DNA of 64,000 nucleotides, from contig CALHPK010000007.1 of NCBI GenBank assembly GCA_938036315.1, positions 52,876 through 116,875 of the forward strand, in the 5' to 3' direction. The notes under the pieces were generated by a model. The model saw only the letters and a list, made by a program, of their open reading frames with translations. It had not been told where the DNA came from and did not search any database. Below, piece by piece: positions 1-64,000 of this stretch. Source of the stretch: an uncultured bacterium (GTDB taxonomy: Bacteria; Calescibacteriota; Calescibacteriia; Calescibacteriales; Calescibacteriaceae). Made by a program: the position numbers and the translations under genes. Numbering within the stretch: the stretch's first letter is position 1; the number at the start of each line of letters is the position of its first letter.

Positions 1-2
1 TA

Positions 3-374
3 AACACACCCATCAGCAAAGATCTAGAAAGAATCAGAAAAATCATCCAGAGACTGTTTCGCAAATACTTTGGGAAGGATACATATCTGCTCCTGAGTGC
101 TGAAGAAGAAGTAAATTATGTCATGGAAAAACTTAAAAATTACATAAAGTCACACGGAGGAGATATAAATGTCGTATCAGTAGATGATGAATCTGGCACA
201 GTTGTGGTCTCTATGGGTGGAGCTTGCTCGCTCTGCCCATCTGCTGTAGTGACAATGAAAGCCGGAATAAGAAGATTGCTAAATCAGTTCCTCCCCTGGA
301 TCAAAAAGGTCGAACCAGCAGAAGAACCCAAAGAACCTAAATTTGGCTTCAAACTTGCCCCAAAACCTAATTAA
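3..374 (+). CDS. NifU-like iron-sulfur scaffold domain protein (5' end outside window)
   Basis: The frame is open from the left edge, so the ATG at 123 is probably internal and the gene starts upstream of the window. The C-terminal part has the NifU C-terminal (Nfu) layout: a YIKSHGGDI segment, a VVSMGGACSLCPSA segment carrying the CxxC pair that binds the Fe-S cluster, then VTMKAGIRRLL. The segment before position 123 is charged and helical, with no motif I recognise. The protein ends in a Lys/Pro/Glu-rich tail. Nfu proteins carry Fe-S clusters to apo-enzymes in the cytoplasm. The family call is firm; the full architecture is unknown because the start is missing. Positions 375-601 downstream hold no recognisable gene. 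Confidence 0.75.
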   Translation, partial: NTPISKDLERIRKIIQRLFRKYFGKDTYLLLSAEEEVNYVMEKLKNYIKSHGGDINVVSVDDESGTVVVSMGGACSLCPSAVVTMKAGIRRLLNQFLPWIKKVEPAEEPKEPKFGFKLAPKPN

Positions 375-601
375 CACTTATCAGTCCAAAAACTCTGTAA
401 AATCCTTAAGAAAGGTAACGCTCCTCTTTTCAAACCTTATGATCTCCTCCTTTACCCACCATAATAAGTATAGAAAAAAGATCTTACAACAACCAAGGCA
501 GACCCCAAAACTAAATAGCAAAAAGTTTCACCCTCGATGAACAAAATCAAAAAATCTCTAACTTAAAAAGGCAATAAAAAATCGAGTAAAATTAAAAATC
601 A

Positions 602-1801
602 ATGAAGAAAAATCTCACTCCATTTTGTATCTTAATTCTGCTTTCTTATTGTAGCAAAAATTCAAGCCAACCTACCCCTCCCACAACTCAATTCTTCACT
701 CCCGTTTCATTTCCAATAGAAGTAGGAACAATCAATAACGGAAATCCCTTGTTCTTCTCAAAAAGCACAGATATATTTATAGCATTTGAGAACGGAGACA
801 TATTCCATTTCAACGTGACAGGATATATCAGGAAGTACAAGGAAAATTTTTCTGGCAAACTTGTAGGCATCATAGAAAGTAATCTTATCATTGAAGATGA
901 TCAGAAAATCATCATCCAATCTCCAATAGGAAAAAGGGAAGAAGTGATTTCTATGATTTCTAAAAATACCCTCTTCCACTTTATTTCCGCGTCCAAATTA
1001 GCGTATTACACAGATAAGAAAATAATGTTAAAATATAAAGTTGCAGGCACTTGGACTGAAGAACTTCTCACAGAACTAAACACTGAAAGTGAACCTACAA
1101 AAATTTTCGCAATTGAAGATGATAAGGGGGATTTAATTCTGTTTTGGAATGTCAATGGAGAAAATTACTGGTGGAGATCTGGTCAGCAAGGAATATTAGG
1201 TAGACACATTGAGAAAGAAAGACTTTCATTTTACTACTCCCCGTCTGCAGGCGGATACGTAGCAATAGTAACAAAAGAAACCTTCGGGAGCAAAAAAGAT
1301 ATAAAAGTAATATCAGACAAAGGAGAACTAAAAGATTATCTAATTGAAATTGCAGGTAACACCGCAATAATTATCATCCCTGAGGAAAAGTTCCCAACAA
1401 ATCTTACCATATACGCAGAGTATGAGGTCGTACCCGAAAGGCAAGATGATTTCATCATCTTCAAAACATCAAAAGATATTTACTTTATAGATATACATAA
1501 GGCAGATTTGGGTTTGTGCAAAACTTATCTCGGCAAGTATCACCAGTACTACTTCAAAAGAGAAATGGAGATCCCATATGCTTTATGCGACATCTCTGCT
1601 ACAAGCAACTCTGTATTTTATGCTATATCTTTGAAAACTTTTACAGATTTGGAACTTCTACTTTTCTGGGATTCTTATTTTCTCGGAAGCAAAATATTAC
1701 CGCCTTCTACTATATTCCTGACTATGTTAGAAGGAACTCCTTACATCTACTTAGTCAGAAACTCAAATCATAAAATATATTTAGATGTGTATAAGTGGTA
1801 A
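602..1801 (+). CDS. Putative lipoprotein, unknown function
   Basis: The 399-residue product has a short basic N-terminus, a hydrophobic stretch and a lipobox (LLSYC, Cys17) followed by a Ser/Pro/Thr-rich linker, so it is a predicted lipoprotein. The mature part is rich in short beta strands (repeated F, Y, I, V and D/E/K alternation) and could be a beta-propeller; this is inference, as no family motif was recognised. There is no Shine-Dalgarno, but a TAAAAT hexamer lies at 587-592, nine bases before the ATG, fitting a leaderless start. It is followed by a second lipoprotein of similar size and style (1812-3065), which suggests a surface-protein pair, possibly paralogous. Confidence 0.7.
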   Translation: MKKNLTPFCILILLSYCSKNSSQPTPPTTQFFTPVSFPIEVGTINNGNPLFFSKSTDIFIAFENGDIFHFNVTGYIRKYKENFSGKLVGIIESNLIIEDDQKIIIQSPIGKREEVISMISKNTLFHFISASKLAYYTDKKIMLKYKVAGTWTEELLTELNTESEPTKIFAIEDDKGDLILFWNVNGENYWWRSGQQGILGRHIEKERLSFYYSPSAGGYVAIVTKETFGSKKDIKVISDKGELKDYLIEIAGNTAIIIIPEEKFPTNLTIYAEYEVVPERQDDFIIFKTSKDIYFIDIHKADLGLCKTYLGKYHQYYFKREMEIPYALCDISATSNSVFYAISLKTFTDLELLLFWDSYFLGSKILPPSTIFLTMLEGTPYIYLVRNSNHKIYLDVYKW

Positions 1802-1811
1802 AAATCGTAAT

Positions 1812-3065
1812 ATGATACTTCTCCTTTTATTATTTATCCTTGCATACCAGTCATGTGCTAAAACCACAAATGATCAAGATACTAAAATCAGATTTTACAC
1901 TTTAAGAACAAGCGGACTCTACCCCAAAATATTCAGTTGTATTGGTAAAAAAGAAGCTCTATGTATTTATTTCACCGCTGAAGATGGAACAATAAGATTC
2001 ACACCATTGGAAAGAATAGAGTTAGAGGAAGCTCCCCCTGCTTTCGTACCTGACAAAGGTTTAGCAATTCCTCTTATGTTCTCCGAAAAGATCACTGCAG
2101 TCATCCAAATTTCACAAGATCATATGGCACTTGGATACAGATTGATTTCAGGGGGGACTATAAATCTATCTGAATTCGTATCGTTCGCCTCAGCCAAAAA
2201 TGATGTTCTCCTGTTTGGGGATAACACCTATATAAAAATCGCATCCGAAAACACACAGATGCAAATCCCAAACGACAAAAACAACATAATAACAGATAAA
2301 GAACAAAAAACAATAGAAATAACAGGAAACTGGATGCCATGCTCAGATATTGTCATCACTAAAAAAGGTATCGAAGGAATTGTCTTCTCAAATACATTCT
2401 CAGGTATCCGTTATTTTCTCGTTCAAAGCAATTCGTTATCCACAGAATTTGTTGGTTGGAGAACATTCCAAGAAGACGCAACCTATACAGAATCTAAAAT
2501 ACCATATGTATTTTTAATAACTCTAAGCGAGGAAGCTTATCCATCCGTCGATTCGACAGATATCAATCCTTTATTCCCATTTGGATTTATCGACACAAAA
2601 AATGTATGGTTTTCTATCCAAAGATATGATATCCTACCGCCAAGGATAAAAATCAGGTACGTTGGAACTTCAAGAAAATTCGAACCTATCTGCTCCATAT
2701 CTTCAGACGGATCGAAAACTTTCGTATTTGCAGAAGATAAAACAGGCCTTTACATATTCCAAAGAAAGAGCAGATGGGAGTGGGTTGAAGAAAAAATAAC
2801 AGATAACTCTTACGGCTATCTTAACTCATTCATTTTCAACGGGACACCCTGCGCAATCTTCACGGGTAAAGATAATACTTTAAAGGTAACTTGTAAAATA
2901 AGTGGGGCATGGAAAATAAAAACTATAGACCCAGATGAATTTTCGGGAATAAATCTTTATACGTTTCAAGAAAATTCAAGATTACACATTGTATATAATC
3001 TGATCAGAAGCAAGCCACTTATAAGATATGCACAAATTTACATTGATAGCCTCTTTTCAGAGTGA
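1812..3065 (+). CDS. Putative lipoprotein, unknown function (second of pair)
   Basis: I chose the ATG at 1812 because it gives an immediate lipoprotein signal: MILLLLLFILAYQSC, with Cys15 as the lipidated residue. A longer frame opens at 1785 but places nine polar residues before the signal. The 417-residue protein resembles its upstream neighbour in size and beta-rich composition, and contains Asp/Gly/Ser-rich turns typical of beta-propellers or beta-barrels (inference). No catalytic motif was seen. It starts 10 bases after the preceding stop and ends 10 bases before the SGNH hydrolase, so the group 602-4912 is probably one transcription unit. Confidence 0.68.
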   Translation: MILLLLLFILAYQSCAKTTNDQDTKIRFYTLRTSGLYPKIFSCIGKKEALCIYFTAEDGTIRFTPLERIELEEAPPAFVPDKGLAIPLMFSEKITAVIQISQDHMALGYRLISGGTINLSEFVSFASAKNDVLLFGDNTYIKIASENTQMQIPNDKNNIITDKEQKTIEITGNWMPCSDIVITKKGIEGIVFSNTFSGIRYFLVQSNSLSTEFVGWRTFQEDATYTESKIPYVFLITLSEEAYPSVDSTDINPLFPFGFIDTKNVWFSIQRYDILPPRIKIRYVGTSRKFEPICSISSDGSKTFVFAEDKTGLYIFQRKSRWEWVEEKITDNSYGYLNSFIFNGTPCAIFTGKDNTLKVTCKISGAWKIKTIDPDEFSGINLYTFQENSRLHIVYNLIRSKPLIRYAQIYIDSLFSE

Positions 3066-3075
3066 GGATTAAAAT

Positions 3076-4074
3076 ATGCTCTTTATCACCCATCTGTTAC
3101 TAATCAGTATCTATATATATGACGATATTTTGGGATGGAGAATGGCTCCTAATATTAAAGAATATGCTCCACCGCATCTGGGATTTCCTCAATTTGTCCT
3201 TCAAACTAACTCTGATGGATTTAGAATCCCCCATGAAGCTGATGATATCCCTTTAGAAAAGAAAAGATTAGCCATACTTGGAGATTCAGTCTGCTTAGGA
3301 TATGGACTCAAATTAGAAGAAACAGTAGGTAAGGTAATAGAAACTCTGTCAGAAAACAAAATAATCTCATTGAATATGTCTGTAGTCGGATACTCTACTG
3401 ATCAGCAACTACTCGTACTAGAAAGATATGGGAAAAAATATAAACCTGATTATGTTTTATTTTGCTTGTTTACAAATGATATTACAACTTTACTTGACTC
3501 ATATCCAACTGAGAATGGCAGGGGCAAACCAGTTTTTTCGCTTGAAAACGGTAAGCTTTTGTTAAAAAATGTTCCAGTTGAAGGTAAATCTTTGTATCCT
3601 GATAGATATTATGATATGGTCGAATTCATTTATGGTAAGTACCCTGCTATACTATTCAAAAGGGGAAAAGAATTAAATCGTCTTGAGGTTATCCTTGATC
3701 TACTATCAAAAGAGATATTTAGAAAGTTTATCAGAATCAGGCATAAAAAACTTGTAGATTACTATATTGATCTTCTTTCTGCAATTATTTTGAGAGCAAA
3801 AAACTTCTGCGACGAAATTGGATGTAAGATAATTTTAGCCCTCATCCCGGATTCGAATCAAACTATAGGTAGACTTCCAAACGCAGATATGGTATACAAC
3901 TTGATACACAGAAAAATAAACTTTGTTGATGTGATAAAAATCAAACTATCTTCAAAGGATTTCTTCCCTAAAAATCTCCACCCAAACTCATCTGGTCACA
4001 AAAAAATGGCTGAACAGATATTTCAGGTACTAAAAAACTTACTCAAAGACTATGAAAAAAATAATGGGAATTAA
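3076..4074 (+). CDS. SGNH/GDSL-family hydrolase, surface polysaccharide type
   Basis: SGNH hydrolases are serine esterases or acetylesterases, often acting on sugar O-acetyl groups. Block I is visible as LAILGDSVCLGYG, with the nucleophile at Ser71. Block V appears near the C-terminus as LHPNSSGHKKM, with His302. Before the domain lie DDILGWRMAPN (16-26) and NSDGFR (45-50), a pattern common in SGNH proteins of exopolysaccharide loci. Position 299, usually the Asp of the DxxH motif, is Lys, so the catalytic triad may be a dyad or the Asp may come from elsewhere. The N-terminal 15 residues are hydrophobic and may be a membrane anchor. The 3' end overlaps the following methyltransferase by 23 bases, implying coupling. 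Confidence 0.75.
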   Translation: MLFITHLLLISIYIYDDILGWRMAPNIKEYAPPHLGFPQFVLQTNSDGFRIPHEADDIPLEKKRLAILGDSVCLGYGLKLEETVGKVIETLSENKIISLNMSVVGYSTDQQLLVLERYGKKYKPDYVLFCLFTNDITTLLDSYPTENGRGKPVFSLENGKLLLKNVPVEGKSLYPDRYYDMVEFIYGKYPAILFKRGKELNRLEVILDLLSKEIFRKFIRIRHKKLVDYYIDLLSAIILRAKNFCDEIGCKIILALIPDSNQTIGRLPNADMVYNLIHRKINFVDVIKIKLSSKDFFPKNLHPNSSGHKKMAEQIFQVLKNLLKDYEKNNGN

Positions 4075-4912
4075 AGCTCTTCTGAAAAGATCAAGAAAAA
4101 TGGCTTTTGATAAACTTAAATACAATAGCTCTTACATAAGTGCAAAAGACAAAGAAATAATAATATACAAGGATTTACTCAACACCATAACGAGAAGAAA
4201 AAGAGCAAACTTAACTCTTGATATTGGCTGTGGATATGGAAGGTTCGCAAAATTATTGTCAGATAAAAAAGTGTCAACTACAATAATTTGTGCAGACATA
4301 TCAAAGAATGCGTTAAAATCTTCAATAAAATATCTGAAAAATAGAAAAAATATATTTTTTGTAAATGCTGATGCAGAAAACCTACCATTCAAAAATAATA
4401 TCTTTGACTTAGTACTATGCATAGAAGTCATATCCTACACAGATAACCCAGGTAAAGTCCTCTCTCAGATATACAGAGTAATGAAAGAATACGGTACACT
4501 TCTTATCTCCGTAGAAAATAAATATGGAGGAATAGTCTGTGACCCATATATAAAAAAGAAAGAATTAGAATCTATCATAACTAAAGGAGAAAGAAAAGAT
4601 GTTAAATATTTTACAACTGCTGAACTAGACAAACTTCTCAGAAAAAATGGCTTCAGAGTTATATCTTGCGAAAAATTCGGATTTACATACAGTGGTATCT
4701 TTCAGAGATTTCTTCCTCTGAAACATACAGAGATCCTAAGGCTTGAGAGGATATGCAGAAAAGACAAGGTTTTGTCAGAACTTGGGAGAGGAATATTTTC
4801 TATCTGTTCTGCGGAGCCACCAGTGAACAAAACTACAAAAAGAAAGAAGGCTCTAAATTATTCATACCGGAATTCAAAAATTAAACCTAAAAGAAAATCA
4901 CATTCAAGATAA
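4052..4912 (+). CDS. Class I SAM-dependent methyltransferase
   Basis: The Rossmann-fold motifs are clear: motif I is LTLDIGCGYGRFAKLL (SAM-binding glycine loop), the acidic residue is in TTIICADIS, motif II is NADAENLPFKNNIFDLVLC, and EVISYTDNPGKVLSQIYRVMKEYGTLLISV follows. This is the UbiE/Methyltransf_11 type. The substrate is unknown; the location behind an SGNH hydrolase suggests a glycan or lipid (inference). The C-terminus is strongly basic. The start overlaps the previous gene by 23 bases. The 3' end overlaps the convergent symporter gene by 26 bases, so the last residues of both proteins are read from the same DNA. Confidence 0.8.
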   Translation: MKKIMGIKALLKRSRKMAFDKLKYNSSYISAKDKEIIIYKDLLNTITRRKRANLTLDIGCGYGRFAKLLSDKKVSTTIICADISKNALKSSIKYLKNRKNIFFVNADAENLPFKNNIFDLVLCIEVISYTDNPGKVLSQIYRVMKEYGTLLISVENKYGGIVCDPYIKKKELESIITKGERKDVKYFTTAELDKLLRKNGFRVISCEKFGFTYSGIFQRFLPLKHTEILRLERICRKDKVLSELGRGIFSICSAEPPVNKTTKRKKALNYSYRNSKIKPKRKSHSR

Positions 4913-6575
4913 TAAGAACAACAATAGATACAATAGCCCATAACTCTGGTCTTTTGTGAATAGGGACTTTGACAACTGAATATTTATTAATCTCCTCGGT
5001 TTCTTCTTTATCTTCTTCTAGTCCTCTCACCAGACCTCTCAATTCACTCACTGGTTTTGGCTTAGTAAAAGCTGAGATAACTATGGTAACGATAAATGTC
5101 GCAAGCCATCCCCACCATGCTCTCCATAAATTCAAACTCATCTCGGACGGATTACTATAGAAGGTAATATATTCTGGCGGAATTAGTTTTACTCTCACAC
5201 CCAGAAAAAGAAAAAATGAAACCACCATCCCAACAACTAATCCCCAAAAAGCACCAGACGGAGTAATTCTCTTTGAAAACATACCAAGCAGAATAGTTGC
5301 AAATAAAGGAGCATTAACCCAAGAAAATATTGCCTGAATATAGTCCATAATTGTCGGGAATTTCATAGCCCAATAAGCAGCTACAACTGCTATCAAGATT
5401 CCAACTATAGTGGAAATCCTCCCAACTAAAACTAGTTCTTTCTCTGACGCAGAAGGCCTAAAAAGTGGTTTGTAAATATCTTGAGCAAAAACAGTATTAA
5501 ATGCTGTTATATTTCCTGCTTGCCCAGCCATAAATCCGGCAAGAAGAGCAGTAATCCCCAGACCAATAAGTCCCGGAGTGAAATATCTTGCCATAAGAGC
5601 GGGCAGAGCCGAATCAATGATCAAATTTCCATTCTCATCCTGAAGCAATTGGATTTCGCCTTTTTCGATCATTAAAGCAACCATCATCCCACCGAAGGTA
5701 ACGACAAAAGGAAGAGCAGCCTTGAAGAAAGATGCTATCACGGGAGCGAGCCGAGCCGAATTCATATCAGAGGCAGAAAAAACCCTTTGAATAACCAAAA
5801 AGTCAGTTGTCCAATATCCAAATGAAAGGACAAAAGCAAGCCCTAAAATTATCCCCCAAAAATCTATCCCCATAGGGTTCAGATCGGGAGATGAAATAGA
5901 ACGCCAAAGTGAGGTAACATTCTCGGGAACCTCCTTAAAAAAGGAAAATCCACCAAAATCTAAAATGCCTAAAATCCCAACAAGCACCAGCCCGAACCAC
6001 ACCAGAAAAAACTGGATGACTTCTGTAAAAACCGCTGACATAAGTCCGCCCAACGCTACATATATAGCTACAGTTAGAGCAGAAACCCACATGCTAATAT
6101 GCCAGTTCCACCCTAAAATTATCTTGAATATCAAAGCCATAAGATATATATTCACCCCTGACATAAGGAGTGTCATTATAGCAAATGAAAAAGCATTAAC
6201 AATCCGTGTTCTCTCATCAAACCTAAACTTCAAGTAGGTTGGCACAGAAACTATCTTCTTTTTGTAATAAAACGGCATCATAAATATCCCCAAAAAGAGC
6301 ATAGCAGGAACAGCTCCAATCCAATAAAAGTGAGCAGTAAGTATCCCGTATTTGACCGAAGCACCGGTCCAACCTAATATTTCAAGAGAGCCAAGATTAG
6401 CAGAAAGGAAAGCAAAAGCGGTAACCCACGCGGAGTTTCTCCTCCCAGCTAGAAAAAAATCCTCTTGGCCTCCAGTCCATCTTCTCAGATAAAACCCAAC
6501 CCCCAATATAAGAACAAAATAAATAAAAATAATTAGCCAATCAACAAACTTCAACTCAATCAACATTGTTTCCAT
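4887..6575 (-). CDS. Sodium:solute symporter (SSS family)
   Basis: This is a polytopic inner-membrane transporter of the sodium/solute symporter family (SGLT/PutP relatives). Visible hallmarks are GVGFYLRR and GGQEDFFLAGRR after the first helix, AFLSANLGSLEILGWTGA in the helix 1/2 region, and the conserved GLGITALLAGFMAGQAGNITAFNTVFAQDIYKPLF segment. About 13-14 hydrophobic helices can be read. The ATG at 6575 is preferred because it lies 7 nt behind a TAAATT hexamer; the frame also has an upstream TTG at 6626. The motif set fits the sugar or inositol branch as well as others, so no substrate is assigned. Confidence 0.85.
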   Translation of the reverse strand: METMLIELKFVDWLIIFIYFVLILGVGFYLRRWTGGQEDFFLAGRRNSAWVTAFAFLSANLGSLEILGWTGASVKYGILTAHFYWIGAVPAMLFLGIFMMPFYYKKKIVSVPTYLKFRFDERTRIVNAFSFAIMTLLMSGVNIYLMALIFKIILGWNWHISMWVSALTVAIYVALGGLMSAVFTEVIQFFLVWFGLVLVGILGILDFGGFSFFKEVPENVTSLWRSISSPDLNPMGIDFWGIILGLAFVLSFGYWTTDFLVIQRVFSASDMNSARLAPVIASFFKAALPFVVTFGGMMVALMIEKGEIQLLQDENGNLIIDSALPALMARYFTPGLIGLGITALLAGFMAGQAGNITAFNTVFAQDIYKPLFRPSASEKELVLVGRISTIVGILIAVVAAYWAMKFPTIMDYIQAIFSWVNAPLFATILLGMFSKRITPSGAFWGLVVGMVVSFFLFLGVRVKLIPPEYITFYSNPSEMSLNLWRAWWGWLATFIVTIVISAFTKPKPVSELRGLVRGLEEDKEETEEINKYSVVKVPIHKRPELWAIVSIVVLIILNVIFF

Positions 6576-6687
6576 ATTTCTCAATTTAACATCTGAAATT
6601 AAAATTTTCGTAAACCTCAAATTCAAATCTTTATCTAAAGCTTAAGTTTTTTCCTAACATTCCGATCTTTTCATATTGGGGTGAAGG

Positions 6688-6714
6688 TTCTTTCCTCTGA
6701 AAAGGGGGAAAGAG
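6688..6714 (+). promoter_or_regulatory. Hairpin sequestering the Shine-Dalgarno of the zinc-ribbon gene
   Basis: The arms 6688-6697 and 6705-6714 form ten base pairs, two of them G-U, around a 7-nt loop. The 3' arm contains the GGGGGAAAG that serves as ribosome binding site for the ATG at 6718. When folded, the ribosome site would be closed. Such a structure could be a thermosensor, a protein-binding autoregulatory site or chance. It is seen in sequence only. Confidence 0.4.
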
Positions 6715-6717
6715 CCA

Positions 6718-6957
6718 ATGAAGTGTGTAAGATGTGGAGGATTAGTTGTATCTGACTTTATAATGACTTATGAAGGAGGCCTAAACCTTCTAAAATGTAC
6801 CTTATGCGGAAGAATTACTGATACTCTTTGCGAAATCAATAGAGCAAATCCACCGAGACCGCCAGAGAGAAGAGGAAGAAAACCAAACTTCGCGCTAAAA
6901 GAAATTAAAAGAAAACTTATATCTAGAAGAAGAAGAAAAATCTTCGCCAGCAATTAA
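6718..6957 (+). CDS. Small zinc-ribbon protein
   Basis: This 79-residue basic protein has two CxxC pairs: CVRCGG at the N-terminus and CTLCGR near residue 33, spaced as a zinc ribbon. It ends in a strongly basic tail (RRGRKPNF, then KRKLISRRRRK), suggesting nucleic-acid binding. A good Shine-Dalgarno (GGGGGAAAG) lies upstream but inside a hairpin. Similar small double-CxxC proteins occur in many uncultured bacteria without known function. The neighbours (symporter, epimerase) give no functional hint. It is probably a real gene, given the SD and the composition. Confidence 0.65.
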   Translation: MKCVRCGGLVVSDFIMTYEGGLNLLKCTLCGRITDTLCEINRANPPRPPERRGRKPNFALKEIKRKLISRRRRKIFASN

Positions 6958-7012
6958 ACAACTAAAAACAGAAATTAGCGCGTAGTCTCTAAAAATATTT
7001 AAAATTTGAGTT

Positions 7013-7927
7013 ATGATAATAATCTCTGGCGGAACAGGACTTATAGGAAGAAACATTCTAAAAAGATTAGAAAACGAGAGAATAATCCTTATAACACGCA
7101 GCAAAGAAAAAGCAGAAAAAATTATAGGCAACCTTAAATCAGATATAGAATTTTTAGACTGGACTGAAATTCTTGAAGAAAGATGGATACAAAAAATAAG
7201 AACAGAAAAAGAAAAAATAATAATTAATCTCGCTGGCGAAAATATAGGAAGTCCCTGGAGATCTCCAAATAAAAAACTTAATGTGCTGAGAAGCAGAATT
7301 GAATCAACAGAAAGAATCGTCTACCTAGCCAACAACATAAATGCTCATAACCTTATAAACGCTTCAGCAATAGGATACTATGGAGATACAGGAGAAGAAG
7401 AAAAAGACGAAAACTCTCCGCCGGGGAACATGTTCCTTTCTGATGTCTGTGTGAAGTGGGAAAATGAAGCCAAAAAATCCAAAACCCCACTCACAATAAC
7501 AAGAATAGGAGTTGTTATATCAAAAGAGGCAAAAATAATAACATCCTCCCTAACTCCATTTTTTGTAATCAATCCATTCGGAAAAGGAGAAAATTACATC
7601 TCATGGATACACATTGAAGACCTCACCGAAATTTTCTTAAAGTGTATGAAAAATGAGATAGGTATCAGTGGCAAAACAAAAATTATAAACTGCGTAGCCC
7701 CACAGTATACTAAAGCAAAAGAGTTCATAAAAACCATAGCTAAAATAAAGAAGAAGCCAATCTTAAACATACCTCAGTTTATACTAGAAGTTATCCTCGG
7801 AAAAGATTTCGTCTCAGAAACAATAAAAGTAAGTCAAAAAATAAAATCAATATACCTTCAGAACAATTTTAAATTCAAGTTCCCAGGAATAAAAGAGGCA
7901 TTAGAAAACATCCTATCGCGAAGCTAA
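7013..7927 (+). CDS. TIGR01777-family NAD(P)-dependent epimerase (YfcH/SulA-like)
   Basis: This is an extended short-chain dehydrogenase-like protein. The N-terminal nucleotide-binding loop is GGTGLIG. The family signature appears as NASAIGYYGDTGEEEKDE, with the Y-Y-G-D of the TIGR01777 group. SYxWIHxxDL is seen as ISWIHIEDL, and the C-terminal DUF1731-like region as NIPQFILEVILGKD. The substrate is unknown in all bacteria I know of. There is no Shine-Dalgarno; TAAAAT at 7000-7005 lies 7 nt before the ATG, a leaderless pattern. The last 15 bases overlap the convergent lon gene. Confidence 0.85.
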   Translation: MIIISGGTGLIGRNILKRLENERIILITRSKEKAEKIIGNLKSDIEFLDWTEILEERWIQKIRTEKEKIIINLAGENIGSPWRSPNKKLNVLRSRIESTERIVYLANNINAHNLINASAIGYYGDTGEEEKDENSPPGNMFLSDVCVKWENEAKKSKTPLTITRIGVVISKEAKIITSSLTPFFVINPFGKGENYISWIHIEDLTEIFLKCMKNEIGISGKTKIINCVAPQYTKAKEFIKTIAKIKKKPILNIPQFILEVILGKDFVSETIKVSQKIKSIYLQNNFKFKFPGIKEALENILSRS

Positions 7928-10348
7928 AACTTTCTTATTTCTGCGGGAAGATACCGATTTATGCGGAAATACTATATCCCATACCTGATCAAGGTGGTTC
8001 ACAAAGAAAAACTGCATGTTACTTTTAACTTCGTCCGGAATCTTTTCAAGGTCTGATTTGTTAAGCTCTGGCAGAATCACTTTCCTGATACCGTATCTTG
8101 ATGCTGCTAGAACTTTCTCTCTTATACCTCCAACAGGCAGAATCTTACCTCGCAGAGTTATTTCTCCTGTCATCGCTACATCCTGCACCACTGGAACTTG
8201 CGTCAACGCTGAAACTAATGCTACAGTTATTGCAACTCCGGCAGAAGGTCCATCTTTCGGAACGGCTCCTTCCGGAACATGTATGTGTATACCGTTTGAA
8301 AATTTTCTCTTGTCTATTCCCAGTTTTTTGTAATTTACCTTTGCATATGTTACAGCAGCTTGAGCTGATTCCTTCATCACATCCCCCAAACTTCCTGTCA
8401 AAGAGATTCCAGATCTTGCCGGGATTATGGCAACCTCAATCTTCAAAATCTCACCACCGACCGGAGTCCAAGCAAGTCCCGTAGCAATCCCAACAAATTC
8501 CCCCTTTATATCTTCATATTCTTTAAACCTGGGAGCCCCTAAATACTTATGTATATCTTCCTTCTCCACGAAAATCTTCCCATTACTCAATTTCACACCT
8601 CCAAGAAGGATTTCCTTTCCCAATTTCCTTAAGACACTCTGGATCTTCCTTGAAAGCTCTCTCACACCGGCTTCTCTTGTATAGCCATTTATGATCTCAA
8701 GAATAGCAGAGTCAGAAATCTCAACCTTGTACTTTACAAGACCCGTCTCTTCCAATCCTCGAGGGATAAAATATCTTTTCGCTATGTGAAGCTTATCTGT
8801 GTCAGTGTATCCTGGAATGTCAATAATTTCCATTCTGTCGAGCAAAGGTAGCGGGATAGTTCCTGTGAAATTTGCGGTAGCTATAAACAAAACTTCTGAA
8901 AGGTCAAACGGTACTGATATATAGTGATCAACAAAGGAATTATTTTGTTCTGGATCCAGAACTTCTAAAAGAGCAGCTGACGGATCACCTCTAAAATCAG
9001 CAGATAACTTATCCACCTCGTCGAGCATAAAAACAGGATTTTTTGAGCCGGCTTGCTTCATTCCCATAATAATTTTCCCTGGCATCGCCCCAACATAAGT
9101 CCTTCTGTGTCCCCTTATTTCAGCCTCATCTCTTACCCCACCCAAAGATATCCTGACAAAACGCCTCCCAATCGCCCTTGCTATCGATTTACCTAAAGAG
9201 GTTTTCCCAACCCCTGGAGGTCCCACAAGGCACAAAATCGTACCACGCGGTATTCCACCTTTTAAAGCCCCCTGTGAGAGGAACTCCAAAATTCTTTCCT
9301 TAACGTCCTGCAGATTCCAATGATCTTCATCAAGAACTTCTTTTGCCCTCCTAAGATCAAGATTATCCTGTGTCCTTTCCACCCACGGCAAAGCCAAAAC
9401 TTCTTCAATCCAATTCATAACAACAGTGTGCTCTGGCGATTCCTTGGGAATCGATGATAATCGATCAATTTGCTTCAATACTTCCTTCTTCACATGATCC
9501 GGAAGCTTTTCCGCTTTTTCCCTAAGCTCATCAATCTCAGACCTGCCCCCTTCAATTTTCTCCAACTCCTTCTGCATCTCCTTTATCTCTTCTTGAAGTA
9601 TCCTTATTCTCTGGGCTCTGTCTATGTTCTCCTGAACCCTCTTTGAGATTTGCTGTTGTATCTTAGCAACCTCTATCTCTCTGATAAGAATTGATAAGAG
9701 TTTTTTAAACCTCTCATTCTGATCTATGGTCTCAACAAAATCTTGAAACTCATGCGGTTTTAAAGGAAGATTTCCAGCAATTATATCTGCCAAATTTCCG
9801 GGGATCTGTATAGTTCTTAAAAAATGAAGGAACTCTTGGGGGGGTTTTATCGGAAGATAAGATAAATATTCTCCAAAAAGACTCAACGCCTGCCGTGAGA
9901 GAGCTTCTAGTTCCGGATTAAAAATTAATGGTTTTTTATCATCAAATATTCTGACTCTGACAAGATATGGTGGAGTTTCATTAGCAAAACTCTCTATCTT
10001 TCCCCGAAAGAGCCCACTGACCAAAGCCCTGTAAATTCCATCGAGCCCCCTCCCAGCCCTTATAATCGCAGCTACAACACCAAATTGATTTATCGCATCC
10101 TTTGGATTTTTAGCATCTTCCCTCAAAATGGATAAAAAGATGAATCTCGAATGATTCAGCGAATACTCAATCGCAGATATAGAACTCTCATCAGAAATGC
10201 TTATAGGTGCAAAGTTACCAGGAAGGACAGTAAAGCCAACTACAGTAAGAACCGGAATCGGGATATCTTCCCTGAAAGCCTGAGATACCCCCCTTAAATC
10301 TAAAGCAGGAAGAGATTTCGATTCCCCGAAATTATAGTTATCCTCCAT
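7913..10348 (-). CDS. lon: ATP-dependent Lon protease
   Basis: This 811-residue cytosolic AAA+ protease is of usual length for bacterial Lon. An N-terminal substrate-binding (LAN) domain starts near residue 30 (IPIPVLTVVGFTVLPG) and is followed by a coiled coil rich in Glu/Lys (about 230-300). Walker A is GPPGVGKTSL, near residue 377, and Walker B is VFMLDEVDKL. The protease domain has the catalytic dyad: Ser702 in PKDGPSAG and Lys745 in GGIREKVLAA, 43 residues apart as in E. coli Lon. It degrades misfolded and regulatory proteins. It is followed by no gene on the same strand and may be transcribed alone or from upstream hisS. Confidence 0.96.
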   Translation of the reverse strand: MEDNYNFGESKSLPALDLRGVSQAFREDIPIPVLTVVGFTVLPGNFAPISISDESSISAIEYSLNHSRFIFLSILREDAKNPKDAINQFGVVAAIIRAGRGLDGIYRALVSGLFRGKIESFANETPPYLVRVRIFDDKKPLIFNPELEALSRQALSLFGEYLSYLPIKPPQEFLHFLRTIQIPGNLADIIAGNLPLKPHEFQDFVETIDQNERFKKLLSILIREIEVAKIQQQISKRVQENIDRAQRIRILQEEIKEMQKELEKIEGGRSEIDELREKAEKLPDHVKKEVLKQIDRLSSIPKESPEHTVVMNWIEEVLALPWVERTQDNLDLRRAKEVLDEDHWNLQDVKERILEFLSQGALKGGIPRGTILCLVGPPGVGKTSLGKSIARAIGRRFVRISLGGVRDEAEIRGHRRTYVGAMPGKIIMGMKQAGSKNPVFMLDEVDKLSADFRGDPSAALLEVLDPEQNNSFVDHYISVPFDLSEVLFIATANFTGTIPLPLLDRMEIIDIPGYTDTDKLHIAKRYFIPRGLEETGLVKYKVEISDSAILEIINGYTREAGVRELSRKIQSVLRKLGKEILLGGVKLSNGKIFVEKEDIHKYLGAPRFKEYEDIKGEFVGIATGLAWTPVGGEILKIEVAIIPARSGISLTGSLGDVMKESAQAAVTYAKVNYKKLGIDKRKFSNGIHIHVPEGAVPKDGPSAGVAITVALVSALTQVPVVQDVAMTGEITLRGKILPVGGIREKVLAASRYGIRKVILPELNKSDLEKIPDEVKSNMQFFFVNHLDQVWDIVFPHKSVSSRRNKKVLASR

Positions 10349-10398
10349 ATCCTAAAATTTTTAACCAAATATATTACTTATAGTATATCCGAGAATTC

Positions 10399-11655
10399 TT
10401 ACTCAAAAAGCTCAGTAATCTTAACTTCTTCCTGCTTTGATAATTCGAGATCCCTCACCACCACCTTGCCCCCCAACAGCTCACGCTTACCAACAATAAG
10501 AGCAAATCTGAAATTTTCAGAATCCGCAAACCTAAGCTGAGATTTTAAACTTTTAGTAAGGTCAAGATTTATATCCACCCTTTTTATCAACTCTCCCAAT
10601 ATCTCATTCTTGTTCTTGAATTCAAAAATAGTTCCATCTGATCTCATCTTTAGAATGTTTTTCAACAGCTTAAAAGACTCTCCAAAAGTTTCCTTCATTG
10701 AGGTTATAAATACTCCTGTTCTTTTAGCTTTCTCAAGATTCACAAATTCAGATAATCTTTCAACCCCAACAGCAAACCCACAAGCTGGAGTAGGTTTACC
10801 TCCCATAAATTGAGCAAGGAGATCATATCTACCCCCAGCTGCGATGGCGTTCCCCCCAGATCTGTGGAATACCTCAAAAACAACCCCTGTATAGTAATCA
10901 AGACCTCTAACAAGCCTGGGATTAACAGATAGAATTCCTTCATCTAACATATTTTTAGAAAAAGAAAGAAACTCAAGAAAGTGATTCTTACATCCTTCAC
11001 ACAAAAAATCAGTAATTTCTGGAGCATTCTTTACTATTTCTGAGTCGACCTTACAATCGAGTATCCTCATTGGGTTTCTATCAATCCTCCTTTGACAATC
11101 ACCACAAAGAGGTTTGCCACTGAAGTAATTCCTCAAAGCTTCTGAGTAACTTGGTCTACATTTAGGACATCCCACAGAATTGACTTGAATCATATGCTCA
11201 ATATTCAAATTTTTTAAGAACTCACTCAAGATGAAAACCAAATAAGAGTCAGCTTGCGGAGAGGGATAATCAAACATCTCTACTCCGACCTGAGTGAATT
11301 GCCTATATCTACCTTTTTGTGGACGTTCTCTCCTGAACATAGGACCAACATAAAAAAACTTTACTTTTGGCCTCTCCACCTGCAAGTTTATATAGAAACG
11401 AACCACTGGGGCGGTACCTTCTGGTCGAAGGACAACTTCTTTGCCATCCTTATCCAAAAAAGAATACATCTGATGCATCACAATATCGGTAGTCTCTCCC
11501 AGGGATTTGACGAAAACCTCCGCATACTCTATCACTGGAGTAGATATTTCCTCAAAACCAAGCTTTGTAAAAAAATCCCGAGCCCTCTGTTCAATCAGCC
11601 TTACTTTTTTCAGCTCATCTGAAAAAAGGTCTCGGGTTCCGGAGACATTCTGCAT
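10399..11655 (-). CDS. hisS: Histidyl-tRNA synthetase
   Basis: This class II aminoacyl-tRNA synthetase charges tRNA-His. Motif 1 region GTRDLFSDE is at the N-terminus. Motif 2 appears as FFYVGPMFRRERPQKGRYRQFTQVGVE. The HisRS-specific strings LVRGLDYYTGVVFEV and GGRYDLL are present, and motif 3 is in ACGFAVGVERL. Length 418 is typical. Four CxxC-type cysteines (CPKC, CGDC, then CEGC) occur in the insertion domain, as in many thermophile HisRS. The start lies 8 nt behind a TAAGAT hexamer at 11664-11669 with no Shine-Dalgarno, a leaderless arrangement. Confidence 0.96.
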   Translation of the reverse strand: MQNVSGTRDLFSDELKKVRLIEQRARDFFTKLGFEEISTPVIEYAEVFVKSLGETTDIVMHQMYSFLDKDGKEVVLRPEGTAPVVRFYINLQVERPKVKFFYVGPMFRRERPQKGRYRQFTQVGVEMFDYPSPQADSYLVFILSEFLKNLNIEHMIQVNSVGCPKCRPSYSEALRNYFSGKPLCGDCQRRIDRNPMRILDCKVDSEIVKNAPEITDFLCEGCKNHFLEFLSFSKNMLDEGILSVNPRLVRGLDYYTGVVFEVFHRSGGNAIAAGGRYDLLAQFMGGKPTPACGFAVGVERLSEFVNLEKAKRTGVFITSMKETFGESFKLLKNILKMRSDGTIFEFKNKNEILGELIKRVDINLDLTKSLKSQLRFADSENFRFALIVGKRELLGGKVVVRDLELSKQEEVKITELFE

Positions 11656-11697
11656 AAACAGTGATCTTAATCATAAACCTAAACCAATTGACAATAT

Positions 11698-12087
11698 TCA
11701 GATTTGCGGACTAACATAAGTTTGATATGGTGATATTTCAATATGCTGTTTCACTTTATCACATAATTTCTGGAACGCCTGAGGGTCTGAAAATGCTATC
11801 TGGGCAAGCGAGCGACGCGAAAGATTAACTCCCAATTTTTTGAGACCATGTATAAACTGTGAATATTTAAGACCATTTTGGCGCGCTAATGCATTTATTC
11901 TCACAATCCAAAGTCTCCTAAAATTCCTCTTTTTCTCCTTTCTCCCTCTGTAAGAGTGATACCATGCCCTAAGAACATACTGGGTAGCAACTTTAGAACA
12001 CCTCGATTGAGCACCATAGTACCCCTTTGCAAGCTTCAAAAACTTCTTCCGCCTTTGTCTCCTTGGAACAACGTATTTTACCCTCAT
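11698..12087 (-). CDS. rplT: 50S ribosomal protein L20
   Basis: This rRNA-binding assembly protein of the large subunit is very basic. Its characteristic segments are RVKYVVPRRQRRKKFLKLAKGYYG near the start, then AWYHSYRGRKEKKRNFRRLWIVRINAL, and FIHGLKKLGVNLSRRSLAQIA. The length of 129 is slightly above the usual 115-120, mostly from the C-terminal tail. A Shine-Dalgarno-like AAGGGAAGG precedes the ATG. The usual partners infC and rpmI (L35) are not adjacent; instead a PilZ gene lies upstream and hisS downstream. Confidence 0.96.
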   Translation of the reverse strand: MRVKYVVPRRQRRKKFLKLAKGYYGAQSRCSKVATQYVLRAWYHSYRGRKEKKRNFRRLWIVRINALARQNGLKYSQFIHGLKKLGVNLSRRSLAQIAFSDPQAFQKLCDKVKQHIEISPYQTYVSPQI

Positions 12088-12161
12088 ATCCTTCCCTTAC
12101 TTTATTATAAACTATCTCCACACTGCTACAAATTTGATTTTTTCAAGAATATTGAAAGCAA

Positions 12162-12863
12162 TCAGCCTTCTCTTGCTACCACCTTCACCCTCTCTTTTAT
12201 GAACTCCGAAAGTTCTTTGACATGCCTTTTTTCTAACTTCGAAAATGAAAATCCAGCTTTGTATTCTCCCGAAGAACTTAGAGAATAATGTTTAAGTTTT
12301 GCTGTCCCGTTTAATTCGAAAGCTCTTTTTCTATCGGTTATCTTGATCGAGAATTTTACCTCCTCATTTATAAGAGGGAGAAAATACTCCATCATCTTAT
12401 CCTTTATATTCATAATTGCGGAAAACCCTCCAAGACTGATGTCTTTTATTTTACAGAAAAAGGCATATCCATTATCTCTTTTTATCACCACTTCACTATC
12501 ACCTCTAAGCTCCAATCTGTAATACCTTCTCCTCTCGCAAATGGAAATTTTCTCTGGAGACTTTATAATATACATTTTAGGAGAAATTCCCTTCACCTCA
12601 TCCACCACCTTCGAATTGATAGAAATAATACCTCTGCTACCTATGAACCTGATTTCACAGTTTTTATTCTTCTCAAGCTTACTGAGTGTTCTTATAACAA
12701 TATCATTGCCTTTTCTCCCAACTATGTAGCCTGACGCCCTACTCTTGCCTTTTGAGATTTCAATCTCCACTATATCAGAAAGAACCGAAGAAAGAAGCTT
12801 CTGAACAGAACTTCCTTTCAACTCCAAATCAAATAATTTTCTCGGAATCTCCAAAAGTGCCAT
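12162..12863 (-). CDS. PilZ-domain protein, probable c-di-GMP receptor
   Basis: The C-terminal half carries both PilZ signatures for binding cyclic di-GMP: the arginine motif CERRRYYRLEL (around residues 108-118) and DISLGGFSA about 30 residues later (D/N-x-S-x-x-G). The N-terminal half (about 1-100) is a beta-rich YcgR-N or flagellar-brake-like domain (inference from order and size). YcgR-type proteins slow motility or tune exopolysaccharide export in response to c-di-GMP. No cyclase or phosphodiesterase is in the window. A TAAAAT hexamer lies 9 nt before the ATG. Adjacent to rplT, with no obvious functional link. Confidence 0.82.
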   Translation of the reverse strand: MALLEIPRKLFDLELKGSSVQKLLSSVLSDIVEIEISKGKSRASGYIVGRKGNDIVIRTLSKLEKNKNCEIRFIGSRGIISINSKVVDEVKGISPKMYIIKSPEKISICERRRYYRLELRGDSEVVIKRDNGYAFFCKIKDISLGGFSAIMNIKDKMMEYFLPLINEEVKFSIKITDRKRAFELNGTAKLKHYSLSSSGEYKAGFSFSKLEKRHVKELSEFIKERVKVVAREG

Positions 12864-13007
12864 ATAATATTAATTTTATACTTTCTGAACACTTTCGCCA
12901 TACCTTGAATAATCTATTTTCCTTGATTTGATCACTTAATTGCAATGTATCGTGGAACTAAAGCAAAAGATTTGTCAACTTTATATGGATATATCAGCTC
13001 AACCTAT

Positions 13008-13595
13008 TCACAGTGAAAAATAATAGTAGCTGAATAGACTGAAAGACGAAAGAATCTCAAAGCTTGAGCCCTTACCACCCCTTCCCCTCCCCATGGAATA
13101 CCCAAAAAGAATCAATTCTAACTGCAAAGAAAAATCAGAAAAATAGATTCCAGCACCATATCCAATACCTACCGAAACAACAGATGAATCCACCTTCACC
13201 TCTTCCCCTTTATCGTTTTTACCCTTACCAGATAAAAAAGAGTAAGAATGACTTAAAGAACTGAACAAAAATGAGTTAGTATAGCGCAGAAAATCAAACT
13301 TCCCTCTCAGAGCTAAATTAATTCCCGAAAAATATCCCCTGAATTCAGGTAAGTTTGAAGAAGAGTAGCTCACCCCAACCATAGAACCCACTGAAAATGG
13401 ACCTAAAGGCAATTCCGATGATATTCCAACATTAGCAACCTGCTGAATCTCCAACAGAGAATTGTAGTTAATCCGTATGTATGGTCCAACACCCAGCATT
13501 ACTTCTTGCGAATATCCCACCTCATACAATATGAAGAAAATAAAAATAGCAATTATCATCATATCGCCTACCCTGCTCTTCTGATTCGGCTTCAT
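13008..13595 (-). CDS. Putative outer-membrane beta-barrel protein
   Basis: The product has an N-terminal signal peptide (a hydrophobic stretch ending GYSQE) and a mature domain of alternating polar/hydrophobic strands rich in Gly, Ser, Tyr and Phe, ending in YYYFSL. This is the pattern of small 8-strand outer-membrane barrels, though the terminal residue is Leu rather than Phe. Its ATG overlaps the TGA of the caspase-like lipoprotein gene by 4 bases (ATGA), so the two are almost certainly translationally coupled. Function unknown; a partner or anchor for the caspase-like protein is inference. Confidence 0.6.
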   Translation of the reverse strand: MKPNQKSRVGDMMIIAIFIFFILYEVGYSQEVMLGVGPYIRINYNSLLEIQQVANVGISSELPLGPFSVGSMVGVSYSSSNLPEFRGYFSGINLALRGKFDFLRYTNSFLFSSLSHSYSFLSGKGKNDKGEEVKVDSSVVSVGIGYGAGIYFSDFSLQLELILFGYSMGRGRGGKGSSFEILSSFSLFSYYYFSL

Positions 13596-16045
13596 TTTGA
13601 TGCAATAACTATGTCATTCCCGACTATTCTGAAAAACGGTCTCTGTTTCCCCCCCGAAAGCTCCTTAACTTTTTTTGAAATGTAAGAGAAAAACTCTGAC
13701 AACATTATTACTCCGTCTTTGTCCAAATCAGCACTCCATTGCTTCACACCCTCGACCAGTGCAAAAGTAAATAATCCATGCCCAATAGCATCGGATTCAT
13801 ATGATAATTCATCTTGACTTGACGACGACAGAACAAAAACATTTCTAAGCTGTGGGAACGAGCTCCCGAGTTCTGCCCCTACTAGGTCCCCATATGCACC
13901 AGAATGACACGTGTCTAAAAATAGAACAACACTTACTGATAATTTCCTCGACAGCAATAATACAATGTCAATAACATCTGACCACTTCAGGGCTCTTTCG
14001 GTAAAATTATCAGTTCCCGCATCGTAGGTCATGAAATAATATGCTCCTGTGACTCGATGCCTAACTCCGTGTCCTGCAAAAAAAAGAAAAACTCTATCAC
14101 CATCTTCTACCTTATCAACTAGTTCAAACAGCCTCCTGATTATATTCTCTCGTGTTGCATCCTCATCTACTATTTTGATAATATTAGAATCAGAACCTTG
14201 AAACGTCTGGATAAACTTTTCTGCATCTACTCTAGCATACTTTAAATTAAGCTCTGAATTTTTATACCTTGAAATCCCGACTGCAACAATATGAGTTTTT
14301 GCCTTTATTTCAAAATCTGGAGCTTTTCTTGTAATCTTGACAATCTCGGCATATTTATCTCCTTTATCTGAAACAAATTCTATCTTTATACTGTTCTCTC
14401 CAAGCTGTAGAGGGAATTTGAATTTTATGTTGCTATCTCTGCTGCTTCTTGTAGTAAGTGGGGACTGGCTAAGCAGTCTTGCAGTAAGCAATCTTGCAGT
14501 AAGGAGTTTTGCCTCTTGCCCTTGAATTATCTTCCCACCTTTAACCTGGGTCAGAAACATACCATTCACAGTCAGATAACCATCCGCTTGAGATTTCATA
14601 ATTATCTCGATTTCTGCCTCGCTTTTATCTGTCAAGGGCTTAAACCCCAAATCAAAAGGTCTATAATCCGATCGCAGGACTACCTGCTCACTTACTCTCT
14701 TTTCTCTTTGGCCTTGGTATTTGGATAACTCGTCTAAATCTTTTTCTGAAATTGCAAAACCACATAAATTTGAAATTGCTGAAGAAACTGAACGCAAAAT
14801 AGCATCTTTATCTGTTTCTCCAACCCCCTTTGATGAAAAAGAATGCTCAAAAATAACCACCTTAGTTCTGGGATCAACAAAACTCAAAACTATCAAAGCC
14901 TGAGAAATATAAAGTGGCTCCCCTTTGTAATTCTTACCAGAATAAATCAGACCATATGATAGATCGCCGACGATCTTGTAATCCCCCTGAGATTCCGATA
15001 CTTCTAATTTCTTCTGCAAAATACACTTTGAAATCGCACTTTTCAAAAATGTGTATGGAGAATCAACTTCAAAAGTTATCTTTCTCCTTGAGTTCACCAA
15101 TGTTGTATTTAAAATTTGAACATACGGGAGATCACTTGAAAACTCAATTCTATTCTGTCCATAATCAAAAAATACGACATCAGCAATCTTAGCTCTACCA
15201 TTTTCGTCTGTCAAAACGGTGTAAACTTTCTCAGAAAAGCCGTTTTTAATCTTCACCCTTACTGGAACCCCCTCAGCTGGCATACCATCGATATCTGAAA
15301 AAATCTCAAGTTCTATATAAGTAATCGGCTCTGAGAACTCCGTATCGGTCCTCAAGCTCACCCTAAGATTTGATAATCTATTTTTTACCTTTTCGAATAG
15401 TTCCTGTGATATAGCTTTGTAGTCTCCACCAAGTGCCCGCAATAATGCTTCTTTACTCTTTACGGTAGCTAACTTCTTCTCGACTTCGACAAACTTCTTC
15501 AGTTCTTGCCCTACCCTTCCCAAATCAAAAATTCCCTCTGAAATTCTCTTTACTTCAGTAAAGATGTTGGAATCCATCTCAGAAATCTCTCTTAGTAACC
15601 TCTTTACAAACTCAGATTTATCAAAAACCGCCAGAGAATACCAAATCCCCTTTTCTTTATCGAAAAACCTTTCAGATATAATAACTCCTTCAAGTGTACC
15701 GTCAATCTCTTCGCGAATCTTTTTCGAAATAGCTTCGGATATTTCAAATTTTTCTTTTTTGGATTCTTTTTTGGATTCGGTTCCGGTAATTTTGGCTTGT
15801 GTTCCAACTTCTAGCTTCTCAGAGATATCTACCTTTATCTGCTTTAAAATTTCTGTTCGGGCTGACTTATCGGAATCATCCTTTGAGTAACCAACACCAA
15901 CACCAACTATATACTTTTGAGGATTAAAATTTTTATAAGGTTTGGTAATCCAATCAGGATTTTTCACTTTTGCACAGGACACAAGGATATAAGATACGAA
16001 GGCGAAAGATGCAGGAGCAATCGAAAGTAGAAAAACTTTTTTCAC
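13592..16045 (-). CDS. Lipoprotein with LPP20-like domain, caspase (C14) domain and EF-hand loop
   Basis: This 817-residue predicted lipoprotein has a lipobox ending ILVSC (Cys24). Residues about 30-160 resemble LPP20-type lipoproteins (NPDWI, YIVGVGVGYSKDDSDKSARTE, ISERF, WYSLAVFD). A beta-rich middle (about 230-580) follows. The C-terminal peptidase C14 domain begins at THIVAVGISRYKN; His659 (FFAGHGVRH) and Cys713 (FLDTCHSGAYGD) form the catalytic dyad. A perfect 12-residue EF-hand loop, DLDKDGVIMLSE, occupies 773-784, so Ca2+ dependence is plausible. The start is a GTG 7 nt behind TATATT, with no Shine-Dalgarno. An internal LLTAR repeat is noted separately. Bacterial C14 proteins are often EF-hand linked; the LPP20 fusion looks unusual. 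Confidence 0.85.
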   Translation of the reverse strand: MKKVFLLSIAPASFAFVSYILVSCAKVKNPDWITKPYKNFNPQKYIVGVGVGYSKDDSDKSARTEILKQIKVDISEKLEVGTQAKITGTESKKESKKEKFEISEAISKKIREEIDGTLEGVIISERFFDKEKGIWYSLAVFDKSEFVKRLLREISEMDSNIFTEVKRISEGIFDLGRVGQELKKFVEVEKKLATVKSKEALLRALGGDYKAISQELFEKVKNRLSNLRVSLRTDTEFSEPITYIELEIFSDIDGMPAEGVPVRVKIKNGFSEKVYTVLTDENGRAKIADVVFFDYGQNRIEFSSDLPYVQILNTTLVNSRRKITFEVDSPYTFLKSAISKCILQKKLEVSESQGDYKIVGDLSYGLIYSGKNYKGEPLYISQALIVLSFVDPRTKVVIFEHSFSSKGVGETDKDAILRSVSSAISNLCGFAISEKDLDELSKYQGQREKRVSEQVVLRSDYRPFDLGFKPLTDKSEAEIEIIMKSQADGYLTVNGMFLTQVKGGKIIQGQEAKLLTARLLTARLLSQSPLTTRSSRDSNIKFKFPLQLGENSIKIEFVSDKGDKYAEIVKITRKAPDFEIKAKTHIVAVGISRYKNSELNLKYARVDAEKFIQTFQGSDSNIIKIVDEDATRENIIRRLFELVDKVEDGDRVFLFFAGHGVRHRVTGAYYFMTYDAGTDNFTERALKWSDVIDIVLLLSRKLSVSVVLFLDTCHSGAYGDLVGAELGSSFPQLRNVFVLSSSSQDELSYESDAIGHGLFTFALVEGVKQWSADLDKDGVIMLSEFFSYISKKVKELSGGKQRPFFRIVGNDIVIASK
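14477..14506 (-). repeat. Two 15-nt in-frame tandem repeats inside the caspase-like gene
   Basis: Copies at 14477-14491 and 14492-14506 each encode LLTAR, followed by another LL. They differ at three positions. The repeat sits in a low-complexity linker between the beta-rich middle and the C14 domain, and may vary in copy number by slippage. Confidence 0.7.
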
Positions 16046-16208
16046 AGGTAAAAATATAACAACCTTGTACTGGTTTTTTTGTCTTTTAACGAATTTTTAT
16101 TTATTTTCTATTTTTTTTTGTTTTTGCATTTAGGATATGTAAAAGTAAGATTTTGGTTTTGCTCCGCTGAATTACTGTATCCTAAATTTCCTTGGATAAG
16201 AAGATGTT

Positions 16209-17612
16209 CTATTTTATTCCTTTGTATTCCTTATATGCTCTTATAACTTCTTGGATCGATTGTTTTGCATCACCAAATAACATATAAGAATTGTCAAGAT
16301 AGAAAAGTGGATTGGGAACACCTGAAAATCCCGCTTTCATACTCCTTTTTAGTACAACAACGGTTTTGGCTCTATCTACTTCTATTATTGGCATTCCAGA
16401 AATCGGCGTATTTTGGCTATCCCTCGCTAATGGATTTACCACATCATTTGCTCCTATTACGAAAGCTATATCGACTTCTCCGATCAAGGAATTTGATTCC
16501 TCCAGTGTTTTTAGCTTGTCGTAAGAGACATCTGCCTCGGCTAAAAGGACATTCATATGTCCTGGCATCCTACCTGCAACCGGATGGATAGCAAAAAATA
16601 CCTCCTTACCTTCTTTTTCAAGCAACACAGCAAGATCCCTTACTGCAAACTGAGCCTGAGATACAGCCATCCCGTATCCCGGTACGAATGAAACAGCCCT
16701 TGCGGAATCAAGCAAAATTGCCAATTCTTCAGGTGTAGTTTTTTTGACTGTTCCTTTTATTTGAACACCGGCAAATGATGCTTCATCCACCTGAATTGTT
16801 ACATTACCGATAAGGATGTCTATAAATCTTCTGTTCATAGCATCAGCCATAATTTTTGTAAGAATTATACCTGATGATCCTACCAGTGACCCTGTTATGA
16901 TAAGTCCGTAGTTATTTAGGACAAATCCAGTAATCGCTGCAGCAAGACCTGAGTATGCATTAAGCAGAGAGATAGCAACAGGCATATCAGCCCCACCTAT
17001 GGGGCTCACCACCATAATTCCCAATACTGCACTCAGAGCAAGTATTACCCAGGCAAACCTATAATCTAAATTAGTAGCAAGATAAACTGAAAGGGAAAGA
17101 CTTGCAAGTAGTAGAATCAAGTTCCAAAGTTTGTGGGCTGGAAGTGAGATTGGTTTTTCTGTTATCAACTCCTGCAATTTTGCAAAGGCTACTAAGCTTC
17201 CAAAAAATGTCACTGTTCCAACTATAACAGAAAGTCCGATGGAAAACCCAGACCAGAACCTCGGAGCACCTTCAGGCAAAAGGGCGACATCGTACAAGGC
17301 TGACATAGCAACGAGCGCACTTGCTCCCCCCCCAAAGCCATTAAATAGAGCAACCATCTGAGGCATCTGTGTCATCTTAGCTCCAAGCGCAGCTATTACC
17401 CCCGCAACTCCACCCACTAAAACTCCTAAGACGATAAGCTTATATGAGATTATATCCTTGTGAACTAAGGTAGCACATATAGCAAAGAGCATCCCCGAAG
17501 CAGCCACTAAGTTCCCACGTCTTGCAGTCTTTGGAGACTGGAGCATCTTTATTCCCAAAATAAACATTATCGCACTTACAATGTAAACAATATCCATTAT
17601 TACCTCTCTCAT
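16209..17612 (-). CDS. pntB: NAD(P) transhydrogenase subunit beta
   Basis: PntB is the membrane plus NADP(H)-binding (dIII) subunit of proton-translocating transhydrogenase, which makes NADPH from NADH using the proton gradient. The 467-residue product has about eight to nine hydrophobic helices, including GGVAGVIAALGAKMTQMPQMVALFNGFGGGASAL, then a soluble dIII domain with FVPGYGMAVSQAQFAVRDLA (fingerprint GYGMAVAQAQ), FAIHPVAGRMPGHMNVLLAEA, and VVLKRSMKAGFSGVPNPLFY. It is preceded six bases upstream by the second alpha-subunit fragment gene. The soluble NAD-binding alpha fragment (dI) is not nearby. Confidence 0.95.
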   Translation of the reverse strand: MREVIMDIVYIVSAIMFILGIKMLQSPKTARRGNLVAASGMLFAICATLVHKDIISYKLIVLGVLVGGVAGVIAALGAKMTQMPQMVALFNGFGGGASALVAMSALYDVALLPEGAPRFWSGFSIGLSVIVGTVTFFGSLVAFAKLQELITEKPISLPAHKLWNLILLLASLSLSVYLATNLDYRFAWVILALSAVLGIMVVSPIGGADMPVAISLLNAYSGLAAAITGFVLNNYGLIITGSLVGSSGIILTKIMADAMNRRFIDILIGNVTIQVDEASFAGVQIKGTVKKTTPEELAILLDSARAVSFVPGYGMAVSQAQFAVRDLAVLLEKEGKEVFFAIHPVAGRMPGHMNVLLAEADVSYDKLKTLEESNSLIGEVDIAFVIGANDVVNPLARDSQNTPISGMPIIEVDRAKTVVVLKRSMKAGFSGVPNPLFYLDNSYMLFGDAKQSIQEVIRAYKEYKGIK

Positions 17613-17618
17613 AGTCTA

Positions 17619-17903
17619 TCACCCCCTCTTAAACATTCTCAACATTCTGTCTGTAACAACAAAACCTCCGAACACATTTATCGAAGCAAACGTAACAGCC
17701 AGAACTCCCATAATCTCTGCCTCCAAGGTTCTCCCTGCACCTGCAGCTACAATTGAACCAACCAGAGTGATTCCACTTATCGCATTCGAACCCGACATCA
17801 ATGGTGTGTGAAGTAAAGGTGGGACTTTTGAAATTATCTCTAACCCCTCCAAAAGTGCAAGCGCAAAAATCATCAATCCAATAGTAATAACTTGAGCCTC
17901 CAT
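17619..17903 (-). CDS. pntA2: NAD(P) transhydrogenase subunit alpha, part 2 (membrane)
   Basis: This small hydrophobic protein of 94 residues has three membrane helices and the family string PPLLHTPLMSGSNAISGITLVGSIV. It is the membrane part of the split alpha subunit (PntA-2) of proton-translocating transhydrogenase. The ATG at 17903 is preferred over the GTG at 17933 because the protein then starts MEAQVITIGLMIFALALLEG, as homologues do. It is adjacent to pntB in the expected order. The gene for PntA-1, the NAD(H)-binding domain I, is normally just upstream, but here purD follows on the opposite strand. Confidence 0.9.
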   Translation of the reverse strand: MEAQVITIGLMIFALALLEGLEIISKVPPLLHTPLMSGSNAISGITLVGSIVAAGAGRTLEAEIMGVLAVTFASINVFGGFVVTDRMLRMFKRG

Positions 17904-18026
17904 ATTACGTATAACTTTTTGTCTCAATTCCACACTTATATGTTTTTCTGAAAAAACACAGAAATGATAAAAACTTCTAAAGAAAAAAATTTCTTAACAT
18001 AACATAAATAAATGGAATAAACATTT

Positions 18027-18050
18027 ATAAACTACACGATAAACTACACG
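18027..18050 (+). repeat. Two 12-nt tandem repeats upstream of purD
   Basis: ATAAACTACACG occurs twice in direct succession (18027-18038, 18039-18050), and a partial third copy (TAAACTACTAT) follows at about 18069. They lie just before the purD -10-like hexamer TATACT (18079-18084) and could be operator half-sites (inference). Confidence 0.6.
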
Positions 18051-18078
18051 TAAAACCCCAAAATAAGCTAAACTACTA

Positions 18079-18084
18079 TATACT
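18079..18084 (+). promoter_or_regulatory. -10 hexamer TATACT of purD, leaderless arrangement
   Basis: TATACT ends eight bases before the purD ATG at 18093, so transcription would begin at or next to the start codon. No Shine-Dalgarno exists. No clear -35 element was seen; the tandem repeats occupy that area. Confidence 0.5.
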
Positions 18085-18092
18085 GTTGGAAT

Positions 18093-19346
18093 ATGAGAAT
18101 TCTTGTTTTAGGTAGTGGTGGAAGGGAACACGCAATCGGATGGAAATTAAAAAAAGATTATAAAGAAGCAGAATTCTTTTTCGCCCCCGGAAATGCCGGA
18201 ACAGAAAAATTGGGACTTAATCTCTCAATAAATCCCAATGATCCCTACGAAGTAGCTTCAGTGTGTAGCGAACTCAAAATCGATTTAGTATTTCCAGGTC
18301 CCGAAAATCCACTATCCTATGGAGTAAAGGATATTCTTGAAAAAGAAGGTAAGATGTGTTTCGGACCGAGCCAATCAGCTGCTCAGCTTGAAGCCTCAAA
18401 ATCCTTCGCAAAGAAGATCATGGAAGAAGCCAGAATACCCACCGCTCCTTTCAAGATATATACCCTGGATGACTTCAAAAGCGGGAAGCTCAATCCTGAA
18501 AAAATAAAAACCCCCATTGTCATAAAAGCTTCAGGACTTTGCGCCGGAAAAGGAACATTTGTCTGCAAAGCATCTACCGATGTGCAAACAGCACTGGAGA
18601 AAATCTTTATAAAAAGAGAATTTGGAGATCAAGGAAACGAAATCATAGTTGAAGAATTTCTCGAAGGTGAAGAAATATCCTATTTTGCTCTGTGTAGTAA
18701 CAACGAATTCAGATTTATCGGATTCGCCAGAGATTACAAAAGACTTATGGATAACGACCAAGGTCCCAATACAGGAGGTATGGGTGCATACACACCAGTA
18801 GAATACGGAACTGAGGAACTCAGAAACAAAATTGAAAAATACATCGTATCACCCTTAATGGAAGAACTCCACAGAAGAAAAATTCTGTACACCGGTATCT
18901 TATACATCGGAATAATGATACACAAAAATACTCCCTACGTCCTTGAATTCAATGTAAGATTGGGAGATCCAGAAGCTCAGGTTATACTCCCGTGCATCAA
19001 GGATAACTTTGCAGATATTGTGATACAAGCATCAGAAGGGAAACTTCCACAGAGAATAAACTCAGAGGGTTCTGCTTTATGTATCGTTATGGCATCACAA
19101 GGATACCCAGACAAATACAAAAAGGGGGTCGAAATAAAAATAAAAGGAGAAGAAGAATCAGATGAGTTCATTATTTTCCATGCTGGGACGAAAAGAGATA
19201 ATGGTAAAATCGTGTCATCAGGCGGAAGGGTCTTGAATGTAGTTGGGCTCGGGAAAACTAAGTATGAAGCTAAGCTAAACGCTTACAATAAGATAAAAGA
19301 CATAAATTTTGAGGGAGCCCACTTTAGAAAAGATATAGGTAGTTAA
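18093..19346 (+). CDS. purD: Phosphoribosylamine-glycine ligase
   Basis: GAR synthetase joins glycine to phosphoribosylamine in purine synthesis, a cytoplasmic ATP-grasp enzyme. The start is MRILVLGSGGREHAIGWKL, the family's diagnostic N-terminus. Further signatures are DLVFPGPENPLSYG, IVIKASGLCAGKGT (ATP-grasp), VEEFLEGEEIS, DNDQGPNTGGMGAY and VLEFNVRLGDPEAQ (metal-binding N-x-R-x-G-D-P-E). The length of 417 is typical. Other purine genes are absent from the window. The last four bases overlap the convergent universal stress protein gene. Confidence 0.96.
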   Translation: MRILVLGSGGREHAIGWKLKKDYKEAEFFFAPGNAGTEKLGLNLSINPNDPYEVASVCSELKIDLVFPGPENPLSYGVKDILEKEGKMCFGPSQSAAQLEASKSFAKKIMEEARIPTAPFKIYTLDDFKSGKLNPEKIKTPIVIKASGLCAGKGTFVCKASTDVQTALEKIFIKREFGDQGNEIIVEEFLEGEEISYFALCSNNEFRFIGFARDYKRLMDNDQGPNTGGMGAYTPVEYGTEELRNKIEKYIVSPLMEELHRRKILYTGILYIGIMIHKNTPYVLEFNVRLGDPEAQVILPCIKDNFADIVIQASEGKLPQRINSEGSALCIVMASQGYPDKYKKGVEIKIKGEEESDEFIIFHAGTKRDNGKIVSSGGRVLNVVGLGKTKYEAKLNAYNKIKDINFEGAHFRKDIGS

Positions 19347-19795
19347 TCTTTGACAACTAAAACGGGAATACTGCTTTTTACTACAACTTTTTGAGCAACC
19401 GAGCCAAGTAAGAATGCAATAGAGGACTTTGACCTGCTTCCCACAGCTATCAGATCACACTTGAGCTTCTCTGCCTCCTCAATTATTTTAGCTGGTGGCT
19501 CTCCTACTCTGTAAAACACTTGAGCTTTTCTTCCTTTTCTTTGCAAAATTTTTTCTGCCCTACTGAGCAGTTTTTCTGCATGCTTTTTATGTATCTCAAG
19601 AATATTATTTTCAAGCTCCTGAATATTACCCGGCCAAATAAGAGCGATATCAATCCTTGTCGGCCATGTTATTTCATCTTTATCTATGACATAAATTACA
19701 TTTATTTTCGTATCGGGTTTAGCAAGCTCACAAGCTTTGAGCAAAGCCTTCTGAGATGCTCTTGATCCATCATAAGCTACAAGAATTCTTTTCAT
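19343..19795 (-). CDS. Universal stress protein (UspA family)
   Basis: This 150-residue alpha/beta protein has the Usp fold: RILVAYDGSRASQKALLKACELA at the start and LIAVGSRSKSSIAFLLGSVAQKVV near the end. The ATP-binding pattern is G-x2-G-x9-G-S/T; here the second glycine is Ser, so nucleotide binding may be altered, but the final GS is kept. A TAACAT hexamer (19802-19807) lies 6 nt before the ATG, suggesting leaderless initiation, and a 14-bp tandem repeat is further upstream. Confidence 0.88.
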   Translation of the reverse strand: MKRILVAYDGSRASQKALLKACELAKPDTKINVIYVIDKDEITWPTRIDIALIWPGNIQELENNILEIHKKHAEKLLSRAEKILQRKGRKAQVFYRVGEPPAKIIEEAEKLKCDLIAVGSRSKSSIAFLLGSVAQKVVVKSSIPVLVVKD

Positions 19796-19840
19796 TTTTT
19801 TATGTTATCTTTCGCCAAAACTCAATTTAGTAATTTCAGT

Positions 19841-19868
19841 ATAATTTTACAATAATAATTTTACAATA
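19841..19868 (-). repeat. Two 14-nt perfect tandem repeats upstream of the Usp gene
   Basis: ATAATTTTACAATA occurs at 19841-19854 and again at 19855-19868. The position is 46-73 bases before the Usp start, where an activator or repressor could bind (inference). The interval 19796-20306 otherwise shows no convincing gene. Confidence 0.55.
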
Positions 19869-20218
19869 CAAAATCACATATGAGCAAATTAGATTGTATA
19901 TATAGGTAAATCAAGCTATTGATTCGTATGGAGAAAAGAGCAAAATTAAATAGAAAAATGGGAAAGCGAAAAAAATGTGAGCAATAAAAAAATTGAAATC
20001 AAGAGCAAGAGAAAATACTGTAATGAATTTTTATAATTTAGTTTAGGTAATTGTTTGACGGGGTGATATAGATTGATGACGGGGGCATATTCAATAGGGG
20101 GGATTTGTAGGGGCGGAGTAATAGAGATTTATCTATCCCTTTTATTATTCTTTTTTGTAGCTTCACAATCCTTTTGGCATATATCTTTAGCTAAGCTAAC
20201 TATTACTTATTCAACTTT

Positions 20219-20243
20219 ATCGGATAAAATCCGATTATATAAT
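20219..20243 (+). promoter_or_regulatory. Palindrome plus -10 hexamer before the alpha/beta hydrolase gene
   Basis: A 7-bp inverted repeat, ATCGGAT-AAA-ATCCGAT (20219-20235), abuts TATAAT at 20238-20243. Position and symmetry suit an operator overlapping a promoter for the hydrolase gene at 20307; the transcript would have a leader of about 55 nt with an AAGGAGA ribosome site. Confidence 0.45.
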
Positions 20244-20306
20244 ATTATGAATAAAAATTTTTCTTTAAGCACAAAAACACTAAATTAAAATAAGGAGAAG
20301 AAAAAA

Positions 20307-21098
20307 ATGAAGAATTTAGCAAAAGATATATTCAGTTTCATCTCCTTGATTGCTGAAAGAGAAAAAAGAGACTATATAAAAAAGTCCTTATTCCCAAACT
20401 GGAGAGTATCAGATGAAAGCTTTTCACTACCAAGAACCGGAAGGATCCCTGTGATAGTCATTCAGGGATACCTTATGAAAAGAGAATCTATGGTTGAAAT
20501 TGATAATGCACTTCGTGATGCAGGCTTTATTCCTATCCTATTCCACTTAAAAAGACTCGGTCAAGATAAGGGAATAGAAGAACTTGCAGGAGAGCTCAGA
20601 TTATATCTTGAAATATTCTTCAGAAACAATTTTAATGGTATGAGAAGAACGATAAGAATTCCTGCCATAGGTTTTTCAATGGGAGGGGTTATACTTCATT
20701 ATATCAGCAGAGCTATGGATGGAGCCTCTTTCATTGACAGAGTGATTACCATTGCTTCTCCTGTTAACGGACTCAAGTACACTTTATTTGCACTCCCTCT
20801 TAAGAATTTGATAAGATTTCTACGAGCGGCATATGATCTGTGGGAAGGGTCTGAGTTCATAAGAAAGCTCAAAAAAAAGCCCTATCCTCCATCCTGTTTC
20901 TTTGTATCTATATCATCTGAGAGAGATTGGATGGCGCCTCCTTCCGCTTGCACCTTACCGACCTTACCAAATACCAGAAATATAATTTTTTCAGAGATGT
21001 TTCATTCTGATTTACCCTTCTCAAAGAAAATAAAAGATACAGTTATGGATCTTCTCCTCCAGACTGAAACAACCAAGGAATTTCTCAGATATTTCTAA
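20307..21098 (+). CDS. Alpha/beta-hydrolase, lipase-like
   Basis: The 263-residue protein carries the nucleophile elbow IGFSMGGV with Ser124 and an oxyanion-type segment VIVIQGYLMKRESM near residue 50. ITIASPVNG after the elbow is typical of triacylglycerol lipase/PGAP1-like hydrolases that release acyl groups. Later Asp and His residues (SSERDWMAPP, EMFHSDLPF) are candidates for the rest of the triad. No signal peptide is seen, so it is probably cytoplasmic. A good Shine-Dalgarno, AAGGAGA, lies upstream. It precedes dnaA but is separated from it by a 159-bp gap with its own signals. Confidence 0.78.
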   Translation: MKNLAKDIFSFISLIAEREKRDYIKKSLFPNWRVSDESFSLPRTGRIPVIVIQGYLMKRESMVEIDNALRDAGFIPILFHLKRLGQDKGIEELAGELRLYLEIFFRNNFNGMRRTIRIPAIGFSMGGVILHYISRAMDGASFIDRVITIASPVNGLKYTLFALPLKNLIRFLRAAYDLWEGSEFIRKLKKKPYPPSCFFVSISSERDWMAPPSACTLPTLPNTRNIIFSEMFHSDLPFSKKIKDTVMDLLLQTETTKEFLRYF

Positions 21099-21110
21099 TT
21101 CTTTTGAAAC

Positions 21111-21131
21111 TTTTCAACAACTTGTTGAAAA
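21111..21131. repeat. Perfect inverted repeat upstream of dnaA
   Basis: Arms TTTTCAACAA and TTGTTGAAAA flank a single C. The left arm plus CTT (TTTTCAACAACTT) recurs at 22419-22431 inside the DnaA-box cluster downstream of dnaA. It may be an origin-associated protein site or a weak terminator of the hydrolase gene. Confidence 0.5.
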
Positions 21132-21257
21132 TTCAGAAAATTTTTCGGAAAATGTAAAAACACAAGAGAGAAACAATAAAAATTCACTCTACCTCTGAAA
21201 AATAGGGTAGAATTTAGTGATGATTTTTTTTAAACTAAAATCGGAGGTGAAAGCATC

Positions 21258-22325
21258 ATGTTGAATCACCTTTTCTCAATCGACAGGAGATATACCTTCG
21301 CAAATTTCATAGTAGGAGAAAATAATAAAGGAGCTAAATTAGCATCTATGGAGATAGCAAAGGGGATGTCCAGAACAAATTTACTTTATATATGGAGTCA
21401 AAGCGGACTTGGGAAAACTCACCTTCTGCATGCCATAGGAAATGAAATAATAGATTCTCAAATAAGCTCCAGAGTTATATACGTACCATCTAACGAATTT
21501 ATGAGAGAGTTCACAACCGCATCTTCCAACAATGTTGTGTCTGAATTCAGAAGAAAATATAGAGATATGTGTGATGTGCTTTTGCTTGATGATTTAAATC
21601 TCCTTGAGCCCGAGGGAAGATCAGCTACAAGAGAAGAAATTTTTGAAACCGTCAACTACTTACTTATAACAAAAAAAAGAATTGTTATAACTTCCGATAA
21701 ACCCCCGCACTCACTGAGAAATTTTGAAGGTAAACTTATCTCACGACTTCAGTGGGGTAGAGTCATAGAAATAAAACCACCTCCTTTTGAAGTTAGAGTC
21801 GCCATACTGAAGGCAAAATGCGCTGAAAGAGGATACAAAGTCCCAGATGAAGTCATCTACTACATAGCTGAAAAAATATCCGGAAATGTCAGATGGTTAG
21901 AGGGAGCACTAGAAACCATCGTAATGTTCTCAGAAATAGAAGATAGAACACCAGATTTAGATATAGCAGAAAGGGCTCTGTCGCAACTCAATATTCCACT
22001 GAAAAATGTTGATGCCAATAAAATTATAGAATATACCGCAAAATTTTTTAATCTTTCACCCAAGGAAATTCAAAGTCCAAGACGGAAGAAAAATATATCC
22101 ATGGCAAGACAGATAGCAATATATCTGTGCAGGGAAATGCTCAACCTCTCAACAACAGAACTCGGGAGAATATTTGGCAACAGAGATCACTCTACAATAA
22201 TCTATGCTATCGAAAGAATAAAGCAAGAGAAAGAGAGAAACTCTTCAGTACAGATGGTTCTGAATTCTGTAAGAGAAGAAATTCTCGGTGAAAGTTCTCG
22301 CCTTAACGGTAAATACAGATATTAA
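21258..22325 (+). CDS. dnaA: Chromosomal replication initiator DnaA lacking domains I-II
   Basis: DnaA binds origin boxes and melts DNA. Domain III starts at residue 11 (RRYTFANFIVGENNKGA). Walker A is SQSGLGKT (47-54; first Gly is Ser), Walker B is DVLLLDD (106-112), sensor I is VITSDKPP, the arginine-finger region is KLISRL (159-164). Domain IV has the box-reading signature GNRDHST (307-313). Length is 355 against about 450: the N-terminal DnaB-binding domain I and linker II are absent. The start is well supported by GGAGGTGA eight bases upstream of the ATG, so this is not a mis-start. DnaA boxes follow immediately after the stop. Confidence 0.95.
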   Translation: MLNHLFSIDRRYTFANFIVGENNKGAKLASMEIAKGMSRTNLLYIWSQSGLGKTHLLHAIGNEIIDSQISSRVIYVPSNEFMREFTTASSNNVVSEFRRKYRDMCDVLLLDDLNLLEPEGRSATREEIFETVNYLLITKKRIVITSDKPPHSLRNFEGKLISRLQWGRVIEIKPPPFEVRVAILKAKCAERGYKVPDEVIYYIAEKISGNVRWLEGALETIVMFSEIEDRTPDLDIAERALSQLNIPLKNVDANKIIEYTAKFFNLSPKEIQSPRRKKNISMARQIAIYLCREMLNLSTTELGRIFGNRDHSTIIYAIERIKQEKERNSSVQMVLNSVREEILGESSRLNGKYRY

Positions 22326-22330
22326 CCCCT

Positions 22331-22474
22331 TGTGGAAAACTTGTGGAAAACCTGTAGAAAACATATGGTGAAAATGTGGAAAAATTTGTTTAAAAACCCC
22401 CCGATTTTTCCACAGAAATTTTCAACAACTTTTCCCACATCACTTTTAACAGAAATTCCACAAATTTTTCCATA
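22331..22474. other. Probable chromosomal origin (oriC): DnaA-box cluster
   Basis: Four 9-mers match the DnaA-box consensus TTWTNCACA: TGTGGAAAA at 22331-22339, 22342-22350 and 22375-22383, and TTTTCCACA at 22406-22414. Near-matches are TGTAGAAAA (22353-22361), TTTCCCACA (22431-22439) and TTTTCCATA (22466-22474). The downstream stretch 22600-22720 is very AT-rich and could be the unwinding element. Position next to dnaA, the strand-composition change and the parS cluster support an origin. No experiment is implied. Confidence 0.82.
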
Positions 22475-22545
22475 CCAACTCCCCTTTCCCTACAAGCCAA
22501 AAACAGCTTTTCATCTGAAAAATCCCCCCCTATATATATCTTCAT
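22390..22545 (-). CDS. Possible 51-residue small protein overlapping the DnaA boxes
   Basis: An ATG at 22545 is preceded by AAAGGAG at good spacing. The frame reads MKIYIGGDFSDEKLFLACRE and continues with Lys, Val, Leu and Trp to a stop at 22390. Two of the DnaA boxes and near-boxes fall inside the frame. I recognise no family. It could be a real small gene, or a chance frame in an unusually structured sequence; the good Shine-Dalgarno favours the former moderately. Confidence 0.35.
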   Translation of the reverse strand: MKIYIGGDFSDEKLFLACRERGVGMEKFVEFLLKVMWEKLLKISVEKSGGF

Positions 22546-22724
22546 TATTTCTCCTTTCGGAATATAAAGGCTTTTTATATAATTAGGGTCACAAAACACA
22601 AAGCATAAATATATAGGTACAGCAATAATAGCAGTAAATGAAAAGCTAAAATACTAAAAATTCAAAATAGACATAATATTGAGATGATGATTATACCAGA
22701 AGAGTAGATATACATTACTACTGT

Positions 22725-23699
22725 ATGATGAAGGTAGGAATATTCTTAAATCCTCTTTCGGGAAGAACTAAATATGGCTTTTTTGCTATAGAAAGATTCA
22801 AGATGATATTTGAAAAGTATCTGGAAAAACAGCATATTTTCGAGTTTGTAGAAGCACAATCAGTCGAAGACATTCCCCAAAAAATCGAGTACCTTCTCAA
22901 TTTTGATATAATTGCCATAGTTGGAGGGGATGGAACTATAAAGAACTTTTTAGATTACTTCATTCCGCTCTCATCTGGAAAGCAAGATATTCCATTCATC
23001 ATTCCCATAGGGGCTGGTTCTTTAAATGTAGTCCAGAAGAATATTTTCCCAGCTCAAAGAATAGGTACAGCACCAAGGTTCATATGTAGTATAGCAAATA
23101 TGTTCCAGGGAAAAAAAGAAATACCCCCTCAGTTTATAAAGAATACCAATGTTTTACAATTCAGAGAATCGGGATTCACTCATTATGGATTTATGTTCGG
23201 AAATGGTACTATTTATAAAGCTATGAAGCTTTATTATGAAAAAGGGGTTGGAGCAGAAAAATCTTTATTGTTGATGCTTGAACTGATCTTATCTATCATA
23301 ATTGGAAGTAGAAGATCCTCGTACTTTACAAAATTCATAAAATCTGAGATTGTAATAGATGGAAGAAGATATCCTTATGACGTATCTTTAGCTTCTCTTG
23401 CCAGTGTTTTCAGAAAGATGATTCTTTTCACCAAGCCATTTATTAGAAAAGTTCTGGATACTAAAGAATTCTTCTTTGCAGTGTATGGCGATAGACCGTT
23501 TACACTTGCCATGAACTTCTTCCAGATAGCTTTGGGCAAGAAAGTTTTAGACAGATCATTCAACGGGAGTGCAAAGGTAGTTAAGATGTCTTTTGAAGGT
23601 GGATACACTGTAGACGGGGAAATCTTTGAGAGAAAAGAAACTGAACTTGAGATAACTTTGGGACCTCAAATTCCGTTTCTTACTACGCATAAGTTATGA
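22725..23699 (+). CDS. Diacylglycerol kinase family lipid kinase
   Basis: The 324-residue protein has the DAGK catalytic domain: VGIFLNPLSGR at the N-terminus, the glycine-rich nucleotide loop AIVGGDGTIKNFLDYF (about residues 63-78), and IPIGAGSLNVV. The C-terminal part has the KVVKMSFEGGYTVDGEIFE pattern of YegS/DgkB-like lipid kinases. It would phosphorylate diacylglycerol, a sphingoid base or a similar lipid at the membrane. It is the first gene after the origin on the right side. The last six bases overlap convergent truA. Confidence 0.85.
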   Translation: MMKVGIFLNPLSGRTKYGFFAIERFKMIFEKYLEKQHIFEFVEAQSVEDIPQKIEYLLNFDIIAIVGGDGTIKNFLDYFIPLSSGKQDIPFIIPIGAGSLNVVQKNIFPAQRIGTAPRFICSIANMFQGKKEIPPQFIKNTNVLQFRESGFTHYGFMFGNGTIYKAMKLYYEKGVGAEKSLLLMLELILSIIIGSRRSSYFTKFIKSEIVIDGRRYPYDVSLASLASVFRKMILFTKPFIRKVLDTKEFFFAVYGDRPFTLAMNFFQIALGKKVLDRSFNGSAKVVKMSFEGGYTVDGEIFERKETELEITLGPQIPFLTTHKL

Positions 23700-24443
23700 T
23701 TTCTTTATAATTTCTTTTTTGTATTTGATTTGTGTGAGGTACAATCCACAGGGAGGTGCAGTGAAAAGAACTTTACCTTTACCATCGAATAAATCCACAA
23801 ACTCTTCTTGAGTCATTTTTTTTAGTCCGACCATAAGGAGTGCTCCGACTATGTTTCTGACCATATATCTGAGGAAGCTTTTCGCTTTTATGCTGTAGAT
23901 TATGAGTTTGCCTTTGTGGATAAGTTTTGATTCTAAAATGAATCTGCGTGTGCTTTTTTCTTTTTCAGGTGTGAAGGTTGAGAAATCTAATTCTTTCTCT
24001 TTGAGGAATTCAGCGCTTTTTATCATTGCTTGGATATCAAGTTCGTTTTTCACAAAGAGTGCAAGATTTCTCAAAAATGGGATCGGATCAGAGTTTATTA
24101 TGATGTATTTATATGTTTTTTCATTTGGGGTTTTGCGGGCATCAAAATCTTCAGGGGCTTCCCATGATTTCAGTACTTTTATATCATCTGGCAGGACCGA
24201 ATTCAGAGCAAATTTGAATCTTTCGGCGGGGATTTCCGAAGTTGTGAAGAAGTTTGCAATTTGCCCTATGGCGTGAACTCCGGCATCAGTTCTTGAAGCT
24301 CCATGGGGGAGTATATCCTCCATTGTAATTTTGTGTATTGCCTTTTTGACTTCTCCTTGGATAGTTCTGACGCCTTTTTGAATTTGCCACCCACTATAGT
24401 TTGTGCCCACATAACAGAGCTTTAAACCTATATTCCTTTTCAT
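23694..24443 (-). CDS. truA: tRNA pseudouridine synthase A
   Basis: TruA isomerises uridines 38-40 of tRNA anticodon arms. The catalytic Asp53 lies in GASRTDAGVHAIGQIANF. Other family strings are KLCYVGTNYSGWQIQKG at the start and FLRYMVRNIVGALLMVG near the C-terminus. The 249-residue length is typical. A TATAAT hexamer at 24449-24454 ends only five bases before the ATG, a strong leaderless case. A parS site follows upstream at 24472. Confidence 0.95.
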   Translation of the reverse strand: MKRNIGLKLCYVGTNYSGWQIQKGVRTIQGEVKKAIHKITMEDILPHGASRTDAGVHAIGQIANFFTTSEIPAERFKFALNSVLPDDIKVLKSWEAPEDFDARKTPNEKTYKYIIINSDPIPFLRNLALFVKNELDIQAMIKSAEFLKEKELDFSTFTPEKEKSTRRFILESKLIHKGKLIIYSIKAKSFLRYMVRNIVGALLMVGLKKMTQEEFVDLFDGKGKVLFTAPPCGLYLTQIKYKKEIIKKS

Positions 24444-24471
24444 ATCATATTATATTCAGGTATTAATGTAA

Positions 24472-24487
24472 TGTTCCTCGTGGAACA
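24472..24487. other. parS: parS site 1 (variant)
   Basis: TGTTCCTCGTGGAACA matches the 16-bp ParB-binding palindrome with one arm change (T for A at the core). It lies between truA and the antiporter gene. Confidence 0.75.
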
Positions 24488-24603
24488 TTACACATTTCGG
24501 GTCTCTTCCTATTTTGTTTTGTTTTATCTTTTTTTCTTTTAAGAATTTAAAATATAACATAATGTTTACAGAAGCGTTACACGATACAATTTGTTTGAAT
24601 TAA

Positions 24604-24619
24604 TGTTTCACGTGGAACA
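24604..24619. other. parS: parS site 2 (canonical)
   Basis: TGTTTCACGTGGAACA is identical to the reverse complement of the canonical Bacillus parS 16-mer. It lies in the truA/antiporter intergenic space, downstream of both reading directions relative to oriC. Confidence 0.92.
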
Positions 24620-24627
24620 TAAAAAGG

Positions 24628-25881
24628 TTAGAAGATTTGTAGCCCAAAGAAAATGTGGGCTATTAAGATGAATTGGGGGAAAAGAATAATAGCTGCCCAA
24701 AGAATATACATAATAAAGTTAGGAGCTTTGACTTTCATCTCTTCACTTATACTTTTGACCATAAAATTTGGGGCATTACCTATATAAGAGTTAGCTCCAA
24801 AAAAAACAGCCCCAACGGAAATAGCTTTGAGATAAGGTTCATAAACACCAGCAATAGCTGGATGTAGATTTAGTTTTTCGGTTAGACCCCCTGCTAATGA
24901 AAAAAATGTTAGATAAGTTGGAGCGTTATCTAAAAAAGATGAAAGAATCCCTGTTATGAAGAAAAAGTGCCATGGAGCTGAAATTCCAAGCTTGTCAGCG
25001 TTTATTCTTACAAAATCCAAAACTGGAATCATAGTCGCAAAAATTCCAGCAAACAAGATCGCAACTTCTTCAGCTGGGTGAAATGTGAATTCATTCTTTT
25101 TTCTTACATCCTTGGGAGTTGTTTTTAGTGACAAAATAGCACAAATCCACATCACAATTTCTCTGAAAGGAAAGTGTAGCAAAATTGCAGAAAGCAAAAT
25201 ACATAGAACATAAAAGAAATTTATCCTCCCCTCTATACTTATTCCTTGGAAATTTTTAATGTTATTAAAATGTTCTGGAATCTTTTCCCTTCTGAGCGAA
25301 AGCCAGTCCCAAAGAAAAAAAACAGAAAGAGTTATCGTAACTTGTGATATCCACTCAGGAATAAGATTTTTAAGCGGCCAGAAAAATGGTACTCCCTTTA
25401 AAAAACCCATATACAAAGGAGGATCTCCTACGGGGGTTAGTAATCCACCTATATTTGAGACAATAAATATGAAGAAAACCGGAATGTGAAATGTGTAATT
25501 TCTCCATCTATTTAACCTCAGGAAAAGTCGTACAAGAACCATACTTGCCCCGGTTGTCCCTATAAAATTTGAAATAACCGCTCCGAAAAAGAGGATTAGA
25601 GAATTGACGATTGGAGATGGCTTTACTCTCAGCTCAATATATATTCCTCCACTCACTATAAATAGAGAAACAATCAGTGATATGAAAGATATGTACTCTT
25701 CTGTTGTGTGAACAAGGCTATGAAGATCTGTGACGGCAATATAAATAGCTGCTGGTATTCCGAATATTCCAGCAACTATAGCTTTTGTCGAATTTTTTTC
25801 CCACAATCTGTGGTTGACAAGAGGAAAAATTGCTATAGTTAAAAGAAGTAGAGGGAAAGGTAGAAGAAATATCTTTTCCAT
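24628..25881 (-). CDS. NhaD-type Na+/H+ antiporter (ion transporter superfamily)
   Basis: This 417-residue inner-membrane protein has about 11-12 hydrophobic helices. IGTTGASMVLVRLFLRLNRWR and IVSNIGGLLTPVGDPPLYMGFLKG match the sodium:proton antiporter NhaD/CitM-like group, as does FFITGILSSFLDNAPTYLTFF and the FGANSYIGNAPNFMVKSI segment near the C-terminus. It would export Na+ in exchange for protons, which fits a cell using a sodium symporter. Substrate could also be an anion, so the antiporter call is by family similarity. The parS 2 site lies just beyond its 3' end. Confidence 0.8.
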   Translation of the reverse strand: MEKIFLLPFPLLLLTIAIFPLVNHRLWEKNSTKAIVAGIFGIPAAIYIAVTDLHSLVHTTEEYISFISLIVSLFIVSGGIYIELRVKPSPIVNSLILFFGAVISNFIGTTGASMVLVRLFLRLNRWRNYTFHIPVFFIFIVSNIGGLLTPVGDPPLYMGFLKGVPFFWPLKNLIPEWISQVTITLSVFFLWDWLSLRREKIPEHFNNIKNFQGISIEGRINFFYVLCILLSAILLHFPFREIVMWICAILSLKTTPKDVRKKNEFTFHPAEEVAILFAGIFATMIPVLDFVRINADKLGISAPWHFFFITGILSSFLDNAPTYLTFFSLAGGLTEKLNLHPAIAGVYEPYLKAISVGAVFFGANSYIGNAPNFMVKSISEEMKVKAPNFIMYILWAAIILFPQFILIAHIFFGLQIF

Positions 25882-25945
25882 ATTCTTCCATACTTTATCA
25901 CTGGTAGGAAACTTTGTAAAATTGCAGAATTTTGTGAATTTTAGT

Positions 25946-27199
25946 TTATAGATTTTTATCCAGTGCTTCCATCTGGGCTGATACTGTAGCTACGCGGAGA
26001 CCTATTCCAAATCCTTTTACTTTGTCCATAAGTATGCGCAAAAAATAGCTTGAGCCGCGAAGGTCTGAGAATTCTGTAAATCCGATTACCGTTCCATATT
26101 GGGTTTGGAAAATATCCCAAGCGCAAAGACCATTCTCTATATCTCTTTTTGCGCTTTTGTCGATTCTGCATTCAAGCCGAGTTCTACTTTCATTCCAAGA
26201 GTATATCGTTGAGTATTCAATTTCTATCGGGAGTGCAACTTTATACTTTATCTTGAATTTCACTTTATAACCATTTTCTGTTATTGAAGGTTCTGCACTT
26301 TCTATAAGTCTGAATATTCTGGGATAATTTCTGAAATCAGTTATAAGCGATCTTATGTAGGCTGGGTCTTTTTTTGTCAGTAAAAATGATGAGAAATACC
26401 TTATTTCATTTTCGTCCGGATACCATGAAACTATTACATTTCTGTATATCCTCAGTAAAGGTAGAATGTTTTCGATTTTTATTCTCTCAGCAGGTTTAAG
26501 ATCATCGGGTATACTTTTAGGCTCCACTATAAGTTTTTTACCTTCTATTCTTTCTTTAACTGCTTCTGGGAATAAAGTTGATACAGCGACAAGCGATGGT
26601 ATTTGGAGCTCCGGGAAGGCTCTGTACACAAGCTTTGAGAGGATCCCAAAGGATGCGAGATCAGCGTAAGCTGAGTAGACCATAATAGTCCTTTTGTCGG
26701 GGGTCTCATAGTATTTTTCTATATATCTTACATCACCAAAGACCTGAACACCCTTTTTTGATGGGAATCCAAATATTATTCTTTCTGAATCAAGAAAATT
26801 CTGTTCAAGGGTGTATGTTACAGTGAATTTTATTCCAAAAGCTATATCAAATCCGATATTGTATTCCGATATTTGTGTGTTTTTTTCTGGATATCTTTCA
26901 AGGACTCTTACTTTTGAGACGTTTGGGACGAATTCGTGATACCTTTCGTAATCTTTTATTACTCTTAAGACATCATCAGGGGGAGCATTTATAAGGACTA
27001 TTCCTGTGATGAATGGAGGTTTACCAGCTTCTTTTTGTATTATGACTATTGAAGCTTTTTCAAGAATCGGGATAAGTCTTTCCAATATTTGATATGGGGG
27101 GATTTTAGGGAAGTAATCTGGAATGTTCTGCTGCGCGTTTCCTATCCGCAGAAAAAAGATTAAAAAAAATGGGATAGTTGTGAGAACCTTAGTGTTCAT
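25946..27199 (-). CDS. Exported protein with two START/SRPBCC-like domains
   Basis: The ATG at 27199 yields an N-terminal signal peptide (NTKVLTTIPFFLIFFLRIGNAQQ, cleavage after AQ-like). Domain 1 has the SRPBCC pattern TGIVLINAPPDDVLRVIKDYERYHEFVPNVSKVRVLE. Domain 2, after residue about 270, repeats it as YIRSLITDFRNYPRIFRLIESAE. SRPBCC domains bind hydrophobic ligands in a deep pocket. Export with two copies suggests lipid or isoprenoid handling in the periplasm (inference). TATTAT (27207-27212) lies 7 nt before the ATG. The frame has an upstream start at 27217 that lacks a signal, so I used the later ATG. Confidence 0.7.
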   Translation of the reverse strand: MNTKVLTTIPFFLIFFLRIGNAQQNIPDYFPKIPPYQILERLIPILEKASIVIIQKEAGKPPFITGIVLINAPPDDVLRVIKDYERYHEFVPNVSKVRVLERYPEKNTQISEYNIGFDIAFGIKFTVTYTLEQNFLDSERIIFGFPSKKGVQVFGDVRYIEKYYETPDKRTIMVYSAYADLASFGILSKLVYRAFPELQIPSLVAVSTLFPEAVKERIEGKKLIVEPKSIPDDLKPAERIKIENILPLLRIYRNVIVSWYPDENEIRYFSSFLLTKKDPAYIRSLITDFRNYPRIFRLIESAEPSITENGYKVKFKIKYKVALPIEIEYSTIYSWNESRTRLECRIDKSAKRDIENGLCAWDIFQTQYGTVIGFTEFSDLRGSSYFLRILMDKVKGFGIGLRVATVSAQMEALDKNL

Positions 27200-27256
27200 A
27201 TCTGAAATAATAATCATGGATTTTATTTTTTGTGCGATAAAGTTTAAATTTTCACT

Positions 27257-28939
27257 TTACATTTTGGGGAACTTTATTACAACCTTGCTCCCTTCTGTGT
27301 TTATCTTTATTGGAGTTAAAAGAGAATATTTTTCTGTATTCTCTTTTATGTTTGAGATGAATCTATCAGAGAATGAGTTGCGCAGTTGAACTATGACATC
27401 TTCTTTATCGCCGAGAATGTCTATGGTCAGTTTAGTTATGGAATCTTCCTTATTTTCTACAGTTTTTATGAGGATATCTGTGAGGACTATTTTTGTCAGT
27501 TCTTCTTCAATCATTGAAATTGTATCTCCTTTTTTATTTATTCTTATTTTCATTTTGGAGGGAGTCTTTATACTGGCAAGGACCTTAGTTATAAGTTCAG
27601 CGATGTCAATTTTCTTTGGTACTTCTTTTTTTATGGACGCCAGTTTTACTTCATTCTGAATTTTTCTGATAATGTTTATAACTGAGTTCAGTTCTTCTCT
27701 GATTTTTTTTCTGTGAGTCTTTTTTATGATATTCTCTATTGAATCTTCTATTTCTTCTATTTTAGATTCTACTGAAGATATATCTGGATAGTTTGTTATC
27801 TGACTGTACTCCTTCTGTTCTGTGGTGTGCTTGGAGGCTTCAATAATTTGAACAAGAATGTATGTTTCTTTTAAGTTGTTTGAGAATATAATGAAAGTCT
27901 TCCCTTCGATGGTTACTTCTCTCATGCTCGAGATTACAAAGTTAATCGAGAAGGCTACATCTTCTTTTACAATGTTCTGAAGTTCAGGATACCGAAGAAG
28001 ATATTCTTCAAATTTGCTATTTTTGAACATAGGGAGATCTGAATTTTTTTTGAAAACAGCTATTGGGATTTCCATATTTCCAAAGAGTGCAAAAAATCTT
28101 TCCAATTCTAACGATTCTTTTTCATAGCTCATCCGAATGTACATTTCGAGATATTTGGTGAGAAATTCAAGAATTTTTCTTTCGTTTTCTCCTATCTGAG
28201 GTGCTTTTATTACGATTATTCCAGCCGGAGAGATAGGATCTTTACCACTTATTTTAAAATAATAAATACCATTTTTTGGGGTAGGCTCAGAGCTAGATAT
28301 TAACGCCTCCCAGATTCTCTCTATCTCTTCCTGAAACTCGTAATTTTCCTTTAGAGTTAAATTTATTTTCTCTGGGATGAAAATAGATATATTTTCTGCA
28401 GATTGAAGATTTTTGATGATTATCTCAAAAATAGATTTTGCCATAGCTTCGTATTCCTGCTGTTTCAGAAAACATAGGTTTTCAAGAATTTCCGATCTTG
28501 TGAGAATTTCTTTCTTTTCTTCCTCCATCATTTCGATTTTGTGATGAGCTTTTTGTTTTTGGTAGATGGTGTTTATTCCGAAGGATATTAGATTAATTAC
28601 CGAAGAAAATTTTTTTTGTGATAATTGGGACTTAGTTTTTACCTTGAGTAAAAATCTTCCCCCTTTTGAGCTGATCTCGTCATCTGTTGGAATATTTATG
28701 ACTTTATATCCTTGGTCTTCTTTTATGTCAAAGGTTTGTAGTTCTGTATGATTGAATTTGTTTCTCCCTATTTTTTCTATTTTTTTTATTTTTTGATTTC
28801 CCGGTTCTTGCCAGATTACCTGAATTTTTTTGCAGTAAGCTGTTAGTAATTTTGCGATTTTAGGTAAAAATTCTTCTAAGTTTTTTGAGGTTTCTATTGC
28901 AAAAAGAAACGGGGTCAATTCACTTTTTCCTGCTACCAT
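27257..28939 (-). CDS. Unrecognised protein, degenerate histidine-kinase-like
   Basis: The 560-residue product has a GAF-like N-terminal third (ELTPFLFAIETSKNLEEFLPKIAKLLTAYCKKIQ), a coiled coil around HHKIEMMEEEKKEILTRSE, and a second GAF-like region. The C-terminal part has a Lys-rich helical hairpin (IIKKTHRKKIREELNSVINIIRKI) followed by an IDIAELITKVLASIKTPSKMKIRIN segment that resembles the entrance to a HATPase domain. The phosphoacceptor His, the N box and the G boxes are not recognisable. It could be an inactive kinase-like sensor or a scaffold (inference). A TAAAAT hexamer lies 9 nt before the ATG. Confidence 0.45.
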   Translation of the reverse strand: MVAGKSELTPFLFAIETSKNLEEFLPKIAKLLTAYCKKIQVIWQEPGNQKIKKIEKIGRNKFNHTELQTFDIKEDQGYKVINIPTDDEISSKGGRFLLKVKTKSQLSQKKFSSVINLISFGINTIYQKQKAHHKIEMMEEEKKEILTRSEILENLCFLKQQEYEAMAKSIFEIIIKNLQSAENISIFIPEKINLTLKENYEFQEEIERIWEALISSSEPTPKNGIYYFKISGKDPISPAGIIVIKAPQIGENERKILEFLTKYLEMYIRMSYEKESLELERFFALFGNMEIPIAVFKKNSDLPMFKNSKFEEYLLRYPELQNIVKEDVAFSINFVISSMREVTIEGKTFIIFSNNLKETYILVQIIEASKHTTEQKEYSQITNYPDISSVESKIEEIEDSIENIIKKTHRKKIREELNSVINIIRKIQNEVKLASIKKEVPKKIDIAELITKVLASIKTPSKMKIRINKKGDTISMIEEELTKIVLTDILIKTVENKEDSITKLTIDILGDKEDVIVQLRNSFSDRFISNIKENTEKYSLLTPIKINTEGSKVVIKFPKM

Positions 28940-29056
28940 GTTTGTTAAATTTTATATTTTGTTTTTAAATTTTACGAAAATGGTTACAAAAATAAAAATT
29001 AGGAAAATTTTATGTAAATTAATTTTTTTACAAAGTTGACATTATTTTCAACTATT

Positions 29057-30286
29057 GTGGATGAAGTTTTTCTGTATGTACGTGAGAGACTTGAGGAGTT
29101 AAGAGAAGAGAATCTTGTCCGGGAACTCCCTCCGCCTTTTAGCGAGTATAATGTTTCACGTGGAACTTTCAGGGATGGGGGAAGAGAAAGGGAAGTGATT
29201 ATCTTCTGTTCAAATGATTATCTTGGGATGACAAAGGATAAGGAGGTTCTTGAGGAGATGGTGAGGGCGATTCTGAGGATGGGAGGAGGGGCTGGAGCTT
29301 CTAGACTTGTTTCGGGAAATTTCAGGTATCATGAAGAATTTGAGGATTTCATAAGGGGGTTTTTTGGTCTTAAAGAGAAACAAAAAGATGTTCTAATCTT
29401 TAATTCTGGGTGGTCGGCGAATGTCGGGGTGATTTCAGCTTTATGCGACGATAATTCTGAGATCTTTTCAGATGAACTCAACCACGCTTCAATCATTGAC
29501 GGAATCAGACTTTCTAAGGCGAAAAAGAGCATTTTCAGGCATACTGATCTTGATCATCTTGAGTCCCTTCTTAGGGGGTCTTCAGCAAAGTTCAAGCTTG
29601 TGATCTCTGATGCGGTTTTCTCTATGGATGGTGATTTAGCACCTCTTGATAAGATAAAATTCCTCTGCGAAAAATACGGTGCAGCTTTATATGTTGATGA
29701 AGCTCATGCTTTCGGGCTTTTCGGGCGGGGTGGGAGGGGATTATCTGACTGGATTGGAATTGAACCTGATATTTTGCTTTTTACTCTTTCAAAGTCGGTA
29801 GGGCTTTTTGGGGCATGTGTCATAGCACCCCAGTATGTGATAAGGTTTCTAAGATCCAGAGCCAGAAGTTTTATTTTTGCTACAGCTTTACCTCCCTTCA
29901 TTTTGGCTGGTGCGAAAAAGTCCATACAAATTATAGAAAGGGCAGAAGACAAAAGAAGGAAGGTTTTTGACAACTCAAGATTTTTGAAATTAAAGCTTGC
30001 AGAGGCTTTCGGAGAGGATGAATACATCAGAAGATCTATATACTCCCAGATAACTCCCTTTGTGATAGGGGATGAAGTTTCTGCTCTTGAGATATCTCGG
30101 TTACTTCTTGAGCGGGGTTTTTTTGTTCAAGCTATTCGCTATCCTTCGGTTCCACGTGGAACCTCAAGGCTGAGAATAACCGTTTCCTCAGAGCATTCCC
30201 AGGAGGAAATAGAAATTTTGGTAGAAAATCTCAAGGAGGTTTCGAAAAATGTTCCGCGTGGAACTTTATTTGAAAATCGAAATTGA
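29057..30286 (+). CDS. bioF: 8-amino-7-oxononanoate synthase
   Basis: BioF is a PLP enzyme that joins pimeloyl-thioester and alanine in biotin synthesis. Signatures are FCSNDYLGM, GAGASRLVSGNFRYHEEFE, SDELNHASIIDGIRLSKA, YVDEAHAFGLFGRGGRG and the PLP lysine in LFTLSKSVGLFGA. A GTG at 29057 behind a TATTTT hexamer looks best; the frame also has a TTG at 29036. The gene contains three parS sites (29152, 30148, 30250), which encode V-S/P-R-G-T. A close family (2-amino-3-ketobutyrate CoA ligase) cannot be excluded by sequence alone, but bioA directly downstream supports biotin. Confidence 0.88.
   Translation: MDEVFLYVRERLEELREENLVRELPPPFSEYNVSRGTFRDGGREREVIIFCSNDYLGMTKDKEVLEEMVRAILRMGGGAGASRLVSGNFRYHEEFEDFIRGFFGLKEKQKDVLIFNSGWSANVGVISALCDDNSEIFSDELNHASIIDGIRLSKAKKSIFRHTDLDHLESLLRGSSAKFKLVISDAVFSMDGDLAPLDKIKFLCEKYGAALYVDEAHAFGLFGRGGRGLSDWIGIEPDILLFTLSKSVGLFGACVIAPQYVIRFLRSRARSFIFATALPPFILAGAKKSIQIIERAEDKRRKVFDNSRFLKLKLAEAFGEDEYIRRSIYSQITPFVIGDEVSALEISRLLLERGFFVQAIRYPSVPRGTSRLRITVSSEHSQEEIEILVENLKEVSKNVPRGTLFENRN
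29152..29167. other. parS: parS site 3 inside bioF
   Basis: TGTTTCACGTGGAACT differs from the canonical site only at the last base. It encodes VSRGT within bioF. Confidence 0.85.
30148..30163. other. parS: parS site 4 inside bioF
   Basis: GGTTCCACGTGGAACC is a perfect 16-bp palindrome with the CACGTG core and GTTCC/GGAAC arms. Encodes VPRGT. Confidence 0.75.
30250..30265. other. parS: parS site 5 inside bioF
   Basis: TGTTCCGCGTGGAACT has a core G for A change and an end mismatch. Encodes VPRGT near the bioF C-terminus. Confidence 0.65.
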
Positions 30287-30316
30287 GTTGAAGGGGAGCT
30301 TGGAAGGTTTCCTTGA

Positions 30317-30332
30317 AGTTTCACGTGGAACT
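30317..30332. other. parS: parS site 6 between bioF and bioA
   Basis: AGTTTCACGTGGAACT, central 14 bases identical to the canonical site; symmetric end changes. It lies in the bioF-bioA gap, 13 bases before the bioA start. Confidence 0.8.
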
Positions 30333-30344
30333 TGAGAAACAAAG

Positions 30345-31745
30345 ATGTGGGATAGGAAAAAACTGAGAGAGTGGGACCTAAAACACTTCTGGCATCCTTA
30401 CACACAAATGAGGTGGTACGCAAAAGTAAAGCCTCCAGTATTTGTAAGAGCAAAAGGAAATTATCTTTACGATATTGATGGCAAAAGATATCTTGACGCG
30501 GTATCTTCTATCTGGTGTAATATCTGGGGACACTCGAATCCCAAAATTGTAAAGGGTATAATCGATGAGATAAACAAGATTCAGCACACAACAACACTGG
30601 GGGCATCAAATCCTAACGCTATCTTACTTTCTAAAAAGTTATCCAAACTTGTCGGGCTTCCCCGCATTTTCCTATCAGAAGATGGAGCAGAAGCAATAGA
30701 AGTAGCCATAAAGATGTCCTTTTGTTACTCAAAAAGAGCAAAGAATATGAAAAAAGTCAGATTTGCATCAGTTAAATACGCATATCACGGAGATACAATA
30801 GGAGCTATGTCCGTTTCAGGTAGAACTCTTTTTACACAAGAGTACTCAGAATTGTGTTTCCAAGCTATACAGTTACCTGCCGTGTATTGTTTCCGGTGCA
30901 AGTTCAATAGATCAAAAGAAAAAGGAGAGACAAAGTGTTCCTATGAGTGCCTTGAAGGAGCAATAAGAATAATCAGAAAAAATAGGGACATACTCGGAGC
31001 GGTATTTTTAGAGGGGGGAATTCAGGGAGCAGGGGGGATGATCCCTTATCCTCCAGGATACATAAAAGCTATCAGAGATGAAACCAAAAATCTAGGGATA
31101 CTCTTAGTGATCGATGAAGTAGCAACAGGCTTTGGCAAAACAGGAAAGATGTTTGGGCATAATTGGGAACTTGGCCGAAGTCACAAGGATAAACCAGATA
31201 TCGTGTGTCTGGGGAAGGGACTTTCAGGAGGATATCTTCCTGTTGCAGCTACTTTGGCTCAAGAAGAGATATATAAAGTCTTTCTTGGGGAACTTTGGGA
31301 ATTTAAGCACTTTTTCCATGGACACACATTCACCGGGAACCCAATTCTTGCCGCGTCGGCTATTGAAAATATTGAACTTTTTGAAAAGAATCGATTTCTG
31401 TTTCAGAGAAAGCTTCAGCCTATCATAGAGCATCTTGGTAATAAGCTGAAGACTCTTTTTGATATTGATTTTGTCGGAGATGTAAGGGGTAGGGGACTTA
31501 TGTGGGGTATTGAGATAGTCAGGCAAGGTAAAGAAAGTTTCCCCCCGCAGGTCCTCGCTGGCTGGCGAATTGCTCTTTCTATGTGGAAAAAAGGAATCTT
31601 TATAAGACCCTTGGGAGATGTTTTGGTTGTGAATTTACCTCTCACAATAAAAAAGAATGAAATAGATTTTCTTGTGGAAGCTATGCGAGAATCTATAGTG
31701 AATTCACTCCGGCCTGTTTCACGTGGAACATTCTCCTATAAATAA
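30345..31745 (+). CDS. bioA: Adenosylmethionine-8-amino-7-oxononanoate aminotransferase
   Basis: BioA transfers an amino group from SAM to make diaminopelargonic acid in biotin synthesis. The N-terminal KHFWHPYTQM string is diagnostic. Other motifs are RYLDAVSSIWCNIWGH, FLSEDGAEAIEVAIKM, YAYHGDTIGAMSVSG, VIDEVATGFGKTGKMF and the PLP-lysine region CLGKGLSGGYLPVAATL. A cysteine-rich insert (CFRCKFN, then CSYEC) is present and may bind metal. The ATG follows bioF by 58 bases, so the two form an operon. A canonical parS site encodes VSRGT five residues from the C-terminus. Confidence 0.93.
   Translation: MWDRKKLREWDLKHFWHPYTQMRWYAKVKPPVFVRAKGNYLYDIDGKRYLDAVSSIWCNIWGHSNPKIVKGIIDEINKIQHTTTLGASNPNAILLSKKLSKLVGLPRIFLSEDGAEAIEVAIKMSFCYSKRAKNMKKVRFASVKYAYHGDTIGAMSVSGRTLFTQEYSELCFQAIQLPAVYCFRCKFNRSKEKGETKCSYECLEGAIRIIRKNRDILGAVFLEGGIQGAGGMIPYPPGYIKAIRDETKNLGILLVIDEVATGFGKTGKMFGHNWELGRSHKDKPDIVCLGKGLSGGYLPVAATLAQEEIYKVFLGELWEFKHFFHGHTFTGNPILAASAIENIELFEKNRFLFQRKLQPIIEHLGNKLKTLFDIDFVGDVRGRGLMWGIEIVRQGKESFPPQVLAGWRIALSMWKKGIFIRPLGDVLVVNLPLTIKKNEIDFLVEAMRESIVNSLRPVSRGTFSYK
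31715..31730. other. parS: parS site 7 inside bioA (canonical)
   Basis: TGTTTCACGTGGAACA is an exact match to the canonical 16-mer. It encodes VSRGT close to the bioA stop. Confidence 0.92.
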
Positions 31746-31763
31746 GCTGTATATATTATCATA

Positions 31764-32876
31764 TCATAATCTTATAGGCATAATCAAGGAGGTTGCTCCT
31801 TTGCCTGATACAGGTTCGATAACACACGGAGATTCTGCCCCGAATATTTTTAAAGAGGTCAAAGGAGCGTCAATTGCAGAGAGTGCTTCTTGTAAATATT
31901 TTGTTGAAAGAACAATCTGAATTTCATCTTTACCTGTTGTATCTGAGTCTAATTCTTCTTCCATAGACCCAAGTTCATCTGATTGAGATTTTATGACTAA
32001 TTTTGTGGAACTCGGAGCAAGGGTTACATATGGAAATTTTGAAGGAGCAAATAAAGAAGCTCTTTTTAAGCTCTTTTTGAGCTCCTGACTTTTCACAATA
32101 CATCTTATCACTACATCATCATCAGATGGGATTACCGATCTCCAATCAGGATACTCCTCCTGAATTGTTTTTATCCATAAAGTCACATCTTCGGAGGATA
32201 AGAGAACCTCAGATTCCCCTACGGATATTTCAAAATCTTTTTGGTAGTTGGCAATGATTTTTTTTATGTCTGAGACTGCATTTTTAGGTAGGATAAACTG
32301 AGTTTCAGTTTCTGTTGTTTCATTCTCTACTTCGTAAAAGGCTAATCTGTGTCCGTCTGATGCGACAAATCTTACAATCCCATTTTCAAGCTGAGCCAGA
32401 ATTCCTGTAAGAACGTATCTTGATTCATCAGATGAAGCAGCGAAAGCTGTTTTTTCTATAAGGTCGTACAGATCAGAAGAGGAAATTCTATAGGTTGGTG
32501 AGAAATTTTTCTCAGGGAGAGTTGGGAACTGAGAGTGTGGGAGTCCGTGGATTTTGTAGTTCCCTTTGCCTTCCTTGGATCTGATTATCCCCGTTGAATT
32601 TTGGATTTCTATTTCTATTTTTTCTGATTCAAGTTCTTTGACTAACTCATAGAGTTGGTGTGCTGGGAGGGCGATTTCGAATTTATCCTCTTTTTTCTCA
32701 TATTTAGCTTTGACCTTTGCGAAGACTTCAAGATCAGTAGCAAATATCCACAGATCTTTGCCAATTGATTTCAAAAGTACACAGCTGAGAGCGGGTTGAT
32801 TTGTCCTTCTTTCCGCTACATTCTGTACAAATCCTAAACTTTCTAAAAACTCTTTTCTTTTCACTTCAATTTTCAT
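31764..32876 (-). CDS. dnaN: DNA polymerase III beta subunit (sliding clamp)
   Basis: DnaN is the ring-shaped clamp that holds the replicative polymerase. Family features are MKIEVKRKEFLESLGFVQNVAERRTNQPALSCVLLKS at the start, SSDESRYVLTGILAQLENG, FVASDGHRLAFYE in the central domain and the C-terminal LIMPIRL. The 370-residue length is typical. It lies about 9.4 kb from dnaA and runs toward it, not in the common dnaA-dnaN order. A TAAATT hexamer lies nine bases before the ATG. Confidence 0.95.
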   Translation of the reverse strand: MKIEVKRKEFLESLGFVQNVAERRTNQPALSCVLLKSIGKDLWIFATDLEVFAKVKAKYEKKEDKFEIALPAHQLYELVKELESEKIEIEIQNSTGIIRSKEGKGNYKIHGLPHSQFPTLPEKNFSPTYRISSSDLYDLIEKTAFAASSDESRYVLTGILAQLENGIVRFVASDGHRLAFYEVENETTETETQFILPKNAVSDIKKIIANYQKDFEISVGESEVLLSSEDVTLWIKTIQEEYPDWRSVIPSDDDVVIRCIVKSQELKKSLKRASLFAPSKFPYVTLAPSSTKLVIKSQSDELGSMEEELDSDTTGKDEIQIVLSTKYLQEALSAIDAPLTSLKIFGAESPCVIEPVSGKGATSLIMPIRL

Positions 32877-33170
32877 AGCTCAAAGAATTTAGTCATTCAG
32901 CTTTTCAATTTTATTATAAATTAGTTTGTGTAAGGATTCTTTTTTTAAGTAAATCCTAAGAGATCTTCTCTCTATAAAAATTTCCTATGAAAAATTTTTA
33001 TAAAATTCTACTTTTGATTATTATATACTCTTGTGATGTTTTCAAGGGATGTAGATCTTTCGATGGCTGAAAATAGGCGGGATGTCGATTCTATTCTTTT
33101 GGTGATCTGTGGACGCAAGCGAAAACTCTTTGGGGATTGCTTAAAATGTTAACTAAGAGTTTGCCTAGTT
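32877..33170. other. Intergenic stretch between dnaN and the glycan locus
   Basis: The first half is AT-rich and could hold promoters for dnaN (minus) and the downstream locus. The second half (about 33036-33152) is less AT-rich, with a 38-codon open frame that uses CGG, CGC and CGA arginines, unlike neighbouring genes that prefer AGA. I do not call it a gene. It could be an ncRNA or a remnant. Confidence 0.3.
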
Positions 33171-34271
33171 ATGGGATACATAAGGATAGGGATGGATATA
33201 AGGAACCTTAATTACAGAAGTGGTTTTTCGAGAGCGTTTTATGTGTTCTTGCAGGGACTTGATCAGGATAGAGCAAGAATAACTTTATTTACAGATATGG
33301 ATAAACTACCCGATTTGCCTAATCGTAATTTAATAGATAAAGTTATAAAAAAACCAGCTAAAATTCCATGGAGATTATGGACAAACTCTTTTGCATTGAA
33401 TAGATATCTTGAAGGAGTGGATGTATTTTTGGGTATTTGTAATACAATTCCTCTTTTTGTCAGAACAAAAAAGATATTATACTTGTGGGACATATATGGG
33501 TGGTTAGCTATAAAGAAAAGATATTTTGAATTTATAAAAGAAACAAAGCCGAATGAGTTATTTACCTTTCTTGTCCTTATACCTTTGAGTATTTTTAGGG
33601 CAGATTTGATTCTAACTCCATCAGAATTCACGAAAAAAAGTATTATTGAGACTTTCAGAGTGTCGGATAGGAAGATCATTGTTGTTCCAGCTGCTATTGA
33701 TCAAACATTTGAGAGGGTATCTGCTGATGAGGTGAAAAAGGTGAAAATGAAGTATGGGATAAGAAAACCTTATACAATTTCTGTAGGGAATTATAGGTAT
33801 CATAGAAATTACGGAAGGATCATAGATGCGTTTAGAGAACTTAAGAAAGAAATAGATGTCCAGCTTGTAGTATGTGGTAATATAGGTGGGAGAGAGAAAT
33901 TATTTAGGGAGGTTGAGGATGTGATAGTTACCGGCAGTATTTCAGATGAAGAGCTGAAGGCGTTGTATTCTGGAGCAGTTTTTCTCACTCATGTCACTTT
34001 AATGGAAGGTTTTGGTATGACCCCCCTTGAGGCGATGAGGTGTGGATGTCCGGTTCTTTGTTCGGACTCCTGCTCGCTACCTGAAATTTGTTCAGATGCG
34101 GCGTATTATGTAAATCCCGAATCTACTGAAGAAATCAAGGAAGGAATGAAGTTACTTTTTGGGAATCGGAAACTGAGAGAGGAATTAATTGAGAGAGGAT
34201 ATAGGAACGTTCAGAGATACTCTCCAAGAAGATTTGCAGAAGAGATTATCGATATAGTTAAGAATATGTGA
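33171..34271 (+). CDS. Glycosyltransferase, GT4 family
   Basis: This 366-residue GT-B glycosyltransferase begins IRIGMDIRNLNYRSGFSRA. The C-terminal donor-binding domain has the GT4 landmarks ISVGNYRYHRNYGRIIDAF, VTGSISDEELKALYSGA, and ALVLTHVTLMEGFGMTPLEAMRCGCPVLCSD-like text (read as HVTLMEGFGMTPLEAMRCG), with the E-x7-E pattern. It adds a sugar from a nucleotide donor to a growing glycan at the inner face of the membrane. It is the first gene of the surface-glycan locus and is separated from the next by a transposase relic. Confidence 0.85.
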   Translation: MGYIRIGMDIRNLNYRSGFSRAFYVFLQGLDQDRARITLFTDMDKLPDLPNRNLIDKVIKKPAKIPWRLWTNSFALNRYLEGVDVFLGICNTIPLFVRTKKILYLWDIYGWLAIKKRYFEFIKETKPNELFTFLVLIPLSIFRADLILTPSEFTKKSIIETFRVSDRKIIVVPAAIDQTFERVSADEVKKVKMKYGIRKPYTISVGNYRYHRNYGRIIDAFRELKKEIDVQLVVCGNIGGREKLFREVEDVIVTGSISDEELKALYSGAVFLTHVTLMEGFGMTPLEAMRCGCPVLCSDSCSLPEICSDAAYYVNPESTEEIKEGMKLLFGNRKLREELIERGYRNVQRYSPRRFAEEIIDIVKNM

Positions 34272-34389
34272 TTGATAAAAGGTGACGATAGAAGAGATAA
34301 GCTGAGGACTGATAAGATAGATGGTAAAGAAGGTTAGGGGAAGTTCTATTGTTCACTAAGTGATGCGACTTACTGATGTTTTGTAGATA

Positions 34390-34560
34390 GATGCAGATAT
34401 TTAGAGTATGCCAAAGAATTTCTGAAGGGTAAGATTTGCATAAACAGTATAGAAGTTTTTGGAGTTTTGCAAAATAAAGATTAGCAGAATTCTATGGGAT
34501 TTCAGCAAAAAAGTTTTATATTAAATAAAGAAAAAGCAGAATGGAGATGAATAATAGAAT
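34390..34560 (+). pseudogene. Degenerate IS1595/ISXO2-type transposase remnant
   Basis: In the frame of 34407, the text reads YAKEFLKGKICINSIEVFGV, LQNKD, a stop at 34482, then GFQQKSFILNKEKAEWR and a second stop at 34548. This resembles the C-terminal end of ISXO2-like DDE transposases (yv.G.vHtNtIEgFWsllK, then khf.lhlKE.eFR.N). The expected His after K is I/C here and the frame is broken, so it is inactive. The rest of the 34272-34668 gap shows no other gene. Family call from memory of the domain pattern. Confidence 0.55.
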
Positions 34561-34668
34561 TTAAGAGATTTGTATAAATTGTTGATAAAAATTATGTTGT
34601 GGTGGGATAATACATAATTAACTAACAAAAATAAAATATACAATAAGCAAAAAGTTAAAATATGATTT

Positions 34669-35841
34669 ATGCGAAGAAAGATATGTGTGGTAATTACATC
34701 AAGAGCAAGTTATGCTCGTATAAAGTCTGTGCTCAGAGAGATTAGGAAGAATCAAAACTTGGAGCTTCAGCTTGTTCTCGGGGCTTCAGTGCTGCTTGAA
34801 AAATATGGTTCTGCAGTGAATGTTATAGAAAAAGATGGGTTCCAACCTGCTTCATATGTTTATATGGTTCTTGAGGGAGAGAATCCCATAACGATGGCAA
34901 AAACAGCAGGTATGGGACTACTTGAATTACCGACTATTTTTACGAATCTTATGCCAGATGTTGTGGTCACAATTGCAGATAGATTTGAGACGATCTCTTC
35001 AGCTATTTCTGCAGCTTATATGAATATACCTGTGGCGCATGTACAGGGGGGAGAAATTTCCGGCTCCATTGATGAAAGAGTAAGACATGCTGTGACGAAG
35101 TTATCGGATATCCATTTTGTGTCCAATGAGAAAGCCAGAAAAAGAGTTATACAGATGGGAGAAGCTCCAGAAACAGTTTTCGTTACCGGATGTCCATCTA
35201 TAGACCTTGCAGCTGAAGTTATGAAAGGTGACAGAAAAATAGATGAGAATTTTTTTGAAAGGTATAAAGGAGTTGGTAAGCCGTTTGATCTATCAAAGGG
35301 CTATATAGTTGTTGTTCAACACCCGGTTACAACTGAGTATGAATATGCTCTTGAGCAAATTAATGAAACTCTTATGGCTATATACCAGTTGAGAATTCCA
35401 ACCATATGGTTTTGGCCGAATGTCGATGCAGGTTCTGATAAAGTATCAAAAGGTATAAGGAAATTTAGAGAATTGTATAACCCTGATTTCATTTACTTTC
35501 TCAAGAATATACCACCTGAAGATTTTTTAAAACTTCTGCTAAATTCTTTCTGCATTGTAGGTAACTCGAGCGTTGCCATAAGGGAGTGCTCATTTATGGG
35601 GATCCCAGCTGTAAATATAGGGAATCGTCAAAGAGGGAGGGACAGAGGGAGGAATGTTATAGATGTTGGGCATGATAGAGAAGAGATAAAAAAGGCCATA
35701 AAAAAGCAAATAGAAGTTGGAAGGTATCCTCAAGATTATATTTATGGAGATGGTGAAGCTGGTAGAAGGATTGCAAGTATACTTGCTGAGGTAGATTTAA
35801 ATAGAAGCAGAGATAAAAGATTTTACGAGATATGGGAATAA
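34669..35841 (+). CDS. neuC: UDP-N-acetylglucosamine 2-epimerase (NeuC/LegG-like)
   Basis: NeuC hydrolyses UDP-GlcNAc with C2 inversion to give ManNAc for nonulosonic acid synthesis; GDP-linked LegG relatives look the same. Signatures are CVVITSRASYARIKSVLREI at the start, VVTIADRFETISSAISAAYMNIPVAHVQGGE, DERVRHAVTKLSDIHFVSNE and FCIVGNSSVAIRECSFMGIPAVNIGNRQRGRDRG. TAAAAT at 34656-34661 is 7 nt before the ATG. The last 10 bases overlap neuB, showing coupling. Which nonulosonate is made (sialic, legionaminic or other) cannot be decided here. Confidence 0.87.
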   Translation: MRRKICVVITSRASYARIKSVLREIRKNQNLELQLVLGASVLLEKYGSAVNVIEKDGFQPASYVYMVLEGENPITMAKTAGMGLLELPTIFTNLMPDVVVTIADRFETISSAISAAYMNIPVAHVQGGEISGSIDERVRHAVTKLSDIHFVSNEKARKRVIQMGEAPETVFVTGCPSIDLAAEVMKGDRKIDENFFERYKGVGKPFDLSKGYIVVVQHPVTTEYEYALEQINETLMAIYQLRIPTIWFWPNVDAGSDKVSKGIRKFRELYNPDFIYFLKNIPPEDFLKLLLNSFCIVGNSSVAIRECSFMGIPAVNIGNRQRGRDRGRNVIDVGHDREEIKKAIKKQIEVGRYPQDYIYGDGEAGRRIASILAEVDLNRSRDKRFYEIWE

Positions 35842-36641
35842 GGACAAAAGTAATAGCCGAGGTGGCATCGAATCACGGTGGTGATATAAATATTGCAAAA
35901 AAGTTTATAAGAGTTGCTGCAAGTATAGGAGTTGACTATATAAAATTTCAATCGTGGCAGGTGAGTAAGCTAAGAAAGGATGATCCTCAGTATGAGTGGT
36001 TTTGTAGGGCGGAACTTTCCGACAAAGCTCATTACGAGCTTATAGAGGAGTGTGAAAAATATAATATAAAATTCCTGACGACTTGTTTTGATATAGAAAG
36101 AATTGAGTTCTTGTCAAATCTTGGACTGAGAGAAATAAAAGTGGGGAGTGCAGATTGTGCAAGTTATACTATGATAAAGCTTCTGTCTGAAAAGTTCGAT
36201 CATCTTATTATATCTACTGGAATGCACTATAGTGAGGAGATAAGGAAAACAGCAGAAATTCTTAAAGGGAAGAAGTTTACATTTTTACATTGTGTTTCTT
36301 TGTATCCTACTCCTCTTGACAAAGTCAATTTAAGGAGGATGGATTGGTTAAGGCAATTTACTCCTTCTGTGGGATATAGCGATCATACTATAGGAATTGA
36401 AGCTGTAAAAGCTGCTATTGCTCGGGGGGCAAGCTATGTTGAAAAGCATTTCACGTTAGGGGAATCAGAATGTCCAAGAGCTAATCCGTGGGATGCAACC
36501 CCTAGAGAATTTGAACAAGTGATGGAATTTGCACACAAATGTGCCCTAATACTTGGAGATTCTGATGCTGACTTTGAAATTACAGAAGAGGAGGCTAAGG
36601 CAAGAGAAAAATTTATCGGTAGATTCGGAAGTAATAAATGA
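35832..36641 (+). CDS. neuB: N-acetylneuraminate synthase-type aldolase, lacking the SAF domain
   Basis: NeuB condenses phosphoenolpyruvate with ManNAc or a related hexose. The TIM barrel is complete: KVIAEVASNHGGDINIAKKFIRVA, VDYIKFQSW, IKVGSADCASYTMIKLLSE, LIISTGMHY, FLHCVSLYPTP, GYSDHTIGIEAVKAAIARGASYVEKHFTL. After residue about 235 the protein ends at 269, where usual NeuB has a further ~70-residue SAF (antifreeze-like) domain that lids the partner active site. This may be a short variant or one whose SAF domain is encoded elsewhere. It overlaps neuC by 10 bases. Confidence 0.85.
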   Translation: MGIRTKVIAEVASNHGGDINIAKKFIRVAASIGVDYIKFQSWQVSKLRKDDPQYEWFCRAELSDKAHYELIEECEKYNIKFLTTCFDIERIEFLSNLGLREIKVGSADCASYTMIKLLSEKFDHLIISTGMHYSEEIRKTAEILKGKKFTFLHCVSLYPTPLDKVNLRRMDWLRQFTPSVGYSDHTIGIEAVKAAIARGASYVEKHFTLGESECPRANPWDATPREFEQVMEFAHKCALILGDSDADFEITEEEAKAREKFIGRFGSNK

Positions 36642-36675
36642 TAAAAACAAAATAAAATAGGGCAATGGTTAAAAG

Positions 36676-37368
36676 ATGGTAAAATTTTCAAAAAAGAAGC
36701 ACGAAGAGGAAGCCGAAAGGTACAGGGATAGAATCGGGGATAGGTTATTCAATCCAGACAGAGTAGACCCTGATAAGAAGCACTTGATTCAGGACGATAT
36801 CCAAAGAGTGAATAGAGTTCTTCAACTGCCTTGTGGTAAAATTGTTCTTGATGTTGGCTGCAGTGATGGAAGTGTTACAATTGAGATAGCTAAAAAGTGG
36901 TTGCCAGAAAAGATAGTGGGTGTTGACATAGCAGGTTCTGCAATAAGGGAAGCTAAAGAGATGAAGAGAAAATTAGAACCTTTCTTAAGAAAGAGGATTT
37001 CATTTTTAAAAAAGTTCATAGAAGATTTGAACTTTCCTGATGATTATTTTGATACGATATATGCTTGTGAAACTTTAGAGCATATCGCTCAGGGGAGGTT
37101 AGAGATTGCTGTTGATAATCTTGTCCGCATGCTCAAAAAAGAGGGTAATATGATCGTTACGGTCCCGAATAGGGATCCAGCTGAAAAGTATGTTAAGGAG
37201 AATCGGGCAAGATGGGATTGGCCCACGCATTATCGCTATTTTTATTTGCATACGTTAAAAGATTTTCTATCGAGGTACTTTACGAACATTGAATTCTTCC
37301 CACTTTATGATGATGAGCAGCCTTCTGAGAGCATATACCTGATCTGCAATTGTACGGGTAAGAAATGA
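36676..37368 (+). CDS. Class I SAM-dependent methyltransferase
   Basis: The motif I loop is KIVLDVGCSDGSVTIEIA, followed by KIVGVDIAGSAIREAKEM and FPDDYFDTIYACETLEHIAQGR with the E-x-L-E-H pattern common in Methyltransf_11/23 proteins. NMIVTVPNRDP follows. It sits between neuB and neuA and is overlapped by neuA by four bases, so it is in the same transcription unit. It could O- or N-methylate the nonulosonate or another glycan part (inference). Confidence 0.8.
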   Translation: MVKFSKKKHEEEAERYRDRIGDRLFNPDRVDPDKKHLIQDDIQRVNRVLQLPCGKIVLDVGCSDGSVTIEIAKKWLPEKIVGVDIAGSAIREAKEMKRKLEPFLRKRISFLKKFIEDLNFPDDYFDTIYACETLEHIAQGRLEIAVDNLVRMLKKEGNMIVTVPNRDPAEKYVKENRARWDWPTHYRYFYLHTLKDFLSRYFTNIEFFPLYDDEQPSESIYLICNCTGKK

Positions 37369-38066
37369 GATTTTTGGCAATTATACCAGCCCGAGGTGGA
37401 TCGAAAGGTGTCCCAAAGAAAAATATTAGACCTTTGTGTGGCAAGCCATTGATTTACTACACAATAGAATCGGCTTTTGGTAGCAAGTATTTGACAGATG
37501 TTGTAGTATCTACAGACGATGATGAGATCAGAGTAGTAGCCGAAAGTTACGGTTGTAGAACTATTATGCGCCCTAAAGAATTGGCAGAAGATTTCTCACC
37601 TGTTATAGAGGCAGTAAAATATACACTAAATTTTATCGAAGAGAGAGAAAGAATCGGATTTGATTATTTAGTTTTATTGCAGCCTACATCTCCTCTGAGA
37701 ACTGCGGAAGATATAGATAATTCAATAAGGAAAATGTTGGAACTTGGGGCTGATTCTGTTGTTTCAGTTGTTGAAGTAGGAGATAAGCATCCAGCTAGGA
37801 TGAAGAAAATTGTGAATGAAAGAATAGTTGATATTTACGATAGAGAATTGGATTTCGCTCCGAGGCAATTACTTCCCAAAGTTTACATAAGAAATGGAGC
37901 TATCTACGGAGCAAAAGTTGATGTTATCTATAAGTTCAATAGCTTCCGCGGTCAAGATTGTGTGGCCTATGTTATGCCAGAAGAAAGATCTATAAATATA
38001 GATACTGAGATAGATTTTATTTTAGCAGAATTGATTATGAAGAGGATGGGGAAATGTCGGGATTGA
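37365..38066 (+). CDS. neuA: CMP-N-acylneuraminate (nonulosonate) cytidylyltransferase
   Basis: NeuA activates nonulosonic acids as CMP sugars. The nucleotidyl-binding start is FLAIIPARGGSKGVPKKNIRPLCGKPLIYYTIESA, diagnostic for the CMP-sialic acid synthetase family. Additional text VVVSTDDDEIRVVAESYG, LLQPTSPLRTAEDID and NIDTEIDFILAE fits. Length 233 is typical. The start overlaps the methyltransferase by 4 bases and the end overlaps the dehydrogenase by 13, so the group neuC-neuB-MT-neuA-DH is one tightly packed operon. Confidence 0.9.
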   Translation: MRFLAIIPARGGSKGVPKKNIRPLCGKPLIYYTIESAFGSKYLTDVVVSTDDDEIRVVAESYGCRTIMRPKELAEDFSPVIEAVKYTLNFIEERERIGFDYLVLLQPTSPLRTAEDIDNSIRKMLELGADSVVSVVEVGDKHPARMKKIVNERIVDIYDRELDFAPRQLLPKVYIRNGAIYGAKVDVIYKFNSFRGQDCVAYVMPEERSINIDTEIDFILAELIMKRMGKCRD

Positions 38067-39022
38067 AAATATTGGTAGCTGAACCAGAGGCTTGTCATAT
38101 AGACTATGTTGAACTTCTCAGGAGCATAGGAGATGTTGATCTTAGGAAGATGTCAAGAAGAGAGTTAATGAAGGAGATAGATAAATATGATATCTTAGTT
38201 ATAGGAGTCGAGACAATAGTTGATAAGAAACTTTTGGATAGAGCAAAGAGATTAAAAGTGATAGGAAGTCATACAACTGGTATAGATCATATAGATGTAG
38301 ATTATGCAGAGAGTAAGAATATCAGGGTCATAACTTTGAGGGAAGCTCCGATAGAGTTTTTAGATGATATTACAGCTACAGCTGAGCATACAATAGCGCT
38401 GATGTTATCTTTTATAAGGAAGATACCGTGGGCATTTGATGATGTGAGAAGAAAAAAGTGGCAAAGGAGTAAGTTTTTTGGGAATCAGTTAAAGGATAAG
38501 ACTTTGGGGATAATTGGGTATGGAAGGATAGGAAGAAGAGTTGCAAGATATGCTTTAGCTTTTGATATGAAGGTTATGGCATATGATCCTTATGGAAAAG
38601 AAGATAAAGATATGATTCATTTGGTTGAGCTTGACTATCTTTTGCAAAATTCGGATATAATTTCAATACATGTTAAATTGACACCTGAAACTGAGAGGAT
38701 GATAGGTTTTAATGAATTTAAGAAGATGAGAAAGAGACCATTGATAATTAATACTTCGCGTGGAAGGGTTATTGATGAGGACGCATTGCTGTATGCGCTT
38801 GAAGAGGGTCTTATATCAGGGGCAGCCATTGATGTTTTAAGCTACGAAACAAAAAGGAGTAATCCGCTTTTGGGGAATAAGCTTGTTGAGTATGCACGTT
38901 CACATAATAATCTCTTAATTACTCTTCATCTTGGGGGTGCAACTTATGAATCAATGAGATTAACGGGACTTTTTATCGGAGAAAAAATAAAAGAGTTTAT
39001 TCAGAAGGAGTACTCGTTTTGA
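38054..39022 (+). CDS. D-isomer-specific 2-hydroxyacid dehydrogenase
   Basis: This 322-residue NAD-dependent dehydrogenase has KVIGSHTTGIDHIDVDYAESKNI, the glycine loop TLGIIGYGRIGRRVARYA, the catalytic region PLIINTSRGRVIDEDALLYAL and ITLHLGGATYESMRL, with the His of the H-x3-A type in LHLGGAT. It belongs to the phosphoglycerate/lactate dehydrogenase family. In a nonulosonate cluster it could reduce or oxidise a 2-oxo acid intermediate; that is inference. The C-terminal FIQKEYSF is encoded in a palindrome shared with the opposite gene. Confidence 0.85.
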   Translation: MSGLKILVAEPEACHIDYVELLRSIGDVDLRKMSRRELMKEIDKYDILVIGVETIVDKKLLDRAKRLKVIGSHTTGIDHIDVDYAESKNIRVITLREAPIEFLDDITATAEHTIALMLSFIRKIPWAFDDVRRKKWQRSKFFGNQLKDKTLGIIGYGRIGRRVARYALAFDMKVMAYDPYGKEDKDMIHLVELDYLLQNSDIISIHVKLTPETERMIGFNEFKKMRKRPLIINTSRGRVIDEDALLYALEEGLISGAAIDVLSYETKRSNPLLGNKLVEYARSHNNLLITLHLGGATYESMRLTGLFIGEKIKEFIQKEYSF

Positions 39023-39026
39023 ATAA
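38997..39026. repeat. 30-bp imperfect palindrome spanning two convergent gene ends
   Basis: The arms 38997-39011 and 39012-39026 pair over 15 bases with one mismatch and one G-U. Both genes stop within it, and the plus and minus frames both encode a tail ending EYSF. It has no poly-T run and no loop, so an ordinary terminator is unlikely; a palindromic mobile fragment or a chance symmetric stop region is possible. Confidence 0.6.
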
Positions 39027-40686
39027 ATATTTTTCTCCACATATCTACAAGCATTAGGAAATAGCTTGATCTATCGAATTCCCCTCTTGCTCCTTTGAAG
39101 TTGAACCATATATTGATGGGAGCTATGAGTCCCATTTTCATTTTTCTCGCATAAATTTTTTTAGGGATGTATCTTTTAGCTACTTCTCTTAATATGTATT
39201 TTGTGATATAATCTTTGATTTTTAATTCAGATGGAATTGAAAAAGCAAATTCTATTAACCTGTGGTCAAGAAAAGGGGTTCTATTTTCTATTCCAAAAGC
39301 GGCGGACATTCTATCCTCCATCTGCAGCAAAGATACAAGTAAAGTTCTAAATTCTGCATATCCCATATTATGTATTGGATCTGTGAATTTGAAATATTCA
39401 GATAATAATTTTTCAACTATTTCACTAGGCAGTTGGCTTCTGTTTGAAAGTTTTGAAAATCTCTTAAGTGGGCTTCCTAGGTAGAAATCTATTAAAGGTT
39501 TGTAATTTCTAAATTGTTCGATTTCATATATTTTTTGTTCGTGGTAGATAATCAAGTATCTTATGTATCCGGCAAATAATTCATCCGCTCCTTCTCCTGA
39601 TAGAACTATTTTGACATATTCACGAGCCTTCATAGCAAGCATGAAAAGAGGAAGAATACTGAATGATCCTACAGGCATATCTAGATGATAAACTATTTTT
39701 GGCAAGAACTTTTCAAAGTCTTCCTTTTTAGGTTCCACCACTATTAATTCACTCTTTGTTATTTTTGATACATATTTTGAATATTCGTATTCATCGTAAT
39801 TATCTCCGTAAGCGAACCTGCAATAAAAGCTTACAGGGGGCTTGGCTATACACCCTATTAAAGATGAATCTATCCCTCCTGATAAATATATTCCAAGTGG
39901 AACGTCTGCTCTCAGTCTTAATTTTACGGAATCATTTATGAGTTCATCTAGTGTATCTATATATTTTTTTATTTCTCTGTTCCCGAGTTTTTTGTTCGGG
40001 ATTTCTTTATCAAATTTCACATCCCAATACTTTTTTATCTTATATTCTACAAAGTTGCCTTTAATTCCATTTACTATCATGTAGGTTGCTGGATTCAGCG
40101 ATTTTACACCTTTGAAAATTGTTCTTTCGCTAACTGAAAACTGTAAGGTTTCGAATTCTTCTGTGAAATCTTCCTCAACTTTGTTGAGAATTTCTAAGAT
40201 GCCTTTTATTTCTGAGCAGAAGACTATTTTATTTTCATCTTCATACCAGTATAAAGGTTTCTCTCCAGCCCTATCTCTTGCGAGGAAAAGTATGTCCCTT
40301 TTGTAATCAGCTATTGCGAAGGCAAACATGCCGTTGAACTTCTCAAGGCAATCTATTCCCCATTCGATGTATGACATAAGTAAAACTTCGGTATCTGATT
40401 TTGTTCTAAAGGTGTAGCCTTTTTTCTCTAATTCTTCTCTTATTTCGATGAAGTTATATATCTCTCCATTGAATGCTAATATATATTCGTTATTTATTGT
40501 AAGTGGACACAATCCGGGCGAGGTAAGGTCAATAATGGATAGTCTACACATACCAATGTGAGTAAATTTGGTTTTGTGGAAGCCAGTTTCGTCTGGCCCT
40601 CTATGCTTGATCCTGCTTATTATCCTTTCTATTCTGCTATTTTCCAAAGGAATCTTTTTAGAGACTATTCCTGCGATACCGCACAT
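39001..40686 (-). CDS. asnB: Asparagine synthetase-like glutamine amidotransferase
   Basis: The start at 40686 gives MCGIAGIV: Cys2 is the nucleophile of the class II glutaminase domain after Met removal, so I chose this over the longer frame from 40716. The glutaminase domain has KHRGPDETG, GMCRLSIIDLT, LAFNGEIYNFIEIREEL and DTEVLLMSYIEWG. The synthetase domain has the PP-loop VPLGIYLSGGIDSSLIG and VLSGEGADELFAGY. In glycan loci such proteins amidate sugar carboxylates rather than make asparagine; location supports this but the product is unknown. The last residues overlap the convergent dehydrogenase. Confidence 0.86.
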   Translation of the reverse strand: MCGIAGIVSKKIPLENSRIERIISRIKHRGPDETGFHKTKFTHIGMCRLSIIDLTSPGLCPLTINNEYILAFNGEIYNFIEIREELEKKGYTFRTKSDTEVLLMSYIEWGIDCLEKFNGMFAFAIADYKRDILFLARDRAGEKPLYWYEDENKIVFCSEIKGILEILNKVEEDFTEEFETLQFSVSERTIFKGVKSLNPATYMIVNGIKGNFVEYKIKKYWDVKFDKEIPNKKLGNREIKKYIDTLDELINDSVKLRLRADVPLGIYLSGGIDSSLIGCIAKPPVSFYCRFAYGDNYDEYEYSKYVSKITKSELIVVEPKKEDFEKFLPKIVYHLDMPVGSFSILPLFMLAMKAREYVKIVLSGEGADELFAGYIRYLIIYHEQKIYEIEQFRNYKPLIDFYLGSPLKRFSKLSNRSQLPSEIVEKLLSEYFKFTDPIHNMGYAEFRTLLVSLLQMEDRMSAAFGIENRTPFLDHRLIEFAFSIPSELKIKDYITKYILREVAKRYIPKKIYARKMKMGLIAPINIWFNFKGARGEFDRSSYFLMLVDMWRKIFIQNEYSF

Positions 40687-40747
40687 ATAATTATTTAAAG
40701 ATAGTATAGTAATCAAATTTTATGAATTTTATGACTGTTTAATAGTC

Positions 40748-40756
40748 TGTTATAAT
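40748..40756 (+). promoter_or_regulatory. Extended -10 promoter before the GT2 gene
   Basis: TGTTATAAT (TG, one base, TATAAT) is a good extended -10 element, 34 bases before the ATG at 40791. It lies in the divergent gap with the asnB gene. No convincing -35 was seen, as expected for extended -10 promoters. Confidence 0.5.
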
Positions 40757-40790
40757 ACACTTTTTAAATTTTGTGATTATTTGTTTTTTC

Positions 40791-41708
40791 ATGGCAAATA
40801 AGGTAAGGAAGAGAAAAATTATAGGTGCCTCTTGTGTGTATAATGAGGAGTATATAATAGGATACTGGGCTGAGAATCTTTCTGAGCTTGTTGATGAGAT
40901 AATCATAGTTGATGATGGCTCGCAGGATAGAACTGTTGAGATTCTTAGAAAATTTCCAAAAGTTGTGGAGATATATATCCAACCTCCTATGCAGCAAACT
41001 GGATATGCCCCTCGCGAGCATATAAATAGAAATATTCTGCAAAGGCTTGCAACAAAAAGAGGCGCAGATTGGATTGTATATCTGGATGCGGATGAGATTT
41101 TTAGCTATAATATGAAAGATAAGATAACAGAGCTAGTGGAAAATGCTCCTGATGATGTTGTCCAATTTACATTCACAAAGGTTTGGCTTTGGCGCTGTGA
41201 ACATCTTTATCGGGTGGATAGACCTGAAAAATTTTTGAAGCCAGCGGAGTGGAGATTTTATAGAAACATTCCGGGTTTGAGGTGGGTTAGTGAGGCAGAA
41301 ATTGGTCCACTGTGGAAGGTAATGGCGAAAAGGTTTCTTGGAATAATAGGTTCTCCAAGGGTTTTTTCCGGGGCCGCGGTTCTGAAAGGCTTGAAAGGGA
41401 GAAGTATCTTTTTAGACGATGTTGTCTTACTACATTATGCATGTGTTAATATGGAGAGAGAAATTAAAAAGAGAATAAAATACGCCATTGGAAGGAGGTT
41501 TTTGTACAAGAAAAAGTCGTTGGATCAGATATGTGATGAAGTCTATAGTGTTATAGATGAAAAAGGACTCACTCTCAAAGCTGTTAATCCAGATTGGTTT
41601 CCTCCAGAAAAAAGAGACCAAATAAAAAAACTTATAAAAAAGAAATTTTTCCCGCAGTTATGCTTTACTTCGGATCCCCTTGAAACTCCAAAAATATATT
41701 GGACTTAA
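40791..41708 (+). CDS. Glycosyltransferase, GT2 family
   Basis: This GT-A glycosyltransferase has RKIIGASCVYNEEYIIGYWAENL, then DEIIIVDDGSQDRTVEILRKF with the VDDGS nucleotide-binding text, and DWIVYLDADEIFSYN with the D-x-D metal motif. It would transfer a sugar from a nucleotide donor with inversion. I used the ATG at 40791; a GTG at 40773 is in frame. It is transcribed from its own extended -10 element and is isolated from the next plus-strand gene by a minus-strand methyltransferase. Confidence 0.83.
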   Translation: MANKVRKRKIIGASCVYNEEYIIGYWAENLSELVDEIIIVDDGSQDRTVEILRKFPKVVEIYIQPPMQQTGYAPREHINRNILQRLATKRGADWIVYLDADEIFSYNMKDKITELVENAPDDVVQFTFTKVWLWRCEHLYRVDRPEKFLKPAEWRFYRNIPGLRWVSEAEIGPLWKVMAKRFLGIIGSPRVFSGAAVLKGLKGRSIFLDDVVLLHYACVNMEREIKKRIKYAIGRRFLYKKKSLDQICDEVYSVIDEKGLTLKAVNPDWFPPEKRDQIKKLIKKKFFPQLCFTSDPLETPKIYWT

Positions 41709-41792
41709 CTATTATTTTACTCCTATTTACTTTTCTAGAATATGATTTGGTAATTGATAATATTTTAGGCTTTATCATCACAATCTTATGTT

Positions 41793-41809
41793 AAATCTTT
41801 GTAAGATTT
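41793..41809. terminator. Weak AT-rich hairpin between two genes
   Basis: AAATCTT-TGT-AAGATTT forms a 7-bp stem between the GT2 gene (ending 41708) and the convergent methyltransferase (ending 41901). It lacks a GC-rich stem and a clear U tract, so a bidirectional terminator is only possible. Confidence 0.3.
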
Positions 41810-41900
41810 GTATTTAGTATTTTCTTGTTTTTAGGAGATTTATTGATCTTGAAACACACTCGAAAGTTGTATGTCTCTTTTGACTTTTCTCACTTACTGT

Positions 41901-42911
41901 TTAAAGTTTCTTAGCTAAACGGAATAAGTATCTGAGAATAAGGTATATATCCTTCAGGAATCTGTTTCGATAAGAAACTTTTCTAAGTTTTATGACCCAG
42001 ATATGGAATCTATCACGTTTCAGTGCAGTTTTTATAAGATCAGAAATCACTTCCGGTGAATCTCCTGAAAAGTGTTGCTTTCTTGCTTCATGATAATTCC
42101 TTTTTACAACCTTTTGCGCTAAAATATCTATCTCTGCTGTCCTGTCTGGTAAAGCAGGACGCTCACGGAAAGCAAGAATTTCGAATCCTGCCTTTCTGAG
42201 CAAACTTGATAAGGTTGCTGTTGTGAAGTAGAATGTGTGAACAATCTTAAAATATCCTTCTATACCATGCCTGAAACTAACTCCGTATAAATTTGGTGTC
42301 ATCAGGTATAAGTATCCACCTTTTTTTAGGATGCGGTTGATCTCACACAGAGCTTTAAGAGGATTGGTAAGATGTTCTATGATACCTAGTGCAGTTATTA
42401 GATCAAATTCTTCTTTGGCAAATCTACTTTTCATAAATTCCATCTCATATATTGTTAATCCGAATTTTGATCTTGCAAAGTCAGCTGCTTGTTTAGAAAG
42501 TTCTACTCCAATTAGCCTATTAGACTTGTTGTCAAAGAATCTCAACCACACTCCATATCCAGAACCAATGTCAAGGATGTTTAACCCATTTACTGTTTTC
42601 GGCAAATTACTTATAAGCCAGGAATAAAAGTTTTGATAGTGTTTTTCCCAAGAAGATAAGATTTGTTCGGTCGGACTACTTAGAGCAAGATATTCATTTT
42701 GGTAGAATTTAGAGAGTGCCTGTTCAGTTGGTTGAGGGTTCAAGAAAACTAATCCGCACCTTTGACAAACTACAACGTTTAGGGGGGTTCCCTCTAAGCT
42801 TCCTTTGTGAGCAACCTTTGTTCTGACAATTACCTTGTGCTTATCTGGCGATGTTCCACAATTGATGCAATCAATTAAGGTAAAAAGAGCAGAGAAATAT
42901 TTTATCTTCAT
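41901..42911 (-). CDS. SAM-dependent methyltransferase with N-terminal zinc ribbon
   Basis: The ATG at 42911 is used: it starts MKIKYFSALFTLIDCINCGT and lies 6 nt behind TATGAT. A frame running back to 43055 overlaps the divergent gene and is not protein-like. CINCGT and VCQRCGLVFLNPQP give a zinc ribbon. The methyltransferase domain has GLNILDIGSGYGVWLRFF, FDLITALGIIEHLTNPLKALCEINRILKKGGYLYLMTPN. Such zinc-ribbon methyltransferases are common in glycan loci, acting on sugars (inference). A second protein of the same design lies at 46739. Confidence 0.8.
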   Translation of the reverse strand: MKIKYFSALFTLIDCINCGTSPDKHKVIVRTKVAHKGSLEGTPLNVVVCQRCGLVFLNPQPTEQALSKFYQNEYLALSSPTEQILSSWEKHYQNFYSWLISNLPKTVNGLNILDIGSGYGVWLRFFDNKSNRLIGVELSKQAADFARSKFGLTIYEMEFMKSRFAKEEFDLITALGIIEHLTNPLKALCEINRILKKGGYLYLMTPNLYGVSFRHGIEGYFKIVHTFYFTTATLSSLLRKAGFEILAFRERPALPDRTAEIDILAQKVVKRNYHEARKQHFSGDSPEVISDLIKTALKRDRFHIWVIKLRKVSYRNRFLKDIYLILRYLFRLAKKL

Positions 42912-42945
42912 GATAGTATCATAATAGTTATTATCATTGTTGTAA

Positions 42946-44265
42946 ATGATGAAAGATCTTAACATATTTTTAACGATAACGGACGGTTTTGCGGAGAGAA
43001 TGCTTGTCAAAACAGAGTTTTTAAAAAAGCTTAAGAGCAAATGCAACGTAATCATATTTGCTCCAGAGAAAGGGGATGAATACCTCCTGAGGTATAATCC
43101 ATCAGGTTTATCTAGTTTTATTTATTGGTACATCAGAAATTTTATGTACGAAAATCCGGAAAAGAATGAGACTCTCTGGATAAAACTCAAAAATATTAGG
43201 AGAACTAATCTATTGAAGTATTTGATCGTTAGGGTCTTCATTATTCTGGCAAAGCTAAAATTTGTAAAAAAGATTCTCCTGCATATTAATTATCTTCTAA
43301 TTCCAGAATTTTATCAAGAACTTTTCGATAAGTATAAACCAAGCTTAGTTATACTCTCAAGTGGAGGCATTAAAGTTGAAGATCTTCCCTTATTAAAGAC
43401 GGCGAAAAAAAGGAAGATATTAACCATAGGAATTATTCAATCATGGGATAATCTCACATCTAAGGGATATATAAGTCCGAGACCGGATAGGTTTATTGTT
43501 TGGAATGATATTATGAAAGATGAACTTATATTGTTTCACGGAGTCGATGAAGAAGATATATTTGTTTCAGGTCCTATACATTATGATTTTTACTTTTCTT
43601 CGCAAAGCGAAGCTCCCTCTCGGAATCTAAACGGTGGCATCCATCCTGGGAACAAAATTATACTTGTTGCTTCCGCACCTATGTGGACATATAAGCACTT
43701 TGATTGGATAGTTGACATTATCCTGAAGGCGTTAGATGATGGGAGAATAAAATATACCGCTACCGTTGTTCTGCGTCTTCATCCGAATGACCATCCTGAT
43801 AGATATAGTAACATCAAGGAAAGCAAAAATTTGATAATAGATTATCCTGCAGTGTATAAGGAAGGTGTGGGGTGGATTCAAGAAGAGGAACATATCCAGA
43901 ATTTCATCCGCCTTCTGAAGACATCTGATGTTGTTGTGTGTGTGGCTTCAACGATTTCGATAGATGCTGCCTGCTTTGATACACCGATTGTTAACATTGC
44001 CTTTGATAAGGAAGGGTATTTACCTTATGAGCTTTCATCGCGTAGATACTACGACTATACGCACTACAAAAACATTGTCAGGAGTGGAGGAGTAAAAATT
44101 GCCTATAGTCCAGATGAGCTAATAAGCTACATATCACTTTATCTTGAAGATAGATCAGTGGACAGTGAGGGGAGAAAAAAAATAGTTCAGCAGCAGTGTA
44201 AATTCACTGATGGAAGATCAGCTGAAAGAGCGATAAGTTATATTTTATCATTTTTGAAACAGTAA
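42946..44265 (+). CDS. Putative GT-B glycosyl/glycerophosphotransferase-like protein
   Basis: This 439-residue protein has the two-domain look of GT-B enzymes. Readable landmarks are TIGIIQSWDNLTSKG, RFIVWNDIMKDELILFHGVDEEDIFVSGPIHYDFY, KIILVASAPMWTYKHFDW, VVLRLHPNDHPDRY and LLKTSDVVVCVASTISIDAACFDTPIVNI. The pattern around VSGP and STISIDA is shared with CDP-glycerol transferases and surface-glycan synthesis proteins, so a role in polymer assembly is likely, though the acceptor is unknown. It shares a divergent promoter region with the methyltransferase at 42911. Confidence 0.6.
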   Translation: MMKDLNIFLTITDGFAERMLVKTEFLKKLKSKCNVIIFAPEKGDEYLLRYNPSGLSSFIYWYIRNFMYENPEKNETLWIKLKNIRRTNLLKYLIVRVFIILAKLKFVKKILLHINYLLIPEFYQELFDKYKPSLVILSSGGIKVEDLPLLKTAKKRKILTIGIIQSWDNLTSKGYISPRPDRFIVWNDIMKDELILFHGVDEEDIFVSGPIHYDFYFSSQSEAPSRNLNGGIHPGNKIILVASAPMWTYKHFDWIVDIILKALDDGRIKYTATVVLRLHPNDHPDRYSNIKESKNLIIDYPAVYKEGVGWIQEEEHIQNFIRLLKTSDVVVCVASTISIDAACFDTPIVNIAFDKEGYLPYELSSRRYYDYTHYKNIVRSGGVKIAYSPDELISYISLYLEDRSVDSEGRKKIVQQQCKFTDGRSAERAISYILSFLKQ

Positions 44266-44282
44266 TCTTTCACTTTTCTAAA

Positions 44283-45587
44283 ATGAGCCTTCTCCAGAGA
44301 TTGAAAAGCATCTTTATTGTAAACATGGGGATACTATCTTCGTCGGTTTTATCGCTCATAGTCCATATATATTTTGCAAAGGAGTATGGTATAACAAAGT
44401 TAGCGGATGCCTTTTTCATGGCTTTTAGTATTGTGGAAACTTTTTCGAAGATTTTGTTTATCAGCCAATTTTCTCAGGTATTTTTGACCATGTTTTGGGA
44501 TGAATACTTAAAAAATAAGGAATGTGGATGGAGATTCTTGGGAAGTGTATATTTTACTCTTGTTTTTTTGTGCCTTATATTTACTCTTTTATCAGTCCTA
44601 TTTGGTGATTTTGTAGTTAAGATCTTTGCTCCAGGTTTCGCTCCAGATACGTTAAGATATTCTGCAAAGATTCTTTATATTTTGTTTCCCTATTTGTTTT
44701 TTAATATGTTTTATATCCTAAATGAAAGTGTTGTTAATAAATTTGGGAATTTCCCGCTATCTTCAGCTACAAATGTGCTAAAACATCTTTCAGTTTTAGT
44801 GATTTTTGTCTTGCTTGATGATATTATTGGAGTATTTTCTATTGCCATAAGTTATCTTGTATCAGAAATAATGTCTTCGTTTATCCTTTTTATTTATATT
44901 GTGAAAGGGGGGTTTAGGGTAAAAAGTATAGTTAAGCCAGATTGTGTTCTCATTAAAGCTTACTTTAACAATTTGAAGCCCTTTATAATTAGTAATCTTT
45001 CTGTGTTTGTTGTTGGTCTTTCGTATAAAGTTGCTGTTTCTTTTCTTTCTCCGGGGGCTATGTCAATACTTAGCTATTCCAGGAAAATCTACAATATGCT
45101 TGCTAATTTTTCTTGGGCCGGTATGGGAAAAGTTATATATCCTGAATTTGTGGAATTCAAAAGGGGAGGAAAAAAACTTAAAGAAATTATTTTATTTTCA
45201 GTGAGATTTTCAGCTATATTTGGAATAATTTTTCTGTTGGTATTTTCAATATGGGGAGGTGAAATCTTGAAGATTGTTTTTTTGAGGGGGAAGATGACAG
45301 AGGAGGATATAAGCGAGATTGTGAAAGTTCTGGTAATTTACCTTCTTTCCTTTGTTCCAGACGGAATATCCAATGTTTTGGGGCAGTTATTTATATCTTT
45401 AGGTAAGGTGAGAATTACTGCGTACGTAGGTCTGATTTCTGCTGTTTTACATTCAGTTTTATATATTATAATGTCAAAGCTATATGGTTATTATGGAATA
45501 GCTATATCACCGCTTCTTGTTTTATTTGTTATACTTGCAATATATGTGGCAAATTTGAAGAAAATTGAATTAGGCGATAAGCATTAG
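44283..45587 (+). CDS. MurJ/MviN- or Wzx-like lipid-linked glycan flippase
   Basis: This 434-residue polytopic protein has about 12-14 membrane helices. The N-terminus LSLIVHIYFAKEYGITKLADAFFMAF is the MviN/MurJ pattern (A-x-x-xG-x-x-x-x-A-D-A-F), and GDFVVKIFAPGFAPDTL and ILKIVFLRGKMTEEDI (P-G-F and G-x-F-t-x-x-D forms) fit too. It flips an undecaprenyl-linked glycan across the inner membrane. In the middle of a surface-glycan locus it probably exports the locus repeat unit instead of lipid II (inference). Confidence 0.75.
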   Translation: MSLLQRLKSIFIVNMGILSSSVLSLIVHIYFAKEYGITKLADAFFMAFSIVETFSKILFISQFSQVFLTMFWDEYLKNKECGWRFLGSVYFTLVFLCLIFTLLSVLFGDFVVKIFAPGFAPDTLRYSAKILYILFPYLFFNMFYILNESVVNKFGNFPLSSATNVLKHLSVLVIFVLLDDIIGVFSIAISYLVSEIMSSFILFIYIVKGGFRVKSIVKPDCVLIKAYFNNLKPFIISNLSVFVVGLSYKVAVSFLSPGAMSILSYSRKIYNMLANFSWAGMGKVIYPEFVEFKRGGKKLKEIILFSVRFSAIFGIIFLLVFSIWGGEILKIVFLRGKMTEEDISEIVKVLVIYLLSFVPDGISNVLGQLFISLGKVRITAYVGLISAVLHSVLYIIMSKLYGYYGIAISPLLVLFVILAIYVANLKKIELGDKH

Positions 45588-45589
45588 TA

Positions 45590-46732
45590 ATGAAGATAGG
45601 AATCAACATAAGATATTTAGAAAGAGATGTATTTACTGGAATAGAAAATTACATTTTGAACCTAGTTCTGAATTTGAATGCAGTAGACAAAGAAAATGAA
45701 TACGTGTTATTTTGTGGGGATAAGAAAAAGCTCCCAGGAGAGTTTTTAGCCTTGAACAAAAATTTTAGATTACATGTATCGAAGTTCCCAACAAGCAGTC
45801 GAGTGCTAAGACTGATTTGGGATAATGTATATTTGATGTATGCTATTTTGAAAGAAAGGATTGATGTTTTTCACGCGCCATTCGTTGCGCCAATGCTCAA
45901 AGTTTGTCCAACAGTCCTCACCGTACACGATCTTGCTTACCTATATTTCCCGGATAGCTATACTTATACTTACAAGCTTTTTCTTAAAGTTTTTTTGACA
46001 AGAAGCATAAAAATAGCTGATAAAATTATAGCGGTTTCAAACAATACAAAGTCAGATGTAGTTAAGCATTTTGGAGTGCCAGAATCGAAGATTGAAGTGA
46101 TATATGAGTCAGCTGATGTTTTTTTCAAAGTTGATAAATCAAAAGTACACGAAGTTAGAGAAAAATATGGTATAAATAAAGATTTTATCTTGGGTTTAGG
46201 ACTTATTAGCCCAAGAAAAAATTTTTCTACGCTTTTGAAAGCATTTAAGAAACTTTTACACAAAGGGGTGGATGTTCAGTTAGTGATTGTCGGAGGTAAA
46301 GGATGGTTATATAACCAAGTTCTAAAATTGGTGTCAGATCTTAATATCGGCAGTAAAGTTGTGTTTACGGGGTATGTTCCAAAGGAGGATTTGTTATATC
46401 TTTATAACTGTGCAAAGATGTTTGTCTATCCTTCTTTATATGAAGGTTTTGGGATTCCCATATTAGAAGCGATGGCGTGTGGCTGTCCAGTGATAGCTTC
46501 CAATACATCTTCTATTCCAGAAGTCTGTGGAGATGCGGCAATTCTTGTAAATCCTTTAGATGTAGATGAAATATGTGAAAGAATGTTGACCTTGCTTAAA
46601 GATGTGTCTTTAAGAGAAAGCTTGATAGAGAGAGGATTGAGGCAAGCGAGCAAATTTTCATGGATTAAAACAGCTGAAAGGACAATGGAACTCTACAAAA
46701 ATGTTTATAGAGAAAATAAATCTTTTATTTGA
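45590..46732 (+). CDS. Glycosyltransferase, GT4 family
   Basis: This 380-residue GT-B enzyme starts MKIGINIRYLERDVFTGIENYILNLVLNL and has VDVFHAPFVAPMLKVCPTVLTVHDLAYLYFPDSY. The donor domain has ILGLGLISPRKNFSTLLKAFKKL, VFTGYVPKEDLLYLYNCAKMFVYPSLYEGFGIPILEAMACGCPVIASNTSSIPEVCGDAAILVNPLD, read here in pieces, with the E-G-F-G-x-P-x-L-E motif (E-x7-E). It starts two bases after the flippase stop, so it is coupled to it. It belongs to the mannosyltransferase-like group. Confidence 0.88.
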   Translation: MKIGINIRYLERDVFTGIENYILNLVLNLNAVDKENEYVLFCGDKKKLPGEFLALNKNFRLHVSKFPTSSRVLRLIWDNVYLMYAILKERIDVFHAPFVAPMLKVCPTVLTVHDLAYLYFPDSYTYTYKLFLKVFLTRSIKIADKIIAVSNNTKSDVVKHFGVPESKIEVIYESADVFFKVDKSKVHEVREKYGINKDFILGLGLISPRKNFSTLLKAFKKLLHKGVDVQLVIVGGKGWLYNQVLKLVSDLNIGSKVVFTGYVPKEDLLYLYNCAKMFVYPSLYEGFGIPILEAMACGCPVIASNTSSIPEVCGDAAILVNPLDVDEICERMLTLLKDVSLRESLIERGLRQASKFSWIKTAERTMELYKNVYRENKSFI

Positions 46733-46738
46733 ATCGCT

Positions 46739-47647
46739 ATGAAGCTAAGATGTATAGCATGCGGTTCGGAATATTGCGGGAAAATTTTTGATTGGCGATC
46801 AGGGATATCTCTTTATGAATGTAGAGAGTGCGAAGTTCAGTTTTTTCATCCCGTGAAGCATCCAACTTCCAAATATTACGAAGAATCAGAAACTTATATC
46901 TTTCCTAATATCTCGCCAGAATTAGGGTGGGAGCACAAACAGTTCTTCAAGGATGAGTTTTTTACAGATCCGAGAGGGAGGAGACTTTTAGATATTGGTT
47001 GTGGTAATGGTAAGTTTCTTTATGAAGCATCAAAGATTGGCTATGATGTATATGGCATTGACATAAATAGAAATTCTGTAAGGTATGCTCATGAAAAGTT
47101 CGGATTGAAGAATGTGTTTTGTTCAACATTGGAGGATTATATTAAGTCAAACCCCGGAAGGTTTGATGTGATAACATTTTTTGAGGTCCTGGAACATCTT
47201 GATAATCCTAAAGAGTTTATAGATCAGGTGAAAATGCTTGAGAGTAAGTATATTGTTTTGAGTGTTCCGAATAGAGATAGGACATTTGATTACCTTGGTG
47301 AGGGAGATTTTCCTCCGAACCATCTGACAAGGTGGAGTGTTTCATCAGTAGTTAAGTTGCTATCAAGAAATGGGATAGGGGTTCAGAAGATAGTTATAAA
47401 GCCGTTAAGGTATGATGATATTTCAAACTGGCTTGGGCAGAGGATAAAATTCGGAATTATTACTAAAAGGATAGCAAGGGCGAGGGAATCATGCGCTACT
47501 GTTGATGAGATTTCTCAGCAAATTTCATCTATGTTCAGGTTGAAGAAAGCTATATTTGATATGATTGGATTTGCATTGCAAATTTTGTTTTTTCCATTTA
47601 AGCTAAAAGGTTCGAATATGTATATAAAAGCTGTTGTGGAGCGTTAA
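46739..47647 (+). CDS. SAM-dependent methyltransferase with N-terminal zinc ribbon
   Basis: CIACGS and CRECEVQFFHPVK at the N-terminus form the zinc ribbon. The methyltransferase domain has RRLLDIGCGNGKFLYEASKIGYDVYGIDINRNSV (motif I and its acidic end), FDVITFFEVLEHLDNPKEFIDQV and IVLSVPNRDR. It is the last gene of the glycan locus and starts six bases after the previous stop. It resembles the protein at 41901 in design. The target is probably a sugar of the surface polymer (inference). Confidence 0.82.
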   Translation: MKLRCIACGSEYCGKIFDWRSGISLYECRECEVQFFHPVKHPTSKYYEESETYIFPNISPELGWEHKQFFKDEFFTDPRGRRLLDIGCGNGKFLYEASKIGYDVYGIDINRNSVRYAHEKFGLKNVFCSTLEDYIKSNPGRFDVITFFEVLEHLDNPKEFIDQVKMLESKYIVLSVPNRDRTFDYLGEGDFPPNHLTRWSVSSVVKLLSRNGIGVQKIVIKPLRYDDISNWLGQRIKFGIITKRIARARESCATVDEISQQISSMFRLKKAIFDMIGFALQILFFPFKLKGSNMYIKAVVER

Positions 47648-47686
47648 GTGTTTGGTTTGTATATCTATATTCTATTATTCATTATT

Positions 47687-50320
47687 CTATATATCTATAA
47701 AATCACTAATTGGGGATCTGTAAATTTTTCTTATCGCCTCTTCAGCTATGTGTTTAAAGTTGTATATGGTTGAGATCTGCCGTAAAACTTCAGTGGTCTG
47801 GATTACCATCCTTGCGAGATCTCCGGGTTCGATCTCTGTTTCTTGTTCCACATAATCTATCTCATATCCTTTTGCCCATAAAAGTGTTGCATAATATATT
47901 CTTCCATCGAGAAATTTTAACCTTTTACTTTTCCAAATTTCAACAGGTTTGACCTTTGGGGATATTCCATAGTGTATTTCAAGGTTATATATTTGTTCGA
48001 ATAGTTTTTCTATGCCTTTTGGGGAAGGTCTGAAAGGTGGTTTAGGTTCTGAGAGAATAAGGGCTACTGTTGCGGCTAAATCCTCTGGTGTCTGGCCAAT
48101 AAGGTTTTTTGAGATTATCTCAAAGATATATATAGATCTTGGGTTCTTAAGTTTGGATGCCTCCCAGCCTTTTTCAGTAAGTACATAAGCTTGATTGAGG
48201 TAACTAAGTTCACGTAGAAATTTCAATGTTCCCCAAAATTCCTTTTCAAGCTTATCTGGATTTTCTCTTTCTATTTTCTGCATTTTGAGATTCAATTTTT
48301 CAAGCTCGCTGACAAGCTTTGAGCAATTTTCATAAACAGAGCAGTCCACACAAGGAAGATTTTCAAGTTCTTTCTGCCTATTTGCATTTTTACTCTTCAG
48401 GTTTTCATTTATTCTTTCTAGGTTATTGATTACGTTTCTGATTTTATCTTTTAGAGCATATAAATTTGGGTAGCTTTTGCTAAAATGACATAATATCCTA
48501 CTTTTAACAAATTTTATGTCGTAAAGTATAGGGATATCCTCAATCGTAAAGATATGCCTTATTCTGTTTTTGATTTCGGATTCTTTTAGGAATATAGTTT
48601 TTTCCAATGTGGTGAACGAGAAGAAATTTCCTTGAGGAATTAATATCCCAAATTTACCTTTCGTATCAATAGCGAAGCCCGATACAGATGTGATTTTGTT
48701 GTTGTTATTCAGCAACTGATCGGAAATGGTTTTCATCACTTTTATGACAGCAGAGATCTCAGAAATTTTTGTCTCGGTCTCCTCTAAATTCTTTTTGGTA
48801 TTCAGGAAAGAAATTTTTGTGTAGGGTGAGCAGTTTTTGGGCTTGATTTCGTTAAACTCTTCATTAAGTTTTTGAATTCTTTCTTCCAATTTTGCTTTTT
48901 TCTCCTTCCAATTTGCTACAGTTTGAGATATCTCAAAATATTTCAGACTTTTTCTTATCAGCTGTATACATTCTGAAGGTTCGACTTTTTTCAGAAGGTT
49001 CAGGACAAGATGTGGAGTTATATAGAAATTGGATGTTATTTTTTCTACCTCTCCAAATAATTTTTGAACTTCCTCCCGGCTGATAGGAGCAGATATGAAT
49101 ACATAGCCGATCTCATCTTTGCCTCTTCTTCCAGCTCTTCCTGCCATCTGCATTATCTCCCCGGGAGTTAGTAGTCTTTCGTGTTTCCCATCAAATGTGA
49201 ATTTTGAGGCGATGACAACAGATTTTGCTGGTACATCTATACCAGATGCAAGAGTTTTTGTTGAGAAAATGAATTTTGCGAGGCCGTATTTTAGGGCATC
49301 TTCGAATAGGATTTTAAGGGCTGGAAGGAGTCCGGCATGATGTGGAGCAACTCCAGATTCGATGAAATTTGATACCAGAGGATTACCCTTTATATATGGG
49401 AAAAGTTCAAGGTATGCCGAGCAGAACTCTGCTCGTTTCTTCACTTCATAAGGATCCTCTTTTATTTTTATCTTCCTCTGCTTTATCAGATTTTTTACTT
49501 CAAGAGCTAAGTTTTCACATTCTTTGCGAGAAGAGAAGAAAAATATAGCAGGTGTAAGATCTTGCTCTGCCAGAATTTCTATGGAGCGAGTTATGGAAAA
49601 TTCAGATGAGTTTTCATAAATTTCTTTGTATTCAATTTTTGTCGCAAGATTCGAATAATCTCCTTTAAAGAGTGGTTTCAGATTTTTTCCGATGGAGTAC
49701 CAGAGTAGAGGTATGGGTCTTTCCACTTTGTAGACAATTTTAATCTCTTTTTCTCTGACTGAACTCAACCATAGAGCAATTTCTTCTACATTAGGGAAAG
49801 TGGCGGATAGAAAGAGTAGCTGAGAAGTTTTAGGGGCAAAGATTATGGCCTCTTCCCATGTGACTCCTCTTTCCTGATCTTTGAGCCAGTGTGCTTCGTC
49901 AAATACTATAAGATCTACGTGTGGTGAGCTTTCGAGTCCCTCATCAATTAGGATATTCCTAAATATTTCGGTGGTTCCGACCAGTATTGGGGCTGTTGAA
50001 TTTTCTTTTCTGTCACCTGTTAGTATTCCTACATTTTCCTTCCCGAAAAGTCCCTTGAAGTCTCTGTATTTATCATTGGAGAGGGCCTTCAGTGGGGAGG
50101 CATACCAGACTTTACCTTTTCGGTTTAAAATTTCTTTTATTCTGTATTCGGCTATTAAAGTTTTCCCTGAGCCTGTGGGAGCGGATACGAGGACATCACA
50201 GCCTTGCTCAAGATAGAGTATTGCATTTTTTTGGAATTCATCGAGTTTGATATTTCTTTCGATTTCCAGTTCGGTTAGTTTCTGCTCAGTAGAGGGTTGG
50301 GGAAGTGGAAGAGTGGGCAT
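47687..50320 (-). CDS. Ski2/Mtr4/HelY-like DEAH RNA helicase
   Basis: This 877-residue superfamily 2 helicase has Walker A SAPTGSGKT (46-54), VWYASPLKAL (motif Ia), VFDEAHWL with DEAH at 141-144, LFLSATFPN (motif III), ATKTL-type motif V read as FIFSTKTLASGIDVP, and QMAGRAGRRGKDEIG (motif VI). The C-terminal half matches the DSHCT region of Ski2/Mtr4 and bacterial HelY, including LPCVDCSVYENC (cysteine cluster) and DLAATVALILSEP, then GDLARMVIQTTEVLRQIS near the end. It probably unwinds RNA for degradation or maturation. The ATG lies 9 bases behind a tRNA 3' end, so the transcript is shared with the tRNAs. Confidence 0.88.
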   Translation of the reverse strand: MPTLPLPQPSTEQKLTELEIERNIKLDEFQKNAILYLEQGCDVLVSAPTGSGKTLIAEYRIKEILNRKGKVWYASPLKALSNDKYRDFKGLFGKENVGILTGDRKENSTAPILVGTTEIFRNILIDEGLESSPHVDLIVFDEAHWLKDQERGVTWEEAIIFAPKTSQLLFLSATFPNVEEIALWLSSVREKEIKIVYKVERPIPLLWYSIGKNLKPLFKGDYSNLATKIEYKEIYENSSEFSITRSIEILAEQDLTPAIFFFSSRKECENLALEVKNLIKQRKIKIKEDPYEVKKRAEFCSAYLELFPYIKGNPLVSNFIESGVAPHHAGLLPALKILFEDALKYGLAKFIFSTKTLASGIDVPAKSVVIASKFTFDGKHERLLTPGEIMQMAGRAGRRGKDEIGYVFISAPISREEVQKLFGEVEKITSNFYITPHLVLNLLKKVEPSECIQLIRKSLKYFEISQTVANWKEKKAKLEERIQKLNEEFNEIKPKNCSPYTKISFLNTKKNLEETETKISEISAVIKVMKTISDQLLNNNNKITSVSGFAIDTKGKFGILIPQGNFFSFTTLEKTIFLKESEIKNRIRHIFTIEDIPILYDIKFVKSRILCHFSKSYPNLYALKDKIRNVINNLERINENLKSKNANRQKELENLPCVDCSVYENCSKLVSELEKLNLKMQKIERENPDKLEKEFWGTLKFLRELSYLNQAYVLTEKGWEASKLKNPRSIYIFEIISKNLIGQTPEDLAATVALILSEPKPPFRPSPKGIEKLFEQIYNLEIHYGISPKVKPVEIWKSKRLKFLDGRIYYATLLWAKGYEIDYVEQETEIEPGDLARMVIQTTEVLRQISTIYNFKHIAEEAIRKIYRSPISDFIDI

Positions 50321-50329
50321 AAAATGTGA

Positions 50330-50421
50330 TGGCGGAGGGGACGGGATTTGAACCCGTGCGCCCTGTTTTTCAGGGCACGTGGTTTCCAGCCACGCTCCTT
50401 GGACCGCTCGGACACCCCTCC
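50330..50421 (-). tRNA. tRNA-Ser (GGA anticodon)
   Basis: On the minus strand the acceptor stem GGAGGGG/CCCCTCC closes a class II tRNA with a long variable arm (GCCCTGAAAAACAGGGC). The anticodon stem CGTGG/CCACG holds loop CTGGAAA, giving anticodon GGA for serine UCC/UCU. T-loop GTTCAAATC is present. The 3' CCA is encoded in the DNA (TGG at 50330-50332 on the plus strand). Confidence 0.95.
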
Positions 50422-50426
50422 AAAAG

Positions 50427-50498
50427 CTGGGGGGCGAGGACTCGAACCTCGACCCTCGGATCCAGAGTCCGATGTTCTGCCAATTAAACTACCCCCCA
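50427..50498 (-). tRNA. tRNA-Gln (CTG anticodon)
   Basis: Acceptor TGGGGGG/CCCCCCA, anticodon stem TCGGA/TCCGA with loop CTCTGGA gives anticodon CTG, reading CAG (glutamine). T arm GAGGTTCGAGTCCTC is regular. The 3' CCA is not encoded, unlike the neighbouring tRNA-Ser five bases away. The two form one tRNA operon. Confidence 0.93.
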
Positions 50499-50508
50499 AC
50501 CTTACACA

Positions 50509-50514
50509 ATTTTA
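50509..50514 (-). promoter_or_regulatory. -10 hexamer of the tRNA operon
   Basis: TAAAAT (minus strand) lies ten bases before the tRNA-Gln 5' end, at a suitable place for transcription starting at or just before the tRNA. No clear -35 was seen. Confidence 0.45.
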
Positions 50515-50547
50515 ATCTTTTTCACTCAATAAGCTGAATTTACCGAA

Positions 50548-52722
50548 TCACATCGTTAAATTTATCCCAAGCTTATCCGAGCTGAAGCGAGATATGACCT
50601 GAATCGTCTTGGGTGTAAGAGATGGGAAAATGGATTTATACTTTTCTGCCTTCTGTATTTCCACCCCCTTGCCGGTCTTCCCGTATATATAGTCCATATA
50701 AAAGATAATCACAGCAAATTTTTTATATGGGTCGAGCTTTTCGAAAAATTCACGGCGAATTCCCACACTTTGGACTATCTCCTCAGAAATCTGAGGATCA
50801 ACGGAGGAGAAAGCAGAGTATATCTCATCTAGCACTGGTTGTGGGATTCCGAGCTTTTTCAAGTTAGCGGGGTTTATATTATACAGCATAAGTAGGGCTT
50901 CATTATATCGCTGTTTTGCTTCTTTATCTGCCGGATTCTTAGAGATGTAGTCATCCATAATTCTTTTGGCAAGTGAATAATTCCCCCTTTTAAAGAGAAA
51001 ATCTATGTAGTACTGTAGGTTTTGTGATTTTTCATTGCTATCTTTTGCTGTTTCATATGCTTTTTTGTACATTTCTTCAGCGGTTTTTTCATACCCTTTC
51101 TTGTTCTCATATATTTTGGCTATCTTAAGATATGCTCTGGGATTGTCAGGAGAAAACCTTACTGCCTTCTCATAAGCTGAGGCGATTTGCGATTCATCCT
51201 CTTGGAGCATTTCCAAAAGGCTTGCATATTTGAGCCAAGCTTCTCCATTCTGCTTGAATTCAGAGTCAAGGGTGAACAATTTCTCAAAGAATCCCTTTGC
51301 TTTTTTCATATCAGATTTATTTTCTGGATTTGAGAAAAGTTGAGCAAGAAGATAGTATGCTTCCGCATTGAATGGGTCTTCTTTAGTGGCGTCTTCTAAA
51401 ACCTTAGTGGCTTCTGCTATTCTACCGAGTTGGAAGTATATTTCTCCAAGAAGTGTCAGGTACTTTGCGAAAAGTTTTTGCAGATTCCTGTCGTATTTGA
51501 TCTCTTCAGATCTTGCTATCATATCGACAGCTCTTTTTGCGGGTTCTGATGCCTGGTCCCATTTTTGAAGGTATTTCAGGGCAAGAGCTCTTTTGTAAAA
51601 GAGAGTATGATCTGCCGATTCGCCCGCAAGGTCTATTGCTCTTCTGAGAGCTTCATCTGATAGTTCATATTTTTTCATAAGTGCGTAAGCATCGGCTAAT
51701 TTGGCATAGACAGCCGGAGTTTCCGAATATCTCAGAGCAGTCCTATACACTTCGGCAGCATCTTCATATCTTTTCTCATCTATGTAGATATCTCCTATTG
51801 ATATGTAAGGATCAGCAAAATCTGGTTTTATCTCAACTGCTTTTCTAAATTTATCGAGAGCTTTGATACTTTGTCCCCTTTTCAGTAGACCCACACCTTC
51901 TTCATAAAGTTGTAAGGATAGGCAGAATTGTCCGAGAATTCTTCCTCTTTTTATTATATCCTCAGGAAGACAGAAATATGTTGATATGGTATCTACTTCT
52001 CCTTTATCTGAGCAGTCGCGGGAGTTGATTTTTTTCTCTATCTCCCCCATTCTCTTTCTCATTCTATCCACAAATTCGTAATACATATCGCTAACATCAG
52101 ATAGTGCTATTTCTTGAAGATCGGCTTGTAGAGAGTTTACCTTATTTCGTGCTGAAGAGTATACATTACAGAATGATTTATCATCTGCTTTTGTGAGACT
52201 ATCTCTTATGTCTAAGTATGTGATGAGCTGTTCCGATAATTTTGGAGATACGGAGAATTTTACAACGCACATAAAGTCATAACCATCTTTATTTATATCT
52301 CCTTCGGAGCATATTGTTTTCCTTATATTTTTAAGGTTGTCAGATATTATCTTTTGCTCAAACATAAGAAGTTTATCTGATTTTGATTTTATGCTAATGA
52401 AATTAGAAAAATCATCAATGTCGAACTCAAGTTTTGTGGAGAAATTTCCAGATTTTGAGATTTTAGCTTTCTGAGTTCGTGATTCCACTAGGTTCCCTTC
52501 TTTAGATGTAATCTCGGCTTTGCATTCTATATCTGTTTTAGTGAGGATTGGGAGTAATCTTTGATAATCTGATTCAGATATGTCAGCTGGTCTTTGGATA
52601 TTTCCAGTGACTTCAAAAACTACTCTCTTCGGACCACCGCAACCTACTATCGATAAACCAATGGAAGCAAGCAAAACAGAGAAAACTGCCTTTTTTGTCA
52701 CCTTAATTTTTTTCAGATTCAT
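50548..52722 (-). CDS. TPR-repeat lipoprotein
   Basis: The 724-residue product has a lipobox SIVGC (Cys28). An N-terminal beta-rich region (about 35-165) precedes a tandem array of tetratricopeptide repeats from about residue 290 to 600, read in units such as ALDKFRKAVEIKPDFADPYISIGDIYIDEKRYEDAAEVY, each about 34 residues with the A/G-Y-x-x-A pattern. TPRs mediate protein contacts, so it is probably an outer-membrane assembly factor or scaffold. The C-terminus (PVLDEIYSAF, FFEKLDPYKKFAVIIFYMD) is unassigned. A GGGGGG stretch precedes the ATG. Confidence 0.8.
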   Translation of the reverse strand: MNLKKIKVTKKAVFSVLLASIGLSIVGCGGPKRVVFEVTGNIQRPADISESDYQRLLPILTKTDIECKAEITSKEGNLVESRTQKAKISKSGNFSTKLEFDIDDFSNFISIKSKSDKLLMFEQKIISDNLKNIRKTICSEGDINKDGYDFMCVVKFSVSPKLSEQLITYLDIRDSLTKADDKSFCNVYSSARNKVNSLQADLQEIALSDVSDMYYEFVDRMRKRMGEIEKKINSRDCSDKGEVDTISTYFCLPEDIIKRGRILGQFCLSLQLYEEGVGLLKRGQSIKALDKFRKAVEIKPDFADPYISIGDIYIDEKRYEDAAEVYRTALRYSETPAVYAKLADAYALMKKYELSDEALRRAIDLAGESADHTLFYKRALALKYLQKWDQASEPAKRAVDMIARSEEIKYDRNLQKLFAKYLTLLGEIYFQLGRIAEATKVLEDATKEDPFNAEAYYLLAQLFSNPENKSDMKKAKGFFEKLFTLDSEFKQNGEAWLKYASLLEMLQEDESQIASAYEKAVRFSPDNPRAYLKIAKIYENKKGYEKTAEEMYKKAYETAKDSNEKSQNLQYYIDFLFKRGNYSLAKRIMDDYISKNPADKEAKQRYNEALLMLYNINPANLKKLGIPQPVLDEIYSAFSSVDPQISEEIVQSVGIRREFFEKLDPYKKFAVIIFYMDYIYGKTGKGVEIQKAEKYKSIFPSLTPKTIQVISRFSSDKLGINLTM

Positions 52723-52898
52723 CTTATCAACCCCCCTTTTTTCGAAGTTTTGGTTTACTTTTATTTTATTTCATTTTATTTTTTAACAAACTAAGTAAAT
52801 ATTAATTTTTGTTTCTATTACGTATTTTAAACGTAGTAAAGATTTTTCAAACATATTAAAAAGTAATAAAGATATGTAGAAGATTAAATTTTTCTAAC

Positions 52899-53363
52899 TT
52901 AGTTAGATTGATTGTCTTGTGTTTTGGTGGGCAAGGACGGGGGTTGATTTTGATCAGAAACCAGAGTTGATAGTTCAGTAATAAAGTTTTTGATTTCATC
53001 TTTCAGTCTTTTCAGGAATTCTGGGGATAGGCCAGGGTCTTCAAATTCTCTGTAGATAACCTTTACCTGTGGTGGAGCGAAGAATAAGATTCTAGCAAGA
53101 ATCACTATATATTCGTATTGTGGGATTTTGGATGTATTGAGGGGTTTGGAATGAAGCTCAGAAGTATCTATTCCATCTTCGTTTAGTATTTGTATCACTT
53201 CGGAAGGGATAGTTCCTAATGGACGTACCCCCGCACTTTCTACTTCAAATTCTTTCAGATACTTTCTTGCATATGCTTCTGCTATAATGCTTCTGACAGC
53301 ATTACCAACGCAAAGAAATAGTATTCTTTTTTTCGGTTTTTCTCGGTTATCATTTTCATTCAT
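52899..53363 (-). CDS. Low-molecular-weight protein tyrosine phosphatase / arsenate reductase-like
   Basis: The 154-residue protein has the LMW-PTP fold: the CX5R loop ILFLCVGNAVRSIIAEAYARKYL (C-V-G-N-A-V-R) and VESAGVRPLG, GIDTSELHSKPL. Family members dephosphorylate phosphotyrosine or reduce arsenate. The Cys-x5-Arg is intact, but the usual D-P acid loop is only loosely represented by FEDPGL. It starts eight bases inside the end of the large glycosyltransferase gene, so a role in controlling surface-glycan synthesis is possible (inference). Confidence 0.75.
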   Translation of the reverse strand: MNENDNREKPKKRILFLCVGNAVRSIIAEAYARKYLKEFEVESAGVRPLGTIPSEVIQILNEDGIDTSELHSKPLNTSKIPQYEYIVILARILFFAPPQVKVIYREFEDPGLSPEFLKRLKDEIKNFITELSTLVSDQNQPPSLPTKTQDNQSN

Positions 53364-55803
53364 AGAATAAGATTTTCAGTTTCTGTTCTTCTTTGTGTAT
53401 TTTAATTATTTTATTTTCTGCAAGGGAAAATCCGCCTGGTTTCTTGCAAGTATAGAAATCTTTTATTTCACCGGATTTGACAAATTCAAAAATGATTTCA
53501 GCTTCTCCTGAGAGCATAAAATTGTTACCTATGGGGGTTAGGATGGCCTTTAAATAGTCAATAAATGAAATGTCAAAGAAAATCTTGTGTTCGGCTATTA
53601 TATCATTTGATGATATAAGAAAAACTTTTTTCTCAGGGTGTATTTGTAATTCATTAAGTATTGCTTCCTTTATATTTTTGGCGAATTTCGCTGATACATT
53701 GTTCAAATTGTGTTTTTTAAGTTTCTCATCAATAATTTTCCTTGAGTCTTTATCTGGAGATATAATAATAAAATCTGTATATGGAAATAAGTTCCATCTA
53801 ATAAATTTCAGAGTCAGATCGAGTGTTTGAATGTTTTCATTTACAATAAGGACTTTTGCAAATTTTTGTTTATATATGCCGTCAAAATCAGGGATTTCTG
53901 AAGGAACATTTTTCCCGTGCTTCGCTTTATCTAAAGTCTTATCTAAGATATCAGATATATATCCTTCCTGATCGATGGATAGGAGTTTTGAAAAATTGAT
54001 TGACAGATCTTCTATATTTAGTTCTGAGATTTTTCCTGTGACTATAAATGGGCTAAGGAGTTCTATACTTTTGTATGAGATTGATTTTTCAAGGGATTTC
54101 AGAAGAGCTTTGAAAGCATCTGAGAATCTAGAATTTTTTATCAATGCTTTAGCATAGATAAATTGATAGTGCCAATTATTCGAATAGTTTAGTATATCCT
54201 CAAAGATACTTAGGGAATATCGGAGAGTTTGAGAGTTGTACAAAGAAACGTAGTATAGAATATATGCTTTGATAAATTTTAGAGAATTTTCTATGTTGAG
54301 TAACAGATTATCTGTGTTTTCTTTGATGTAGATGTATCTGAGGTCAGGGAAGTAGATTTCTTGGACTGGAACTATTGAGCAGATAAAAGGAGTGGATTTT
54401 ATTATTTCAGTAACTTTTTCCGGGTTATTTTTAGCTATCAAGAATCTTTGCAGAGCTAAATCAGATAAGGTATAAGCTATTTCAAAATTGAAACGATTAA
54501 GTTCGAATACGGCTAAGTTTGCCGGGAGAATAAAATCGTACTGGTCTGAATTTTTGGTTAACATCTCAAATATTTCTGGTGGAGAAGTTGGGAGATTTTC
54601 TGGCGAAAGGTAAAGTGAGAGAACTTTTTTCGAATTTATATATATTTGTGGAGCTACTTCTGATCTGGTTATTTCTTGTAGAGTGTGACCTGATATTTCG
54701 TTTTCGAGATCCTTTAAAAGTTCCGAATTTATTTTACTGAGATATTTTTTTGATTTTGGTGATAATCCATATATATCTATAACTTGATCAAGGTATAGTG
54801 TATTGAGAAATTTTCCTATGGTTTTGTTTTTTTTGTAGATTTCAAGTCGCTTGAGTGTTTGTTCTTTTGCTTTATCGAGATTTTGCTTTACAGTTTCGAT
54901 CATCTCAAGGAGTCTTACTTCTGGAAGAAACTTTTGTCTAAGTGATAGAATTCTTTCGATTCTTTCTCTTTGGTTGTGTTGTGAATGGATCAAGCTCAGA
55001 GCTTCCTTTATTGTATGATCTATTTTTTGTAGATCGTTGTATATAATGAAATCTTCATTTTTCACAAAGATGTTGCTAAATTCTTCTGAGTTTGTAATGA
55101 GTATGGAGCCAGCAAGGATAGCTTCTGGTCTGTGAAACTCCTTCCTTCTATGATATGTTATTACAAATTTTGAATTAAGAAGAAAATCTTCATATGTTTT
55201 GGGATCAAGGTATTTGTTAGATAGCTTAAATTTAAGACCTAATCTTTCTGATGCTTTGATGATTTCAAGGATTAATTTCCCTCTTTCTGGAAATAGAAAA
55301 GGATCGAGGTTTCCGGAATAGAATATGTCAATAGTTCTCAGATAAAGAGGTTTTATTTCTTTGGATGAGAATCTAAATCCGCACCATATAGGGAATTTTA
55401 TGATATTTCTGATCCCTGCGGACTTTAGGAATTTGAGTGTTTCATCTGAGAAGGTGATAACAAGGTCGGCAATTTTCAGAATTGGTATAGATCTTAAGAT
55501 TTCGTAGTCAAAATCACAGGTTGCAAAGACTAAAGGGTATGGGCATAGATGGAGATTTAGGGGGAAAAATAGATATTCTGGTCCTTGGATTAGGACAAAG
55601 TCGGGTTCCCATTGCAGTTTTTTTAAGATAGAAAGAATATCTTCTCCGATACTGAAGTTTATGTCAGCATCTGATATACCAAAGGTTGTGATTTTGTATC
55701 CGCTCTGAAGGAAGAAATTTTTATGTTTCTGGGCTATGGAGCCGAAATGGAGATGATTTATATTACTTCCGGGAATGTTTATTCCATAGATTAAGATATT
55801 CAT
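53356..55803 (-). CDS. Large CgeB-like glycosyltransferase with TPR-like C-terminal half
   Basis: Residues 1-320 resemble CgeB/Glyco_trans_1_2 proteins: MNILIYGINIPGSNINHLHFGSIA, DFVLIQGPEYLFF, ADLVITFSDETLKFLKSAGI, YSGNLDPFLFPERGKLILEII and SKFVITYHRRKEFHRPEAILAGSILITN. After that come helical repeats and a distinct C-terminal Rossmann-like part (KVLIVNENIQTLDLTLKFIRW). A Lys/Glu-rich coil links them. The overall function is unknown but surface glycosylation is likely. A TAATCT hexamer lies 6 nt before the ATG, and a 22-bp tandem duplication covers the start. Confidence 0.6.
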   Translation of the reverse strand: MNILIYGINIPGSNINHLHFGSIAQKHKNFFLQSGYKITTFGISDADINFSIGEDILSILKKLQWEPDFVLIQGPEYLFFPLNLHLCPYPLVFATCDFDYEILRSIPILKIADLVITFSDETLKFLKSAGIRNIIKFPIWCGFRFSSKEIKPLYLRTIDIFYSGNLDPFLFPERGKLILEIIKASERLGLKFKLSNKYLDPKTYEDFLLNSKFVITYHRRKEFHRPEAILAGSILITNSEEFSNIFVKNEDFIIYNDLQKIDHTIKEALSLIHSQHNQRERIERILSLRQKFLPEVRLLEMIETVKQNLDKAKEQTLKRLEIYKKNKTIGKFLNTLYLDQVIDIYGLSPKSKKYLSKINSELLKDLENEISGHTLQEITRSEVAPQIYINSKKVLSLYLSPENLPTSPPEIFEMLTKNSDQYDFILPANLAVFELNRFNFEIAYTLSDLALQRFLIAKNNPEKVTEIIKSTPFICSIVPVQEIYFPDLRYIYIKENTDNLLLNIENSLKFIKAYILYYVSLYNSQTLRYSLSIFEDILNYSNNWHYQFIYAKALIKNSRFSDAFKALLKSLEKSISYKSIELLSPFIVTGKISELNIEDLSINFSKLLSIDQEGYISDILDKTLDKAKHGKNVPSEIPDFDGIYKQKFAKVLIVNENIQTLDLTLKFIRWNLFPYTDFIIISPDKDSRKIIDEKLKKHNLNNVSAKFAKNIKEAILNELQIHPEKKVFLISSNDIIAEHKIFFDISFIDYLKAILTPIGNNFMLSGEAEIIFEFVKSGEIKDFYTCKKPGGFSLAENKIIKIHKEEQKLKILFYE

Positions 55804-55826
55804 AACACAAGATTAAGATATTCATA
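55788..55826 (-). repeat. 22-bp-period tandem duplication over a start codon
   Basis: AGATTAAGATATTCATA occurs exactly at 55788-55804 and 55810-55826. Each copy contains a CAT (ATG on the minus strand) and the -10-like element, so there are two start/promoter modules 22 bp apart; the outer ATG is out of frame. Confidence 0.75.
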
Positions 55827-55908
55827 GGTTTAGGTACCCGCTAAACTTTACATATTTAGCAAAGTTTTAGTAAGGATTATTATTATATTAATAAAGGAGG
55901 TGAATCTT

Positions 55909-56499
55909 ATGCCTAAAAAGGGGAGCGATGAAGTATCTAAAAAAGAAGAGGGAAGCGGAGAATCTAATCAGTATCATCAGCAAGGGGAAGTAGTTCATAA
56001 AGAAGAGAAGATAAAAATGGTTGTTGCTACGGTAGTAATAGATCATGTAACACAAACGCCTGCAGTGATTCTCAAAGAAGAAGGTGGGGAAAGATTTCTC
56101 CCAATCTGGATTGGAATAAACGAAGCTAATGCTATAATGATGGAGCTTGAGAACATCAAATTTGAAAGACCTCTAACTCATGACCTTGTAAAGAATCTGT
56201 TCAATACGCTGGGGATAAAGCTTGAAAAAGTAGAAGTTTCTGATCTCAAAAATGCAACTTACTATGCAACTTTGTATATTGAGTATGATGGTAAGAAGTA
56301 TCAGATAGATTCTCGTCCATCTGATGCAATAGCTATTGCACTGAGGCTTGGGGGAGATATATATGTTGATGGGCTTGTTTTTGATAAAACAAGAAGTGCG
56401 GAGTTTATCAAAGGTATTCCATCTGCCATAGCCAAAAGGAAGGAAGAAGTTTTACTTGATATAGTGTCAGAAGAGGACTTTGGCAAGTTTAAGATGTAG
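55909..56499 (+). CDS. Bifunctional nuclease family protein (DUF151/BFN)
   Basis: After a Lys/Glu-rich N-terminus (about 30 residues), the BFN domain begins VVATVVIDHVTQTPAVILKE. The family strings RFLPIWIGINEANAIMMELENIKFERPLTHDLVKNLF, and SRPSDAIAIALRLGGDIYVDGLVFD are intact. Members have DNase/RNase activity in some organisms. The ATG at 55909 has a perfect AAGGAGGTGA Shine-Dalgarno; the frame also has a GTG at 55900 inside that signal. The next gene starts three bases after the stop. Confidence 0.85.
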   Translation: MPKKGSDEVSKKEEGSGESNQYHQQGEVVHKEEKIKMVVATVVIDHVTQTPAVILKEEGGERFLPIWIGINEANAIMMELENIKFERPLTHDLVKNLFNTLGIKLEKVEVSDLKNATYYATLYIEYDGKKYQIDSRPSDAIAIALRLGGDIYVDGLVFDKTRSAEFIKGIPSAIAKRKEEVLLDIVSEEDFGKFKM

Positions 56500-56502
56500 A
56501 GG

Positions 56503-57300
56503 GTGAGATACACACTTTGCCAGAAAATATTAAATATTTTGGCATTTGCGCTCTCGAGCATAGAGAGTAAACAGAGTTTCCGTGGCTTTCGCAGAGAAGA
56601 AATAGCTCTAAGGAATCTTAGAGTTGTTCTAGGAAGGTTACCATCAAAGGATGAGTTAAGATCGGTATTCTTTTACCATGCATTGTATCATCTTCAACTT
56701 GGCTTTGCCCCAAAGAAGGATCTGAATCTTGACGATAGAAGCTGGACTTATATTCAGGATATGATCCGTATAGCAGAGGAGGCGGGGGCTGTTTTTGTTT
56801 CGGCTCACTTGGGATTGCCAGAGCTCGTATCTTACTTCCTCAGTAAATCTGGGATAGATGTTTTTGTCCTTGTTGAGAGTTTAAGGAATAGGGCTGAGAG
56901 GTTATTTTTCGGGTTGGCTCGGCAAAGGTTTCAAATTAACTTGACAACAAGTATCAGATACATTCTGAAGGAATTGAAGGAGCCTCGAGGTAAAATTTTT
57001 GCTTTCCTTCTCGATAGACCAATCCCGGGGGCGGAATCTGTTCGTATTTTTGGTAGAGAGTCAAGAATAAGTTCTATTCCTTTCAAAATTAGTGAAAGAT
57101 TTGGATTGAGAGTATTCGGATTCAAGGTTGTAAGACATAAAGAATTCATCCCGCCGTTACTATCTCCACATAATTTCCTGTTTTCTTTCCAGATGAGAGA
57201 GTTAGAAAATTTCCAAGATATGGTTTCATTTATTGAGCAGATTATAATAGGCCATTATTTGCAATGGAACCCTTTTTGTATTTATCCTTTTACTTTTTGA
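56503..57300 (+). CDS. Lipid A biosynthesis acyltransferase-like protein (LpxL/HtrB family)
   Basis: The 265-residue protein has the H-x4-E acyltransferase motif as SAHLGLPELVSYFL, with the text AGAVFVSAHLG before it. Later LLDRPIPGAESVRIFGRE is typical of the LpxL/HtrB fold. It would add an acyl chain to lipid A at the inner membrane. The start is a GTG three bases behind the previous stop. No long N-terminal helix is present, though the first 18 residues are hydrophobic. It is a small but useful hint that the cell has an outer membrane. Confidence 0.8.
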   Translation: MRYTLCQKILNILAFALSSIESKQSFRGFRREEIALRNLRVVLGRLPSKDELRSVFFYHALYHLQLGFAPKKDLNLDDRSWTYIQDMIRIAEEAGAVFVSAHLGLPELVSYFLSKSGIDVFVLVESLRNRAERLFFGLARQRFQINLTTSIRYILKELKEPRGKIFAFLLDRPIPGAESVRIFGRESRISSIPFKISERFGLRVFGFKVVRHKEFIPPLLSPHNFLFSFQMRELENFQDMVSFIEQIIIGHYLQWNPFCIYPFTF

Positions 57301-57412
57301 GCTCTTTTGATGATCGTGTGGAATCCTATCTATATTGTGTAAAACTTTGAAAAAAAATGCAGTTGGTCGATTTATTATACAAAGAAAGAAAGAATAAATT
57401 TTACTTTTGGAT

Positions 57413-59008
57413 ATGGGAAAGGGATTTACATCTTTGTTTGAAAAGCTGACAGGTAAAGAAGATAAGCTTCTCAAGAATATAATAGCAGAAATCGAAAGAG
57501 CGGAAGAAGAGAAGAAAAGAGGAGGAGTCGGGGAAGAGCAACTGAAGGAGTCCGGATTAGAGATCAGAAAGGAAGAGAAGATAGGCGAAGAAATCGGAGA
57601 GAAAGAGGTTGACTTTTCGGCCATCGGGAAAATATTTGAGCTTGAAGAAGCTAGAGAAAGAGCGGAAAGAGCAATGGAGCTGATTAGGGAAGAATTGGAG
57701 AGGAGGGAAAAAGAGGAGAAGGCAATAATAGAGCTCCCTTCAGTAGAGATCCCTTCGGTGGAGGTTCTTCCGCCAGAGTCTATAGCAGAAGCTAAAGCGG
57801 AAACTTTGCCGGAGATTCAAGAGATCCAAGAGATTAAAGCTGGGAAAGAGGTTGCGCCAAAGGAGTTAGAGATGAGAGCGGAAGGAGAGGAAGGGGAGGA
57901 GCGGCTTCAGAAGGCCTATGAAAAATCTGAGGAGCTCCTATCTGAAGAGAAAGCATACAGAAAGATAACTGAGAGAGTAGAAGGTAGAAAGAAGGTGGTT
58001 GAGGGTGCTGAGGATTTGAAGAGAAAAATTGTCATATCTATAGATATTGATGAAGGAGAGATTTCGGGGAAAGAAGCCGCAGAGCTAAAGAGAGAGGGAA
58101 CTCCGTACCTTGAAGAACCATTGAAATATAGTGGTCAAAATGGTAAAATAAATTCTATGGAGAAGGGAAAAGAGGGAGCGGAAGAGTTGGAGGTCAGGGG
58201 TAGGGCAGGGGGTAATGTTATAATTCAGGAGATAATAAATAGAATCCGCTCCGACATAATAGCAAAGTCCGAGGTCGAGGCTAAAAAGAGAATAGATGAG
58301 GCCGAAAAAAAAGCTAAAGAAATAATAGATAATGCTTACAAAGAATCAGAAAGAATAATAAATGAGGCGGTGTCAAGAAGTTTAGATATATCAAGGGAGA
58401 TAGAAAAGGAAGCTGAAGATAAGGGATACAAGGTGGGTTATGAAAAAGGATACAAAGATGGATTAGAAAAGGGGCATGAAGAGGGGTACAAAAAGGCTCT
58501 GTCGGAAGCCAGATATGCTCTTGAGCTTATAAGAAAGGTTGCTGATGAGGTATCATATGCAAAAGAGAAGTTTTCAGATGACTTCCCAAAGATTGTTCTC
58601 CATCTCACATTAGTTGCCTTAAAGACAATCCTTATGACTAACTTTGTCAAAGATGAGGAGCTTGTGATAAGAGTTGTAAAAGATGCCTTAGAAAAAGTTA
58701 AAGATTTTAAGATCGTTAAGATAAAGCTGAATAAAGCAGATGTCGAACTCGTGAAGAAATATTTTGATCTTCCAAAAGATATAGAAATTGTTCCAGCTCC
58801 AGATGTTGAAAGGGGAGATGTCAAGATTGAGATGAAGGAAGGTTACTTCGAGTCAACTATCAAATGGAGGGAAAAAATTATAGAAGATGTACTTAAAGGA
58901 GAACTTCTTAACCTCTCAAGAGAGGATTACGCAAAAGAACACAAGAGTGAATCTATTGTCAAAGATGAGGATGTAAAAGTTGAAGGTGAAGAGAAAAAAG
59001 AAACTTGA
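57413..59008 (+). CDS. FliH/YscL-like protein with long acidic coiled-coil N-terminus
   Basis: The ATG at 57413 was chosen over a TTG at 57407. Residues 1-270 are a highly charged Glu/Lys-rich, low-complexity region. Residues about 280-340 form a coiled coil, and a glycine zipper (GYKVGYEKGYKDGLEKGHEEG, i.e. G-x3-G repeats) is the hallmark of FliH and V-ATPase E-like stators. The C-terminal part (DDFPKIVLHLTLVALKTI, VIRVVKDALEKVKDFKIVKI, VERGDVKIEMKEGYFESTIKW) follows the FliH pattern. FliH binds the FliI ATPase of flagellar or type III export. No other export gene is in this window. Confidence 0.7.
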   Translation: MGKGFTSLFEKLTGKEDKLLKNIIAEIERAEEEKKRGGVGEEQLKESGLEIRKEEKIGEEIGEKEVDFSAIGKIFELEEARERAERAMELIREELERREKEEKAIIELPSVEIPSVEVLPPESIAEAKAETLPEIQEIQEIKAGKEVAPKELEMRAEGEEGEERLQKAYEKSEELLSEEKAYRKITERVEGRKKVVEGAEDLKRKIVISIDIDEGEISGKEAAELKREGTPYLEEPLKYSGQNGKINSMEKGKEGAEELEVRGRAGGNVIIQEIINRIRSDIIAKSEVEAKKRIDEAEKKAKEIIDNAYKESERIINEAVSRSLDISREIEKEAEDKGYKVGYEKGYKDGLEKGHEEGYKKALSEARYALELIRKVADEVSYAKEKFSDDFPKIVLHLTLVALKTILMTNFVKDEELVIRVVKDALEKVKDFKIVKIKLNKADVELVKKYFDLPKDIEIVPAPDVERGDVKIEMKEGYFESTIKWREKIIEDVLKGELLNLSREDYAKEHKSESIVKDEDVKVEGEEKKET

Positions 59009-59718
59009 TGGATGCTCCAACTCAATCAAAAGATGATATAATCTCTTTTTTCAAGTATGAATTTTATGTTAGTAATAAGGTGTTTTATCCGCGTCCTGAG
59101 ACAGAGATTCTTGTCGAAGTTGCGCTCGATTACCTAAAAGACTACATCCTAAACAAGAAAGTGGACAAAATTATTATTGTTGATGTTGGGGTTGGTACTG
59201 GATGTGTGATAATATCGATTGCGAAGGAGCTCCAAAAATATTTGAAAGCTTTTGAGATCAAAGCTTACCTTGTCGGAATTGATATAGATAAAGAAGCGAT
59301 AAAGCTCTCTAAGAAAAATGCAGAGTTCAATTCTGTTGGGATATATCTTGTATTAGCTGATAAACTCTCAGCCATAAAAGAGGCAAATTTTGTTATTTCA
59401 AATCCTCCGTATGTTAGTCTAAAACTCAAGGACAAATTAGAGATTACCGATCCACCATGGACAGTATTTGGGGGACTGAGAGGATATGAATTCATATTGG
59501 ACATTTTGGAGCAATCTTACTATGTACTGAAACCTGGGGGATTTCTGTTTTTAGAAGTGGGGTATGATGATCTGAAGTATTTCAATATGGATGATCTGAG
59601 GAAGGAGAGTAAGGAAGCTATTTTATCTTTTGCCCGTAAATTTAGTTTTTATGTTTATCCTCCGGTGAAGGATTATAGAAAGCTTGAGAGAGTTATAATT
59701 ATGCGCAAGATTTCTTAG
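59005..59718 (+). CDS. prmC: Release factor glutamine methyltransferase
   Basis: PrmC (HemK) methylates the GGQ glutamine of peptide release factors. Diagnostic text: FYPRPETEILVEVALDYL, IIIVDVGVGTGCVIISIAKEL and FVISNPPYVSL (N-P-P-Y). The 237-residue length is shorter than the usual 280 because the N-terminal helical release-factor-binding domain is nearly absent. The ATG overlaps the previous stop by 4 bases. Family confidence is high; activity with the trimmed N-terminus is unknown. Confidence 0.88.
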   Translation: MMDAPTQSKDDIISFFKYEFYVSNKVFYPRPETEILVEVALDYLKDYILNKKVDKIIIVDVGVGTGCVIISIAKELQKYLKAFEIKAYLVGIDIDKEAIKLSKKNAEFNSVGIYLVLADKLSAIKEANFVISNPPYVSLKLKDKLEITDPPWTVFGGLRGYEFILDILEQSYYVLKPGGFLFLEVGYDDLKYFNMDDLRKESKEAILSFARKFSFYVYPPVKDYRKLERVIIMRKIS

Positions 59719-59730
59719 GTTGTAAGCTTG

Positions 59731-62343
59731 TTAGCTTTCGGCGCTACTTTGAAGCTTGTTAGCTTTCAGTACTACTTTGTTCCCATCATAATCGACCAGT
59801 ACTTCGCTTTCTTCCGAGATCTCACCGGATACAACTTTGTAAGAAAGGGGGTCAACAATATATTTTTGTATTGCTCTTCGGAGGGGACGAGCTCCAAAGT
59901 TAGGATCATATCCGATTTCTGCTAAAAATTTTTTAACAGTATCCCCAAATTTTAGGAATATTTTTCTTTCCAGTGCTCTTCGTTTTACTTCTTCAAGTTG
60001 TATATCGACTATTTTTAGGATCATCTCATAGGTTAAGGGTTTGAAAACTACGATTTCATCGATCCTGTTTATGAATTCTGGTCTGAAGTATGAAAGTAGT
60101 AGGTCTTTTATTCTTTTTTCTGCCACTTCGAATTTTTCTCTCATTATTATATCACTTCCTAGGTTTGATGTCATTATTATTATTGTATTTCTGAAGTCAA
60201 CGGTTTTTCCTTTTGAGTCCGTAAGTCTGCCATCGTCCAGAACCTGCAGGAGGATGTTGAACACTTCAGGATGGGCTTTTTCGATCTCGTCAAGGAGTAT
60301 TACTGAGAATGGTTTTCTTCTGACTGCTTCGGTGAGCTGTCCGCCTTCTTCGTATCCGACATATCCTGGTGGAGCTCCTATAAGTTTTGCCACAGAGTGT
60401 TTTTCCATATATTCAGACATATCAAGTCTTATCATTGCGTTTTCATCTTTGAAGAGGAATTCTGCTAGTGCTTTTGCTGTTAGGGTTTTGCCCACGCCGG
60501 TTGGTCCCAGAAACAGAAATGAGCCTATGGGTCTTTTGGGATCTGAGAATCCTGCTCGGGCTCTTATTATTGTGTTTGCTACCAGTGATATAGCATGGTC
60601 TTGTCCAATGACTCTGCTTTTCAAGAATTCCTCAAGCTTTACAAGTTCCTGCGCTTCCTCTGCTTTTAGCCTATCGATTGGAATTCCTGTCCTTTTTGAT
60701 ATCAGTCGCATTATATCCTCTTCTGTGACTTGCTCTGAAATTAGTCTATCTTTCATATTTTCGAATTCCGAGCTTAACTTTTCAAGCTCCTTTTTCAGCT
60801 CAGGGATCTCAGCATACATAATTTTTGCTGCCTTTTCATATTGTCCTTCTCTCGTGAATTTGTGGGCTTGGTAATCAAGTTCCGATATTTTATCCTTGAG
60901 TTCTCTTATTCTTGCGAGAATTTTCTTTTCATTTTCCCATTTGGACTTCAAAGCTGTAAGTTTTTCTTTGAGCTCTGCGATTTTTTTTTCCATATCACTG
61001 ATTTTCGACTCTATCTCTTTTTTACTTTTGGGAGTGGCTGACTGAAGTTCAAGTGTTAGCGCCTGTTTTTCTATCTCGAGTTCGGAAATTTTCTTTTCTA
61101 TATCATATATTGGACCCGGGACGCTTTCCACCTGCATTCTCAGTGATGAGGCTGCTTGATCGATAAGATCAATAGCTTTGTCTGGGAGTTTTCTATCTTG
61201 TATGTATCTTGATGAGAGTTTTGCTGCTGCAACTATTGCTGAATCCGATATTTTCACGCCGTGGTGGACTTCATATCTGTTTTTGAGTCCTCGTATGATT
61301 GAGATTGTTTCTTCAACTGTTGGTTCTCTGACATATATGGGCTGTAGTCTTCTTTCTAGCGCGGGATCTTTTTCGATATATTTTCTGTATTCATCTATGG
61401 TTGTTGCTCCGATTAGTCTTATTTCTCCTCTTGCTAGTGGGGGTTTCATTATGTTTGCTGCATCCATGGTTTGACCTTCTGCACGGCCAGCACCGATGAT
61501 GTTGTGAACCTCATCAACAAAAAGAATTATCTCGCCAGCTGATTCTTGAACCTCTTTGAGAACTCCCTTCAATCTCTCTTCAAACTCCCCCCTGTACTTT
61601 GCCCCAGCAAGCAATGATGTGAGGTCAAGCTGTACAATTCTTTTCCCTTTGAGTGGTTCAGGAACGTCTCCCATAGCAATCTTCTGGGCAAGTCCCTCTA
61701 CTATTGCAGTCTTGCCTACGCCAGGCTCACCTATAAGAACTGGATTGTTCTTTGTCCTTCTCATAAGCACTTCCATAATCTGCCTTATTTCATCTTCTCT
61801 CCCTATAACCGGATCTAATTTCCCCTGTCTTGCAAATTCTGTCAAGTCTTTACCATATTTTTCAAGAACTCCTTTCATTGCAAGATCTTCGTCTTCACTT
61901 TCTATTTTCTTCCCTTTTCTCATTTCAAGGATTACTCTTGTGAAATTCTGTGGGTCTAAACCGTAGCTTCTGAATATATTGGCTAAACCATTATATTCTA
62001 GTAATGATAAAAAGAGGTGTTCTGTGGAGACGTAGTTATCTCCCATCTTTTTTGCTATGTTTTCTGATTTATCAAGAACTCGTCTGAGCTGTGGAGAGAT
62101 ATAGACTTCATCTGAGTCTCCAAGGATTTTTGGGAGGCGTGAAATCAGCTCTTCTATTTTTGATGTAAGAGCTTGAGGAGAATTTATAACTTTTTTTAGT
62201 ATTTCGTGCACTGCTCCGCCTGGTTTTACCAGTGTGTAAGCAAGATGTTCTGGGAAGACTTCTCCGTTATTTCTGTTTTTAGCTTCTTCAGCCGATTCCT
62301 CTAAGGCTTTTCTTGCCCAAGTTGTGAACTTCTCAAGATTCAT
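59731..62343 (-). CDS. clpB: Chaperone disaggregase ClpB
   Basis: ClpB rescues aggregated proteins with DnaK. Residues 1-150 form the N-domain. NBD1 has GEPGVGKTAIVEGLAQ and LFVDEVHNIIGAG; a long coiled-coil middle domain (about 400-540, starting IEKKISELEIEKQAL) is present, which distinguishes ClpB from ClpA/ClpC. NBD2 has LGPTGVGKTLTAKALAE and ILLDEIEKAHPEVFN. The 870-residue length is typical. TAAAAT at 62353-62358 lies 9 nt before the ATG. The 3' end is 13 bases from convergent prmC. Confidence 0.96.
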   Translation of the reverse strand: MNLEKFTTWARKALEESAEEAKNRNNGEVFPEHLAYTLVKPGGAVHEILKKVINSPQALTSKIEELISRLPKILGDSDEVYISPQLRRVLDKSENIAKKMGDNYVSTEHLFLSLLEYNGLANIFRSYGLDPQNFTRVILEMRKGKKIESEDEDLAMKGVLEKYGKDLTEFARQGKLDPVIGREDEIRQIMEVLMRRTKNNPVLIGEPGVGKTAIVEGLAQKIAMGDVPEPLKGKRIVQLDLTSLLAGAKYRGEFEERLKGVLKEVQESAGEIILFVDEVHNIIGAGRAEGQTMDAANIMKPPLARGEIRLIGATTIDEYRKYIEKDPALERRLQPIYVREPTVEETISIIRGLKNRYEVHHGVKISDSAIVAAAKLSSRYIQDRKLPDKAIDLIDQAASSLRMQVESVPGPIYDIEKKISELEIEKQALTLELQSATPKSKKEIESKISDMEKKIAELKEKLTALKSKWENEKKILARIRELKDKISELDYQAHKFTREGQYEKAAKIMYAEIPELKKELEKLSSEFENMKDRLISEQVTEEDIMRLISKRTGIPIDRLKAEEAQELVKLEEFLKSRVIGQDHAISLVANTIIRARAGFSDPKRPIGSFLFLGPTGVGKTLTAKALAEFLFKDENAMIRLDMSEYMEKHSVAKLIGAPPGYVGYEEGGQLTEAVRRKPFSVILLDEIEKAHPEVFNILLQVLDDGRLTDSKGKTVDFRNTIIIMTSNLGSDIIMREKFEVAEKRIKDLLLSYFRPEFINRIDEIVVFKPLTYEMILKIVDIQLEEVKRRALERKIFLKFGDTVKKFLAEIGYDPNFGARPLRRAIQKYIVDPLSYKVVSGEISEESEVLVDYDGNKVVLKANKLQSSAES

Positions 62344-62430
62344 TTTTTGTTTATTTTATGTCTTTTGTTTTTGTTTAGCTACTATGCAAATTTTTCATTG
62401 GTTTATTTAATTTTTCTATTTATTTAATTT

Positions 62431-63510
62431 TTAATTTTCTATCCCGCCTTTAGATTTTAGGATTCCTGTCGGTTTTATTTCTGTATCGAGTTTTGATTCT
62501 TCACCAAAGAGTAGAAATCTCAATCCCCCAAGAAATGCCACCATACTTCCGTTATCTACGCAGTATTTGGGAGATGGGAAGATAAATCTGAATTTTGTTT
62601 CTCCGCATAATACATCTTGAGCTATTTTGCGAAAGAATGAATTTCTGGCAACTCCTCCGCCTACAGAGATTATAACTTCTTTTTTGTTTTGCTCCCATTC
62701 TGCGGAATCAATGATTTTTAAAACTGTGCTCAGTACTTTTTCAATGATGTCTGAGATCAAGCTTGTTTGAAATGAAGCAAAGAACTCGGGAAGAGGAAAT
62801 CCCCCGAGCCATTTCAGGGCAGTTCTTGTTGAGAATGTTTTGAGACCGGAGAAGCTGAAGTTATTGCTCTCCACTTTCGGGAATGAGAATATAGATTGTG
62901 CTCCTTTAGATAGAGAGTCTATTATTGGACCACCAGGGTATCCGAATCTGAAAAATTTCGCTAGTTTATCAAACGCTTCGCCGACTGCATCATCAAGTGT
63001 TCTCAAAAGGAGTCTATACTTACCAATGCCTTCGACGTAGTAAAAGGATGAATGCCCTCCGGATACGATAAGGGAAAAAAATGGAAAAGCGAAGTCTTCT
63101 TCGATAAGAGGTGAAAGGAGGTGGGCTTCAACGTGATTTATCATAGTGAATTTTTTTGATAGAGCTTGAGCAACTCCCTTGGCAAAATTTACTCCAACAA
63201 ACAAAGAGCCAGGCAATCCCGGTTCTCCAGCAACCGCTACAAGGTCGATATCTTGCGGTGAAAGTCCAGCCTGTTTTAGTGCCGAGTCAAAAACTGGCAC
63301 TATGTTTCTCACATGCTCTCGTGAGGCAAGTTCTGGGACAACTCCTCCGTATACGTAATGAAAATCCTGACTCAGCACAACGCAAGACAGCTCTTCAAAG
63401 TAAGGCAATTTACTTTTCTCTCTTTTCTTTGATGGATAAAACTTTAAGATTCCACACGATGTCTCGTCACAAGTTGTCTCTATCCCTAAGACTATAAGGC
63501 TGTCAATCAC
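62431..63510 (-). CDS. tsaD: tRNA threonylcarbamoyladenosine synthase subunit TsaD
   Basis: TsaD makes the t6A37 modification in ANN-decoding tRNAs. The motifs are LIVLGIETTCDETSCGIL, the metal-binding H-x-x-x-H in MINHVEAHLLSPL, LIVSGGHSSFYYV, and GYPGGPIID, plus VIISVGGGVARNSFFRKIA. An open frame extends to 63681, but its first 57 residues do not resemble the family. I used the GTG at 63510 (VIDSLIVLGIETT), which follows a TAAAAT-type element by 11 bases; the real start is uncertain. The unconserved stretch upstream also carries a different 48-codon frame. Confidence 0.9.
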   Translation of the reverse strand: MIDSLIVLGIETTCDETSCGILKFYPSKKREKSKLPYFEELSCVVLSQDFHYVYGGVVPELASREHVRNIVPVFDSALKQAGLSPQDIDLVAVAGEPGLPGSLFVGVNFAKGVAQALSKKFTMINHVEAHLLSPLIEEDFAFPFFSLIVSGGHSSFYYVEGIGKYRLLLRTLDDAVGEAFDKLAKFFRFGYPGGPIIDSLSKGAQSIFSFPKVESNNFSFSGLKTFSTRTALKWLGGFPLPEFFASFQTSLISDIIEKVLSTVLKIIDSAEWEQNKKEVIISVGGGVARNSFFRKIAQDVLCGETKFRFIFPSPKYCVDNGSMVAFLGGLRFLLFGEESKLDTEIKPTGILKSKGGIEN

Positions 63511-63773
63511 TGATGGAACATATTTTATTTCATTGATTTGCTTGTATCCATTTTTTAGAAACTTGAAGGAATTCCAGCAAATTCGCATTGAATTTGGTCC
63601 ATAAAGTTTTATAATCGCTATCCACAAAATTCTTATGAAAATTTTCTGCATCAAGACCCTTATATTTGGTAGCCAATCCAATAATCTGTATGTAAGACAG
63701 AAAGTTTGAAAAAAGTGAAATCTAATTCTAATTTATTACAATTTTGCCTTTGTAAAAGGAAGGTGCGTTAAAA

Positions 63774-64000
63774 ATGGGGGAGAGGATTAATATAGAGGCA
63801 ATTCCAGATGGGGTTGGGCATAATCTATTAGGCACTGAACCGATACTTTTTCACTGTCACTTTTTCAATTTATATCTTCAGCAGACTGTACTGGATGCAA
63901 AGTCATTTGGAGATACACCATCTATATTATATAAAGGTGCTCTAGCTGTATCTTTTAATTCTTTGAGAAATCTGATTGGAGGGGGAAAATTAGAGCCTTC
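63774..64000 (+). CDS. Unrecognised protein, 3' end beyond window
   Basis: The ATG at 63774 has an AAGGAAGG Shine-Dalgarno ten bases upstream. The first 75 codons stay open to the window edge and include NLLGTEPILFHCHFFNLYLQ, with a His-Cys-His cluster, and LDAKSFGDTPSILYKGA. I recognise no family. The His/Cys cluster could bind metal (inference). Confidence 0.6.
   Translation, partial: MGERINIEAIPDGVGHNLLGTEPILFHCHFFNLYLQQTVLDAKSFGDTPSILYKGALAVSFNSLRNLIGGGKLEP

Follow-up and report, generated by a model that had tools for sequence, protein, structure and literature searches.

A DnaA with domains III and IV only, and a candidate DciA, in Candidatus Calescibacteriota

Background

DnaA, the chromosomal initiator of bacteria, has four domains in the usual description. 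Domain I holds the helicase or the proteins that recruit it, domain II is a linker, domain III is an AAA+ domain, and domain IV binds the DNA.

What happens without domain I has been studied in E. coli. DnaA that lacks this domain still unwinds oriC, with DnaB not loaded (PMC5448010). Other routes to the helicase exist. Once the origin is open, PriC can bypass the contact between DnaA and DnaB in E. coli (PMC12122000), and the DciA protein of C. crescentus loads DnaB on a DNA bubble (PMC9825169). In the literature covered, which excludes most subscription papers, no report was found of a natural DnaA without domain I, nor any report on dnaA in Calescamantes/Calescibacterium.

The dnaA gene and its product

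The window is a stretch of 64,000 nucleotides from an uncultured bacterium. It carries one dnaA gene, with the following features.

21258 to 22325, forward strand: dnaA, encoding domains III (AAA+) and IV only; 355 residues, ATG start; supported by profile and solved-structure matches, with the short form kept in four relatives.
21396 to 21419, forward strand: Walker A codons (SQSGLGKT), with Ser replacing the first Gly; from the sequence and the DnaA alignment.

The original prediction held that this DnaA starts directly at the AAA+ domain, without domain I and linker II, and profile searches confirm it. The N-terminus of the product reads MLNHLFSIDRRYTFANF. Pfam Bac_DnaA matches residues 9-170 (E 8.8e-46) and Bac_DnaA_C, which represents domain IV, matches residues 254-321 (E 2.7e-27); in the Pfam profile search of the protein, DnaA_N gave no match. 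The DnaA equivalog TIGR00362 aligns residues 8-342 with model positions 104-437 only, that is with domains III and IV, at a score of 373.4 bits (cut-off 343.9). The solved DnaA structures of B. subtilis (8btg), T. maritima (2z4r/2z4s), and A. aeolicus (1l8q/2hcb) align from their own domain III start onward. Before the alignment column of E. coli residue 134 there are nine residues, compared with about 100-320 in complete aligned DnaAs.

In most other respects the protein resembles bacterial DnaA. Its identity with the better matches from other phyla is about 35-41%, and it has the same two domains, with Walker A Lys, Walker B, arginine finger, sensor 2, and the helix-turn-helix that reads the DnaA box. 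In the alignment, the equivalents of E. coli Lys178, Asp235, Asp236, Arg285, Arg334, Arg399, and His434 are kept. The short protein has thus retained the residues for ATP binding and hydrolysis, the arginine finger (Arg285), sensor 2, and the box readers of domain IV (Arg399 and His434). It differs in the absence of domain I and linker II, with only 8-9 residues before domain III, and at several single positions. Lys stands at the position of E. coli Arg281, and Ala at that of Arg245, where Ala is common elsewhere too. The position of Val211 is Thr in the window and Met in the relatives.

Another difference is the Walker A motif, WSQSGLGKT, with Ser at the position of E. coli Gly172. This Ser had been mentioned in the original prediction. 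It is real, and the four relatives carry Ser, Ser, Ser, and Ala at the same position. Its weight is small: since 4/55 other aligned DnaAs also have Ser there (and 1/55 Ala), it is not exceptional, and in the alignment the replacement is a minor one, with no strong sign of change.

Hda, a regulator, likewise has no domain I, but it also lacks domain IV. An identity as Hda was rejected for the short protein, which scores 96 bits against the Hda model (cut-off 194.8) and has domain IV. Judged from its sequence, the 355-residue protein is a DnaA by descent and by all other tested features, but it is no four-domain DnaA.

Conservation in Candidatus Calescibacteriota

The closest named relatives are Candidatus Calescibacterium nevadense, Bacterium HR19, and one MAG. 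They belong to Candidatus Calescibacteriota, an uncultured hot-spring phylum. Searches at the family and the phylum level yield one and the same set of five genomes from three genera, and "phylum-wide" here means these five drafts of one family, with an estimated completeness of about 82-86%.

Each of the five genomes has one DnaA, which is short in every case. The four relatives' proteins are 76-78% identical to that of the window, and none of their genes has a domain I frame upstream. A search of the five drafts for a second dnaA found none. Likewise, no DnaA_N domain was detectable anywhere in them (best 14 bits, over very short stretches), whereas control genomes gave matches. The short form of this otherwise familiar protein is a conserved trait of the clade.

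The start codon and the upstream region

The region before the gene contains three features.

21243 to 21250, forward strand: Shine-Dalgarno sequence GGAGGTGA, 7 nt before the ATG; an equivalent is present in all five genomes.
21188 to 21211, no strand assigned: inverted repeat TCTACC...GGGTAGA ahead of the gene, with a counterpart of similar form in each of the five genomes.
21111 to 21131, no strand assigned: two TTTTCAACA boxes in inverted arrangement ahead of dnaA, from a box search; position not conserved.

A DnaA can appear short if its start is mis-called or its assembly is faulty, with the true domain I lying in frame upstream. For the window this is refuted by the sequence itself. Read back from the ATG, the frame closes after 24 nt without passing another start codon, and the upstream gene lies only 159 nt away, too near for a domain I to fit between. 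The frames of the four relatives close after 6, 48, 51, and, in one genome (G003), 237 nt. This last open stretch is the sole point in favor of a mis-called start. Its only start codon is a TTG, placed eight codons ahead of the ATG. Because the near sister G001 closes at 51 nt, the stretch is not a conserved coding sequence. In none of the five genomes is there an upstream start codon for a domain I, and in all five a GGAGG-type site precedes the same ATG. A hidden upstream domain I is thus hardly conceivable. Judged by frame closure and the conserved ribosome-binding site, the annotated start is real, as had been argued earlier from the Shine-Dalgarno sequence.

The inverted repeat lies about 50-70 nt 5' of the dnaA start, with small changes among the five genomes. 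A terminator scan did not call it, and it is possibly an operator or a leader element. The inverted pair of boxes may be a second box cluster or an autoregulatory site.

Between 20307 and 23699 of the window, dnaA does not adjoin dnaN, recF, or gyrB. It is flanked by one gene with a weak likeness to alpha/beta hydrolases and one that resembles diacylglycerol kinase genes.

DnaA across bacteria

The survey covered 290 genomes, which represent about 226 families. Their completeness is 90% or more, the window's own genome excepted. In 282 of them DnaA matched at E 1e-40 or better. The strongest matches, as listed, start at TIGR00362 model positions 1-4. Of the weakest matches 34 were viewed, and of the middle ones 80. 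No other sole DnaA without domain I was seen among the 290 genomes, some 20-30 of which (mostly E <=1e-156) were not viewed individually. Within this survey, a sole DnaA without domain I is rare and was seen in Calescibacteriota only.

Several apparent short forms were rejected. In G219, G193, and G221 the contig start cuts inside domain I, and the matches in G257 and G062 are at contig edges or are fragments. A diverged N-terminal domain is present in G048 and G179. In G232 the N-terminus is long, with domain I far upstream. The short DnaAs of G133, G258, and G297 are second copies that accompany a long DnaA.

Two genomes of one family, G133 and G258, are single-contig chromosomes that open with a short, divergent DnaA-like gene (L094, G133:C1:1-1020; L095, G258:C1:1-1032). 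Its product has about 340 residues and no domain I, and a second, long DnaA is encoded elsewhere. In G297 the second copy (L109, G297:C35:167800-170800) apparently has a disordered N-terminus instead of domain I, next to a normal DnaA. One genome that is 99% complete, G026, gave no DnaA match at E 1e-40 nor in a protein search; its DnaA may be missing, cut, or very diverged.

The existence of genomes that pair a short DnaA-like copy with a long DnaA, together with a completeness of about 85%, leaves room for another explanation of the Calescibacteriota gene. It could be a paralogue, as in G133 and G258, with a second, full-length DnaA in the unassembled part. However, each of the five drafts has exactly one DnaA, always short and always beside a conserved oriC. 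With roughly 15% of each draft missing, it is very unlikely that a long DnaA escaped all five times. In G133 and G258, moreover, the short copies score under the TIGR00362 equivalog cut-off, whereas the window's protein scores above it. A missed full-length DnaA is accordingly highly improbable, and the short protein is better read as the initiator itself.

The origin of replication

Two arrays of DnaA boxes follow the gene.

22331 to 22383, reverse strand: left DnaA-box array of oriC, TTTTCCACA, TTTTCCACA, TTTTCTACA, TTTTCCACA; first three 11 bp apart; conserved.
22406 to 22474, forward strand: right DnaA-box array of oriC, TTTTCCACA, TTTTCAACA, TTTCCCACA, TTTTCCATA; opposite orientation, first steps 12-13 bp; conserved.

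The 200 bp directly downstream of dnaA hold eight boxes with at most one mismatch from TTTTCCACA; in 1000 shuffles 0.07 were expected and at most 2 were found. Both arrays are kept in 5/5 genomes, with TTTTCCACA or TTTTCAACA boxes at steps of 11-13 bp. An adjacent oriC with TTTTCCACA boxes is a further likeness to other bacterial DnaA systems, and by its boxes the region next to the initiator gene is a textbook oriC. It lies near the point, at about 18 kb of the window, where the GC skew changes sign from negative to positive.

The length of domain II has been suggested to be adjusted to box spacing, with domain III serving closely spaced boxes (PMC5448010). The tight arrays would suit a DnaA whose cooperation depends on domain III alone.

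The helicase and its candidate loader

As DnaA has no domain I, DnaB must be loaded without it. The genome encodes a DnaB with both domains and a normal PriA. DnaC/DnaI was not found in the five drafts by sequence; the best IstB-type match everywhere is DnaA itself, and the remaining ones are short, weak AAA+ stretches. The original prediction that DnaB is loaded in another way or by another protein is supported as an inference, and a likely substitute, DciA, can now be added.

A DciA-like protein is present in all five genomes as a weak PF05258 match (E 2e-5 to 0.08). The window genome's copy is located around G000:C2:141007-141150, and the relatives' orthologues are 42-45% identical to it. 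An AlphaFold2 model of the protein has a mean pLDDT of 79. Its best match among solved folds is V. cholerae DciA (8a3v; Foldseek E 8.5e-4, prob 1.00), and with D. radiodurans DciA (7ykm) it superimposes at Z 8.7 over 77 residues, 2.5 A. A comparison with the PDB by sequence gave no meaningful match; fold comparison alone succeeded. The model thus predicts a KH-type fold as in solved DciA.

Like known DciA (PF05258; 8a3v, 7ykm), the candidate would combine this fold with a length of about 110-134 residues, in genomes without DnaC/DnaI. It differs in a very diverged sequence, under the curated Pfam cut-off in 4/5 genomes (25.8 bits in the one orthologue that passes, 14 bits in the window genome's copy). 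Its gene does not adjoin dnaA, recF, or gyrB in the stretches read. Overall, these genomes appear to encode DciA.

Among the next fold matches of the model are DnaA domain I structures of M. genitalium and B. subtilis (2jmp and 4tps). The KH fold is also found in ribosomal protein S3 and RbfA. Because the likeness between DciA and DnaA domain I is at the level of this widely shared fold, it does not show descent. Such a likeness has been published for M. tuberculosis (PMC5720831).

Loading of DnaB that is driven by DciA and free of domain I is therefore plausible. DciA is common in bacteria whose DnaA carries domain I. Since it also accompanies ordinary DnaA, its presence permits the loss of domain I but does not explain it.

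An alternative is that domain III itself recruits DnaB and DciA only opens or loads the ring. E. coli DnaA has a second, weak contact with DnaB near His136 (PMC12122000; PMC5448010), which would have been strengthened here, and the aligned residue is aromatic, Tyr in the window and Phe in the relatives. However, 47/55 full-length DnaAs also have Tyr or Phe at this position, so the surface is not special, and the domain III contact of E. coli alone does not load DnaB (PMC5448010). We consider this route unlikely.

Alternatively, the short DnaA and DnaB may be bridged by an unrecognised separate protein, either one with a diverged domain I or a novel adaptor that acts like DnaD or DiaA. In favor of this are the fast divergence of domain I and the incompleteness of the drafts; the search for a separate bridging protein covered DnaA_N. 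On the other hand, the five genomes gave no DnaA_N match where the controls did, and no suitable gene lies beside dnaA. Such a bridge is less likely still, and DciA remains the preferred candidate.

A proposed model for initiation without domain I

In the proposed mechanism, DnaA-ATP would assemble on the closely spaced head-to-tail boxes beside its own gene, using domain IV to hold the DNA and domain III to form the AAA+ filament, and would then open the origin. This opening would be ATP-dependent. DnaB would not be tethered by any DnaA domain I. Instead DciA, a free-standing KH-type protein with a fold also seen in domain I, would deliver DnaB to the opened DNA, possibly helped by the weak contact on domain III. 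We infer that the recruiter is DciA and that DnaA and DnaB can do without a stable tether between them.

The by-sequence basis of this explanation is the short architecture and its conservation, the lack of a detectable domain I or DnaC/DnaI, and the presence of DnaB, PriA, a DciA-like protein, and oriC. Taken as a whole, it is on balance probable: the short DnaA would be the genuine initiator of the chromosome in the sampled Candidatus Calescibacteriota, and the only one, with domains I and II lost before the five genomes diverged. In the same joint explanation, DnaA probably opens the origin through its AAA+ domain and domain IV only, while DciA, with or without the weak domain III contact, delivers DnaB. 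A stricter version is more tentative, though quite possible. It holds that origin opening by DnaA is fully separate from helicase delivery by DciA with its domain-I-like fold, a natural two-part version of the one-protein route of E. coli.

Significance

If every sampled member of a phylum relies on a single DnaA that has no domain I, this domain would be dispensable in nature. The short paralogues described above also lack domain I, but they accompany a full-length DnaA.

The short DnaA carries a testable consequence for helicase loading. It offers a minimal system for studying the way DnaB reaches an opened origin through DciA, a delivery step that matters for many DciA-using bacteria. Given the hot-spring origin of the relatives, the proteins may suit structural work.
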